Source of the DNA: a virus
Direction: 5' to 3' (one strand)
Length of the DNA stretch: 39,433 bases
IMG/VR virus record: IMGVR_UViG_3300034630_000007
Coordinates: 1-39,433 of that record
Shown: positions 1 to 39,433 of the stretch, in pieces
How positions within the stretch are numbered: position 1 is the stretch's first letter
Layout: each line of letters begins with the position of its first letter
The notes under the pieces: model-generated
Databases searched by the model: none
What the model saw: only the letters and a program-made list of their open reading frames with translations
What the model was told of the DNA's origin: nothing
Made by a program: the position numbers and the translations under genes

Positions 1-375
1 CTACGCCTTTCCAGCGACCACGAACACGATGCGTCGGATCGCTTCGGCAAAGCTTACCCCGAGCGCCATCGCAGCAATACCGGTCACCCCAAGCGCGCCG
101 ATGCCCATGAGCTTCCACCGTCGGACGTCATCGGTCACCGGCTTCATCTCCGAGATGTCAGCCGCAATCGCGCTCGCCGACGCTTCGAGTTCACTGACCC
201 GGTCGGCGAGCTGATCCATGCGACGGTGAACGCTTGCCTGACTGAGCGCTGACTTGTCCTCAGCCCGCCTTGCGCCCTCCTCCACCCGATGAATGGACTC
301 CTGCAGGGCGCGCATGCCGGCGACGAGCTCCCCCAATTGGCGATGGACGACGATGTCGATTTCAGCCGGCGACAT
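1..375 (-). CDS. DUF1515-like coiled-coil/TM protein at end of lysis operon
   Basis: A 124-residue protein whose stop codon lies at the window edge, so the 3' end is complete. I chose the ATG at 375 (MSPAEIDIVV) because a GGAG lies about 9 nt upstream; ATGs at 381 and 390 are alternatives. It has a charged region predicted to form a coiled coil (about residues 25-75, heptad pattern around MDQLADRVSELEA) and one C-terminal membrane helix (about 88-108, GIGALGVTGIAAMALGV). The layout resembles small rhizobial phage proteins annotated DUF1515. It overlaps the end of the Rz1-like gene and is last in the lysis cluster, so a role in lysis or membrane anchoring is possible but not shown. Confidence 0.7.
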   Translation of the reverse strand: MSPAEIDIVVHRQLGELVAGMRALQESIHRVEEGARRAEDKSALSQASVHRRMDQLADRVSELEASASAIAADISEMKPVTDDVRRWKLMGIGALGVTGIAAMALGVSFAEAIRRIVFVVAGKA

Positions 376-619
376 GGTCATGCTCTCCATGCTTGGCACA
401 TTCGGCCTTCGTCCAGACGCCGCCGGCGCATAGGCCAACCACGGTGCGATCGATCCGACGCTGGTCCGCTGGTGTCGCACCACGGGCACCGACGAGATCA
501 GTTCCGACCACGCCGCGCAATCCCGGAACATTGGCCGGATGCGAAGTCCCACAGCCTGCCAGCATCAAGGCAGGCATCATAATCAAGGCGCTTCTTGTGA
601 GCGCTGCTCTGAGCGTCAT
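362..619 (-). CDS. Rz1-like outer-membrane spanin lipoprotein
   Basis: An 85-residue protein starting at ATG 619. Its N-terminus is a lipoprotein signal with lipobox LMLAGC (Cys at residue 23), so the mature protein should be a periplasm-facing outer-membrane lipoprotein. It overlaps the Rz-like gene by about 120 bp in another frame. Such overlap is the hallmark of Rz/Rz1 spanin pairs, which fuse inner and outer membranes in the last step of lysis. The mature part is short and has two further cysteines (in GLCAGG and AECAKH). The call rests on lipobox, overlap and position; sequence similarity among Rz1 proteins is normally very low. Confidence 0.7.
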   Translation of the reverse strand: MTLRAALTRSALIMMPALMLAGCGTSHPANVPGLRGVVGTDLVGARGATPADQRRIDRTVVGLCAGGVWTKAECAKHGEHDHVAG

Positions 620-743
620 TGTTCTGCCTTTCGATGGCATTGGCAAAGGATCGGGCCCCGTCCCTGCGGATTTCGTGAACCAGCCAGGCGATACCGGCAA
701 TGATAAGCCCACCGACGATCAGTCTGGGCCAGGGCAACATCAC
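498..743 (-). CDS. Rz-like inner-membrane spanin
   Basis: An 81-residue protein with an N-terminal membrane helix (LIVGGLIIAGIAWLV, about residues 8-22) followed by a charged periplasmic stretch (HEIRRDGARSFANAIERQNN) and two C-terminal cysteines. The start is the GTG at 743 or the ATG at 740, overlapping the stop of the holin-like gene. With the lipoprotein encoded in an alternative frame within its 3' half, it matches the two-component spanin arrangement. Its role would be to bridge the periplasm to the Rz1 lipoprotein after endolysin action. Assignment is by topology and context. Confidence 0.7.
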   Translation of the reverse strand: MMLPWPRLIVGGLIIAGIAWLVHEIRRDGARSFANAIERQNNDAQSSAHKKRLDYDACLDAGRLWDFASGQCSGIARRGRN

Positions 744-943
744 TTCGCCCAGCCAAGGCGTCGTGCAAGCAGGTACCAGCCCTCGCAGGCCGCGCCTGCG
801 ACAAGGCCGGCGCCAACCTGCAGCAGCATCTGGAGATCCGGATCCTCGGCAAGTGCGGGGCCCGCCTCTGGCGCAAGCATCCCCTTGGCAACGAGCAGGC
901 CGGCGCCATAGCGCAGCAAGATGCGAACGACCACGGCGCTCAT
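740..943 (-). CDS. Small holin-like membrane protein (Pam3-gp28-type)
   Basis: A 67-residue hydrophobic protein with two potential membrane helices (about VVVRILLRYGAGLLVAKGML and MLLQVGAGLVAGAACEGWYLL) separated by an acidic loop (PALAEDPDLQ). The ATG at 943 overlaps the endolysin stop as ATGA and has GAGGTG just upstream. It resembles the two-helix holin-like proteins found with endolysins in alphaproteobacterial phages (Pam3-gp28 family). Its role would be to permeabilise the inner membrane so the endolysin reaches the cell wall. The neighbours (endolysin upstream, Rz/Rz1 downstream) strongly support a lysis function. Confidence 0.7.
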   Translation of the reverse strand: MSAVVVRILLRYGAGLLVAKGMLAPEAGPALAEDPDLQMLLQVGAGLVAGAACEGWYLLARRLGWAK

Positions 944-1785
944 TTCACCCACCTCGCAAGACCCGCGGCAGCAGCCTCAAGGAGGCGACCGAGGAAGCCG
1001 GGTGAGGATCGGTGCGCCTCACCAGGAACCTCGTTCTCCGGACCACGCCTCGGCCCGTGCGGCCGAAACGTCACGACGACGCCCTTGTCGCACGGCTCCG
1101 GTCCCGGGAGACCGTCGCCGCCATATCCGGCCTCGCGCAACGCCGCCTCGAACGACCGGCCAAAGGCCTCGATCTTCGCGCCGTTTTGCCTGACATCATT
1201 GTTGATGATTGCCCGCGATGCGGCATAGCGATAACCGGAATCAGCCGGGCTGCCGCCGACGGTGTCGAAGTCGGACAATCGCCGACCGGTAAACAGCCCT
1301 TCGATCATTCCATCAAAAAGAACACGCACCGCCGTCGCCATATCGTTCGCCCGGTCCGGCGCATCGGCCAGCCCGAACTTCATATAGTTCGCCCTACCGG
1401 TGATCTGCGCCAGACCCCGCCCGCGATATAGCCAGCCGTGATCAGCCCCAACGTTGCCGAGCCGACCACCATAAACCCTGTTTGCGAGCGCCCGAGGGTT
1501 GTTCGCATAAGGCTCCGCACTCGCAAGCGTCGGAAACCGGGCCGGCCACACCTGCATGAGCCGCTTTGCCGAATAATTCAGATCTTCCTCAACCGGCCGC
1601 ATGGCGCCCCCGGTCTCATGATAGGCCTCGGCCAGTATCGCGGCCAGATGAAGGAGACTTATGTCGCGGCGCCCGGCCTCATCGAGAATGGCCTCGACGC
1701 CATTCACTTGTGGTTGAGAAAAGGACATCCCCAGCTCTCCAGGCGCACGCCAGCGCAAGGCCGCGTAAAACGCTGCTTTGTTCAT
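940..1785 (-). CDS. Endolysin, GH19 chitinase/lysozyme-like
   Basis: A 281-residue phage endolysin of the glycoside hydrolase 19-like fold, expected to cleave peptidoglycan glycan strands. The likely catalytic Glu is in AEAYHETGG (E57), followed by the family-typical YRGRGLAQITGRANY motif (about 118-132) and a second domain half with DSGYRYAASRAIINND. The last ~60 residues are basic and Pro/Gly-rich with no recognisable domain and no clear wall-binding repeat. No signal peptide is visible, so it should depend on the adjacent holin. It heads the lysis cluster endolysin-holin-Rz/Rz1, the genes being joined by short overlaps. Confidence 0.85.
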   Translation of the reverse strand: MNKAAFYAALRWRAPGELGMSFSQPQVNGVEAILDEAGRRDISLLHLAAILAEAYHETGGAMRPVEEDLNYSAKRLMQVWPARFPTLASAEPYANNPRALANRVYGGRLGNVGADHGWLYRGRGLAQITGRANYMKFGLADAPDRANDMATAVRVLFDGMIEGLFTGRRLSDFDTVGGSPADSGYRYAASRAIINNDVRQNGAKIEAFGRSFEAALREAGYGGDGLPGPEPCDKGVVVTFRPHGPRRGPENEVPGEAHRSSPGFLGRLLEAAAAGLARWVK

Positions 1786-1809
1786 GAAAACACCAATCGT
1801 TGAGTGAGA

Positions 1810-2283
1810 TTAGAGGTCTACGGCAGCGGTCCACATGGAATCGATCCGCTCGTCGCTGAGACCAAGCCCGGCGCCAATCTCCGCAACCAAAGGCTGCGTG
1901 CGGACAAAGGTGGTCGCGTATTCCCATTCGATCTGGGCTACCCCTTTGGCCGACCCCTCCGGCATTGCCTCAATCAGCGCCGTCACTTGGGACGACCGGA
2001 CGCCTTCGGCGAGCAAGCCTAAACGAAACTGACGTGCGGAAAGCGACGGCATGCTGGCGCGGATAGTATCTACGTCAGGTGGAACATAGGCGCCGATGGG
2101 AAAGTCCGGGTTTTCCGAGAGCCATTGGCGAACCGCTGGGCCAACGCCATAGGGATCATCTGGCCGACTTATGAAAGCATCTCTTATCGTGTCCCCGTCC
2201 AGAGTGGTGATTGTTACGTCAACGCTATACACGCCCGAGGTGGGCGTGGCTTTGACCGAATGAATCTTGTGAACTGTCGGCAT
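1810..2283 (-). CDS. Putative tail fiber chaperone/assembly protein
   Basis: A 157-residue protein starting at ATG 2283, preceded by a GGAGAGAGG ribosome-binding site. The N-terminal half looks beta-rich and small (MPTVHKIHSVKATPTSGVYS), followed by an acidic region with PYGVGPAVRQWLSENPDFPI and a helical C-terminal part (LLAEGVRSSQVTALIEAMPE). The layout resembles small phage proteins encoded right after tail fibers, which often act as fiber assembly chaperones. I did not recognise a named family. It lies 20 bp downstream of the fiber gene and 24 bp upstream of the endolysin. Confidence 0.5.
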   Translation of the reverse strand: MPTVHKIHSVKATPTSGVYSVDVTITTLDGDTIRDAFISRPDDPYGVGPAVRQWLSENPDFPIGAYVPPDVDTIRASMPSLSARQFRLGLLAEGVRSSQVTALIEAMPEGSAKGVAQIEWEYATTFVRTQPLVAEIGAGLGLSDERIDSMWTAAVDL

Positions 2284-2303
2284 CGTCTTGACCTCTCTCC
2301 TTT

Positions 2304-3740
2304 CTATGCAACTCGCTGCACGAGCCAGCCGTTTGAAGCACCGCCAAAAGTCGCTGTCAGCCCACGAACACGCCAAGTTCCAGACAATATGCCACCGCTC
2401 GCGTATCCGACATATTGGGCGCTATCGCCCGCGTAGATATTGGGAATAATCGTCGCGTTTCGCGCGACAAGGCCACCGTTGTGACCAAGGGCGATCGTGT
2501 GACCTAAAGGGAAGTTCAATTCGCCAGCGTTGCTTCCGGTATAGATTTGAGCGAAGGCAGCAGCGTGGAGCCCGTCAACCGTGTCTGCATTGCCCGAATT
2601 GTTGGCCCAGTTCACGTTGAAGTTCGAGGGGTTGTAGACGTACATGTTGGTGCCGTCGTTGCCGCCCCAAAGCCAGTTGGGCTGTCCGCCCTGACCGGAC
2701 CAGTTAAACTGCATGTTGACGCCACCGGAGGCTCCACCCTGCTTAAGGTAACGGGCGGAGCCGGCTTCTCCTCCGGAGGAAACCTTGTTGCTCAAGGCTG
2801 CCGCAAGCGAGCCGCCGTAGGCTGCCATTCCCCCAGCGAAAATGACGTTGCCATCCGTCTGGTAAGTGGCGTCGCCTAGAAGCAGGTTTGCGGCGGGCAT
2901 CACGTATTTGCTGCCGTCGTAGTGGAGGTATCGAGAGCCGCCACCCAAGAAGATGACGCCTGTTCCGTTACCACGGCTGGCGGTGATGTCGCCGCCAGTG
3001 ATCGTGTTAAGGCCGACAGCAATCGGCCCCTCGACCGTTAGCATGCCATCGCTCTCTCGGAATGAAAGCGCCCGCACGAACGCTCCTGAAGCGTTGTATA
3101 GCACGAGCCTCAGCGAGTTGTCGGCAACCTCGTTGTAAAGTAGCGCACGGTTTACGTCAGCCGGGGTGCGGAACCAGATGTGCTTGTTGCCGGCATTTCG
3201 GAAGATAAAATCCGCTCCGGTGGTGACGTAGCTACCGTTCAGTTCGATACGCGTTCCAGAGATCGTCCCGTTGAAGATCTTGGCTGACATCGTCGTCGGC
3301 AGCCGCGCGTCGTTAAGCGTGCCTGAAGCTATGTCGTTCGCGGATCCTGACGCAGCCACCGCGGCGAGCCCGAGCGTCCCCCTCATCGATGCCGCATCGA
3401 CACCGCCAAGGAGGGTTCGACCAAGAGGCGTCAGCGCCGTCGTCGCATAGACGTCGGTGTCGGTCGTATAGAGCATTTTGTTCGCGGTCGTCGTCAGTCC
3501 GGCGATCGACTGCAGGCCCGCGTCATAGGCCTGTACGTTCGTCCCGATCTCGACGCCGAGTGCTGCACGCGCAGCGCTCGCAGAGGTTGCGCCGGTGCCG
3601 CCGGCCGTCACCGGGCGCGCCGTGTTGGCATCAGCGGTCAGGTCATCAATCAGAGTGTTATAGGGAACGCTTTGAATAGTGGTGTTCGGCACGCCTTTGG
3701 TGCCGGCGGGAGGCGAATAGACTCCCCCTGTTCTGGGCAT
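2304..3740 (-). CDS. Tail fiber / receptor-binding protein
   Basis: A 478-residue low-complexity beta-rich protein, Gly/Ala/Ser/Thr/Asn-rich. The N-terminus (MPRTGGVYSPPAGTKGVPNT) has the TIQSVPYNTLIDDLTADANT attachment-type segment common at the start of phage fibers. It is followed by fiber repeats (RPVTAGGTGATSASAARAAL), and the distal part has Gly/Asn-rich strands (LGGGSRYLHYDGSKY, NNSGNADTVDGLHA). The DTVDGLHAAAF motif is typical of fiber and S74-associated proteins, but no S74 peptidase domain is seen here. The start has GGAGAACCGCC upstream. It would form the host-recognition fiber. Confidence 0.8.
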   Translation of the reverse strand: MPRTGGVYSPPAGTKGVPNTTIQSVPYNTLIDDLTADANTARPVTAGGTGATSASAARAALGVEIGTNVQAYDAGLQSIAGLTTTANKMLYTTDTDVYATTALTPLGRTLLGGVDAASMRGTLGLAAVAASGSANDIASGTLNDARLPTTMSAKIFNGTISGTRIELNGSYVTTGADFIFRNAGNKHIWFRTPADVNRALLYNEVADNSLRLVLYNASGAFVRALSFRESDGMLTVEGPIAVGLNTITGGDITASRGNGTGVIFLGGGSRYLHYDGSKYVMPAANLLLGDATYQTDGNVIFAGGMAAYGGSLAAALSNKVSSGGEAGSARYLKQGGASGGVNMQFNWSGQGGQPNWLWGGNDGTNMYVYNPSNFNVNWANNSGNADTVDGLHAAAFAQIYTGSNAGELNFPLGHTIALGHNGGLVARNATIIPNIYAGDSAQYVGYASGGILSGTWRVRGLTATFGGASNGWLVQRVA

Positions 3741-3927
3741 GGCGGTTCTCCATGAAAGATAAGACGTCCCAGCCGGAGGCTGGTCGCGTCATCGGTGACT
3801 TAAGCTGGACTTGCGGTGGAGGGCGGATGTTCGCACAGGCCGTGCTCGGCGAAATGATCGCAAGCCGACTGGCTGCAAAGCATCCGCAAGAGCATCGCAT
3901 CATTCGGCTGTCTATCGTGTCGGACGA

Positions 3928-5109
3928 CTAGAGTTGATCCGGCTGTTTCAGCCAATGCACCTCATTCAGCGGATTCCGTTTTCCGCGCGACACAGGGGTT
4001 CCATAGGGCAGCCACGAGCCACGCCGCCACCATGGAAGCGAGGGATCGTTAAGGTCGACGGGCTGATCGGAGAATTGTTTCATCACTTGGTCCACAACCG
4101 CGCCATTTCCCTTGGCCGTCAAGGCATCGGCTCCCTTCTTGGCCGCGAATGCCGCATTTGCTCGGTGTGGCGATGAGACATACATATGGGTGTTTTTCTT
4201 GAGCACCTGGTTTGCTTTGTTGATCGCCTTGCCGGTGAGCCATTCCACGTTAGTGCCCTTACCGGCGAACCTTTCCATGATCTTATCGGCGACTGGAATG
4301 TTGTTGAGAACGCTCTCCACGCCGCCTTTGATGGCATTGTCCATGGTGGCGCCGTTCTTCGCCATCTCACCGGCAATTCCGCTCACGATACCGAAGCCAA
4401 CTTCACCTACCTTCTTGATTTTGGGCAGCGGCATATAGACGGAGGAAGCGATGTCGCCAGCGACGTTCCCAGCCATGGTCCAGCCCGGGTTCTCGTCTTG
4501 CACACGCCGTCGATAGTTTTGGATACCGTCAAGGGTCTCCCAGTAGTCATCCTCCGTGAATGGAGCAGCCAAGGCGGCTGCAGCATGCTCCACGGCGCCG
4601 AGCGCGAAGGGGCCAACCATTGGAACGCCGTCCACGGCGCCGGTTCCAAAAGCGGCAGCTGCGTCGCCGACATCCCCGGCATAATCCGCGATCGTGTCCG
4701 CCCACCCCTCTTCTTCAACGGATTGCTTGGGCGCCTTGAACCTTGCGTAAGCCGCCTCAGAGGCTGACAACCTGTCTTGAGAGATAAGCCGCGACGGCCC
4801 GCCAGCTTTCGTATCAGCGTCGGCCCGGCTCGGGAGCACGTCGGGCACACTCGGCGCGTTGCCAACGCTCCGGTCGATGGTTGGTCGATTACTCGACGAT
4901 CCGTAGCGCACACGGCCTCCCTGCGACGGCAGGGGCAGCGCACGCGGCGCGTCGTCAATGTCTGCATCCGCCATAGCGGAGGCCATGGAATCAAAAGCCG
5001 TTGCCGGCGATCTCTCCACACCCCTATAGTTTTCCAAGGACGGCCAGCTTTGCTGACGACGACCCGATGCTTGCGGCAATACACTTCGTATGTTTCGTTC
5101 CTTTGCCAT
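3928..5109 (-). CDS. Putative internal virion/DNA ejection protein
   Basis: A 393-residue protein; the ATG at 5109 (MAKERNIRSV) is preferred over longer in-frame starts because the upstream extension overlaps the preceding gene. Residues ~1-125 are polar and probably disordered. The middle is helical with two Gly/Ala-rich amphipathic or weakly hydrophobic stretches (GVPMVGPFALGAVEHAAAAL and GFGIVSGIAGEMAKNGATMD). This composition is seen in podoviral ejection proteins that cross the envelope ahead of the DNA, and the position between the S74 protein and the fiber gene fits a virion component. No family motif was recognised, so the role is inferred. Confidence 0.5.
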   Translation of the reverse strand: MAKERNIRSVLPQASGRRQQSWPSLENYRGVERSPATAFDSMASAMADADIDDAPRALPLPSQGGRVRYGSSSNRPTIDRSVGNAPSVPDVLPSRADADTKAGGPSRLISQDRLSASEAAYARFKAPKQSVEEEGWADTIADYAGDVGDAAAAFGTGAVDGVPMVGPFALGAVEHAAAALAAPFTEDDYWETLDGIQNYRRRVQDENPGWTMAGNVAGDIASSVYMPLPKIKKVGEVGFGIVSGIAGEMAKNGATMDNAIKGGVESVLNNIPVADKIMERFAGKGTNVEWLTGKAINKANQVLKKNTHMYVSSPHRANAAFAAKKGADALTAKGNGAVVDQVMKQFSDQPVDLNDPSLPWWRRGSWLPYGTPVSRGKRNPLNEVHWLKQPDQL

Positions 5110-5197
5110 AGATCTGCCTTGTCTGTTGGTGCCTCGACCGTGTTTCCCCGCGACGCTACGTGCATATGTGCCCCGAGCGCATTCCGCGGCACCGCGC

Positions 5198-6733
5198 CTA
5201 CCGCCTCTTCCGCCCAGCCGAAAAAAGCCGGCCATAGTCCACGCGGCGCATGCCGTCGGGGCCGCGGCTGACGACATCGGGACGGGACTTTTCGACCTCT
5301 TGCGCCATCACGCCGATATGTTTGGGGCCACGTGCAGGCTCATCCTTGTAGCGGTACTCGTAGAGCGCATGCCCTTCGAGCTTGCCGACCTTCTTGATGT
5401 CCTTTTTCAGCCGCCTGTCTGAATCGGCCTTGCCGCCCCACATCGGCATGCCCAGCACCTTGCCAAGAAGATCGGTGCCGGCACTTACCCGCGTCTTGTA
5501 AGCGTCGAGCTGCCCTTGGTAGTTGTTTTGCACCATCCCCATGTAGTTCGGTGCCTCGATCCTTTGGCCCTGTGTGGGCACGAAGTTCGGGCTGCTGACC
5601 TGGGCGCCGGAAAGCAGGCTCGATATTTCGTTGATCGGCTGGTTGCGCTGCGCATACATCTCGTTGAGATATTGCGCCCGCGCCGCATTCTGCGCCGCCA
5701 GCTGGGCCTGCTGGGCGTTGAAGCTCTGGTCCTTCAGCGTATTGTTCGCCGCCGTCGTCGACTGGCTGTTCTGGTGCATCTGCTGTAGGGCGTCGTTACT
5801 GAAGCCGGCGGCGGCAAGCGCCTGATTGAAGTTCTGCTGCTGCGCGGCATTGGCCAGCTGCATGTTGTTGGCGTTCTGGGTGTATTGCTGGTTCTGCGCC
5901 TGGTTGGCGAATTGGCCGTTTTGAAGCATCTGGCCATACGCCTGCTGCTGTGCCGCGTTCTGAAAGGCTGCCGCCTGCTGCGCGAGCCCCACCTGGCGGG
6001 ATTGCTCCTGCCCCGCATTGAGGATTGCCCCGAAGCGTGCATCGTTCGCCTGGCGGTTCGCCTGGTCGATCGCCCTGTTGTAGGCGTCGGATCCCGGTTG
6101 GAGGCCCTGGTTTGCAAGTTGCGTTTCCAGGGCGGAACGGTCCCGGTCCAGCTGCGGGTTCATGCGCGCCATCAGCGCGTCTTCATAGCGCTTGGTGTCG
6201 AAATCCGTCTCGTAGCTGCGCTTGATGTCACCCGCATTGCCGAGCGAGCTCTGGATCGCCCCAGCATTTGCGACAGTGCCTTGAGCCGTGCCCGCGTTCG
6301 GCAGCGTCGTCTGCAGCGTCGGCCCCGGGCCGTATTGCTGATACTGCGGCAGGTTGATCGCATTGGGATTTCCGGCTGCCGGAGCGCCGGAAAGATCGAT
6401 CGGCCGGCCAAGCAGATCGTTCAGCCGCGCCGACTGGTTGTTGGCGAGTGTCGCCATGTTTTTCTCGGCAGCGTCCGTCTGGTCCTTGATCGCCTGCTGC
6501 GCCGGCGAAAGCGTCTGCGTTGCCGTCCAGATCGGCAGGTCGTAGATGGCGCCGTTCATCGGGTCCGTCCACTTGCGGCTGCCCGTCTGCGAATAGGTCA
6601 GGCTGCCATCCGGCGTCACCTGGTTGATGTTGCCGAGTGTTCCGTTGGCAACGGCGGTGCCAATGTTGGTCGAGGTCTGTGCTGCCGCTGTCTCGCGTGG
6701 ATCCGGCGGCTTCGGAGCTTTGGGTTTTCCCAT
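5198..6733 (-). CDS. Gln/Asn/Ala-rich virion protein with C-terminal S74 chaperone domain
   Basis: A 511-residue protein in two parts. Residues ~1-430 are mostly helical and extremely Q/N/A-rich (e.g. QQQAYGQMLQNGQFANQ), after an N-terminal MGKPKAPKPPDPRE segment common in podophage internal or stopper-associated proteins. The C-terminus carries an intramolecular chaperone auto-processing (Peptidase S74) domain: SDRRLKKDIKKVG with the Ser/Lys pair, then ALYEYRYKDE and HIGVMAQEVEK. S74 domains normally trimerise tail spikes and then cleave themselves off before the Ser. Attachment to a coiled, Q-rich protein rather than a beta-fiber is less usual. It could be a tail needle/hub or internal protein. 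Confidence 0.75.
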   Translation of the reverse strand: MGKPKAPKPPDPRETAAAQTSTNIGTAVANGTLGNINQVTPDGSLTYSQTGSRKWTDPMNGAIYDLPIWTATQTLSPAQQAIKDQTDAAEKNMATLANNQSARLNDLLGRPIDLSGAPAAGNPNAINLPQYQQYGPGPTLQTTLPNAGTAQGTVANAGAIQSSLGNAGDIKRSYETDFDTKRYEDALMARMNPQLDRDRSALETQLANQGLQPGSDAYNRAIDQANRQANDARFGAILNAGQEQSRQVGLAQQAAAFQNAAQQQAYGQMLQNGQFANQAQNQQYTQNANNMQLANAAQQQNFNQALAAAGFSNDALQQMHQNSQSTTAANNTLKDQSFNAQQAQLAAQNAARAQYLNEMYAQRNQPINEISSLLSGAQVSSPNFVPTQGQRIEAPNYMGMVQNNYQGQLDAYKTRVSAGTDLLGKVLGMPMWGGKADSDRRLKKDIKKVGKLEGHALYEYRYKDEPARGPKHIGVMAQEVEKSRPDVVSRGPDGMRRVDYGRLFSAGRKRR

Positions 6734-6738
6734 GGTCT

Positions 6739-7185
6739 CTACCTTCTGTTGGCGGGATGCGCCCGCCAGGCGTTGTCTGTGAGTGTGAAGAGGATCTCCG
6801 CCTCGTCCCGTCCGCGAAGACGGGGAATTCGATGGGGAGAAAAGCCGAAACGTTCGGCGATCGCGATCATCCCCGCATTGCGCTCGGAGACGCGCAAAAC
6901 GATCATCTGGCAGCCGATCTCATCGAAAGGGTAGCCAAACATGGCTCTCAGCACCGGCCGCGTCAGCCAGCGCTTGCTGGTCGAGGCGGCCGAAAGTTCG
7001 ATGACGCCCGCCTCCGGCGCATAGTTGTGATAGACGACGCCGGCAACAAGCGCCGCGTTGTCGAGGACGCCCATGGTGGTGAAGTCGGCAAAGCCGCGAG
7101 AACAGCCGGGGATATGGGCTGAAACGAAATCGGCGATCACCTGGTTTGCCGCAGGGTCACCCTCGCCGCCCCACAGGAGCCTCAT
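6739..7185 (-). CDS. GNAT-family N-acetyltransferase
   Basis: A 148-residue protein with the GNAT acetyl-CoA-binding pattern: a central strand VIELSAAS, then RPVLRAMFGYPFDEIG, VLRVSERNAGMIAIAERFGF (the typical N-x-x-x-I-A-x-R-x-G-F element) and a C-terminal strand EILFTLT. Its ATG overlaps the stop of the upstream nozzle gene (ATGA), and the S74-domain gene follows after 5 bp. GNAT genes at this position are common in alphaproteobacterial podophages. The substrate is unknown; modification of a virion or host protein is possible. The glycine-rich Q/R-x-x-G-x-G/A loop is weak here, so activity should not be assumed. Confidence 0.75.
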   Translation of the reverse strand: MRLLWGGEGDPAANQVIADFVSAHIPGCSRGFADFTTMGVLDNAALVAGVVYHNYAPEAGVIELSAASTSKRWLTRPVLRAMFGYPFDEIGCQMIVLRVSERNAGMIAIAERFGFSPHRIPRLRGRDEAEILFTLTDNAWRAHPANRR

Positions 7186-8798
7186 GTACTGGCCTCCCCG
7201 GCCTCCACCTGCAGCGTTGCGAGATCCACCTCAAGATCGAGCTTCACAGCACCGCCTGATGTAACGGCACATCCAACGGCCAGCATGTCTCCCGCTGCCC
7301 GCACGTTCTGGCGAAAGCTGTAGCGAAGCTGCTGCGCCAAGGCGTCCCAGACACCCTTGTCCCAAAGCCCCACGTCCCATTCCGACGAGGCGGCGTTGCC
7401 GACCGTGACCTGAGGTGAAGGCGGGATCGACCTGTCGAAATCGGCGCGGGCAAAAAGGCGCACCTTGGGCCGGCTTTTCGCGCGGAAGAACATCCGCGCA
7501 AGGGTCGCCTGCGCACGCCTGCCGAACTGGCCGGCCGGCATGAACTGCGAAAGATAGGCCGCAGTGAAGGTCAATCCGTCGTCCGTTCCGGTCGTGTCAC
7601 CCTGCCAGCAGTGCCCGCCGTCCGAGCCGAAGAACAGCCCACCCTGCAACGTTTCGTAGCAGCTCGCCTTCCAATTGCTGATCGTCGCCCAGCGGCCGTT
7701 CAAGACGTTCAGCACGAACGTCGTGTCGGCAGCGACGCTGCTGCTGGGAAAGGCAATGAAGACGAGGTTCTGTTCCGGCCACTGCTTTATAACCCAGCCA
7801 GCGCCAGTCGCGTTTGCCGCCCGGCGCCAGTCGTCCTCGATCGGCCGAGAGATCGAAACCTGGCTCAAGGCCTCGCGGTCGCGCTGGAACACCTGCGAAA
7901 TCGGCGTCAGCCCGTCGCTGGTCGCGATCAGGACATCGCCGCCGGCCCGGATCCAGGCATTTTTGCCGAGCGGGCGGCCGATCTGGTAGACGCCTTTCAA
8001 GCCGAAATTGTTGGCATCACCCGGATCGGAACCGGCATAGACGGCAACCTCCCCTTCCGTCGAAACGAAGACGCAGAGATCGGAAAGGCCGTCGCCGCTT
8101 TCGAGCGACCAGGAAAAGCCCGTCAGCAACGAGCCTCCCCTTTTCATCACCCCGCCCAGGGGAAACAGCGCGGCCGCGCCGCCAATCGAGTTGACCGGCA
8201 AATAGTAGGCGTCGAGCGTCGCGTTCTTCAAAAAGAACTGCCGGTTCTTGAAGAGCCAACCGTAGTTGAGCTGCGCCATTGTCGTTGCGTCAGTAAAGCT
8301 GATTGCCGGCGCCGTCGTCCAGGTGCTGCCGTTAAAGACTTGGCGCGGGTCGGCTCCGTTGAGGCAAATGAGGTTCGGGCCGCCGGCATTCGTGTGCTGA
8401 AAGGAGCACCAGTTGCCGCCGGAAAGTCCGCTGACAGCGGCCACCGTTGTCGCAGGCGGCGCTGCCGGCGAGGTCATGTCGTAGATGGCCGTGTCCGTTG
8501 CCATGAAGAGCTTTTCCGTGGCGCCATACTTGTACTTGAAGGCACTTCGAATGGCGCCGCCGTCTGCCGCGCGTCCCCGCTTCTGCGAGCCGCCGCGAAT
8601 GCGGCAGCCGACGAGCGTGGGCAAAAAGTTGCGCAGCACGGTCGCAGATCCCGGTTGCTGCGAGGCCATGTCGGCTGCCGTGACGAGCCCGTTGATCGGC
8701 GCTGGAAACGTCATTGGCTGCGAGGTCTGCTGCTGCCCGATGCTCGTCGCGCCGCGATTGCTCTGCCCGATCCGCCCGGGCTTCAGATCCACTCTCAT
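7182..8798 (-). CDS. Packaged-DNA stabilisation / nozzle protein (P22 gp10-like)
   Basis: A 538-residue beta-rich structural protein. The N-terminal region has PINGLVTAADMASQQPGSAT and LRNFLPTLVGCRIRGGSQKR, which match the opening of podoviral gp10/nozzle beta-propeller proteins ('capturing metadata on genomic loci and asking for a fixed frame' near the N-terminus). Repeated aromatic strands (KLFMATDTAIYDMTS, NLVFIAFPSSS, LNGRWATISNWKASCYETL) suggest a propeller, with a C-terminal RVDF-like sandwich (RPKVRLFARADFDRSIPP). The family plugs the portal channel and connects head to tail. It overlaps its neighbours by ATGA on both sides, indicating a translationally coupled neck module. Confidence 0.75.
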   Translation of the reverse strand: MRVDLKPGRIGQSNRGATSIGQQQTSQPMTFPAPINGLVTAADMASQQPGSATVLRNFLPTLVGCRIRGGSQKRGRAADGGAIRSAFKYKYGATEKLFMATDTAIYDMTSPAAPPATTVAAVSGLSGGNWCSFQHTNAGGPNLICLNGADPRQVFNGSTWTTAPAISFTDATTMAQLNYGWLFKNRQFFLKNATLDAYYLPVNSIGGAAALFPLGGVMKRGGSLLTGFSWSLESGDGLSDLCVFVSTEGEVAVYAGSDPGDANNFGLKGVYQIGRPLGKNAWIRAGGDVLIATSDGLTPISQVFQRDREALSQVSISRPIEDDWRRAANATGAGWVIKQWPEQNLVFIAFPSSSVAADTTFVLNVLNGRWATISNWKASCYETLQGGLFFGSDGGHCWQGDTTGTDDGLTFTAAYLSQFMPAGQFGRRAQATLARMFFRAKSRPKVRLFARADFDRSIPPSPQVTVGNAASSEWDVGLWDKGVWDALAQQLRYSFRQNVRAAGDMLAVGCAVTSGGAVKLDLEVDLATLQVEAGEAST

Positions 8799-9397
8799 GA
8801 TGCCCCCCTGTCGGCATTGAGCTCCTGCGCGAGATCGGCCTCGAATTCGGCAAGGCAGTCATCGAACGGCAGGCCTTTCTGGCGTTTCCACCGCCAGAGA
8901 ATGCCCTTGCCGAGCAGGCGCTCTGGAAACAGCGTTCGGTCGTCATCCGCTTTCAGCGTGTCGCGCTCCTCGAACGGATCGCCCAACACCCAGTTTTTCG
9001 AGAGGTAGTCGACAACCGCGCCGGTCCCGGCCGCCGTCGGCGAAAAGAGCATCTGCGATCCAAGCAGGAAAAAATACGGCTGCGTCGATGGCGTGCCCCT
9101 GACGATCGCCCATTGCGAACTGTTGGTGATCGGCCGGAAGCAGGCGCCGGATGCGGTCCTGACGGCGCCACCCGGCGTCAGCCGCTGGTAGTCTCCCGGC
9201 AGGTTCATGGGGGATGTCAGCGCCACATGCTGCTTCAGCATCATCCGCCAGTCACCGCGACGGGAGATTTCCTCGCCCGCCTCCTGCGCAAGCGCCACCA
9301 TCGTCTGGGCATTCGGATCGTTCGAACCATAGATACTCTCGAAACGGTCGAGCGAAACGATATCGCAAACCTCGTTGATTGCCGAAAGCAAGGTCAT
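8795..9397 (-). CDS. Neck/tail accessory protein (P22 gp4/tubular-like)
   Basis: A 200-residue helical then beta protein. The N-terminal helix MTLLSAINEVCDIVSLDRFE and the sequence VALAQEAGEEISRRGDWRMM are typical of short podoviral neck proteins that assemble under the portal. A beta sandwich follows (MNLPGDYQRLTPGGAVR, TPSTQPYFFLLGSQMLFSPT), and a C-terminal helix contains FDDCLAEFEADLAQELN. The start ATG overlaps the upstream connector by 4 bp. Expected location: head-tail interface of the virion. Confidence 0.7.
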   Translation of the reverse strand: MTLLSAINEVCDIVSLDRFESIYGSNDPNAQTMVALAQEAGEEISRRGDWRMMLKQHVALTSPMNLPGDYQRLTPGGAVRTASGACFRPITNSSQWAIVRGTPSTQPYFFLLGSQMLFSPTAAGTGAVVDYLSKNWVLGDPFEERDTLKADDDRTLFPERLLGKGILWRWKRQKGLPFDDCLAEFEADLAQELNADRGAS

Positions 9398-9993
9398 GGC
9401 GTCACCCCTCCGACCGACATCTGGGCGTTGCCCCAGCGGGCGCGTTCGTCGGCAACACCGAGCCCCGAAAGGGCTGCCATCTTCAGTTGTTGTGCAGCGG
9501 CCGCCTTGCCGGCGTCTCGCTCCCAGATGGCGATTTCCTCGACCAGCCCGTAGAGGTAGACGTCAGGCGCCTTTTCAAGCAGCCAGTTGGTCGGGCTCGC
9601 GGCAGAAAGCGGCGGGAGCTTGCGATAGTAGGTCACGGTCAACTCTTGGCTGCCGGCGGCAAAAAGCTTGATCCGGTTGCCGACGATCGCATAGCCGAGC
9701 GGCGATCCGGCTCCGGCAACACCGCACTCGGCAAGCTGTTGCAGGGCAACGGCGCGGATCGTCCTGCCGCCTGCAGTCAGAACCTGGCGCGCCTCGAGAA
9801 AATCCGCCGGCAGAGGTGCATCGCCGTCTACCACGGTGATTGCCGCCGTTGGCTCCATGTCGCTCACGCGCAGCACCCGGTTGAGTTTCAGTTCAGCAAG
9901 TCCGACGAATCTTGGAAAAAGCTGGGCGACATCATTGCGCCCGCTGTATTCCCCGGCATCGACAAGCAACGCCCCATAATCTGCAATGCTCAT
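9394..9993 (-). CDS. Phage adaptor/connector protein (SU10 adaptor-like)
   Basis: A 199-residue protein with the pattern of the phage adaptor family: an N-terminal helix (SIADYGALLVDAGEYSGRND), FPRFVGLAELKLNRVLRVSD, then a beta core with PLPADFLEARQVLTAG and LTVTYYRKLPPLS, and a helical C-terminus with LYGLVEEIAIWERD. In podoviruses and SU10-like phages this protein forms the first ring below the portal. It is joined by overlapping start/stop codons to genes on both sides. The function is well supported by family pattern and gene order. Confidence 0.75.
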   Translation of the reverse strand: MSIADYGALLVDAGEYSGRNDVAQLFPRFVGLAELKLNRVLRVSDMEPTAAITVVDGDAPLPADFLEARQVLTAGGRTIRAVALQQLAECGVAGAGSPLGYAIVGNRIKLFAAGSQELTVTYYRKLPPLSAASPTNWLLEKAPDVYLYGLVEEIAIWERDAGKAAAAQQLKMAALSGLGVADERARWGNAQMSVGGVTP

Positions 9994-10313
9994 AACGAAC
10001 CCTCCTTGGTGCGCCAGGCACGGTTGTCGCCGTCGTTGAGGAAGCGTTTGACGAAGCGGTCATCGCCTTGCGAATGCGCGGACACCAGGCCCGAGGCATG
10101 CGCAATGTTGAGCGGTATCGAGGCCACGCGATGCCAGTCGCCGCGCCAGATCTTTTCCGCGCTGTTGCGCACGTCCTGGTTCTCGCTCACCAGATTGTCG
10201 ACCGGATAGTCGACGCGATAGACGTCCTTCTCCCCGTCGAAGTGGTGCCAGACCGAGCGCCCCGTCATTCTGTCGTGGTCGTAGAGCGTCCAGGCTCCAT
10301 CACGGATTACCAT
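9990..10313 (-). CDS. Conserved phage morphogenesis-module protein
   Basis: A 107-residue protein of a type conserved in podovirus head-neck modules. It contains GDWHRVASIPLNIAHAS and the C-terminal motif FLNDGDNRAWRTKEG, which closely match a widespread small phage protein with W-K/R-G-D-W-H and D-N-R-x-x-R-T. I know no firmly established function. It starts 3 nt after the stop of the 55-aa gene and overlaps the adaptor gene (ATGA), so it is translated with the neck genes. Confidence 0.7.
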   Translation of the reverse strand: MVIRDGAWTLYDHDRMTGRSVWHHFDGEKDVYRVDYPVDNLVSENQDVRNSAEKIWRGDWHRVASIPLNIAHASGLVSAHSQGDDRFVKRFLNDGDNRAWRTKEGSL

Positions 10314-10316
10314 GGC

Positions 10317-10484
10317 TCACTCTCCCGGCAGCGGGTCTGCGCGCTCGGCCTTGCCAGCGGCGATCAGTGCCTTGGCCTCATCAAGGCTGACAGACACGGT
10401 CGTGCCAGCGGCCGTGCGTTCACCCTCCTCAAACCAGACGTCGTAGACGAGACGGACGGGAACGGGCTTCTTTGCGTCGGACAT
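10317..10484 (-). CDS. Small phage head-neck module protein (55 aa)
   Basis: A 55-residue gene starting at ATG 10484 with GGAG 6 nt upstream. It encodes MSDAKKPVPVRLVYDVW at the start, then EEGERTAAGTTVSVSLDEAK and AGKAERADPLPGE. The pattern (a short beta strand, then a helix ending in a basic AGKAER) resembles the small 'xxLxxAGKA' proteins found between capsid and connector genes in many phages. It is the first intact core gene after the MCP cargo island and is separated by 3 nt from the next gene. Function unknown. Confidence 0.7.
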   Translation of the reverse strand: MSDAKKPVPVRLVYDVWFEEGERTAAGTTVSVSLDEAKALIAAGKAERADPLPGE

Positions 10485-10497
10485 AAAAATCTCCATG

Positions 10498-10527
10498 AAA
10501 AAAGGCGACCCTGGAGAGCCGCCTTGG
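10498..10527 (-). terminator. Hairpin with U-run ahead of the neck operon
   Basis: Read on the minus strand, AAGGCG...CGCCTT is followed by a run of six T. The stem is short (about 6 bp) around a 12-nt loop. It lies between the cargo island and the ribosome-binding site of the first neck gene, so it may terminate or attenuate transcription arriving from the MCP side. Strength cannot be judged by eye. Confidence 0.5.
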
Positions 10528-10582
10528 CAAAACTGTACTTTTGAAAGGGGAGCGGATGCCGATCACACGTCCGCATCCGGCA

Positions 10583-10915
10583 TCAGGTGTCATGCGTCAT
10601 TGCGACAACGGTGACCCCCGAGCTCGCGCGGGTGCACGGGCGGTCGCGATCGCAGGCTCGCTCTGGTGGACGACCGCCTGCATCGGTTGGGTCGCAAAAA
10701 CCTCTGCGGGGTATGCGTGCCTATGAAGGCCGCGTCAGGCGTCGCAAATCCGGAACCATGGCCCGTTCGACGTGGCCGACGCTTGCTGCAGAAACTCACA
10801 ACGTCGACATGCCATTCGACGCCAGTTGGAGCCAGACAGCGACGTCCCGTACCGGGCTTTCATTGGCGCCATCAGCCAACGTTGCGTCGGCGCTGCCGCC
10901 CGCAGCAGTTTCTGC
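10583..10915 (-). pseudogene. Degenerate core-gene remnant downstream of cargo island
   Basis: Directly after the stop of the 58-aa membrane protein, the same frame reads AETAAGGSADATLADGANES and continues through a VWLQLASNG segment to a stop near 10798. The neighbouring frames then carry plausible coding stretches (VSAASVGHVERAMVPD; HAYPAEVFATQPMQAVVHQS) and a terminal GVTVVAMTHDT-stop. The pieces read like one protein broken by several frameshifts, with no start codon. It could be a small virion gene that lost its 5' end when cargo was inserted. No family is recognised, and chance coding-like composition cannot be excluded. Confidence 0.35.
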
Positions 10916-11092
10916 CTAGAGCGGCAACAGCAGGTATCTGACGAACAGCACCGCAAGCAACGCCGCGGCAAATCTTCCTATGGCCCTTGGCACCGCTGTC
11001 AGTCTTGGCGATATTTTCAAAGCTCGATCGAAAAAGGAGATAGACACGTAGGCAAACGCCGCAAATATCAACGCTTCTTTCAGATGGTACAT
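10916..11092 (-). CDS. 58-aa two-helix membrane protein, possible immunity
   Basis: A short open frame from ATG 11092 encodes a 58-residue protein with two hydrophobic helices (ALIFAAFAYVSISFF and AAALLAVLFVRYLLLPL) and a basic connecting loop (DRALKISPRLTAVPRAIGR). It follows the glycine-rich 85-aa gene by 54 bp. Small two-TM proteins next to small glycine-rich hydrophobic proteins are often immunity partners of membrane-active bacteriocins, which is the suggested role. No family was recognised. It is the last apparently intact gene of the MCP cargo island. Confidence 0.5.
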   Translation of the reverse strand: MYHLKEALIFAAFAYVSISFFDRALKISPRLTAVPRAIGRFAAALLAVLFVRYLLLPL

Positions 11093-11146
11093 ATCTCAGT
11101 CCCAAGAGTGAGGATCTGCCCAACGCCATCGTTGGAGGATCGCTTT

Positions 11147-11404
11147 TCAACGCAGGTCGCCGTTGAAGCCGCCTCGCCCGACGGCTCTTCCGGTTTCCTT
11201 GATAAGACCAGGCCCGTAGCCTCCTGCGTAGTGTCCGTCGGCCGTGCCCACCACCGACGCAGCGCCGCCTCCAAGCAGAGCCCCGACAGCCGAGCCTAAA
11301 TCACTCCAGCCGATATCGTGCGATCCATCCCGATTGGATTTCTCGACGCCCCTCGTGCGGCATGCTTCGGCGGCGCTATCTCTGCTTCGCTTGAAGCGGC
11401 CCAT
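11147..11404 (-). CDS. Small glycine-rich protein, candidate membrane-active effector
   Basis: An 85-residue protein: a charged N-terminal half followed by a glycine-zipper-like hydrophobic stretch (DLGSAVGALLGGGAASVVG, about residues 36-54) and a Gly-rich tail (HYAGGYGPGLIKETGRAVGR). The ATG at 11404 has no good ribosome-binding site. Just upstream (11296-11499) another frame reads coherently (e.g. RPFKDRLSVTIPPNE), so the gene may be the 3' part of a longer frameshifted one. The bacteriocin-like GxxxG composition and the downstream two-TM protein suggest a pore-forming effector/immunity pair, but this is inference. Confidence 0.4.
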   Translation of the reverse strand: MGRFKRSRDSAAEACRTRGVEKSNRDGSHDIGWSDLGSAVGALLGGGAASVVGTADGHYAGGYGPGLIKETGRAVGRGGFNGDLR

Positions 11405-11588
11405 CTTGTTTCGTTAGGGGGTATCGTTACCGAAAGCCTGTCTTTAAAGGGCCGCCCCTGCGGCATTAGCATCCGCCCCTCACGCGCGCGCAAGCTCATC
11501 TGGTCGGTACATGGACAAGCTTACCTGGTGGTAGGGAATAGCCCATGACGGCGCTCCGTTGGTGGTAGCGATTGGGAATCCCGCGTCC

Positions 11589-12194
11589 TCACTCAATAAA
11601 CCAGTCAATAGCCCGCGCCCACCATCGGCCCTTGGTGTCCCATTCCTCGGAGAACTGGTTGACCACATCCGGCAGCGTCCAGATGTTGCCGAGGTTCTCT
11701 CGCGATACAGAGCATTGCAGATTGGCGCCGGTCTCCCCGGCCAGCCGAGGCTTAGAAACGGAGAAGTTTCTGTGGGTTTGCGTCGGGAACTTTAGCGCCA
11801 TCAGCGTTTCATCGCTGCCTTCAAAGCCTTCGGGGAAATGGTGCCGAAGAGCGAGCGCAGCGCCCGCAGGCGTTTCATCAACCTGAAATCCCCATTCAAA
11901 GGAGGTCGGCCGCGGGCCATAGTAAAAGCCTATCTCCTGCTGGTAACCGGTAAGGCGAAGTCCAAACGCTTCCACCGGCGGATCGAATTTGACGATCTCT
12001 ATACGCTGCTCCGCAAAATGGCTGATCCTGACTTCCTTGGGGCTAAACGCCGCTCGTTCGCTCGCGAAAACCTCGAAGAAACTGATGTCGCAGGCAAACA
12101 GCGCTTCGACCACGCGCTGCGCCCCTGCGTCGGCGGGTGACGCAAAACCGGCAATCCACAGCGCCGAGAGCGCAGAAAGCACACCTTTGAACAC
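11589..12194 (-). CDS. Periplasmic immunity-like protein, one-domain form (Imm-C)
   Basis: A 201-residue protein starting at GTG 12194, which has AAGGAGG upstream. A signal peptide (MFKGVLSALSALWIAGFASPADA) precedes one copy of the domain repeated two and three times in the proteins at 16767-17876 and 13627-15291. Shared landmarks are the opening RVVEALFACDISFFEVFASE with Cys, then AFSPKEV, FDPPVEAFGLRLTGYQQ, FEWGFQVDETPAGAA, and a closing Cys (LQCSV). The two cysteines probably form a disulfide. It follows the Tlde1-like cell-wall enzyme by ~215 bp, so a periplasmic inhibitor of that enzyme is the simplest inference. No known family was recognised. Confidence 0.7.
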   Translation of the reverse strand: MFKGVLSALSALWIAGFASPADAGAQRVVEALFACDISFFEVFASERAAFSPKEVRISHFAEQRIEIVKFDPPVEAFGLRLTGYQQEIGFYYGPRPTSFEWGFQVDETPAGAALALRHHFPEGFEGSDETLMALKFPTQTHRNFSVSKPRLAGETGANLQCSVSRENLGNIWTLPDVVNQFSEEWDTKGRWWARAIDWFIE

Positions 12195-12408
12195 GTATCC
12201 TCCTTGGGCTCACGCCGCGATCGCCGACCCCGTGCATGCATTCATCGTCAATCGGTCCTGCTGAATGCGACCAATGCGGAAACATCGGCGATCATACTCG
12301 CAAAACATGCAGAACATTTCAAGAACATACACAAGAAAAATGTCTGGGGCCTGCCGCCGTGTCACGACATGCGGCCGCATCTGCGATCGACAGGCCGCGC
12401 CCAAGACA

Positions 12409-13046
12409 TCACTCCCAGAAACGGAGCGCGTCCCGCAGTGAGAAACTGCGCCGGTTGCCCGCGCCATCGGGCTCCCAGCGGCCGCCGGTATCGGAGGCCG
12501 CCCGGGCATCCTTCGGCTTGTTGGGGTCGTATTCGGGATAGGACACGTTCAACTCGGCCGATTGCCCGGTTTTGCGATAGAAGTCTGCAAACCCGTCCAT
12601 CCCGCTCGTCAGATCGATGCAGCCATTCGATCCCGGATTCGTACCGCCATGGATCGAAAGCCGTTTCGATGCGCAGTCGCCGGATCGACGACCGATTTTG
12701 CGTCCAGAAACGCTCGCGCATTGCCCCAGGACCGCTCCAACCCTCTCCATTTCCCCCCGCCCATTTGGCTCTTTAGACGCTCCCAGCTCCACGCCGGCGG
12801 CGGATACTGAAGCTGATCGACGTCGTAGACGCCTTCGGGGATGGGACCCTCGTTGGGCTCCCTCTGGTTCTCGGGCCCCTGCTTGCCCGGCATGCCGGCT
12901 ACCCCGTCCCAGCCGCCGGCGTAGCGGCCGTTCTCGGTGGCGTTCAGCCGCTTGCCATCGAAGTGGAGTTTAATCTTCTTGCCGCTGTTCCTTTGATCCA
13001 ACGTATCATTCCTTCTTCCAGCCTGTGAGATTATCGGTCGTGTCAA
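12409..13046 (-). pseudogene. Tlde1/DUF2778 L,D-transpeptidase-like effector, frameshifted
   Basis: The N-terminal part reads LHFDGKRLNATENGRYAGGW, NEGPIPEGVYDVDQLQ and WGNARAFLDAKS. After a one-base loss near 12657-12660 (GGCTTTCGATCC where GGCTTTTCGATCC would keep frame) the other frame continues IHGGTNPGSNGCIDLTSG, with the catalytic His and Cys of the family. Tlde1 enzymes are cell-wall L,D-carboxypeptidase/transpeptidase effectors. Start candidates are TTG at 13046 or, with AAGGA upstream, TTG at 13001. The C-terminal tail ends FSLRDALRFWE. Its position (MCP fragment upstream, periplasmic immunity-like gene downstream) matches the two lysozyme cassettes. A sequencing error could explain the shift. 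Confidence 0.75.
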
Positions 13047-13064
13047 CCGCTTCCTAAACAGCGA

Positions 13065-13096
13065 TCATCATCCTCGCCCGCAAGCAAGAATGATGA
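13065..13096 (-). other. Hairpin after MCP fragment 3
   Basis: An imperfect inverted repeat (TCATCAT...ATGATGA, 7 bp outer stem) lies between MCP fragment 3 and the Tlde1-like gene. It occupies the same place as the GC-rich hairpins after the other two MCP copies but has a different sequence. No clear U-run follows on the minus strand. Confidence 0.4.
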
Positions 13097-13118
13097 CGCG
13101 GTTGTCTGCTGCGAAAAA

Positions 13119-13602
13119 TCAGCTCGCAGCACTCAGCCCAAACAGATCGGCCGCAACGCCAAGACCCTTTTCGTTGTGCACCTTCAAGGTGCCCTCGCCG
13201 ATGATCACGCCCTTGTCGGCGTCGCCGGTCTTGGCGACCGCCTTGTCCTCCTGGATGTTGCGCAGCCAGAGGAAGGAGAGCATGTCGGTGTCGAGGAAGT
13301 AGGCGTTGCGCGCGAGCTTCGCGCTGCCCGCCTGCACCCGGTTCGGGTGGATCATCACCGTGCCGAACGGGCCTTCATAATAGTCGGCGGTGGCCACGAT
13401 CGTGTTGCGCTCACCGCCTTGCGAGACGGCGTAACGGAACGGTGCGACATTGGCGTCGGACATGAAGGTGACGAACACGCTCTTGACGTAAGGCGAGACC
13501 GAGACATGGCGGAAATTTGGCGCCGTTCTGGTAGCCGGTCTGCATCACCTGGTCGAGGATCGCCTTGGTGAAGGGGCGCACAAGTGCCGTCGGTCGGCGC
13601 CA
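13119..13602 (-). pseudogene. Truncated MCP copy, fragment 3 (3' ~484 bp)
   Basis: Nearly identical to the last ~484 bp of the MCP gene (19013-19496), ending with the same LFGLSAAS-stop. Relative to the intact gene there is an inserted T near 13514 (GGAAATTTGG against GGAAGTTGG), so the frame breaks before residue ~200 of the MCP. No 5' end is present; similarity begins about 24 bp after the stop of the three-domain immunity-like gene. It is not a functional capsid gene. It marks the start of the third cassette (fragment, Tlde1-like enzyme, one-domain immunity). Confidence 0.9.
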
Positions 13603-13626
13603 GCGCCAAACGATATCCGCTGGTCG

Positions 13627-15291
13627 CTACTTCCCATGTTCTTTCCGAAAGAGGTCGGCCGGCACTGGCGGCGTCTTGCCGGAAGCGAGAGGCGTGGTAC
13701 AACCAACGAAACCGTCAGCGAAGCCGAGTGCCTCAGAGGGCGTATAGCCGGTTGCTTCGGCTGCCAGGTCAAGCGACCAGCCTTCGTTCCGGGCATAGCT
13801 GCTTCCCGTACGGTTCTCCGCGACACGAATAAGATCGTATTCACCACCTGGCGTTTGGAACCCCCAGATCAGCTTCGGCTGGCCGGCGACATCTACGCGC
13901 TCCTGAATGTACCCGGTCAGCATAAAGCCAGAGACATAGACGGGCTTTTCGAACCCCACGCGCAACGCCGACCGCGCAACGTCCGCAGGCTCGTGATATG
14001 GCCCCATGGCATCCTTGAACGTCACCTTGCCGAAAGCGTCCTTCTCCTCGCCCAGCGCCGCGAAGAAGTCCTGCCGGCATTGAAGCAACGCGTTCACCAG
14101 CCTGTTGCCGCGGATGAGCGGGGGCGGCCCAAGCTCGGCCCATCCGAAAGTCTCTTCCGCTCCCGGCAAGCGAAAATCCTTTGTTGCGCTTTCGTCGGGC
14201 TCACAGGTCACCGTCGCCTGCTGGTCGGGATCAAAATAAGAAGCGAACGCGAGATCCTTCGACACTGGGCCGGCGGCGGCATCCTTTGAGCTTAGCGACC
14301 AGTAATCGCCGTCCCCCACAAATCTCACCCCGTACCGTGCCGCAATCGCCCGCGCGGTCTCAGCAGGGGTCGCAGTCACCTGAAAGGCCCAGCCAAAGCG
14401 TGTCGGCTTGCCCTCCTCTATCGTCCTTCGCTGAAAGAAGCGCACGACGGAAAAATCGCCGACCTTGACGGGACGCTCGAACGTCACGCTTTCGTTGTAG
14501 GTATTCTTGGCCTCGGGATCATGTGGCGCATTGCCTGGACTTTCAAAGGCTTCGACGCGGACCCGCGGAAAGGTCGTTCTTTCGTTCCACAGCACATTGA
14601 AGAACGAGGGCTTGCAGGCGACGAAAGCGTCGAGAATTTTATCGGCTTTAGCCGGTCCTTTCACCGACGGAAACAGGTCCTCCGGCGAAGGCAGGCGTTT
14701 CCTTCCCGTCTCCTTGTCCGTTGCCAGACCCGACATCCTATCCTTGGAAGCGTCGCACATCACGAGCGTCCGGGCGGGATCGTTCGCCTGACGAATGACG
14801 ATTTTCCTGTAGCTGTCCTCCGGGGCGACCGATGTGTCGCTGCGCTGTGCCTCCATCTCGGTGCTGAGCTTCAACTCGAGCAGATGACCATCCTTGGCAA
14901 CGAACCTTTCACCCGGCAGCAGCGCCCCGATCGCATTGACAACCTCAGGCAGATTCCGCTCCACCTCGAAGCCCCATGCAAAGTGCGGAACCGCAATGCC
15001 GACGGCCTCGAACTGGACATACCTGCCAAGCGGCAGCGCAGAAGCAAGGACAGGCGCTGCGAACGCGATGTAGTGCCCGTTTACTCTGTCTGAGTCGTAG
15101 TCATAAGGGGCGATCGTGATTGCGCGAAAATCTGCCTTGTCACTCGTGAGAAGAGAAAAGATATCGTCCTTGCACGCCAGAAAAGCGCCAAACACTTTTC
15201 CCGCATCGTCCCGCTCAACCGCCGCTGCAGGCGTCGCAAACACGAGCAGATAGAAGACCGCGCAAAGACGCTTGAGAATGTTGGACCCCAT
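13627..15291 (-). CDS. Periplasmic immunity-like protein, three-domain form (Imm-B)
   Basis: A 554-residue protein (ATG 15291 chosen for the signal peptide GSNILKRLCAVFYLLVFATP). It contains three consecutive copies of a ~170-residue domain. Copy starts: VFGAFLACKDDIFSLL, ILDAFVACKPSFFNVLWNE and LVNALLQCRQDFFAALGEE. Copy ends: LVMCDAS, VTCEPDE and VGCTTP. Each copy also has an F-x-x-P-V and a W-G/A-F-Q/E-V element. Linkers such as PSPEDLF and PGAEETF resemble the PEPMELF linker of the two-domain paralog. The paired cysteines suggest periplasmic disulfides. It follows the second lysozyme gene after ~300 bp, long enough to hold its own promoter. Function inferred: inhibitor of the neighbouring lysozyme. 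Confidence 0.7.
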   Translation of the reverse strand: MGSNILKRLCAVFYLLVFATPAAAVERDDAGKVFGAFLACKDDIFSLLTSDKADFRAITIAPYDYDSDRVNGHYIAFAAPVLASALPLGRYVQFEAVGIAVPHFAWGFEVERNLPEVVNAIGALLPGERFVAKDGHLLELKLSTEMEAQRSDTSVAPEDSYRKIVIRQANDPARTLVMCDASKDRMSGLATDKETGRKRLPSPEDLFPSVKGPAKADKILDAFVACKPSFFNVLWNERTTFPRVRVEAFESPGNAPHDPEAKNTYNESVTFERPVKVGDFSVVRFFQRRTIEEGKPTRFGWAFQVTATPAETARAIAARYGVRFVGDGDYWSLSSKDAAAGPVSKDLAFASYFDPDQQATVTCEPDESATKDFRLPGAEETFGWAELGPPPLIRGNRLVNALLQCRQDFFAALGEEKDAFGKVTFKDAMGPYHEPADVARSALRVGFEKPVYVSGFMLTGYIQERVDVAGQPKLIWGFQTPGGEYDLIRVAENRTGSSYARNEGWSLDLAAEATGYTPSEALGFADGFVGCTTPLASGKTPPVPADLFRKEHGK

Positions 15292-15593
15292 CTGCCGAAC
15301 TCGCCTCGTGACCTGCATAGTGTTGCTCAAACGCATCCGACAAACGCCTCGAAACTGTCAAGGCCGGATTGGAGCCCCCGTTCCTTGCCTTCGCGTCGAT
15401 GCAACCAGGCCGGATTTACGCCCGCTGAAAACCCGCCATGTTTGTAGAACAATACAAGAACACACGCAATCGAAATTTGCCGGCAGAACACGCCAGCGCT
15501 GTTCGCTCGGCGACGCCCGACGAATGGCGCGTGACCGCTCGTTGGCATCAGGCCGGCCGGCTCATGGCCTTCCGTGCCCGTCACGGAGCCCGT

Positions 15594-16261
15594 CTAGCGG
15601 GTTACCTTACTGCGCGGCGCGTACCAGGGCGGGCCGTCGACAGGGCGCGGCGTCGGCACGGGTGGCTCATAGTTCGGAAGGTTCATGGCCCGGCGCGCCA
15701 GCTTCTGGCGCTCTGCAAGCTTCGGTTTGCCAGACCTCAGATAGGCTTTTTCGACGATACGCGCGGCGTCATCGGCAGTGACTGCCTGGTCCAGTTGATC
15801 CAGAACTTTCTTCTCCGGCGTGTTCAGAAGCTCATGCTCCAGAAAGCCGTAGTTTGCTTCATACGATTCTGCGTCGTAGCCGTTCTGCTTGGCCCAATCC
15901 TCGAATGCCTCCCGGCGCGCTTTGTCCCATTGCATAAAACCGCGAGCATTGCCTTCATAGCGACCGGTATCGTACCCCCGTTGCCAGAGGTTGCCGCGCA
16001 GCGCCCCGAACCCACCGCTCTCATGGTCACCATTGCCGACAATTCCTGCAGTCTCGTGCTCACCCATTAGCATGCGCCGCTGCAGATCCCGCTTCATACG
16101 CGACGCGATATTGTCCGAGAGTTTGTCGTGCGCCGTGGTCGGCTTCATGCGTTCGGCCGGCAACACTCCGGGTTCTCGTCGAAGTACTTGATCGCCTCCC
16201 GAACGGATTGAATTCGGGCGGGCAGTCCCATCGAGTTGAGAAACTTGTCTTCAAGGTCCAT
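15594..16261 (-). pseudogene. Phage-type lysozyme effector, copy B, deleted and frameshifted
   Basis: It starts at ATG 16261 with AGGTGTGAA upstream and reads MDLEDKFLNSMGLPARIQSV then REAIKYFDEN, nearly identical to the first 30 residues of the intact lysozyme at 18072-18875. About 55 codons of linker are then missing, and the junction is out of frame (stop at 16145). The lysozyme domain continues in another frame from ~16166 (LPAERMKPTTAHDKLSDN), with the active-site region GNGDHESGGFG. The domain could still be made from an internal TTG/GTG or ATG at ~16148. A C-terminal Pro-rich tail (PVPTPRPVDGPPWYAPR) follows. Confidence 0.75.
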
Positions 16262-16347
16262 TTCACACCTAACGTGTTTGGGATTTGTCCTGCCTGCTTT
16301 GCCTGACCCTGAGCACATGTGACCAATCACGATGCACTAGCGAACGA

Positions 16348-16369
16348 GAGCGGCTCGTTGAAGCCGCTC
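16348..16369 (-). other. GC-rich hairpin after MCP fragment 2
   Basis: GAGCGGCT...AGCCGCTC, an 8-bp stem with a 6-nt loop, 32 bp after the stop of MCP fragment 2. It is a diverged copy of the hairpin after the intact MCP (18961-18982), so the duplicated block includes sequence beyond the MCP stop. No U-run follows. Confidence 0.6.
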
Positions 16370-16400
16370 AAGTTGCTTTGTGATCAGGCTCCAGAACGGC

Positions 16401-16742
16401 TCAGCTCGTAGCGCTCAACCCAAACAGGTCGGCCGCAACGCCGAGGCCCTTTTCGTTGTGCACCTTCAGCGTACCCTCGCCGATGATCACGCCCTTGTCG
16501 GCGTCGCCGGTCTTGGCCACGGCCTTGTCCTCCTGGATGCTGCGCAGCCAGAGGAAGGAGAGCATGTCGGTGTCGAGGAAGTAGGCGTTGCGCGCGAGCT
16601 TCGCGCTTCCCGCCTGCACCCGGTTCGGGTGGATCATCACCGTGCCGAACGGGCCTTCGTAATAGTCGGCGGACGCCACGATCGTGTTGCGCTCGCCGCC
16701 CTGAGAGACGGCGTAACGGAACGGCGCGACATTGGCGTCGGA
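16401..16742 (-). pseudogene. Truncated MCP copy, fragment 2 (3' ~342 bp)
   Basis: Nearly identical to the last ~342 bp of the MCP gene, in frame without internal stops through NRVQAGSAKLARNAYFLDTD to LFGLSATS-stop (one A to T change near the end). It lacks the first ~220 codons and begins right after the stop of the two-domain immunity-like gene. It has no start codon or ribosome-binding site of its own. It marks the start of the second cassette (fragment, lysozyme B, three-domain immunity). The low divergence from the intact copy indicates recent duplication or ongoing exchange. Confidence 0.9.
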
Positions 16743-16766
16743 AAGGACGATGACGAGGTCCGATCT

Positions 16767-17876
16767 TTAAGGCGCCACGTTGAAAAGCGTGTGGGGATCT
16801 GGCAAGACTGCAGCCTCGTTCAACGCATGGCGGCGGGAGCAGGAAAGAACGCTACCATCTGGCTTGTCGTCGGTAACGGCGAAAGCCTTTGCGGGTGCAT
16901 ATCCACCGTTCTCCTCCTCGTCCAGGTTGACGATCCATTGGCCCTCAACGTTCACACTTTCTGTCCTGCTCTCGATGACAAATGCCACCACACGCGGGCT
17001 CTCCTCTACGTGAAGGCTCCATGTGGTCGTCCCTTTGCGCGCCCGTCCGCCGATATGCCGCTCATAGCCTTTAAGCCGCATGCCCCAGGCGTGAACGATC
17101 CAGGGGAAATCGACGCGCACAACCGTCCCTCCTGATCCTGGCGTGTTGTCGCTGAGCTTGCGGGTGGTCGCCTTGACGGGGCCGAAGGCAGCCTTCTCGA
17201 CTTTCAGCGCCTCGAAGAAATCATCGCTGCAAGCGAGAAGCGCCTTCATGAGCCGATCCTGATCGATGAGCGGTGGGCCGCCGAGCTGTGGCGGCCCGAA
17301 AAGCTCCATCGGCTCCGGCATGGATATGCGGCGGGCTTCATTCTCCCACATCTTGCAGAAGACAAGGGTCTGGCGAGCGCCGGTCCGATAGTCGGCTTCG
17401 ATCCGCAGACCACTTGCAGATGGATCGGCCAACGATTGATCGAGCCATGTCTCCAATCCCTCTCTCTGCTCGTAGCGGGTTCCAAGCAGCGCATTGATGA
17501 GTTGCGCAACCGCTTCCGGAGCCTCCGCCATCCCAAAGCCCCATTCAGTTTGGCTCGGCTGTGCGCTTTCCACGGACCGATCCTGATCGTAGCGCAGCAG
17601 CGTGAAAGGTCCGACCTCAAGCGGCCGGCCAAAGGTCACGCGTTCATAGATGTGCTTGCCTCGCTCCGGGTGAAGCGCCTTCGTATCGGGATCTTCGAAC
17701 ACCTCGATTTTCACGGGCCCAAACGCTGCGCGCTCGCTCTTCAGCACGTCAAAGAACGTCGGCTTGCAGCTCAGGAATGCATCAACTATCCGCTCCGCCT
17801 GAGGCGAGGCCGCGACGGGTGACGTAAAACCGGTTGCCGTGAAAACGGCCAAAACCGCCAACAGAGATCTGAACAA
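16767..17876 (-). CDS. Periplasmic immunity-like protein, two-domain form (Imm-A)
   Basis: A 369-residue protein; the TTG at 17876 is preferred because AGGAGG lies just upstream and it opens directly on the signal peptide MFRSLLAVLAVFTATGFTSP, paralleling the GTG start of the one-domain paralog. Two copies of the shared domain follow: RIVDAFLSCKPTFFDVLKSE with closing LVFCKMW, and LMKALLACSDDFFEALKVE with closing VLSCSRR. Between them is the linker PEPMELFGPPQLGGPPL. Conserved elements include AFGPVK, a G-P-F-T-L/G-M-R-L strand and W-G-F/W-S-L-H-V. The gene follows the intact lysozyme effector closely and precedes MCP fragment 2. Inferred role: periplasmic inhibitor of the lysozyme. Confidence 0.7.
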   Translation of the reverse strand: MFRSLLAVLAVFTATGFTSPVAASPQAERIVDAFLSCKPTFFDVLKSERAAFGPVKIEVFEDPDTKALHPERGKHIYERVTFGRPLEVGPFTLLRYDQDRSVESAQPSQTEWGFGMAEAPEAVAQLINALLGTRYEQREGLETWLDQSLADPSASGLRIEADYRTGARQTLVFCKMWENEARRISMPEPMELFGPPQLGGPPLIDQDRLMKALLACSDDFFEALKVEKAAFGPVKATTRKLSDNTPGSGGTVVRVDFPWIVHAWGMRLKGYERHIGGRARKGTTTWSLHVEESPRVVAFVIESRTESVNVEGQWIVNLDEEENGGYAPAKAFAVTDDKPDGSVLSCSRRHALNEAAVLPDPHTLFNVAP

Positions 17877-18071
17877 GGCCCCTCCTCGGACACTTCCTGC
17901 ATCTCGGTTCGGCAAGCTCTTTCGCGTGGTCCGCTGCGAAGAAACGCCACCTGAAGCAGTAGAGCCACCGGCAAAATTCAACTTCCGGAACATAGAACAT
18001 TTAGAGAACACCTGCAACCGTTCCCATGGCAGATGTCCACAACCATCAAGGGCAGCACCCGAACGGTTGCG

Positions 18072-18875
18072 TCATGGGCGCTCCCGGGGTCTCGGCGTTT
18101 TCCAAGGGCGGTGATCGTAGGGCATGTCCTTTTCGTGGCCTGGCAGCTTCATCGCGTTTGCAGCCGCATACTGCCGCCTGTCTGCGTGCGCCTTATCCTT
18201 GTCCGGAGCGAGAAATTTGTCCGACACGAGTTTCGTTGCCGATTCAAGATCATCCGTCTGATAGAGCGCATTCATGAACTCACCCCAGTATTCGTCCGTG
18301 AGCTCCTTCTTCAGATAACCGTAGTTGGCCTCATAAGATTTCGGATCGAGATCTTTGCTATATTTTTCGAACGCGTCGCGTCTAGGCCCCGTCCACTGAG
18401 CCCAGCCTGCGCCGCCTCTGCCTCTGCCGCCGACGCCGACCTCCTGGTGGAATCGAAACCCACCACTTTCGTGATCAAGGTTTCCGACGATAGCAGCTGC
18501 CTGAAATTCACTGAGCTTGAACGTATGCTGAAGATCACGCTTCAAACGTTCGGCAATGTTGTCCGAGAGCTTGTCACGAGCACCGGTCGGTTTGAGGCGG
18601 TCGGCTGGCAACACTCGATCGTTGTTGTGGAACCTCGTCGTATCCGTCAGCGTACCGCGATAGGGCATCGGCGCCTTGCGAAAATCACCGCTCATGAGTT
18701 CGCTCGCCGGCGGATGCCGGAAGCGTGCACTCTCACCGCGCGGCGGCTCCACTTCGGCGATAGGCTTGCCGCTCGCCAATGCCGAATTCTCGTCAAAATA
18801 CTTGATCGCCTCCCGAACGGATTGAATTCGGGCGGGCAGTCCCATCGAGTTCAGAAACTTGTCTTCCAGGTTCAT
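18072..18875 (-). CDS. Phage-type lysozyme effector / virion lysozyme, copy A
   Basis: A 267-residue protein starting at ATG 18875 with AGGTGTGAA upstream. Domain 1 (residues 1-30, MNLEDKFLNSMGLPARIQSV plus REAIKYFDEN) is a helical leader shared with copy B and may be a targeting or docking segment. A ~65-residue polar linker follows. Domain 2 (about 98-255) is of the phage tail lysozyme type (PF18013-like): KLSDNIAERLKRDLQ, AAAIVGNLDHESGGFRF with probable catalytic E136, GWAQWTGPRRDAFEKY and YEANYGYLKKELTD. The C-terminus is basic and Pro-rich. No signal peptide is present. It follows the MCP and precedes a periplasmic two-domain immunity-like protein. It could be a virion-associated lysozyme for genome entry or a released antibacterial effector. 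Confidence 0.75.
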   Translation of the reverse strand: MNLEDKFLNSMGLPARIQSVREAIKYFDENSALASGKPIAEVEPPRGESARFRHPPASELMSGDFRKAPMPYRGTLTDTTRFHNNDRVLPADRLKPTGARDKLSDNIAERLKRDLQHTFKLSEFQAAAIVGNLDHESGGFRFHQEVGVGGRGRGGAGWAQWTGPRRDAFEKYSKDLDPKSYEANYGYLKKELTDEYWGEFMNALYQTDDLESATKLVSDKFLAPDKDKAHADRRQYAAANAMKLPGHEKDMPYDHRPWKTPRPRERP

Positions 18876-18960
18876 TTCACACCTATCGTGTTGGGATTTA
18901 TTGCGTGCACCTCGCACCGTCCAGCACAAGCGTCAGCGCTCACGAGGCGCCGACGAACGA

Positions 18961-18982
18961 GAGCGGCTCCTTGGAGCCGCTC
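18961..18982 (-). other. Perfect hairpin after the MCP gene
   Basis: GAGCGGCTCC-TT-GGAGCCGCTC, a perfect 10-bp stem located 30 bp after the MCP stop. On the minus strand it is not followed by a U-run, so it looks more like an mRNA 3'-end stabiliser or attenuator than a strong terminator. It would allow high MCP output with reduced read-through into the lysozyme gene. Confidence 0.6.
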
Positions 18983-19012
18983 AAGCCGAACCGCGGTCAG
19001 GTTCCAGGCCAA

Positions 19013-20008
19013 TCAGCTCGCCGCGCTCAGTCCAAACAGATCGGCCGCGACGCCCAAACCCTTTTCGTTGTGCACCTTCAGCGTGCCCTCGCCGATGATC
19101 ACGCCCTTGTCGGCGTCGCCGGTCTTGGCCACCGCCTTATCCTCCTGGATGTTGCGCAGCCAGAGGAAGGAGAGCATGTCCGTGTCGAGGAAGTAGGCAT
19201 TGCGCGCGAGTTTCGCACTACCCGCCTGCACCCGGTTCGGGTGGATCATCACCGTGCCGAACGGGCCTTCGTAATAGTCGGCGGTGGCGACGATGGTGTT
19301 GCGCTCGCCGCCTTGCGAGACGGCGTAACGGAACGGTGCGACGTTGGCGTCGGACATGAAGGTGACGAACACGCTCTTGACGTAGGGCGAGACCGAGACG
19401 TGGCGGAAGTTGGCGCCGTTCTGGTAGCCGGTCTGCATCACCTGGTCGAGGATCGCCTTGGTGAAGGGGCGCTGCGTGCCGTCGGTCGGCGCCACGGTCA
19501 GGCCCGTCGTCGGGTTATAGCCGCCATTGGCGCCGCCTGCCCCGCGCGAAACGTTGGTGGTCAGCCACGTCGGCAGCGAGCCGAGCTCGCGGGTGGCGCC
19601 GGCAACCGAAGCATTGGTGTCGGCGATCGCGAATTCGAGGTCCTTGCGGATCTCCACGCCCTTCTTCAGCTTCTGGTACTTGCGCTTCTGCACGTTGCCG
19701 GCCTCGGCCACCACTTCCTGGGTGGCGGAGATGATCCAGTCCTTGCGGAGAATCTGGGTGTAATTGCCAAGACGCGTCGGCGCGATGATCGATCCGAAGG
19801 TGTATTCGTCGCCTTCCTGGCGGATGTTCTCGCCGGGCGCGGCCAGTTCGTCGGTTTCCCATTCCGGGTGGTGCGTCTTGCACTTGCCCTTTTCGATCAG
19901 CGAATAGATCGGCGTATCCTCGGGCGTGATGCGGGAAACGACGTCGGAAAGGTCCTCGCGGTTGCCCACGGCCTGCGAGGTCGTGAAGGTGTTTGCTACG
20001 ACAGCCAT
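19013..20008 (-). CDS. Major capsid protein (SU10-type, DUF5309-like)
   Basis: A 331-residue protein matching the SU10-type major capsid family. It has an N-terminal MAVVANTFTTSQAVGNREDL, the family-typical VSRITPEDTPIYSLIEKGK and HPEWETDELAAP, a central YTQILRKDWIISATQE, and C-terminal RNTIVATADYYEGPFGTVMI and NAYFLDTDMLSFLWLRN. It is expected to form the HK97-fold shell. The start has AAGGACACTATC upstream. It follows the scaffold gene after a 166-bp gap with a GC hairpin. It is the only full-length copy; two truncated copies of its 3' end lie downstream at 16401-16742 and 13119-13602. Confidence 0.93.
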   Translation of the reverse strand: MAVVANTFTTSQAVGNREDLSDVVSRITPEDTPIYSLIEKGKCKTHHPEWETDELAAPGENIRQEGDEYTFGSIIAPTRLGNYTQILRKDWIISATQEVVAEAGNVQKRKYQKLKKGVEIRKDLEFAIADTNASVAGATRELGSLPTWLTTNVSRGAGGANGGYNPTTGLTVAPTDGTQRPFTKAILDQVMQTGYQNGANFRHVSVSPYVKSVFVTFMSDANVAPFRYAVSQGGERNTIVATADYYEGPFGTVMIHPNRVQAGSAKLARNAYFLDTDMLSFLWLRNIQEDKAVAKTGDADKGVIIGEGTLKVHNEKGLGVAADLFGLSAAS

Positions 20009-20046
20009 GATAGTGTCCTTGATTGATTGAGATGGTCATGAACGTC

Positions 20047-20062
20047 CGCGCCTGACGGCGCG
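20047..20062 (-). other. GC hairpin between scaffold and MCP
   Basis: CGCGCC-TGAC-GGCGCG, a 6-bp all-GC stem in the 166-bp gap between scaffold and MCP, about 40 bp upstream of the MCP start. There is no U-run. It might set the 5' end of a processed MCP message. Nothing else is recognisable in this gap. Confidence 0.4.
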
Positions 20063-20174
20063 CACGCTTGAGAGATCAGTTTTGGTTGGGAAGCGCAGGG
20101 AAGAATAGAATCTAGCAAAAACAACCGGATAGACGGCTTTCCAGACTCTGTTTGTTATGAGCGCCTGACTCTGA

Positions 20175-21125
20175 TCAGTCGAAGTCGACGCCCATCGCGT
20201 CGCGGATGGAGCCGCTTTTCGAAAGCCGTTGCATCGCCTCCCGGCTCCGTCCCGGCGCCTGTTCGGCTCTGGCCGCCGGCCTTGGCCGCGCTACCGGTGC
20301 CGGCGCCCTTTGCAGCTTGCTCAGCGCCCGCTTCTTCGCCTGCTCGGCGGCAAGGCCGAGGCGGGCATAATGCGCGAGCTTGAACAGACGATGGTCGGTC
20401 ACTTCACGCACCTCGGCTTCAGAAAAGCCGAGGGATTGCGCCACGTCGAAAGCCCCGGCAAAAAACGAGAGACGCCCCTCGGCATCCGCCGTCTCGGGAA
20501 AGGCTTCAATCAGCCTCGAGTTCTCCTCCTCGAGCTGTTCGTCGCTTTCCGCCTGCAAAAGCGCGTCGACCACCGCCGCCGGCGCCTCGCCGATCGAGAG
20601 GATCTCATCGATCCTCTGCAGCCCCGCCTGATGCAGCGCCCATAGCCGGCGATAGCCGTCAGGGTCGAGCGTTGCCATATGTTCCGGCGGTTCCGGCGGG
20701 ATCTGGCTGGCGATGAGGTTGGCAAAGGCGTTGGCCGATTGCGCCACCCGGCTTGCCATGCCTTCGAGCGCCCGCCCGCGATTGGCGATGTCCTGCGTCT
20801 TGTGGCGGTAGTCGCGGTCGCGCATATAGCCGAGCTTCAGCTCGGAAAACGGCACTTCCTCACCGCCCTTGAGCACGACCAGAAAATCCGCGTCGTCGTT
20901 GGCCGCCGCGTCCTCGTCAGGATCAGCCGGCTCGTCGTCGGGATGGGCTGTGTCGTCGGGGTCCTGGTCAAGGGCCTCTTCAGCGCCGTACTCGCTCGGC
21001 CCTCCCTCGTCCAGGTTGGCCCCGTCCTCGGGCTCCCAGAAATCGAGATCGGCATCGTCAAGCCCGGTCGCGGGGTCAACGGTTTTGCTCCCGCCAAAAG
21101 GCAGGTTGGCACTATCGTTCGTCAT
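20175..21125 (-). CDS. Capsid scaffolding protein
   Basis: A 316-residue, highly acidic then helical protein of the podoviral/SU10 scaffold type. Residues ~20-80 are very acidic (EPEDGANLDEGG, DQDPDDTAHPDDEPADPDED). The family-typical FSELKLGYMRDRDYRHKTQD follows at about residue 95. Long helices then run to a basic C-terminus (PVARPRPAARAEQAPGRSRE), the usual capsid-binding tail. It is immediately upstream of the MCP gene, the standard order. It should guide procapsid assembly and leave or be degraded before packaging. Confidence 0.88.
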   Translation of the reverse strand: MTNDSANLPFGGSKTVDPATGLDDADLDFWEPEDGANLDEGGPSEYGAEEALDQDPDDTAHPDDEPADPDEDAAANDDADFLVVLKGGEEVPFSELKLGYMRDRDYRHKTQDIANRGRALEGMASRVAQSANAFANLIASQIPPEPPEHMATLDPDGYRRLWALHQAGLQRIDEILSIGEAPAAVVDALLQAESDEQLEEENSRLIEAFPETADAEGRLSFFAGAFDVAQSLGFSEAEVREVTDHRLFKLAHYARLGLAAEQAKKRALSKLQRAPAPVARPRPAARAEQAPGRSREAMQRLSKSGSIRDAMGVDFD

Positions 21126-21207
21126 GGCGTGACCTTTTTGAGTAATATTTCAATACTTTGGCCGGACAGACATCTGCCTGAAACAGCCTCATGAAAGCGC
21201 TTGCCCG

Positions 21208-21444
21208 TCAGGCGGGTGCGCCCTTGCCGTCAGCCTTGGCTTGTTCCGTCAGAAACTTGAGCCTGGCACGGAAGTTGCGGATGGCGCGGGCTTCGGCTGC
21301 ATAGGCCGCCCGGCCGCTATCGTCAGTAAGGCCGGCATGAATGCAGCCATTGATCGCTGCCCATTCCTGTTCGTTCATCAGCGTGTCGAAGAAAGGCACG
21401 TCGAGAATGGCACGCGCAGCCGCGGCCCGGTCGTCTGGTTTCAT
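21208..21444 (-). CDS. Small head-module protein between portal and scaffold
   Basis: A 78-residue helical protein starting at ATG 21444 (MKPDDRAAAARAILDVPFFD), with GAGG about 8 nt upstream. It includes LMNEQEWAAINGCIHAGLTD and ends FLTEQAKADGKGAPA. Small genes of this size and composition lie between portal and scaffold in related phages and have no established function. It is the first core gene after the portal cargo island, so it defines that island's left boundary. Its leader contains one copy of a 36-bp direct repeat. Confidence 0.65.
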   Translation of the reverse strand: MKPDDRAAAARAILDVPFFDTLMNEQEWAAINGCIHAGLTDDSGRAAYAAEARAIRNFRARLKFLTEQAKADGKGAPA

Positions 21445-21504
21445 GCTGTTGACCTCGGTTGGAGAGCGATCGCTTTCGATCGAAATTTTGCGTCGAACGC
21501 TGCC

Positions 21505-21540
21505 TTGATTCTGCTTTTGTTCCGCGCTACCGCTGTGCGA
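21505..21540. repeat. 36-bp direct repeat, copy 1 (leader of head-module gene)
   Basis: This segment matches 22862-22897 at 34 of 36 positions (core TTCTGCTTTTGTTCCGCGC). It lies ~60 bp upstream of the small head-module gene; the second copy lies ~110 bp upstream of the candidate effector at 22136-22753. It may be a shared leader or promoter, or the scar of a recombination that inserted the 21.5-22.9 kb block. Confidence 0.8.
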
Positions 21541-21711
21541 ACCGGAGCAATCTGCCACCCTAGGTCACATTCGCAATTATCAAACGAACATGCCTGCCCA
21601 GCCATTCAGCATCAAAGGCCTCGGTCCGGATTGCCCATTCGGCGCAAGGCCTGAGCGGAGCGGATGGCCGGCACCAGTCACAGACGCGCGCGTCTATCGA
21701 ACGAGGAACCC

Positions 21712-22122
21712 ATGAGAAGATTATCGAGCCTGGGATTGTCAGCCCTGCTTCTGGCCGCCGTGACCTCCCCCACCTCGGCGAGCGGCCAATCGGGCGAGCC
21801 GCACTACCTCGTCAAGGCCTTTCTGCTCAAGGACGACAAGACCTTCGATCACGCGACGAACTGGTGCGGCGATAACAGCGTCTGCACCCTCACGGTCGGC
21901 GATTACGAGGTCGGCTTACGCTTCTTTATGGGCTACGGCAGCTACCGCCTGCGTGTTGCGTCGTCCTGGGATGGCGACAATCCCTGCTGCTTCTTCGCGG
22001 ATGGAACTTACGAGACCTCCGTCGCAAGCATCCGCCCTCACGCCGAAGTGCTCTACTACAAGACAGACGCTGGCCGCGTGAAACTCGGCACACTCTACAT
22101 CGCGCTCGAAAGCCTCAAGTAG
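21712..22122 (+). CDS. Secreted small protein of unknown function, possible immunity
   Basis: A 136-residue plus-strand protein starting at ATG 21712 with GAGGAAC upstream. A signal peptide (MRRLSSLGLSALLLAAVTSP) is followed by a mature beta-rich domain with four cysteines (NWCGDNSVCTLTV and NPCCFFADGT) and many aromatics (FFMGYGSYRLRVASSW). It runs convergently with the gene at 22136-22753, the stops being 13 bp apart. Periplasmic location and pairing with a candidate effector suggest an immunity role, but convergence rather than co-direction makes this weak. No family was recognised. Confidence 0.6.
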   Translation: MRRLSSLGLSALLLAAVTSPTSASGQSGEPHYLVKAFLLKDDKTFDHATNWCGDNSVCTLTVGDYEVGLRFFMGYGSYRLRVASSWDGDNPCCFFADGTYETSVASIRPHAEVLYYKTDAGRVKLGTLYIALESLK

Positions 22123-22135
22123 CCAGAACGACCGC

Positions 22136-22753
22136 TCACTCGCTCCACGTGTCGAGCGCTTTCCTCAGTGAAATGGGCTGCCGCTTCGGGTTGTTCCAGG
22201 GCGTAGGAGGCGTTACGCAGCCCAAGGGCTGGCGTGCATCCTTGTTGCCATTCGAGGCCCCGAGGGAAATGGGCCGCGCCTGCGATGAGTTATTCCAGGG
22301 GAGCTCTTCGCAATTGTCCGGCAACTTCGGTTGATTGCTATAAGGATCTTCATAGAATCCCTGGTGTTCCTTCTCGGCCAGCAGCTCCTGCATCGATTGG
22401 ATCGACGAAACGATATCCTTCAGAGCCGCCATCCCGTCGTCGTTCTTGACCTCGGACTGCAAGGTGTTAAGTTCGGTCTTTACGCCCTCAAGATTTCCCT
22501 GCATGCCACTCAGACCCTTCCGTGGCCTGGCGCTGTAGGTACCGTCACCACGTTCAGACAGCTTACCCAGAGATTTCCGCAGCCCTTCCGCCGTATATGC
22601 CGACGGGCCCTCAAGAGCGCTGCGCAAAAGGTCGTCGGCATAGGCCCTCGCATCCTCGGGGCTTAGATATCCCGCGCCGCGGCTTGGCAGATTGCGCTTG
22701 TCAACGGTTCCGGAGCCGGGCTTCGCACGGCCCGGAAAAATGAAATCTTCCAT
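22136..22753 (-). CDS. Candidate effector of unknown type
   Basis: A 205-residue protein starting at ATG 22753 (MEDFIFPGRAKPGSGTVDKR). Residues ~28-60 are helical (LSPEDARAYADDLLRSALEG), the middle is a probable coiled coil (MQGNLEGVKTELNTLQSEVK), and the C-terminus is Pro/Asn-rich with ELPWNNSSQARPISLGASNG and the end PISLRKALDTWSE. That end resembles the tail of the Tlde1-like effector (FSLRDALRFWE). Its upstream region carries a 36-bp repeat shared with a core head gene. Divergent small membrane proteins follow on the other strand. No catalytic motif is visible, and the effector role rests on context and tail similarity. Confidence 0.45.
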   Translation of the reverse strand: MEDFIFPGRAKPGSGTVDKRNLPSRGAGYLSPEDARAYADDLLRSALEGPSAYTAEGLRKSLGKLSERGDGTYSARPRKGLSGMQGNLEGVKTELNTLQSEVKNDDGMAALKDIVSSIQSMQELLAEKEHQGFYEDPYSNQPKLPDNCEELPWNNSSQARPISLGASNGNKDARQPLGCVTPPTPWNNPKRQPISLRKALDTWSE

Positions 22754-22861
22754 AGCATGGTCCTTCTGAAATGGTCGTTGCAGCCCGGCGTGCGTTCCCG
22801 CGTGCGAGGCGGCCAGTCTGAATTGGCTACTCCTCGCAGAGCGTGCCGAATGTGAATGGGA

Positions 22862-22897
22862 TTGATTCTGCTTTTGTTCCGCGCTACCAGTGTGCGA
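22862..22897. repeat. 36-bp direct repeat, copy 2
   Basis: The second copy of the repeat described at 21505-21540, with two mismatches near its right end. It lies in the 217-bp region between the candidate effector (minus) and the membrane-protein genes (plus). The interval between the two repeats contains exactly the convergent gene pair 21712-22122 and 22136-22753. Confidence 0.8.
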
Positions 22898-22970
22898 GCA
22901 TACAATGTTAAATGCCACTTTACCGGGCGGCGTAGTGCGGCCTCAAAGATCTCAACGGAATAGTCTTGCG

Positions 22971-23294
22971 ATGGAAAAGCAAAGCAAGAAGCGATGGTTC
23001 GAAATGCTCGCGCTCGATGGCGCCTTCTGGCTGACGATGGACAACATCGGTTGGCTGGTTGCCGAGTTTTTCCTTTATGGAACCACCCGCCTCATTGTTC
23101 GCCTTTTCAGTTTCGGCCGGCTTGTGGACGAAGATTTCTACGACAATCAGTCCGGATTTAGTTGGTTCGGCCTGAAGCGTGCGACGGATGGACGTCTGTT
23201 GATGAGTGCAGACGCCGCAAAGATCGTGGCCGTCTGCTTCTGGGCCCTGTGCCTCGCCGCCATTGGCTTTACCGTTAGGGGATTTGCAGCATGA
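22971..23294 (+). CDS. Two-TM membrane protein, paralog 1
   Basis: A 107-residue protein starting at ATG 22971. It has a hydrophobic N-terminal region (LVAEFFLYGTTRLIVRLFSF), a short soluble loop (DEDFYDNQSGFSWFGLKRAT) and a C-terminal helix (IVAVCFWALCLAAIGFTV). It is clearly paralogous to the next gene: LFSFGR-V-x-D/E-D-x-Y, F-x-W-x-GLKR-x-x-DGRLL and FWxLCLxA are shared. The two overlap by ATGA. It is divergent from the candidate effector, so membrane-bound immunity is a possible role. Confidence 0.6.
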   Translation: MEKQSKKRWFEMLALDGAFWLTMDNIGWLVAEFFLYGTTRLIVRLFSFGRLVDEDFYDNQSGFSWFGLKRATDGRLLMSADAAKIVAVCFWALCLAAIGFTVRGFAA

Positions 23295-23587
23295 AGAAAG
23301 TCAGAGTTGCCCTCGATGCTGTCGTCGGGATCGTCCTCAACATTCTCGATATCATCGTTCTCGGCTTTCTCCTGCATCGAGTGGCGCGGCTGATCGTTCC
23401 ACTGTTCAGCTTCGGGCGGGTGCAGGTCGAGGATGTCTATGCCTCCGGCAGTGACTTCAACTGGTTGGGCCTGAAGCGCGAACAGGATGGTCGCCTTCTG
23501 TTGAACTCCGACATGAGCATGGTCGCAGCCGCACTCTTCTGGGTCCTCTGCCTGATCGCCTACCTCGCCGTCACCCGCGGGTTTTAG
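23291..23587 (+). CDS. Two-TM membrane protein, paralog 2
   Basis: A 98-residue protein with N-terminal hydrophobic helices (VVGIVLNILDIIVLGFLLH and RLIVPLFSFGR), a loop (DVYASGSDFNWLGLKREQDG) and a C-terminal helix (MVAAALFWVLCLIAYLAV). The start overlaps the previous stop (GCATGA), so the pair is translationally coupled. Its loop motif FNWLGLKREQDGRLL matches FSWFGLKRATDGRLL of paralog 1. Tandem duplication of small membrane proteins is common for immunity genes under diversifying pressure, but no partner toxin is proven. Confidence 0.6.
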   Translation: MKKVRVALDAVVGIVLNILDIIVLGFLLHRVARLIVPLFSFGRVQVEDVYASGSDFNWLGLKREQDGRLLLNSDMSMVAAALFWVLCLIAYLAVTRGF

Positions 23588-23659
23588 CCGGCGCGCTGGA
23601 CCAAATCGCCTTCGACGGGCAATCGCCGCTTATCGAACCGTGAAGCCTCAGGTCATCCA

Positions 23660-23866
23660 ATGCCCGAAAAATCCAAAAAATTTGAACTCTTCCGCGTCGC
23701 GATCGGCGTTGCCCTCGTCCTGTTGGTTTCAAAGATCATCGACCACGCTCTGCCGGAATCGACGTTCTTGGTCCGGGCGGCTGCCAGCCTCGCCGTGATC
23801 TTGCCAGTCGGCATTGCGCTCGATGCGGCCCTCGTCTTCGGTTGGAGAAACTGGCGACGCAAATAA
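23660..23866 (+). CDS. 68-aa two-TM membrane protein, paralog 3
   Basis: A 68-residue protein, MPEKSKKFELFRVAIGVALV at the start, with two helices (RVAIGVALVLLVSKIIDHAL and LAVILPVGIALDAALVFGW) and a basic end (WRNWRRK). The next gene has the same length and layout. It lies 72 bp after the previous gene and probably belongs to the same transcript. Function unknown; immunity is a guess from context. Confidence 0.6.
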   Translation: MPEKSKKFELFRVAIGVALVLLVSKIIDHALPESTFLVRAAASLAVILPVGIALDAALVFGWRNWRRK

Positions 23867-23958
23867 CAGAGTTCGGTCACTGCGCGCCCGGCGCGGACCG
23901 TGTAGTCACCGTCTGCATGTCAGATCCACGCTCGATCCGTCGTCAACAGGAAAGCTCA

Positions 23959-24165
23959 GTGTCCGAAAAATCCAAGAAACTTGAGTTCGTCGAATTCGTG
24001 GTCGACCTGGCAATCGGCTTTCTGGTCATACGGTTTGTCGAACACACCTTCCCGGAGCAATCGTTCCTGGTCCAGTTGGCGCTCGTTCTCCTGATCGGCG
24101 TGCCGATCGGCTTGGCGGTGCACGCTGTATTGAAGTTTGCGCGACGAGCCTGGCGACGGAAGTAG
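23959..24165 (+). CDS. 68-aa two-TM membrane protein, paralog 4
   Basis: A 68-residue protein starting at GTG 23959 with AGGAAAG upstream. It reads VSEKSKKLEFVEFVVDLAIG, then a second helix VLLIGVPIGLAVHAVLKFAR, ending RRAWRRK. It aligns end-to-end with the gene at 23660-23866 (EKSKK-x-E, H-x-x-P-E-x-x-F-L-V, GxAxxAxLxF). A longer frame from 23842 exists but has no supporting start signal. This is the fourth small membrane gene in a row. Confidence 0.6.
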   Translation: MSEKSKKLEFVEFVVDLAIGFLVIRFVEHTFPEQSFLVQLALVLLIGVPIGLAVHAVLKFARRAWRRK

Positions 24166-24204
24166 CCGGCGGCTCTTGTCTGCAGACCGGGCTTTAGAGC
24201 CGCT

Positions 24205-24486
24205 CTATTTACCTGCCCATTTGGTGCACTGGTTCTCCCGCTTGATGCAGGCAATCTCCGCCGTCGAGCATTCGGCAATGCCGTTGACGACAGTGCAGTG
24301 CGAACATTGATCGGTGAACTCCAGGCAATCCGGATTGGCCTTGATGAAATCCTTGAGGCTGGCATTCTCGGCAGGCTGCGGCGCGGTAACAGCATCGGCG
24401 CCGGGCGTGTCCGCCGCGCGAGCAGGCACTATGCCTGCGATGGCAAGCGCCAGGCAAAGCACGACACGAAAGCTGCACCGCCTCAT
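24205..24486 (-). CDS. Small secreted Cys-rich protein
   Basis: A 93-residue protein with a signal peptide (VVLCLALAIAGIVPARAAD) and a short mature domain holding six cysteines in ~35 residues (PDCLEFTDQCSHCTVV, IAECSTAEIACIK, NQCTKW). This implies a disulfide-rich fold in the periplasm or outside. It is convergent with the membrane-protein genes (stops ~40 bp apart). No family was recognised. It might be host-derived cargo, an inhibitor or an immunity protein; the sequence does not decide. Confidence 0.55.
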   Translation of the reverse strand: MRRCSFRVVLCLALAIAGIVPARAADTPGADAVTAPQPAENASLKDFIKANPDCLEFTDQCSHCTVVNGIAECSTAEIACIKRENQCTKWAGK

Positions 24487-24607
24487 CGCCTGCTCCTTTC
24501 AGACAAACCCCGACGCGACGCGAAACAGGCCATCGGTCCGGAACTGCACAATTTCAAAGAGTGCCGTCACAATGGCCGTCGCGCAAGCGACCTCCGCCGC
24601 CCTTACC

Positions 24608-25762
24608 TTACCCCAGCGTGTTGCGGATCGCCCGCATGAAAACCTTGGCGCCGATGCCGATCAGGCCATTGGGAAAGTCATAATCCGGATTGTGCAGCCG
24701 CGCGTGGTTTTCGCCGGCGCCGAGGAAGAACATCGCCGCAGGCGCCACACTCCCGAAAAGGCCGAAATCCTCCGACCCCTTCATCGGCAGCACGCCCTCG
24801 CCGCGGTCGTGGCTGACGCCCTCCTCGTCCATGGCGCGCCGCAGCGCGGCGACTGCCGCTTCCGCGTTGCTGCACTGGTGGAACACGTCCTCGTAGCCGA
24901 TCGTCACCTTCAGCCCGGCAGCCTCCGCCTCCTTCGCGACCAGCGCTTCGGCACGGGCCACGAGATCGGCCATGCGCTCGTCGGTCAGCGTCCTGAGCGT
25001 CGCCCAGATTTCGGCATAGCCCGGGCTGATGCCGAAGGCCGCCTCGCCGAGGCGCGCATGCGTCACCGTGACAAGCGTATAGTCCTCGTCAAGCGGCCCG
25101 TTATTGCCAAGTGCCGTCAGCCCGGAAAGCAACGTGGCCATCGCAAAGGTCGGCGCGATACCATCCTCCGGCGTCGAGGCATGCGCGGTCTTGCCGGAAA
25201 GCGAAATCCGCATGCCGCGCGAGGCGCAATTGACCGGCCCGGTGCGAAGTGCGGCATGGCCAAAGCTCAATCCTGGAAAATTGTGCAGCGAGAAGACGAG
25301 ATCCGGCTTGATCCCGGCAAACTTCGGATCGGCAAGCACGGCCGCAGCCCCCGCGCCGTTTTCCTCCGCCGGCTGGAACATCAGGATCGCCCGGCCCTTG
25401 GCCGGCCGTTTCTGTTCCAACCCCTTGGCAAGCGCCATCAGGATCGTCATGTGCCCGTCATGGCCGCAAAGATGCCCTTTGCCCCCAATCTCAGAGCGAT
25501 GCGCAATCTCGGAAATCTCCTCGATCGGCAAGCCGTCGAGCTCGGCCCGCACCATCACCGTCGGCCCCGGCTCACGTCCCTCGTAGACCGCCGCCACCCC
25601 ATGCCCGCCAAGGCCTGATATCACCGCATCTGGCTTCGTCTCGGCAAGTGCGGCAACGATGGTTTCCGCCGTCTCCCGCTCCTCGCCCGAAACCTCCGGT
25701 CGCCGATGCAGTTCGCGCCGAAATGCTGTCAGTATCTCGAGTTCACGGTCGATCAGAAACAT
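24608..25762 (-). CDS. M20-family amidohydrolase/aminoacylase
   Basis: A 384-residue M20 metallopeptidase-like amidohydrolase of the hippurate hydrolase/aminoacylase type, of usual full length. Metal-site landmarks are LCGHDGHMTI (about residues 97-106), PAEENGAGA (about 130-138), SLHNFPG, and SEDFG near the C-terminus (about 334). A dimerisation domain lies between about 180 and 295. Such enzymes hydrolyse N-acyl amino acids or similar amides in the cytoplasm. Its codon use and conservation are those of a chromosomal metabolic gene, and it has no phage role I know of. It interrupts the phage head operon, so it is either a captured host gene (moron) or came with the accessory block. Confidence 0.9.
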   Translation of the reverse strand: MFLIDRELEILTAFRRELHRRPEVSGEERETAETIVAALAETKPDAVISGLGGHGVAAVYEGREPGPTVMVRAELDGLPIEEISEIAHRSEIGGKGHLCGHDGHMTILMALAKGLEQKRPAKGRAILMFQPAEENGAGAAAVLADPKFAGIKPDLVFSLHNFPGLSFGHAALRTGPVNCASRGMRISLSGKTAHASTPEDGIAPTFAMATLLSGLTALGNNGPLDEDYTLVTVTHARLGEAAFGISPGYAEIWATLRTLTDERMADLVARAEALVAKEAEAAGLKVTIGYEDVFHQCSNAEAAVAALRRAMDEEGVSHDRGEGVLPMKGSEDFGLFGSVAPAAMFFLGAGENHARLHNPDYDFPNGLIGIGAKVFMRAIRNTLG

Positions 25763-25843
25763 TCATGCCCCTCCGCATTCCAGTTTCCCTGCTCTTAGCA
25801 GGTCTCGAAGGGTGTCGCCAATCGCGCCATCACGCGTTCTGGA

Positions 25844-26095
25844 TTAATCGGCCAACCCGGACAAATAGTCCCTGGCACGCACCAATTTGGCGCGCATGGC
25901 CTCGGCGTCGTAAAGAAATTCACCGCCTTGTGGACGGTACATGGCAAGCATGCTTACCAGGTCCTGAACATAGTCGTTGTCCGGGTAGGCATCATCCAGC
26001 GCGACCTCGATCTCGTTCGCCAGGAGAATGCTCGGACGGTCTGCGGCAATGAACGCGTCCAGCATGGCTTCAATAGATCTGTTCATCTCACACAT
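25844..26095 (-). CDS. Small acidic cytosolic protein, possible orphan immunity
   Basis: An 83-residue acidic protein, MCEMNRSIEAMLDAFIAADR at the start, mostly helical (LLANEIEVALDDAYPDNDYV, LVSMLAMYRPQGGEFLYDAE). AGGA lies 3 nt before the ATG. It has no signal peptide or membrane helix. Small acidic proteins in toxin islands are often immunity proteins, and the nearby scar of an immunity gene supports such a history, but no matching toxin is adjacent. No family was recognised. Confidence 0.5.
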   Translation of the reverse strand: MCEMNRSIEAMLDAFIAADRPSILLANEIEVALDDAYPDNDYVQDLVSMLAMYRPQGGEFLYDAEAMRAKLVRARDYLSGLAD

Positions 26096-26161
26096 TGGTC
26101 CTGCATCATTGCCAGTGTATGGCCCGTCGCAGCCGTCCGCCTGGAAGGCTGCACCAAGAGC

Positions 26162-26185
26162 CTAATCCCTGATCCGCGTGGCCTC
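26162..26185 (-). pseudogene. 3' scar of a portal-island immunity gene
   Basis: The last eight codons read EATRIRD-stop on the minus strand, matching the ARIRD-stop end shared by the four intact immunity-like genes at 28853-31987 and the surrounding nucleotides (CTAATCCCTGATCCGCG). Nothing upstream of it matches. It looks like the remaining end of a deleted paralog. Confidence 0.5.
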
Positions 26186-26195
26186 TAAGATCGAC

Positions 26196-26440
26196 CTATG
26201 CCGTCTCGGTCGCGGGAGCGGGCTTCGCATGCTTCATCAGTGAATACTCCAGACCCAGGTAGCTCAAGACAAAGACCCAGTAGTGTGGCCCCCAAGCAAG
26301 GCCCACCAGAGTAACCGTTGCATAGAAGAGTTCGGTGACAACATCGCCGTTCATAATTGGCAATGGGGCATTCTCCACTACCGCCCTATAGATCTGATGG
26401 TAGGCAATGTATAAAAATGCAGCAACAAGCGCCCCGGCGG
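26196..26440 (-). pseudogene. 5'-truncated membrane protein, paralog of 26472-26885
   Basis: The minus-strand frame reads GFISAGALVAAFLYIAYHQ, then VVTELFYATVTLVGLAWGPH and YWVFVLSYLGLEYSL. The latter resembles the C-terminal part of the neighbouring four-TM protein (GLLGPQTIAFLLTYIALEI). No ATG or ribosome-binding site is available; the frame begins at the junction with an inverted immunity-gene fragment. A GTG at 26378 could start a 60-residue product. I read it as the 3' half of a duplicated immunity-like membrane protein. Confidence 0.5.
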
Positions 26441-26442
26441 AA

Positions 26443-26499
26443 ATGAAGCCCGACGAATTTCTTAAGACCGTTTACCTCGGCGACCGCGCTTGCAAAGGG
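26443..26499 (+). pseudogene. Inverted 5' fragment of a portal-island immunity gene
   Basis: On the plus strand the frame MKPDEFLKTVYLGDRACKG matches the first 19 residues of the immunity-like genes (MKPDEFLSSIYLGDRACKA), which themselves lie on the minus strand. The match then stops. It therefore is an inverted fragment, and it supplies the antisense coding for the last residues of the membrane protein at 26472-26885. Confidence 0.8.
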
Positions 26500-26885
26500 G
26501 CTGTTCCAGGCGCCTTGGCAATTCTTCTGACGGGAATTTCGAGGGCGATATAGGTCAGCAGAAACGCGATAGTCTGGGGCCCAAGAAGGCCAAAGATGAC
26601 CACAATTGCGATTGTTTCCAAAAGAAGATTGACACTGTGCGTACCGTCGATAACGACGAAGTACCCGAGTGGCACGATCATCAAAACGACAGCTGCCAAG
26701 ACGATATACAGAAGCCGTTTCCACAAGCGCCGGGCCGGAAGCGGCGCGAAGGCGAATAGGTAAAGCGACGAAAACAGCAGGGCCGTGGTGAAGTCCAAAT
26801 GGCGACCAAAGAACCAAGTAACAGTTGCCAGCATGGCGCCATAGCTCAACAAAACGCGGATCGTATTAACAAGCATGTAGCGCAT
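26472..26885 (-). CDS. Four-TM membrane protein, candidate immunity for the papain-like toxin
   Basis: A 137-residue protein with about four hydrophobic helices (LVNTIRVLLSYGAMLATVTW, TALLFSSLYLFAFAPL, LYIVLAAVVLMIVPLGYFVV, IVVIFGLLGPQTIAFLLTYI). It is the first gene after the toxin-like gene at 27039-27698, 150 bp downstream. The C-terminal ~14 residues (KAPGTAPLQARSPR) are encoded antisense to the inverted immunity fragment, so the original end has been replaced. Position suggests immunity; no family was recognised. Confidence 0.5.
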   Translation of the reverse strand: MRYMLVNTIRVLLSYGAMLATVTWFFGRHLDFTTALLFSSLYLFAFAPLPARRLWKRLLYIVLAAVVLMIVPLGYFVVIDGTHSVNLLLETIAIVVIFGLLGPQTIAFLLTYIALEIPVRRIAKAPGTAPLQARSPR

Positions 26886-27038
26886 GACGTACCTAGAACG
26901 AGACGTGTCGGTTTTGCCGGGCTAAACTCTAGCAAGCACGTCGCCTTTAAGTGGAAGCAAACTGTGGCATATCCACGTCCGCTACGCGAGTCGGCGATAA
27001 AGCCCCCCCTCTGATTGCACTAGGCTAGCACCCCAGGT

Positions 27039-27698
27039 TCATTTGCTCGCGCCCAAACGGTTTTTCTTCGCCAGCAAGTGCCGCAGGCTCTGAACATCAT
27101 TGGCTTCGCCTACGTGTTTATCCAAACTGCGCAACTGATTGTCGAGCTTGGCTGGCCACCAATTCTCCTCGACCTCACCGAATGGTCCGATACCGCTGAT
27201 CGCCTCGGTCACATTTTTCGTACATGTGAGAAATCCCCCGCCACCAATGTCGTCGATCCTCTTCTTAATCTCCGCTTCCTGCTCGGGCGTCGTGTTGAAT
27301 TTGCGAACCGTTACATCCGGTCCGTCAGTCAACTGAAACCGCAAATAATCTTCGGGAGAGAACTCCGATCCGTAGAGAGTACGCCCGCTGCCTATCTCTC
27401 TATGCGTGTAATTGCCGGCAGGATCCCACAGGACGGGGTCGTCGCCGTCGATGAAGACGCCAGTGTGCGTATTGTCGCCGAGGACACTTGGATTGGTATT
27501 GGACATGACATAGGTCGCAGCCACCTCCACACCCTTGTCACTCCCGCGCTCCGTGCCCCATTTCGGCAATCGGCTGTTGGCCTCCTCGCCGAAGTCACGC
27601 AGTTCAAGCGCCGTCGTCGGCCTTGGGCCTCTTTCGTACATATCGTCATTCGGCTTGCCGCCAAAGGCGACGGAACCCCGCTTGTTAATTCTGATCAT
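27039..27698 (-). CDS. Polymorphic toxin-like protein 3, permuted papain-like C-terminal domain
   Basis: A 219-residue protein whose ATG overlaps the stop of portal fragment 3 (ATGA). The N-terminus contains ALELRDFGEEANSRLPKWG (about residues 30-48), the segment shared with toxin-like proteins 1 and 2. The rest is unrelated to them: THTGVFIDGDDPVLWDPAGN with a His, then GGGFLTCTKNVTEAISGIGP with a Cys. A His strand before a Cys helix is the order in permuted NlpC/P60 (LRAT/YiiX-like) hydrolases, which as effectors cleave peptide or lipid amides. The order is suggestive, not proof. The putative immunity partner is the membrane protein downstream. Confidence 0.65.
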   Translation of the reverse strand: MIRINKRGSVAFGGKPNDDMYERGPRPTTALELRDFGEEANSRLPKWGTERGSDKGVEVAATYVMSNTNPSVLGDNTHTGVFIDGDDPVLWDPAGNYTHREIGSGRTLYGSEFSPEDYLRFQLTDGPDVTVRKFNTTPEQEAEIKKRIDDIGGGGFLTCTKNVTEAISGIGPFGEVEENWWPAKLDNQLRSLDKHVGEANDVQSLRHLLAKKNRLGASK

Positions 27699-28110
27699 CC
27701 CGGCATTCCTCCAGTATGCGCTGTCGTCAGCGCCGTACCGCCGGCCATTTCGGCCAGGTTCTGTTCGCGTTTGAGGTTGAGTTCGGCGTCGATCTGGTAG
27801 CGTTTCAAGGCGCCGTTCTGCTGGATTTCCGCAAGCTTCAGCTCGCGCTCCATCTCGAGCTTGCGCCTGGCGTTTTCGCCGTCCATGCGCGCCTTTTCGT
27901 TCGCCAGTTGCATCTGCATCTGCAGTTGCTGCATGCCCACGTCAGGCTGTTGCTGCGGCTGCGCCGCCTGCATCCGCCGCTCAATGTCCTCGGGCGTCGG
28001 CTTGGTGAAATAGAGGTCCGGCGATTTCAGCCCCGCCGCCTCCACGGTCTTGGCGATGCCGTTGTAGAGATTGTCCGGCGAAACATAAGGGTTGTCGGGC
28101 CCGAGCGTCG

Positions 28111-28213
28111 CTACAGCGCCGCGCGTCTTAAAAGACGCGCAAAGGTCGCTGTAACACTTTGAAGTGCTGCATGTTTTTTCCCTTAAATCCGCTGGGATTT
28201 AAGGAAACATGCA
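28111..28213. repeat. RIME-like rhizobial palindromic element
   Basis: A ~103-bp element with two palindromes. The first is TACAGCG...CGCTGTA enclosing GCGCGTCTT-AAAAGACGCGC. The second is CTGCATGTTT...AAACATGCAG enclosing CCTTAAATCC-GCT-GGGATTTAAGG. This two-palindrome layout and sequence match my recollection of the Rhizobium-specific intergenic mosaic element. It interrupts portal fragment 3 exactly between bases contiguous in the intact portal gene. Confidence 0.75.
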
Positions 28214-28578
28214 GGAGCAGCTTCTCCTGCAATTGCTGGATCATCTGGATCATCAGCATGTCGCGCTCGCGCGTGCCCGCACCGAGCCCGGTGTTGACGG
28301 TCGCATCCATGCCGGCGTTCCAGTTGCGCGGGTCGAAGGTCACCCATTTGCCGCGCAGCCTTACTGCCCGCGGCCGGTCCTGGTGCTTGATGGTCAGCCC
28401 CAGCAGCCCCTTGAACACCCGCCGCAGCCCTTGCGCAAAAGTGCGCACCATCAGCTCCGTCTGGCCGATGCCAGCCTGCTCGACCAGCGCCGTCGCCTTC
28501 GCCGTCATGTTCTGCAGCGCATCCGGCGCCATGCCGCTCGAGGCGTCGGAAATGCCGGTGCGGTCGATCGCCTCCTGC

Positions 28579-28624
28579 CGCAATTTCAGGAAAAGTGTGA
28601 AGCGGTTTTCCGTTCGAAATTGCG
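28579..28624. repeat. RPE-like rhizobial palindromic element
   Basis: A 46-bp palindrome with outer arms CGCAATTTC and GAAATTGCG and inner arms GGAAAA and TTTTCC around GTGTGAAGCGG. Very similar palindromes are scattered through Rhizobium and Sinorhizobium genomes. With a few flanking bases (to ~28636) it is absent from the intact portal gene, so it inserted after the duplication. Confidence 0.65.
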
Positions 28625-28852
28625 CCTCTCAAGAAGCGGGTAGCCGAGCATGGAGAAGGATTCGCGCGCCACGAACGGCACCGCCGTTTAGCCGACGGCG
28701 CCGCGCACATCGACGCCCTGGCCGACGCGGATCGGCTGGCCGAACTTCGGATTCAACACCGATTCCGGGTTCTGGATCACCCCTTCCCGTACGATCGGCC
28801 GCTGGTTGCCTGTCAGAAAAAGTTGGCGAGCGACGGATGCGCTCGCTGCCGC

Positions 28853-29260
28853 CTAGTCCCTGATCCGCGCGTGTTCCTCACCCGGCTTCTCGATGGCTAC
28901 GGCTTTCGCCCGGATGGTCAGCTTGGCGTTGTGAAAGATGACGTTGCCATCCTTCTGTTCGGCATAGCCGATATCTATCTTCACAAGGAATCGCTCATCG
29001 CCATCGGCAACGAAGTCAATATCGCCAATTTCTCCATTCGGAATCGGGCCCTGAGGGTCAAAGAATACGTGATCGACCCCTTCAAACACGAGGAAACCGT
29101 CTTCCACATCCTCAGCGGAGTAAAAGTTCCAAGTTTCGGACCGGCGCCGAGAAATCAGGTCAATCTGGATCTTCACCTCGTCTCGCCAGCCGTCGAGTAC
29201 GATCGCCTTGCAGGCGCGGTCGCCGAGGTAAATGCTGCTCAAGAATTCATCGGGCTTCAT
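28853..29260 (-). CDS. Immunity-like protein 2b (MKPDEFL family)
   Basis: A 135-residue cytosolic protein beginning MKPDEFLSSIYLGDRACKAI, with AAGGAAG upstream. Shared landmarks are DEVKIQIDLISR, WNFYSAEDVEDGFLVFEGVD and the end LTIRAKAVAIEKPGEE followed by ARIRD. Four intact paralogs occur in this island. The family resembles small immunity-type proteins of polymorphic toxin loci (possibly DUF6258, unverified). Its own toxin is reduced to a C-terminal remnant just upstream (29262-29350), making it an orphan immunity gene. It is the most diverged of the four paralogs in its C-terminal half. Confidence 0.7.
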   Translation of the reverse strand: MKPDEFLSSIYLGDRACKAIVLDGWRDEVKIQIDLISRRRSETWNFYSAEDVEDGFLVFEGVDHVFFDPQGPIPNGEIGDIDFVADGDERFLVKIDIGYAEQKDGNVIFHNAKLTIRAKAVAIEKPGEEHARIRD

Positions 29261-29261
29261 T

Positions 29262-29350
29262 TCACTTCCTTACCGGCCAATGTGCGTCTGGACCATTACA
29301 GGGTACGATGTTTTCGTCGGTGCCGATGGAGGGCCCCGTCCGCTGTTTCC
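29262..29350 (-). pseudogene. C-terminal remnant of a toxin-like gene
   Basis: Reading into the start of immunity gene 2b, the frame NIVPCNGPDAHWPVRK-stop matches the end of toxin-like proteins 1 and 2 (NIVPWNSPDAHWPMR and NVVPRKSPRAHWPIRK). A GGGGCCCTCCATCG segment upstream still resembles the coding for GPSLD, but out of frame. The rest of the toxin is gone. It shows that a third HGHGH-type toxin/immunity unit once occupied this place. Confidence 0.75.
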
Positions 29351-29365
29351 TGCAAACGGCCTATC

Positions 29366-29395
29366 CTAATCCCTGACCCGCGCGCCTTCCTCCTG
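29366..29395 (-). pseudogene. 3' scar of another immunity gene
   Basis: Ten codons reading QEEGARVRD-stop match the GEEGARIRD-stop ends of the immunity-like genes. It lies 17 bp downstream of the stop of immunity gene 2a and just upstream of the toxin remnant. It is the end of a deleted paralog. Confidence 0.6.
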
Positions 29396-29412
29396 CCGGT
29401 GCGCGCGCTATT

Positions 29413-29805
29413 TTAGTCCCTGATTCGCGCGCCTTCTTCACCCGGCTTCTCGATTGCTACCGCCTTCGCCCGGATAGTGGTCTTGACGTTCACATAATCC
29501 CCGAGCTCGTAGCCCGAGCCGATTTCCATAACAACCGTGAAGCGATCGCCGTCGTAGCCAAGAAACTCGACGACGCCGAACTCGTCGTTCAGCAAGCGAC
29601 CAGGCGGGTCGAAGGAAATGTGATCGACCCCTTCGAACACCAGAAAGCCATCGTCGATATCTTCCTCATAGTTCCAGATGCCCCCCCGAAGACGCGACAC
29701 CGCGTTCATCTGGATTTTCACCTCACCCTTCCAGCCGTCAAGGACGACTGCCTTACAGGCACGGTCACCCAAGTAAATGCTGCTCAAGAACTCGTCCGGT
29801 TTCAT
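29413..29805 (-). CDS. Immunity-like protein 2a (MKPDEFL family)
   Basis: A 130-residue cytosolic protein starting at ATG 29805, 5 nt after the stop of toxin-like protein 2, so the pair is tightly coupled. It has MKPDEFLSSIYLGDRACKAV, VKIQMNAVSRLRGGIWNYEE, DDGFLVFEGVDHISFDPPGR and the terminal IEKPGEEGARIRD. It is most similar to immunity-like protein 1a in its second half (LLNDEFG, MEIGSGYELGDYVNVKTTIR). It should neutralise toxin-like protein 2 in the cytosol; no signal peptide is present. Confidence 0.75.
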   Translation of the reverse strand: MKPDEFLSSIYLGDRACKAVVLDGWKGEVKIQMNAVSRLRGGIWNYEEDIDDGFLVFEGVDHISFDPPGRLLNDEFGVVEFLGYDGDRFTVVMEIGSGYELGDYVNVKTTIRAKAVAIEKPGEEGARIRD

Positions 29806-29810
29806 CATTT

Positions 29811-30476
29811 TTATCTCATCGGCCAATGTGCATCAGGACTGTTCCAGGGCACGATGTTCCCAAGGACATCGAGCGAGGGGCCCTGCCCGCTGGTGTATGG
29901 CCCCGATCCTTCGAGATGGCCATGCGCGTGCGGTGTTTTTCTAGAACCATGCCCCTGCGGATTCAGCCTATGGTAGTTCGATCCGTTCGGATAGAGCGTG
30001 TGCGTGTCAACCGGGTTTTTCCCGGGCACGGTGCGCCCTCCCAACGGTTCAATCATATTATTGCCGCGGGAGTCGCCGATGTAGCGTTGAATGGGCCAAC
30101 CGGTGTTGCGGTCGATAACGGGGGCTCTTTGAAGCTCTTCCAGCCGACGCTGAAGACCTTGCAAGGTCTGTGGCGAGTGAGAGCCCCCTGGAGGGTTCAG
30201 AAATGCCTCGTTGGGATTGAAGCGACGGATCTCCCGCTCCAAGCGCACAATTTGGTCCGCGATCACCTGTTGAGCGGGGCTTCTCGCCGGGAGCCCGCGC
30301 CGCGCCGGCGGCCGAGCCTGCGCATATTCTGCTCCGCCCCGGCCCTCCGTTCCGACACGCTGTCCACGGTTTGACGCCCAACTGTTCGCCTCCTCGCCAA
30401 AATCGCGAAGCTCCAGCGCGCCGCCAAGACCGATCGGCGCTTCATAAAAATCGTCGAAATCGCTGATGCGTCTCAT
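29811..30476 (-). CDS. Polymorphic toxin-like protein 2 (HGHLEG/GQGPSLD C-terminal domain)
   Basis: A 221-residue protein; the ATG overlaps the stop of portal fragment 2 (GGATGA). The first 37 residues (MRRISDFDDFYEAPIGLGGA, LELRDFGEEANSWASNR) are shared with toxin-like protein 1. A variable middle follows, with a coiled region (QVIADQIVRLEREIRRFN). The C-terminal ~75 residues contain VDTHTLYPNGSNYHRLNPQG, HAHGHLEGSG, GQGPSLD and AHWPMR. Such His-rich ends occur at the C-termini of Rhs-type polymorphic toxins (perhaps Ntox24; not verified), suggesting a nuclease. Its immunity gene follows 5 nt downstream. Confidence 0.75.
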   Translation of the reverse strand: MRRISDFDDFYEAPIGLGGALELRDFGEEANSWASNRGQRVGTEGRGGAEYAQARPPARRGLPARSPAQQVIADQIVRLEREIRRFNPNEAFLNPPGGSHSPQTLQGLQRRLEELQRAPVIDRNTGWPIQRYIGDSRGNNMIEPLGGRTVPGKNPVDTHTLYPNGSNYHRLNPQGHGSRKTPHAHGHLEGSGPYTSGQGPSLDVLGNIVPWNSPDAHWPMR

Positions 30477-31170
30477 CCAGGAAGTCCCCCAATATGTGCT
30501 GTAGTGAGCGCCGCATCGCCGGCCATTTCGGCCAGGTTCTGTTCGCGTTTGAGGTTGAGTTCGGCGTCGATCTGATAGCGCTTCAAAGCGCCATTCTGCT
30601 GGATCTCCGCAAGCTTCAGCTCGCGCTCCATCTCCTGCTTTCGCTTGGCGTTTTCGCCGTCCATGCGCGCCTTCTCGTTCGCCAGCTGCATCTGCATCTG
30701 CAGTTGCTGCATGGCTGCATCAGGCTGTTGCTGCGGCTGGGCCGCCTGCATCCGCCGCTGGATGTCCTCGCGCGTCGGCTTGGTGAAATAGAGGTCGGGC
30801 GATTTCAGCCCCGCCGCCTCCACGGTCTTGGCGATGCCGTTGTAGAGATTGTCGGGCGAAACGTATGGATTGTCGGGCCCGAGCGTCGTCAGCAGCTTCT
30901 CCTGCAATTGCTGGATCATCTGGATCGTCAGCATGTCGCGCTCGCGCGTGCCCGCACCAAGCCCGGTGTTGACGGTCGCATCCATGCCGGCGTTCCAGTG
31001 GCGCGGGTCGAAGGTCACCCATTTGCCGCGAAGCCGCACCGCCCGCGAGCATGGACGCGGATCGGCTGGCCGAATTTTGGGTTCAGCACCGATTCCGGGT
31101 TCTGGATAACGCCTTCCTGGACGATCGGCTGCTGGTTGTTCTGCCAGTAGAGATTGTCGAGCGTCTGGCG
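30473..31170 (-). pseudogene. Truncated portal copy with internal deletion (fragment 2)
   Basis: It matches portal 32792-33778 but lacks ~286 bp in the middle (junction near 31048-31056, CCCGCGAGCATGGACGCGG). The 5' part is therefore in another frame from the 3' part, which stays open from about AVRLRGKWVTFDPRHWNAGM to the GGLPG-stop. Similarity starts at 31170, 15 bp after the stop of immunity-like gene 1b, at the same portal codon (~358) where fragment 3 starts. It is non-functional as a portal but keeps the ATGA coupling to toxin 2. Confidence 0.9.
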
Positions 31171-31184
31171 CGCCCGGCCTCAGC

Positions 31185-31583
31185 CTAGTCCCTGATCCGC
31201 GCGCTTTCTTCACCTGGCTTCTCGATCGCGACCGCCTTCGCCCGGATAGTCGTTTTCACCGAACCATACGTTCCGACTTCGTCGCAGAAGCCCATATCGA
31301 GCATCACAGTAAAGCGACCGCCTTCGAATCCCAGAAATTCGATATCTCCGAAATCATCATTTGGCATGTTGCCGGGCGGATCGAAGGAAATGTGATCGAC
31401 ACCCTCGAACACCAGGAAACCATCCACCACGTCTTCAGCAGAGTAGAAATCCCAAGCCTCTCCCCGGATCCGCGATATGGCATCAATCTGGATCTTCACC
31501 TCTTCCTTCCATCCATCGAGAAGGATGGCCTTGCAGGCACGGTCGCCGAGATAGATCGAGTTCAGGAATTCGTCGGGTTTCAT
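31185..31583 (-). CDS. Immunity-like protein 1b (MKPDEFL family), orphan
   Basis: A 132-residue paralog, MKPDEFLNSIYLGDRACKAI, with DFYSAEDVVDGFLVFEGVD and the end IEKPGEESARIRD. It lies 5 nt after the stop of immunity gene 1a with no toxin between, so it is either a second immunity gene for toxin 1 or an orphan kept after loss of its toxin. Its C-terminal half (PNDDFGDIEFLGFEGGRFTV, MLDMGFCDEVGTYGSVKTTI) differs from 1a, suggesting different specificity. Confidence 0.75.
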   Translation of the reverse strand: MKPDEFLNSIYLGDRACKAILLDGWKEEVKIQIDAISRIRGEAWDFYSAEDVVDGFLVFEGVDHISFDPPGNMPNDDFGDIEFLGFEGGRFTVMLDMGFCDEVGTYGSVKTTIRAKAVAIEKPGEESARIRD

Positions 31584-31588
31584 TCTGT

Positions 31589-31987
31589 TTAGTCCCTGAT
31601 CCGCGCGCTTTCCTCGCCAGGCTTCTCGATCGCCACCGACTTCGCGCGGATAGTGGTCTTGACTTTCACATAGTCCGCGAGTTCGTACCCCGAACCGATT
31701 TCCATGACGACAGTGAAGCGCTCGCCATCGTAGCCAAGAAACTCGATGGCGCCGAACTCGTCGTTTAGCAGGCGACCGGGCGGATCGAATGAAATGTGAT
31801 CAACCCCTTCGAACACCAGGAAACCATCGTCAACATCTTCAGCCGTGTAAAAATTCCACGTTTCCCCGCGAATGCGCGACAAGGAATCGATTTGGATCTT
31901 GACCTCGTCCTTCCAGCCGTCAAGCACGATGGACTTGCATGCACAGTCGACGAAATGGATCGTCTTCAGGAAGTCATCCGGTTTCAT
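31589..31987 (-). CDS. Immunity-like protein 1a (MKPDEFL family)
   Basis: A 132-residue cytosolic protein starting at ATG 31987, one nucleotide after the stop of toxin-like protein 1, with AAGGAA 6 nt upstream. It shows MKPDDFLKTIHFVDCACKSI, DEVKIQIDSLSRIRGETWNF, DDGFLVFEGVDHISFDPPGR and IEKPGEESARIRD. The tight coupling marks it as the cognate immunity protein of toxin 1. Four intact members of this family lie within 3.2 kb. Confidence 0.78.
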   Translation of the reverse strand: MKPDDFLKTIHFVDCACKSIVLDGWKDEVKIQIDSLSRIRGETWNFYTAEDVDDGFLVFEGVDHISFDPPGRLLNDEFGAIEFLGYDGERFTVVMEIGSGYELADYVKVKTTIRAKSVAIEKPGEESARIRD

Positions 31988-31988
31988 T

Positions 31989-32795
31989 TCATTTCCTTAT
32001 TGGCCAATGTGCACGCGGGCTTTTTCGAGGCACTACATTCCCTTGAACATCAAGCGAAGGGCCTTGTCCTCTTGTGTTTGGCCCAGTTCCCTCAAGGTGA
32101 CCATGCCCATGTGGTATCGGATCATCTGCGTGCCCCTGCGGATTCAGTCTCTGATAGTTTGATCCATTCGGATAGAGCGTATGTGTGTCAACAGGGTTGT
32201 GCCCCGGCACGGTGCTGCCTCCCAAAGGCTCAATCATGTTGTTGCCTAGTCCGTCGTCGATGAAGCGCTGAATGGGCCACCCGGTTTTCTCGTCGATAAC
32301 ATGTGCCCTCTCCAATTCCTCTTGGCGGATTCGCAACTTCTCGCGCTGCTCGTCGAGATATCTGGAGGTTGTCGGCATTCCGCTGTGTGGCCCCGCAATG
32401 CCCGGGCCGAACAGCGGAATGCCGTCCTCCCTGCGGCTTCTTCCGGGGAATGGCTCGTAGACAGAGGACGGCGCCAGGGCGCGATCATCCGAAGTCTGGT
32501 AGTTGTCCGGAATTCCATCGTCGTTCTTGTCGGCATCAGGTCCGCTGACGAAATCGACCAACCCGCGCACACGATTATCCCGCATGCCTCGATTGCGGTC
32601 CCAACGCGGGTGCGATTGGAATTGCAACCCTGTGGATACCGGGCGGCCGGTTTGCCGGTAGATATCGCCGCGCTCAGGATTATCGCGGTTTGACGCCCAA
32701 CTGGTCGCCTCCTCGCCAAAATCGCGAAGCTCCAGCGCGCCGCCAAGCCCGATCGGCGCTTCATAAAAGTCGTCAAAGTCACTAATTCGTCTCAT
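31989..32795 (-). CDS. Polymorphic toxin-like protein 1 (HGHGHLEG/GQGPSLD C-terminal domain)
   Basis: A 268-residue protein directly downstream of the intact portal, with overlapping ATGA. Residues 1-37 (MRRISDFDDFYEAPIGLGGA then LELRDFGEEATSW) are shared with toxin-like protein 2. The middle is longer and includes DADKNDDGIPDNYQ, an Asp-rich, calcium-loop-like stretch. The C-terminal ~80 residues carry VDTHTLYPNGSNYQRLNPQG, HGHGHLEG, GQGPSLDVQGNVVP and AHWPIRK. It has no signal peptide. The domain is typical of polymorphic toxin tips and probably acts on nucleic acid in the cytosol, consistent with cytosolic immunity genes downstream. Being behind the intact portal, it should be the best-expressed toxin of the island. 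Confidence 0.75.
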   Translation of the reverse strand: MRRISDFDDFYEAPIGLGGALELRDFGEEATSWASNRDNPERGDIYRQTGRPVSTGLQFQSHPRWDRNRGMRDNRVRGLVDFVSGPDADKNDDGIPDNYQTSDDRALAPSSVYEPFPGRSRREDGIPLFGPGIAGPHSGMPTTSRYLDEQREKLRIRQEELERAHVIDEKTGWPIQRFIDDGLGNNMIEPLGGSTVPGHNPVDTHTLYPNGSNYQRLNPQGHADDPIPHGHGHLEGTGPNTRGQGPSLDVQGNVVPRKSPRAHWPIRK

Positions 32796-34849
32796 CCCGG
32801 CATCCCTCCGATATGCGCTGTGCTCAGCGCCGTGCCGCCGGCCATTTCGGCCAGGTTCTGCTCGCGTTTCAGGTTGAGTTCGGCATCGATCTGGTAGCGT
32901 TTGAGCGCGCCGTTCTGCTGGATCTCCGCAAGTTTCAGCTCGCGCTCCATCTCCAGCTTGCGCCTGGCGTTTTCGCCGTCCATGCGCGCCTTCTCGTTCG
33001 CCAGCTGCATCTGCATCTGCAGTTGCTGCATGCCGAAGTCAGGCTGTTGCTGCGGCTGCGCCGCCTGCATCCGCTTCTGGATGTCCTCGGGCGTCGGCTT
33101 GGTGAAATAGAGGTCGGGCGATTTCAGCCCTGCCGCCTCCACGGTCTTGGCAATGCCGTTGTAGAGGTTGTCGGGCGAAACATAAGGATTGTCCGGCCCG
33201 AGCGTCGTCAGCAGCTTTTCCTGCAATTGCTGGATCATCTGGATCATCAGCATGTCGCGCTCGCGCGTTCCCGCACCAAGCCCGGTGTTGACGGTCGCAT
33301 CCATGCCGGCGTTCCAGTGGCGCGGGTCGAAGGTCACCCATTTGCCGCGCAGGCGCACTGCCCGCGGCCGGTCCTGGTGCTTGATGGTGAGGCCGAGCAG
33401 CCCCTTGAACACGCGTCTCAGCCCTTGCGCGAAGGTGCGCACCATCAGCTCCGTCTGGCCGATGCCCGCCTGTTCGACGAGTGCCGTCGCCTTCGCCGTC
33501 ATGTTCTGCAGCGCATCCGGCGCCATGCCGCTCGACGCATCGGAAATCCCGGTGCGGTCGGTCGCCTCCTGGTCGAGATAGCCGAGCATGGAGAAGGATT
33601 CGCGCGCAACGAAGGGCACCGCCGTGTAGCCGACGGCGCCGCGCACATCGACGCCCTGGCCGACGCGGATGGGCTGGCCGAACTTCGGGTTCAGCACCGA
33701 TTCCGGGTTCTGGATCACCCCTTCCTGCACGATCGGCTGCTGGTTGTTCTGCCAGTAGAGATTGTCGAGCGTCTGGCGAAGCAGCACGGTCTTCACCCGC
33801 TGGATCTCCGCCATGTCGTCGGTGATCGCGTTGCCCTCGCGCTGGTGCGGCCGCCTTTCGGTGATGAGATCGGCAAAGGGCACCTCGTCCCATTCCGCAT
33901 CCTCGAGCAGACTGTCGGCCCCGGTGCCGCCGGCAAAGACCAGGCGGCGCAACTCGGCAATGCCGTCGTCGTCCGCATCCACCTTCACATAGAGCTCGTA
34001 GTAGTCGACCTCCTGCAGCGCTGTCGCCGTCTCCTCGCCATCGCCGAAGATGCCGCGCCTGCGGGCAAATTCCTCGTCCTCGCCATCCGCATTGCCGGCA
34101 ATGGCAAAGCCCTCGACGAGGTCACGGTCATAGCCCATGGCGATCAGGTCCGAGCGGCGCATCCGCCGCTTGATCCCGGCAATCGGGCTATCGTCGATCG
34201 AGATCGCATCGGGGTGAATGAGGAATTCCTCGAGCGGCACGGCCGCAAGCCTTGTTGCCCCGCGTTCCGCCGTGCGGCGGATCTTCACGGTGAAGACCGG
34301 CTGCTCGACAGGCCCGGTCGCAAGCTCGATCCGCTCGACCGATTGCGCCTGTTCCAGAACCTCCACCGTGTCGTCGGCGATCAACTGCACCAGCGCCGCC
34401 TCGTCGAGCCCGCTATGGGTCGAAACCTCGACGCTCTTTTTCTTCTCGTACCACCAGCGGATCACGCCGTTGCCGAGCTTCAGCGCGTCGTGTGCGGCAT
34501 CCTGCACCGCGTCATAGCCGTCACTTTCGGGAAAGACGATGTAGTTGATGTAGTCGGTCGCCTGCTCGGCGCCCGCCTCGTCACCCTGGTTCACCGGCTG
34601 GTATTCCACCACCTTGTCATTGCCGAGCACGGTGCGGATCAGCGACGGCAGCACCTTCTTCACCGCGGCCCGCACATCGCGCGAAACCACCTTGGAGCGG
34701 TTCGCTTCGACAGGCACATCAGCCATCACGCCGTCGTAATATTCCATCGCCCGCACGCGCGTGGCCGAGAGCTGGTCGCGATAGTCCTCGCAATCCCTGA
34801 CGAGCTGGCTCACGAGCTCCGTCAGTTCCGGTTTCGTCATCGCTGCCAT
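32792..34849 (-). CDS. Portal protein (P22-like podoviral type)
   Basis: A 685-residue portal, the expected size for podoviral P22-like portals. The N-terminal region has LVRDCEDYRDQLSATRVRAM and YYDGVMADVPVEANRSKVV, then VKKVLPSLIRTVLGNDKVVE, a wing/stem region, NLYWQNNQQPIVQEGVIQNP (about 363-382), and a long C-terminal Q/M/K/E-rich coiled coil (about 590-665, MQQLQMQMQLANEKARMDGE) that would form a barrel. It makes the dodecameric DNA channel. The start is ATG 34849 or ATG 34840. The stop overlaps the toxin-like gene 1 start. Its last ~328 codons are the unit duplicated at 30473-31170 and 27695-28832. Confidence 0.93.
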   Translation of the reverse strand: MAAMTKPELTELVSQLVRDCEDYRDQLSATRVRAMEYYDGVMADVPVEANRSKVVSRDVRAAVKKVLPSLIRTVLGNDKVVEYQPVNQGDEAGAEQATDYINYIVFPESDGYDAVQDAAHDALKLGNGVIRWWYEKKKSVEVSTHSGLDEAALVQLIADDTVEVLEQAQSVERIELATGPVEQPVFTVKIRRTAERGATRLAAVPLEEFLIHPDAISIDDSPIAGIKRRMRRSDLIAMGYDRDLVEGFAIAGNADGEDEEFARRRGIFGDGEETATALQEVDYYELYVKVDADDDGIAELRRLVFAGGTGADSLLEDAEWDEVPFADLITERRPHQREGNAITDDMAEIQRVKTVLLRQTLDNLYWQNNQQPIVQEGVIQNPESVLNPKFGQPIRVGQGVDVRGAVGYTAVPFVARESFSMLGYLDQEATDRTGISDASSGMAPDALQNMTAKATALVEQAGIGQTELMVRTFAQGLRRVFKGLLGLTIKHQDRPRAVRLRGKWVTFDPRHWNAGMDATVNTGLGAGTRERDMLMIQMIQQLQEKLLTTLGPDNPYVSPDNLYNGIAKTVEAAGLKSPDLYFTKPTPEDIQKRMQAAQPQQQPDFGMQQLQMQMQLANEKARMDGENARRKLEMERELKLAEIQQNGALKRYQIDAELNLKREQNLAEMAGGTALSTAHIGGMPG

Positions 34850-34861
34850 CTGGAGAACCTT
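34833..34861. repeat. 29-bp junction duplication, portal side
   Basis: It matches 36288-36316 at 28 of 29 positions (core TTCGTCATCGCTGCCATCT). This copy spans the portal start codon; the other spans the TerL stop codon. The two bound the toxin-antitoxin insert of about 1.4 kb. Confidence 0.9.
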
Positions 34862-35251
34862 TCAGGGAATGAGCTTTGGTTGAGCAGCCGGTGTTGGCAC
34901 ACGTGGAGTAAACGCCGCGAACGGGTGCCCGCCAGCGCTTTGGCTGGTAGGGGGAGCGGACAGACGCCGCGAAACCATCGTGTAGTTGTCATGAATTGAC
35001 GGCAGCCCGGGACGAACTGCTCTTCGGTCGCCGGCTTAATACCTGTTGCAACCGGATCGGAAGCGGCAAGAGAAGGAATAGGCGGCAACAAGACGCAGCC
35101 GTTACCCGGTGGGTTCAGCCCTTGCGGCAAGACCTAGATGAGCGCCGAGAGGCGCCGACCAGTTTGGAGCACTAGGCTGTGGATCGAAGCCGAGTGCGAT
35201 GTTAGTGCCGTCTGGCACAACGTGACGCGATGGTCGCCCTAATGACAAGGA
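34862..35251. other. Non-coding stretch left of the TA module
   Basis: About 390 bp between the portal leader and the terminator of the toxin-antitoxin operon. I see no convincing gene on either strand. There is one small hairpin (GCGCC-GAGA-GGCGC near 35132-35146). It is part of the inserted segment and may be remnant sequence that came with the TA module. Confidence 0.5.
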
Positions 35252-35271
35252 ACCCGCCTTTGAAGGCGGGT
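35252..35271 (-). terminator. Hairpin terminator after the TA operon
   Basis: ACCCGCCTT-TG-AAGGCGGGT, a 9-bp GC-rich stem, 9 bp past the antitoxin stop. On the minus strand it is followed by TCCTTGT, a weak U-tract. It probably ends the TA transcript and separates it from the portal operon. Confidence 0.65.
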
Positions 35272-35279
35272 CCGATGCA

Positions 35280-35792
35280 TTAGGCATACATACGGCGTTC
35301 CCAACTGTGATTATGTTGTTCAAAAAGGACATCGTCACTTGTTGGAGTGTCCTTTTCGATAAGTTTCCGGATGGTCTCTATCCATCGGGTCAAAATCTCG
35401 GAGCCCTCCGGCTGAGCAACTGGAGACCCAAGGAAAAGCACACGGTAGGCAACGTCGGCCGTGCCTGACAGGTTCGTCTTTCCTTTTTCCCAACGCGCCA
35501 CAGTCTGGTCGTCCACGCGCAGGAGGCTTGCTACCTCCGCCTGCGTCTTGTCCATCTTGTCGCGCAGATACTTGATTTCCTGAGGAGAAAGAATTTTTTT
35601 GTTAGTTACTAGATTTAGTCCAATCGCTTTCCAAAGTTCATCCACGGAGTCAATGCTTACATACTCCTCCCCATCTTCCTCTTCTATGGTATAGCCATTC
35701 ATGAGGTAGATGTTATCAAGACCGCACTCCATGTAGTGATACGGCCGTTGTGCCAAATCGTCGTCACCACAATAGAAGTTTTCTCTGTTCAT
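35280..35792 (-). CDS. XRE-family antitoxin (MqsA-like arrangement)
   Basis: A 170-residue protein starting at ATG 35792, overlapping the toxin stop (ATGA). The N-terminal ~65 residues (HYMECGLDNIYLMNGY, with two Cys) form a toxin-binding-type domain found in DUF4258-partner antitoxins. A helix-turn-helix follows (SPQEIKYLRDKMDKTQAEVA and LLRVDDQTVARWEKGKTN, about residues 75-110). The C-terminal tail is probably helical. The QTVARWEKG recognition helix is typical of the MqsA/XRE group. It should bind and neutralise the toxin and repress the operon through the palindromes at 36147-36186. Toxin-first order matches mqsRA. Confidence 0.85.
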   Translation of the reverse strand: MNRENFYCGDDDLAQRPYHYMECGLDNIYLMNGYTIEEEDGEEYVSIDSVDELWKAIGLNLVTNKKILSPQEIKYLRDKMDKTQAEVASLLRVDDQTVARWEKGKTNLSGTADVAYRVLFLGSPVAQPEGSEILTRWIETIRKLIEKDTPTSDDVLFEQHNHSWERRMYA

Positions 35793-36142
35793 AGGTCTTC
35801 CCATTCCACGGTTTTGATGAAAAGCCGCTGGTGCCTGATCACGATAGTGACGACCCCAACCTCCCTCTTTCCTTTCATCTGTTTAACCATCTTCGCTTTC
35901 CACTCGCCCGGACAGCGCCCGGGCTCGACGTCCCCCTTTAGGTACCCCGTCCTGAGAACGTCGAACATCATGCGGTCTGTGATGTCTCGCCATTCCATTC
36001 GACTCTCAGCGTGGGTCTCATGGGTTATTGCCCGCCACCTGACGTTGCTGGAGTTCATGGCTAGCTCCCTGATCGTTCGCTCAAGATCGGAAGCACGGGG
36101 TTTAAACGGCACAACAACAGGTGTTTGAGTGGGCTTTGTCAT
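35789..36142 (-). CDS. DUF4258 (MqsR-like) toxin
   Basis: A 117-residue protein from ATG 36142 (MTKPTQTPVVVPFKP). The C-terminal ~90 residues fit DUF4258: ITHETHAESRMEWRDITDRM, FDVLRTGYLKGDVE, a basic WKAKMVKQMKGKRE strand, and VVTIVIRHQRLFIKTVEWED. DUF4258 proteins share the fold of MqsR-type ribosome-dependent or free mRNA interferases, and His and Arg residues in the HETHAESRM segment are candidates for the active site. It is translationally coupled to the XRE antitoxin. The base composition is more AT-rich than the flanking phage genes, consistent with separate origin. Confidence 0.8.
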   Translation of the reverse strand: MTKPTQTPVVVPFKPRASDLERTIRELAMNSSNVRWRAITHETHAESRMEWRDITDRMMFDVLRTGYLKGDVEPGRCPGEWKAKMVKQMKGKREVGVVTIVIRHQRLFIKTVEWEDL

Positions 36143-36146
36143 AACG

Positions 36147-36186
36147 CCTATCATAGTGATAGGTTCATGCCTGTCAATATGATAGG
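36147..36186 (-). promoter_or_regulatory. TA promoter with twin operator palindromes
   Basis: On the minus strand TTGACA (36172-36177), a 16-bp spacer and TATGAT (36150-36155) form a near-consensus sigma-70 promoter. Each box lies in a palindrome: CCTATCATAGTGATAGG (36147-36163) and CCTGTCAATATGATAGG (36170-36186), written on the plus strand. Bound antitoxin would cover both boxes. The predicted start of transcription is within 1-2 nt of the toxin ATG, so the mRNA may be leaderless. Confidence 0.8.
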
Positions 36187-36287
36187 AACCCGTTAACGGT
36201 CAATTAATAAATTATTAAAAATTCGTTACCATCGCTCCACTAGCGCCAAAGCTGCCCCTCCACCCTCTGAAGCCAGCGACTTGTTGG

Positions 36288-36316
36288 TTCGTCATCGCTG
36301 CCATCTAGAGAACCTT
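36288..36316. repeat. 29-bp junction duplication, TerL side
   Basis: The partner of 34833-34861. It contains the TerL stop (AAGGTTCTCTAG on the minus strand) directly followed by ATGGCAGCGATGACGAA, which is the portal start. The ancestral TerL stop and portal ATG were therefore adjacent before the TA insertion. Confidence 0.9.
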
Positions 36317-37672
36317 CCGATCGGTAAAGGCCCAGGCGGCGCTGTCCGCCTTCACCCGGGCAAAGCGTTTCATCATCAGCGCGTAGCGAGAGGCCGAAAT
36401 CACGTCGTCGCGTTCCTTGACGATCCGGCCGTCCTTGCGGTGGTAGAGCCTGAATTCCTCGAACCAGTCGCCAGCGGTCGAAAACACCTTGAAGCGCCCG
36501 GTCTGCATCCTTTGCAGCATGTCGGAAATCCCCGCCTCGACACCGTTGCTGCCGTCGTCGAAGGTCGCGCGTTCGGGCAGCATGACGAGCCCCTGCCCGC
36601 GATATTGCGCCGCCAGTTGCTCGCCCGAGCCCTTGTCGTGCTGCAGGCCGTCATGCGGCCAGGCCCATGGCAGCCAGGCCCCCCAGGGTTTGAGGCTCGC
36701 CGCATGGATGATCGGCGTCGCCTCGCGCTCGCGGTAGCAGCGGGTCACGTAAAAGACATCCGCATCCCGGTCCCAGGCGCAGAGCGCTGCGGCAAAGGGG
36801 TGGTCCCAGCCGAAGTCGAGCCCGCCGATCTGCACCCAGTGCCTCGGGATCTCGAACGGCTCGACGCGGATCTGCTCTTCCGTCACCGGGAAGATCCGGC
36901 CGGAACCGAGCGTCGGCACGCCCTTGGTGCGCGCCTCTTTCTCGTGCGCCGGATAGCTGGCGATGATCTTCGCGCGCTCCTCCGGCGAATAATGTTCGGC
37001 ATCGTCGATCGTCATCGTCACCACCGTCCTGTCGTCCGACGGTTCCAGCAGATAGCGGCTGACGACCGAGCTCATGCCTTTGAGCGGCGTAAAGGTCACG
37101 GCAATCGAGCCACCCGTCGCATTGGTGCGGGTGATGCCCTCGAAATAGACGTCCTCCGGCGGCTCCTCGTCGAACCAGACATAGTCCACCGTGTTGGCCT
37201 GCCACTTGGCACGCCCCTGCTCATAGGCTTTGAGAAGCAGCGTCGAGGTGCCGCCCGAGACATGGCGTACTGTCACGCTGTCGAGCGCGCCCGACGCGCT
37301 TGAACGTCGGGTCCAGCCGGCAAGGGCCGCCTTCGGCAGATAGCCGGTGCCCCACTCCTCCTCGCTCATCGGCGGGCCGACGAGCAGCCGCTGCACGCCA
37401 TCGCGTGTCAGCTCGTGCGATTCCGAGCCGCCGATCATCGTGATCGGCCGGTCGAACCGTCGGCCCGCCCACCAAGAGGGATAGTCGCCTGTCAGGTGCA
37501 TCGCCGCTTCCGCAGCCCCGGCAAGCGTCTTGCCGAGCTGGTTGCCGGCCATGAACAGCCGTTCGCGGACTGTGGCGCCCGCCGCATGGAATGCCGTCTG
37601 CTTCGCATAGGGCTGGTAGTAGCGCAGCCTATTGGTTTTCTGCCTGCGCCCGATCTCCATCGCCAGTTCCAT
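36305..37672 (-). CDS. Terminase large subunit
   Basis: A 455-residue packaging ATPase-nuclease. ATG 37672 has GGGAG upstream and is preferred; a longer frame from 37744 exists. ATPase motifs: Walker A-like AGNQLGKT (about residues 42-49) and Walker B VDYVWFDEEPP. Coupling or motif III follows at IAVTFTPLKGM. Nuclease landmarks are GGLDFGWDHPFAAALCAWD and the C-terminal DDVISASRYALMM. It resembles P22 gp2/terminase_6-type proteins. It overlaps TerS by ~44 bp, and the portal originally followed directly, as the junction repeat shows. Confidence 0.92.
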   Translation of the reverse strand: MELAMEIGRRQKTNRLRYYQPYAKQTAFHAAGATVRERLFMAGNQLGKTLAGAAEAAMHLTGDYPSWWAGRRFDRPITMIGGSESHELTRDGVQRLLVGPPMSEEEWGTGYLPKAALAGWTRRSSASGALDSVTVRHVSGGTSTLLLKAYEQGRAKWQANTVDYVWFDEEPPEDVYFEGITRTNATGGSIAVTFTPLKGMSSVVSRYLLEPSDDRTVVTMTIDDAEHYSPEERAKIIASYPAHEKEARTKGVPTLGSGRIFPVTEEQIRVEPFEIPRHWVQIGGLDFGWDHPFAAALCAWDRDADVFYVTRCYREREATPIIHAASLKPWGAWLPWAWPHDGLQHDKGSGEQLAAQYRGQGLVMLPERATFDDGSNGVEAGISDMLQRMQTGRFKVFSTAGDWFEEFRLYHRKDGRIVKERDDVISASRYALMMKRFARVKADSAAWAFTDRKVL

Positions 37673-38018
37673 CCGCTCCCTGAGCATCAAGGAAAGGCCG
37701 GATGGTCTGGTCGAGCGTGTGGATCCGCCTGATGAGTTGTTCATCCGTCATCTCGCCGATCTGGTTGGCATGGATGGTCGCGTCCTTCGGCATCAGCGCC
37801 GCGATCGTCTTTAAGAAATCATTCGGGTTCTTCTCGATCAGCGCGTGGATCGCGGCCGCTCCCCGGCTTTCCCAGGCCGAAAGCATGTCTTCGAGAAAAA
37901 GCTCGCCGAGCTTGTTGCGCACTGCCTTGCGGGCGCGCGGCCGGATAACCGAGCGTGCCCGTTCGTTGCACGGCAAAAAGCGCCCGGTCTTCGGGTCCTT
38001 GGCAGGTCTGGTTGTCAT
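37629..38018 (-). CDS. Terminase small subunit-like protein
   Basis: A 129-residue protein from ATG 38018 (MTTRPAKDPKTGRFLPCNER); GGAG lies 2 nt upstream. The conserved part, VRNKLGELFLEDMLSAWESR then IHALIEKNPNDFLKTIAALM-P-K, matches small proteins encoded ahead of TerL in alphaproteobacterial phages and thought to be the small terminase subunit that recognises the packaging site. It also has a basic N-terminus suitable for DNA binding. It is the first gene of the structural operon. The 137-bp gap to the divergent Sel1 gene should hold the late promoter, but I cannot point to clear boxes. Confidence 0.75.
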   Translation of the reverse strand: MTTRPAKDPKTGRFLPCNERARSVIRPRARKAVRNKLGELFLEDMLSAWESRGAAAIHALIEKNPNDFLKTIAALMPKDATIHANQIGEMTDEQLIRRIHTLDQTIRPFLDAQGADGTGDGDRAQAENQ

Positions 38019-38155
38019 GGCATTGCTCCGTGGCATGGACACGCGGCAACACTCCTCGGGCGCAAGGGGGACGCGCATCTTGACCGGGAGTTGCATTTCG
38101 CCATCAATGCCAATGGGCCGCATGGTCGCGGCAAGATTTGTGGAGGCGGTAGCAG

Positions 38156-38755
38156 GTGATCGGCAGATTGTGGGCGAAACTGTATCGTACGTTCGCGAAA
38201 CCGGCCCCGCCCTCGCCCGAAGCAGCAAACGTGTCGTCTCCAGGTGCGATCGCCTCCGTGCCGGCGGGCGCTACCTTGGTGTCTCCCCGGCTGTTCGAAC
38301 TCGCCGAGGCGGGTGATGTCGATGCCCAGGCCGCCCTCGGCGAACATTTCTTCGACGATCGCAAGGAAAACTATGCCGCCTGCTACCATTGGAACGAACG
38401 CGCCGCGCTTGCGGGACACATCGGGGCCCAGGGCCGGCTGGCAACGATCTATCACGAGGGGCTCGGCGTCGACCGCAATCCCGAAAAGGCGTTCCAGTGG
38501 TGGTACAGTGCCGCCCGTCAGAACCACCACGGCGCACAATTGATGGTCGCGGCTGCCTATCAGACCGGGACCGTCGTCAAGGCCGACCTGATGGAATCGG
38601 CCTATTGGGCGTCGCTTTCCTATCTCAATGCCCGAAACAATACGGAAGGGCGTGAGTGGGCCAACGCCTACTATCGATCAGTCCTGAACAAACTGACCGA
38701 AGAGCAAAAAACGCAGTTGCTCGCGCGGCTTCAGCGTCAGGTGAAACAGGATTGA
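38156..38755 (+). CDS. Sel1-repeat protein 1
   Basis: A 199-residue protein starting at GTG 38156 with GGAGG 9 nt upstream. About three Sel1-like helical repeats are visible: LFELAEAGDVDAQAALGEHF, AALAGHIGAQGRLATIYHEG with LGVDRNPEKAFQWWYSAA, and QNHHGAQLMVAAAYQTG. Sel1 repeats mediate protein-protein contacts. No signal peptide is evident. It is divergent from TerS, so it could be a phage late regulator, cargo or the host flank. A shorter paralog follows on the same strand. Confidence 0.8.
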   Translation: MIGRLWAKLYRTFAKPAPPSPEAANVSSPGAIASVPAGATLVSPRLFELAEAGDVDAQAALGEHFFDDRKENYAACYHWNERAALAGHIGAQGRLATIYHEGLGVDRNPEKAFQWWYSAARQNHHGAQLMVAAAYQTGTVVKADLMESAYWASLSYLNARNNTEGREWANAYYRSVLNKLTEEQKTQLLARLQRQVKQD

Positions 38756-39064
38756 CGGACGCGCGAAGGTACACCTTTGCGCCTTTCACCGTCGGACCTC
38801 GGCACGACGCAGCTGCCTCAAGGTGAAAGCGTGACGACAACTCACCGAAAATTGCGGATGTCACGCCTGATGTCACGCTTGCCAACTTGACTTCAGGTTG
38901 CATTCAATCATCAATGCTCCTCGTCGCTTGCCGGAAGTGTTTGCATGCTGCCGGTGCGTGACTGGCAGTGACAGGAAAAAGCCAAAGTAATTCAAAATTC
39001 TGAATAGCTTGCCAGTTGAGCAGCTCCACCGCGGGAACCATGCAATGAATGCAGAAGGTACCAG
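38756..39064. other. Intergenic region between the two Sel1 genes
   Basis: About 310 bp without a supported gene. It contains an imperfect repeat TGTCACGCCTGATGTCACGC (near 38859-38878) and an AT-rich stretch near 38980-39000 that may hold the promoter of the second Sel1 gene. I see no tRNA or attachment-site candidate. Confidence 0.5.
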
Positions 39065-39433
39065 ATGATCCGCAACACAATCAGGACGTTGAAGACCATT
39101 CTCACCCCTCGGCCCTCGGCTACGAATATCTCGCCACGGTTGCTGGAGCTGGCCACGTCAGGAAACGTCGACGCCCAGGCCAAGCTCGCCGAAATCTATT
39201 TCAGCGATGGCGGCGAGGAACACTACGCCGCGTCCCTGCATTGGAACAGGCAGGCGGCCCACCAGGGCCATCCCGCAGCTCAGGCACGTCTCGTCACGAT
39301 CTATCAAAGAGGCCTTGGCGTTGAGCGCGATTCGCAGGAGGCGTCACGCTGGCTTCGCAGCATCGGCCAGCCTCGCCCCCGCCACGAGCCGGTGCTCGCC
39401 GTCGCCGGCAAGATCGCCAAGCAGGAAGCGTAA
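39065..39433 (+). CDS. Sel1-repeat protein 2
   Basis: A 122-residue protein starting at ATG 39065 with AGAAGG upstream, ending exactly at the window edge (TAA). It is a shorter paralog of the previous gene: LLELATSGNVDAQAKLAEIY, HYAASLHWNRQAAHQGHPAA and ARLVTIYQRGLGVERD align with LFELAEAGDVDAQAALGEHF, NYAACYHWNERAALAGHIGA and GRLATIYHEGLGVDRN. About two Sel1 repeats are present. Tandem duplication is likely. Confidence 0.8.
   Translation: MIRNTIRTLKTILTPRPSATNISPRLLELATSGNVDAQAKLAEIYFSDGGEEHYAASLHWNRQAAHQGHPAAQARLVTIYQRGLGVERDSQEASRWLRSIGQPRPRHEPVLAVAGKIAKQEA

Follow-up and report, generated by a model that had tools for sequence, protein, structure and literature searches.

Operator palindromes over both promoter boxes and a predicted leaderless toxin start in a phage-carried, toxin-first candidate toxin-antitoxin pair

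The window analysed here is the whole 39,433-nucleotide stretch of the virus record IMGVR_UViG_3300034630_000007. Between its terminase and portal genes, and co-directional with the terminase gene, lies a pair of genes (Table 1) in which a candidate toxin of the DUF4258 family precedes a candidate MqsA-like antitoxin. The arrangement found, a promoter with an operator palindrome serving two small neighbouring genes, is that of type II toxin-antitoxin (TA) systems, of which this pair is a candidate member.

Table 1. Features of the candidate TA locus and its surroundings, in window coordinates
Feature	Position	Strand	Remarks
Direct repeat, copy 1	34833..34861		portal start side; 28/29 identical to copy 2
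Terminator-like hairpin 3' of antitoxin gene	35250..35273	-	weak: 1 in region against 1.9 expected in shuffles
Candidate antitoxin gene, 170 aa	35280..35792	-	MqsA-like C-terminal HTH; ATGA overlap with toxin stop
Candidate toxin gene, 117 aa	35789..36142	-	DUF4258 family; start codon 36142-36140
GGGAAG purine run	35797..35802	-	possible ribosome-binding site; 4 nt before antitoxin ATG
Predicted transcription start	36143	-	about +/-2 nt; inferred from -10 position
O2, downstream operator palindrome CCTATCACTATGATAGG, 17 bp	36147..36163	-	arms pair 7/7; holds -10 box
-10 box TATGAT	36150..36155	-	consensus 5/6; spacer 16 nt
O1, upstream operator palindrome CCTATCATATTGACAGG, 17 bp	36170..36186	-	arms pair 6/7; holds -35 box
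-35 box TTGACA	36172..36177	-	consensus 6/6
Weaker upstream promoter-like TTGACC-16-CATATT	36176..36203	-	9/12 consensus; its -10 inside O1
Direct repeat, copy 2	36288..36316		terminase stop side; flanks TA insert

The two palindromes upstream of the toxin gene are near-identical, and their starts lie 23 bp apart. The sequence TTGACA-16-TATGAT, which matches the promoter consensus at 11 of 12 positions, came top of a promoter scan of positions 34800-36800. The sole arm mismatch of O1 creates TTGACA, so that the base breaking the symmetry of the operator is the base making the -35 box. Single palindromes with at least 6/7 arm pairs are frequent by chance (87 in the window against a mean of 74 in shuffles) and were dropped as evidence by themselves. 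By contrast, the window has a single case of two near-identical palindromes lying within 60 bp of each other, and 200 dinucleotide-preserving shuffles gave none. The DNA thus agrees with the sequence-only reading, in which this promoter overlaps a pair of near-identical 17-bp palindromes 23 bp from each other. The toxin ATG (36142-36140) is placed 7 nt past the -10 box. A -10 hexamer spans -12 to -7 by the usual rule, which puts +1 at 36143 and, with the ATG at 36142, predicts a leader of about 1 nt; the earlier proposal that the start site falls within 1-2 nt of the toxin ATG agrees with this promoter geometry. The 20 nt 5' of this ATG pair with the anti-Shine-Dalgarno (anti-SD) sequence at only -2.4 kcal/mol. 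A second in-frame ATG is present at 36154, within the -10 box. The weaker TTGACC-16-CATATT sequence resembles the single-operator promoter type of relatives. A scheme that joined this upstream promoter to a mini-ORF of five codons (MNLSL), the stop of which overlaps the in-frame ATG upstream, was dropped, the mini-ORF start being missing or shifted in those two-operator relatives that were inspected.

The window toxin scored 15.1 bits against DUF4258 (PF14076), for which the cut-off is 25, while 22 of 23 aligned toxin relatives matched this family (E up to 0.01). A five-residue insert before a conserved histidine, present in the window toxin and its nearest relatives and missing from most relatives, may be the cause of the weak DUF4258 score of the product of 35789-36142. 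In Pfam, MqsR (PF15723) did not match the window toxin with E allowed up to 1, nor any of the 23 aligned family members with E up to 0.01. The PDB sequence search by toxin profile returned no credible match, PADLOC assigned the toxin to no defence family, and tblastn against phage and plasmid records found no match for the window toxin or for two relatives. The toxin model (mean pLDDT 82.7) suggests an MqsR/BrnT/RelE-like fold, which may be that of the RelE/ParE (BECR) toxins: its structural alignments gave Z values of 8.1 for MqsR, 7.7 for 7vd7, 6.6 for BrnT and 5.9 for RelE, close to what the tool regards as common, with toxins occupying the top six rows. Foldseek with the toxin model returned nothing below E 0.001.

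The antitoxin profile TIGR03830 is matched by 24/24 antitoxins at E up to 0.001; the window antitoxin reaches 42 bits, under the cut-off of 61.8, and is also below the cut-off of PF15731. The antitoxin profile search recovered the MqsA structures 3fmy and 3gn5, the Foldseek matches were antitoxins and repressors of HTH type with no E below 0.001, and PADLOC gave weak matches only (E 1e-4 and above).

Protein-based retrieval yielded six viral loci and 35 loci from genomes; most of the latter are alphaproteobacterial, and four bear the title Gammaproteobacteria or Acidiferrobacter. The operator lies upstream in 40 of the 42 protein-retrieved loci, window included. In genome samples searched by profile, 12/385, 16/297, 5/298 and 5/199 genomes had a family member. 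DNA-pattern scans of viral contigs contributed 33 and 3 stretches, adding a distant clade of 100-aa toxins that likewise has a TTGACT-16-CATATT-ATG layout. Removal of entries with identical 50-nt surroundings reduced 108 entries to 79 non-redundant rows, among which L014/L015 and L130/L131 are kept as near copies and L126 has an internal stop. On the toxin tree, a quick midpoint-rooted one on which the fork dividing the clades has a support of 92 and is not starred, clade C comprises 18 rows and the other two clades, which are those nearest the window, 61.

The operator is present in 57 of these 61 rows and absent from four. Of the 61, 46 have their start codon 1-5 nt beyond the operator. The protein search supplied 36 of these near-operator rows and the DNA pattern the other ten, in which an operator is guaranteed by the pattern itself. 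Of the 55 scored rows, 41 have a -35 box that matches at least five of six positions, compared with 4.9% for shuffled upstream sequence; among the 46 near-operator rows, 36 have such a box and 44 a predicted leader of 5 nt or less. The start is 7-84 nt from the operator in 11 of the 57 operator-bearing rows, among them L011, which has lost the -10 from O2. In clade C, none of 17 rows starts 1-5 nt past the operator, most starting 6-60 nt away, and for seven of the 18 a start is listed whose SD pairs at -6 kcal/mol or more strongly. The difference between clades has p = 9e-10 in a Fisher test that ignores relatedness, or 4e-7 if L105 and L119 are counted as near, starts in clade C having been assigned loosely and these two rows having a possible start that overlaps the operator. 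The DUF4258-like toxin family thus appears to hold both start states. The sister toxin clade (part of L103-L121 and L130-L133) has a drifted operator with the core TATCANNNTGATA and leadered starts, several of them with strong SD sites.

The promoters are of two types. Single-operator loci have the -35 upstream of the operator and a -10 (CATATT, CATAAT or the like) close to the operator centre, whereas the 12 two-operator loci have operators spaced 23-26 bp apart. TTGACA lies inside the upstream operator in 12/12 two-operator loci against 1/45 other operators (Fisher 1.8e-11, relatedness again ignored), and TATGAT lies in the last operator in 8/12 against 6/45. Operator number switched between types at least six times on the tree.

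Judged by sequence comparison, then, the operator, the -35, the -10 and the start spacing are conserved, and the operator is a dedicated one in host genomes. Of 11 bacterial genomes, nine contain the operator core CTATCANNNTGATAG exactly once, at the TA locus, as do both of two viral records; the other two genomes, those of L034 and L036, gave no match and have operators that depart from the pattern. When the operator was combined with the ATG into one DNA pattern, it matched one of 385 alphaproteobacterial genomes, with none for the reversed control, and this single match is a family member with a distant toxin and an MqsA-like antitoxin. The operator was rejected as a family-exclusive marker: 13 of 33 viral stretches with an exact operator contain a family member and the other 20 exact matches are without a family toxin. 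The comparison with diverged relatives supports the earlier proposal that each promoter box sits inside an operator of an autoregulated TA promoter. The recurrence of operator, -35 and 1-5 nt spacing in these relatives likewise backs the proposed leaderless or nearly leaderless toxin message, which as a prediction from promoter geometry and conservation is well supported. The sharing of this layout by relatives in many alphaproteobacteria suggests that it matters for toxin control.

The start of the antitoxin is less simple than the sequence-only reading had it. That reading made the antitoxin dependent on translational coupling; the ATGA overlap is present, yet the GGGAAG run could act as a ribosome-binding site of its own, and initiation by coupling, by this site or by both is possible. 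In the clade of 100-aa toxins the genes do not overlap and the antitoxin starts 7-29 nt past the toxin stop, so coupling by overlap is not universal; these starts are often preceded by a purine-rich stretch. Antitoxin SD energy (-5.8) equals that of the antitoxins' own shuffles (-5.9), and selection for an antitoxin SD is for this reason not claimed. The SD may be a by-product of the VEWED motif, within the conserved KTVEWED, whose conservation is partly by construction since the motif served as a retrieval pattern. Selection for a strong antitoxin SD was rejected on codon usage, the invariant VEWED codons being GAA in 26 cases and GAG, which would give the stronger site, in eight.

These features are likely to represent the control region of a phage-carried, toxin-first type II TA system, with an operator-covered promoter and a leaderless or nearly leaderless toxin mRNA. 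The antitoxin, alone or with the toxin, probably binds the palindromes through its HTH, and since one operator covers the -35 and the other the -10, it would probably shut off RNA polymerase directly. Upon release of the repressor, transcription would begin at the edge of the downstream operator, 0 to about 3 nt from the toxin ATG, so that translation of the toxin would start at or close to the 5' end of a message with little or no leader; the antitoxin would be started internally at the ATGA overlap behind the purine run. Binding by the window antitoxin, the actual 5' end, leaderless translation and toxicity are what we infer from this arrangement. With the toxin gene first, a TA operon must ensure by other means that antitoxin stays ahead of toxin, and leaderless initiation would keep toxin low relative to antitoxin and tied to its own promoter. 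As had been proposed, and as the general behaviour of leaderless mRNAs would suggest, toxin output may be sensitive to the state of translation initiation.

The main toxin mRNA could instead be leadered, arising by read-through from the terminase or from the TTGACC-16-CATATT promoter, with the AGG of the operator serving as a weak Shine-Dalgarno site. That promoter-like sequence is indeed present, and the pair is co-directional with the terminase gene. Anti-SD pairing is also slightly stronger in toxin upstream regions (-3.1) than in shuffles of the same regions (-1.7), probably on account of the operator AGG, so that a transcript begun further upstream would not entirely lack an SD-like element. 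This AGG is, however, only about 4 nt from the ATG, the upstream promoter is not conserved in most two-operator relatives while the TTGACA of O1 is kept in all 12, and the direct repeat and cassette layout described below suggest a self-contained unit. We consider a leadered main message improbable. A promoter that is correctly placed but serves a different start codon, such as the in-frame GTG at 36112 or the ATG at 36154, has even less in its favour: although the window, like 33 of the other 45 near-operator rows, has at least one further in-frame start codon, the ATG at the operator edge is the start in 45 of the 46 rows and the sole possible start in 12, no alternative lies downstream in 22, and the ATG at 36154 is upstream of the predicted transcription start. 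This reading is thought very unlikely.

It is just as hard to credit that the pair is a repressor with an unrelated small partner under ordinary autoregulation, rather than a toxin and its antitoxin. The sub-threshold DUF4258 score of the window toxin and the Foldseek result would fit such a pair, but nearly all aligned relatives match DUF4258, a family that the available text of one study counts among RelE-superfamily toxins (PMC11980606), and the best structural alignments are to toxins. The preferred reading thus remains that of an autoregulated TA pair with a toxin start at or close to the 5' end of its message.

Among known systems, the pair resembles MqsRA of E. coli in being toxin-first, in the MqsR-like predicted fold of its toxin and in the MqsA-like C-terminal HTH of its antitoxin. 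The MqsA antitoxin has an N-terminal CxxC zinc site, whereas no CxxC motif was found in the first 70 residues of any of 38 antitoxins of the window family, which also lacks an MqsR family match. The MqsRA operator, AACCT-N-AGGTT, differs from the operator of the window family. The pair is thus related to MqsRA, having an MqsA-type HTH, and does not have the CxxC motif and MqsR match that define it. A second toxin-first pair, sll1651-sll1652 of Synechocystis, has a DUF497 (BrnT) toxin. The toxin family and antitoxin type of the window are the same as those of the DUF4258-MqsA pairs in the available text of PMC11980606, which lists DUF4258 as a toxin family of the RelE superfamily, with DUF4258-MqsA fusions and activity unknown, and in which nothing was found on operators or leaderless starts of these pairs. 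According to the accessible part of a study of Mycobacterium tuberculosis (PMC3898074), 32 of 37 TA gene pairs in that organism are leaderless, as are about a quarter of all its mRNAs, unlike the family-specific operator-promoter-AUG unit found here in alphaproteobacteria. In the portion seen of PMC4963859, the Synechocystis pair, whose toxin is of the RelE superfamily, is marked leader-less in a table; it is one tabled locus of another family, and the DUF4258 locus that the same paper names is not the one so marked. Autoregulated HTH promoters with a leaderless first gene are likewise described for lambda cI/paaR2 and for the C genes of restriction-modification systems, where, in the text available, the leaderless gene is the regulator and not, as predicted here, the toxin (PMC8630535, PMC4824078). 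Leaderless mRNAs are, from excerpts of two sources, generally translated more poorly in E. coli, and differently under stress (PMC3898074, PMC8485053). A search of open-licence PMC found no paper on leaderless DUF4258 toxins. Leaderless TA transcripts were already known, and what looks new is a conserved operator-promoter-AUG module in DUF4258 toxins.

The surroundings of the pair bear on how such a module might be used. The 29-nt direct repeat corresponds to the terminase-stop/portal-start junction, and its copies lie 1455 bp apart around the TA insert. Among 80 terminase relatives (L134-L213), 70 have both ends of this interval; the gap is 15 nt or less in 43 and 39 nt in one, and 26 carry cargo of 89-1880 nt between terminase and portal. 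In L137 the junction is uninterrupted, as expected of an empty site. Given the flanking repeat, the empty L137 site and the cargo in relatives, the site resembles an insertion hot spot, with the TA pair as its cassette cargo. This makes attractive the more tentative idea, which we regard as possible yet doubtful, that operator, promoter and AUG form a fused module in which toxin translation is conditional on the 5' end made by its own repressed promoter, so that read-through transcripts would yield antitoxin and little toxin. If true, leaderless initiation would insulate a mobile toxin-first cassette from whatever operon it lands in. DNA control, by operators over both boxes, and translation control, by the predicted lack of a toxin leader, appear joined across diverged toxins. 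The insulator state would differ in the sister clade, where starts lie further downstream and several are behind Shine-Dalgarno sites, making that clade a natural comparison for whether leaderless initiation sets the TA ratio and shields mobile cassettes from read-through. Within the window insert, about 390 bp from the hairpin to the portal start (34862-35249) are without an obvious gene. The operator is absent from all ten cargo loci examined at the terminase/portal junction, several of which (such as L143, L144, L155 and L181) have junction-like sequence at both ends.
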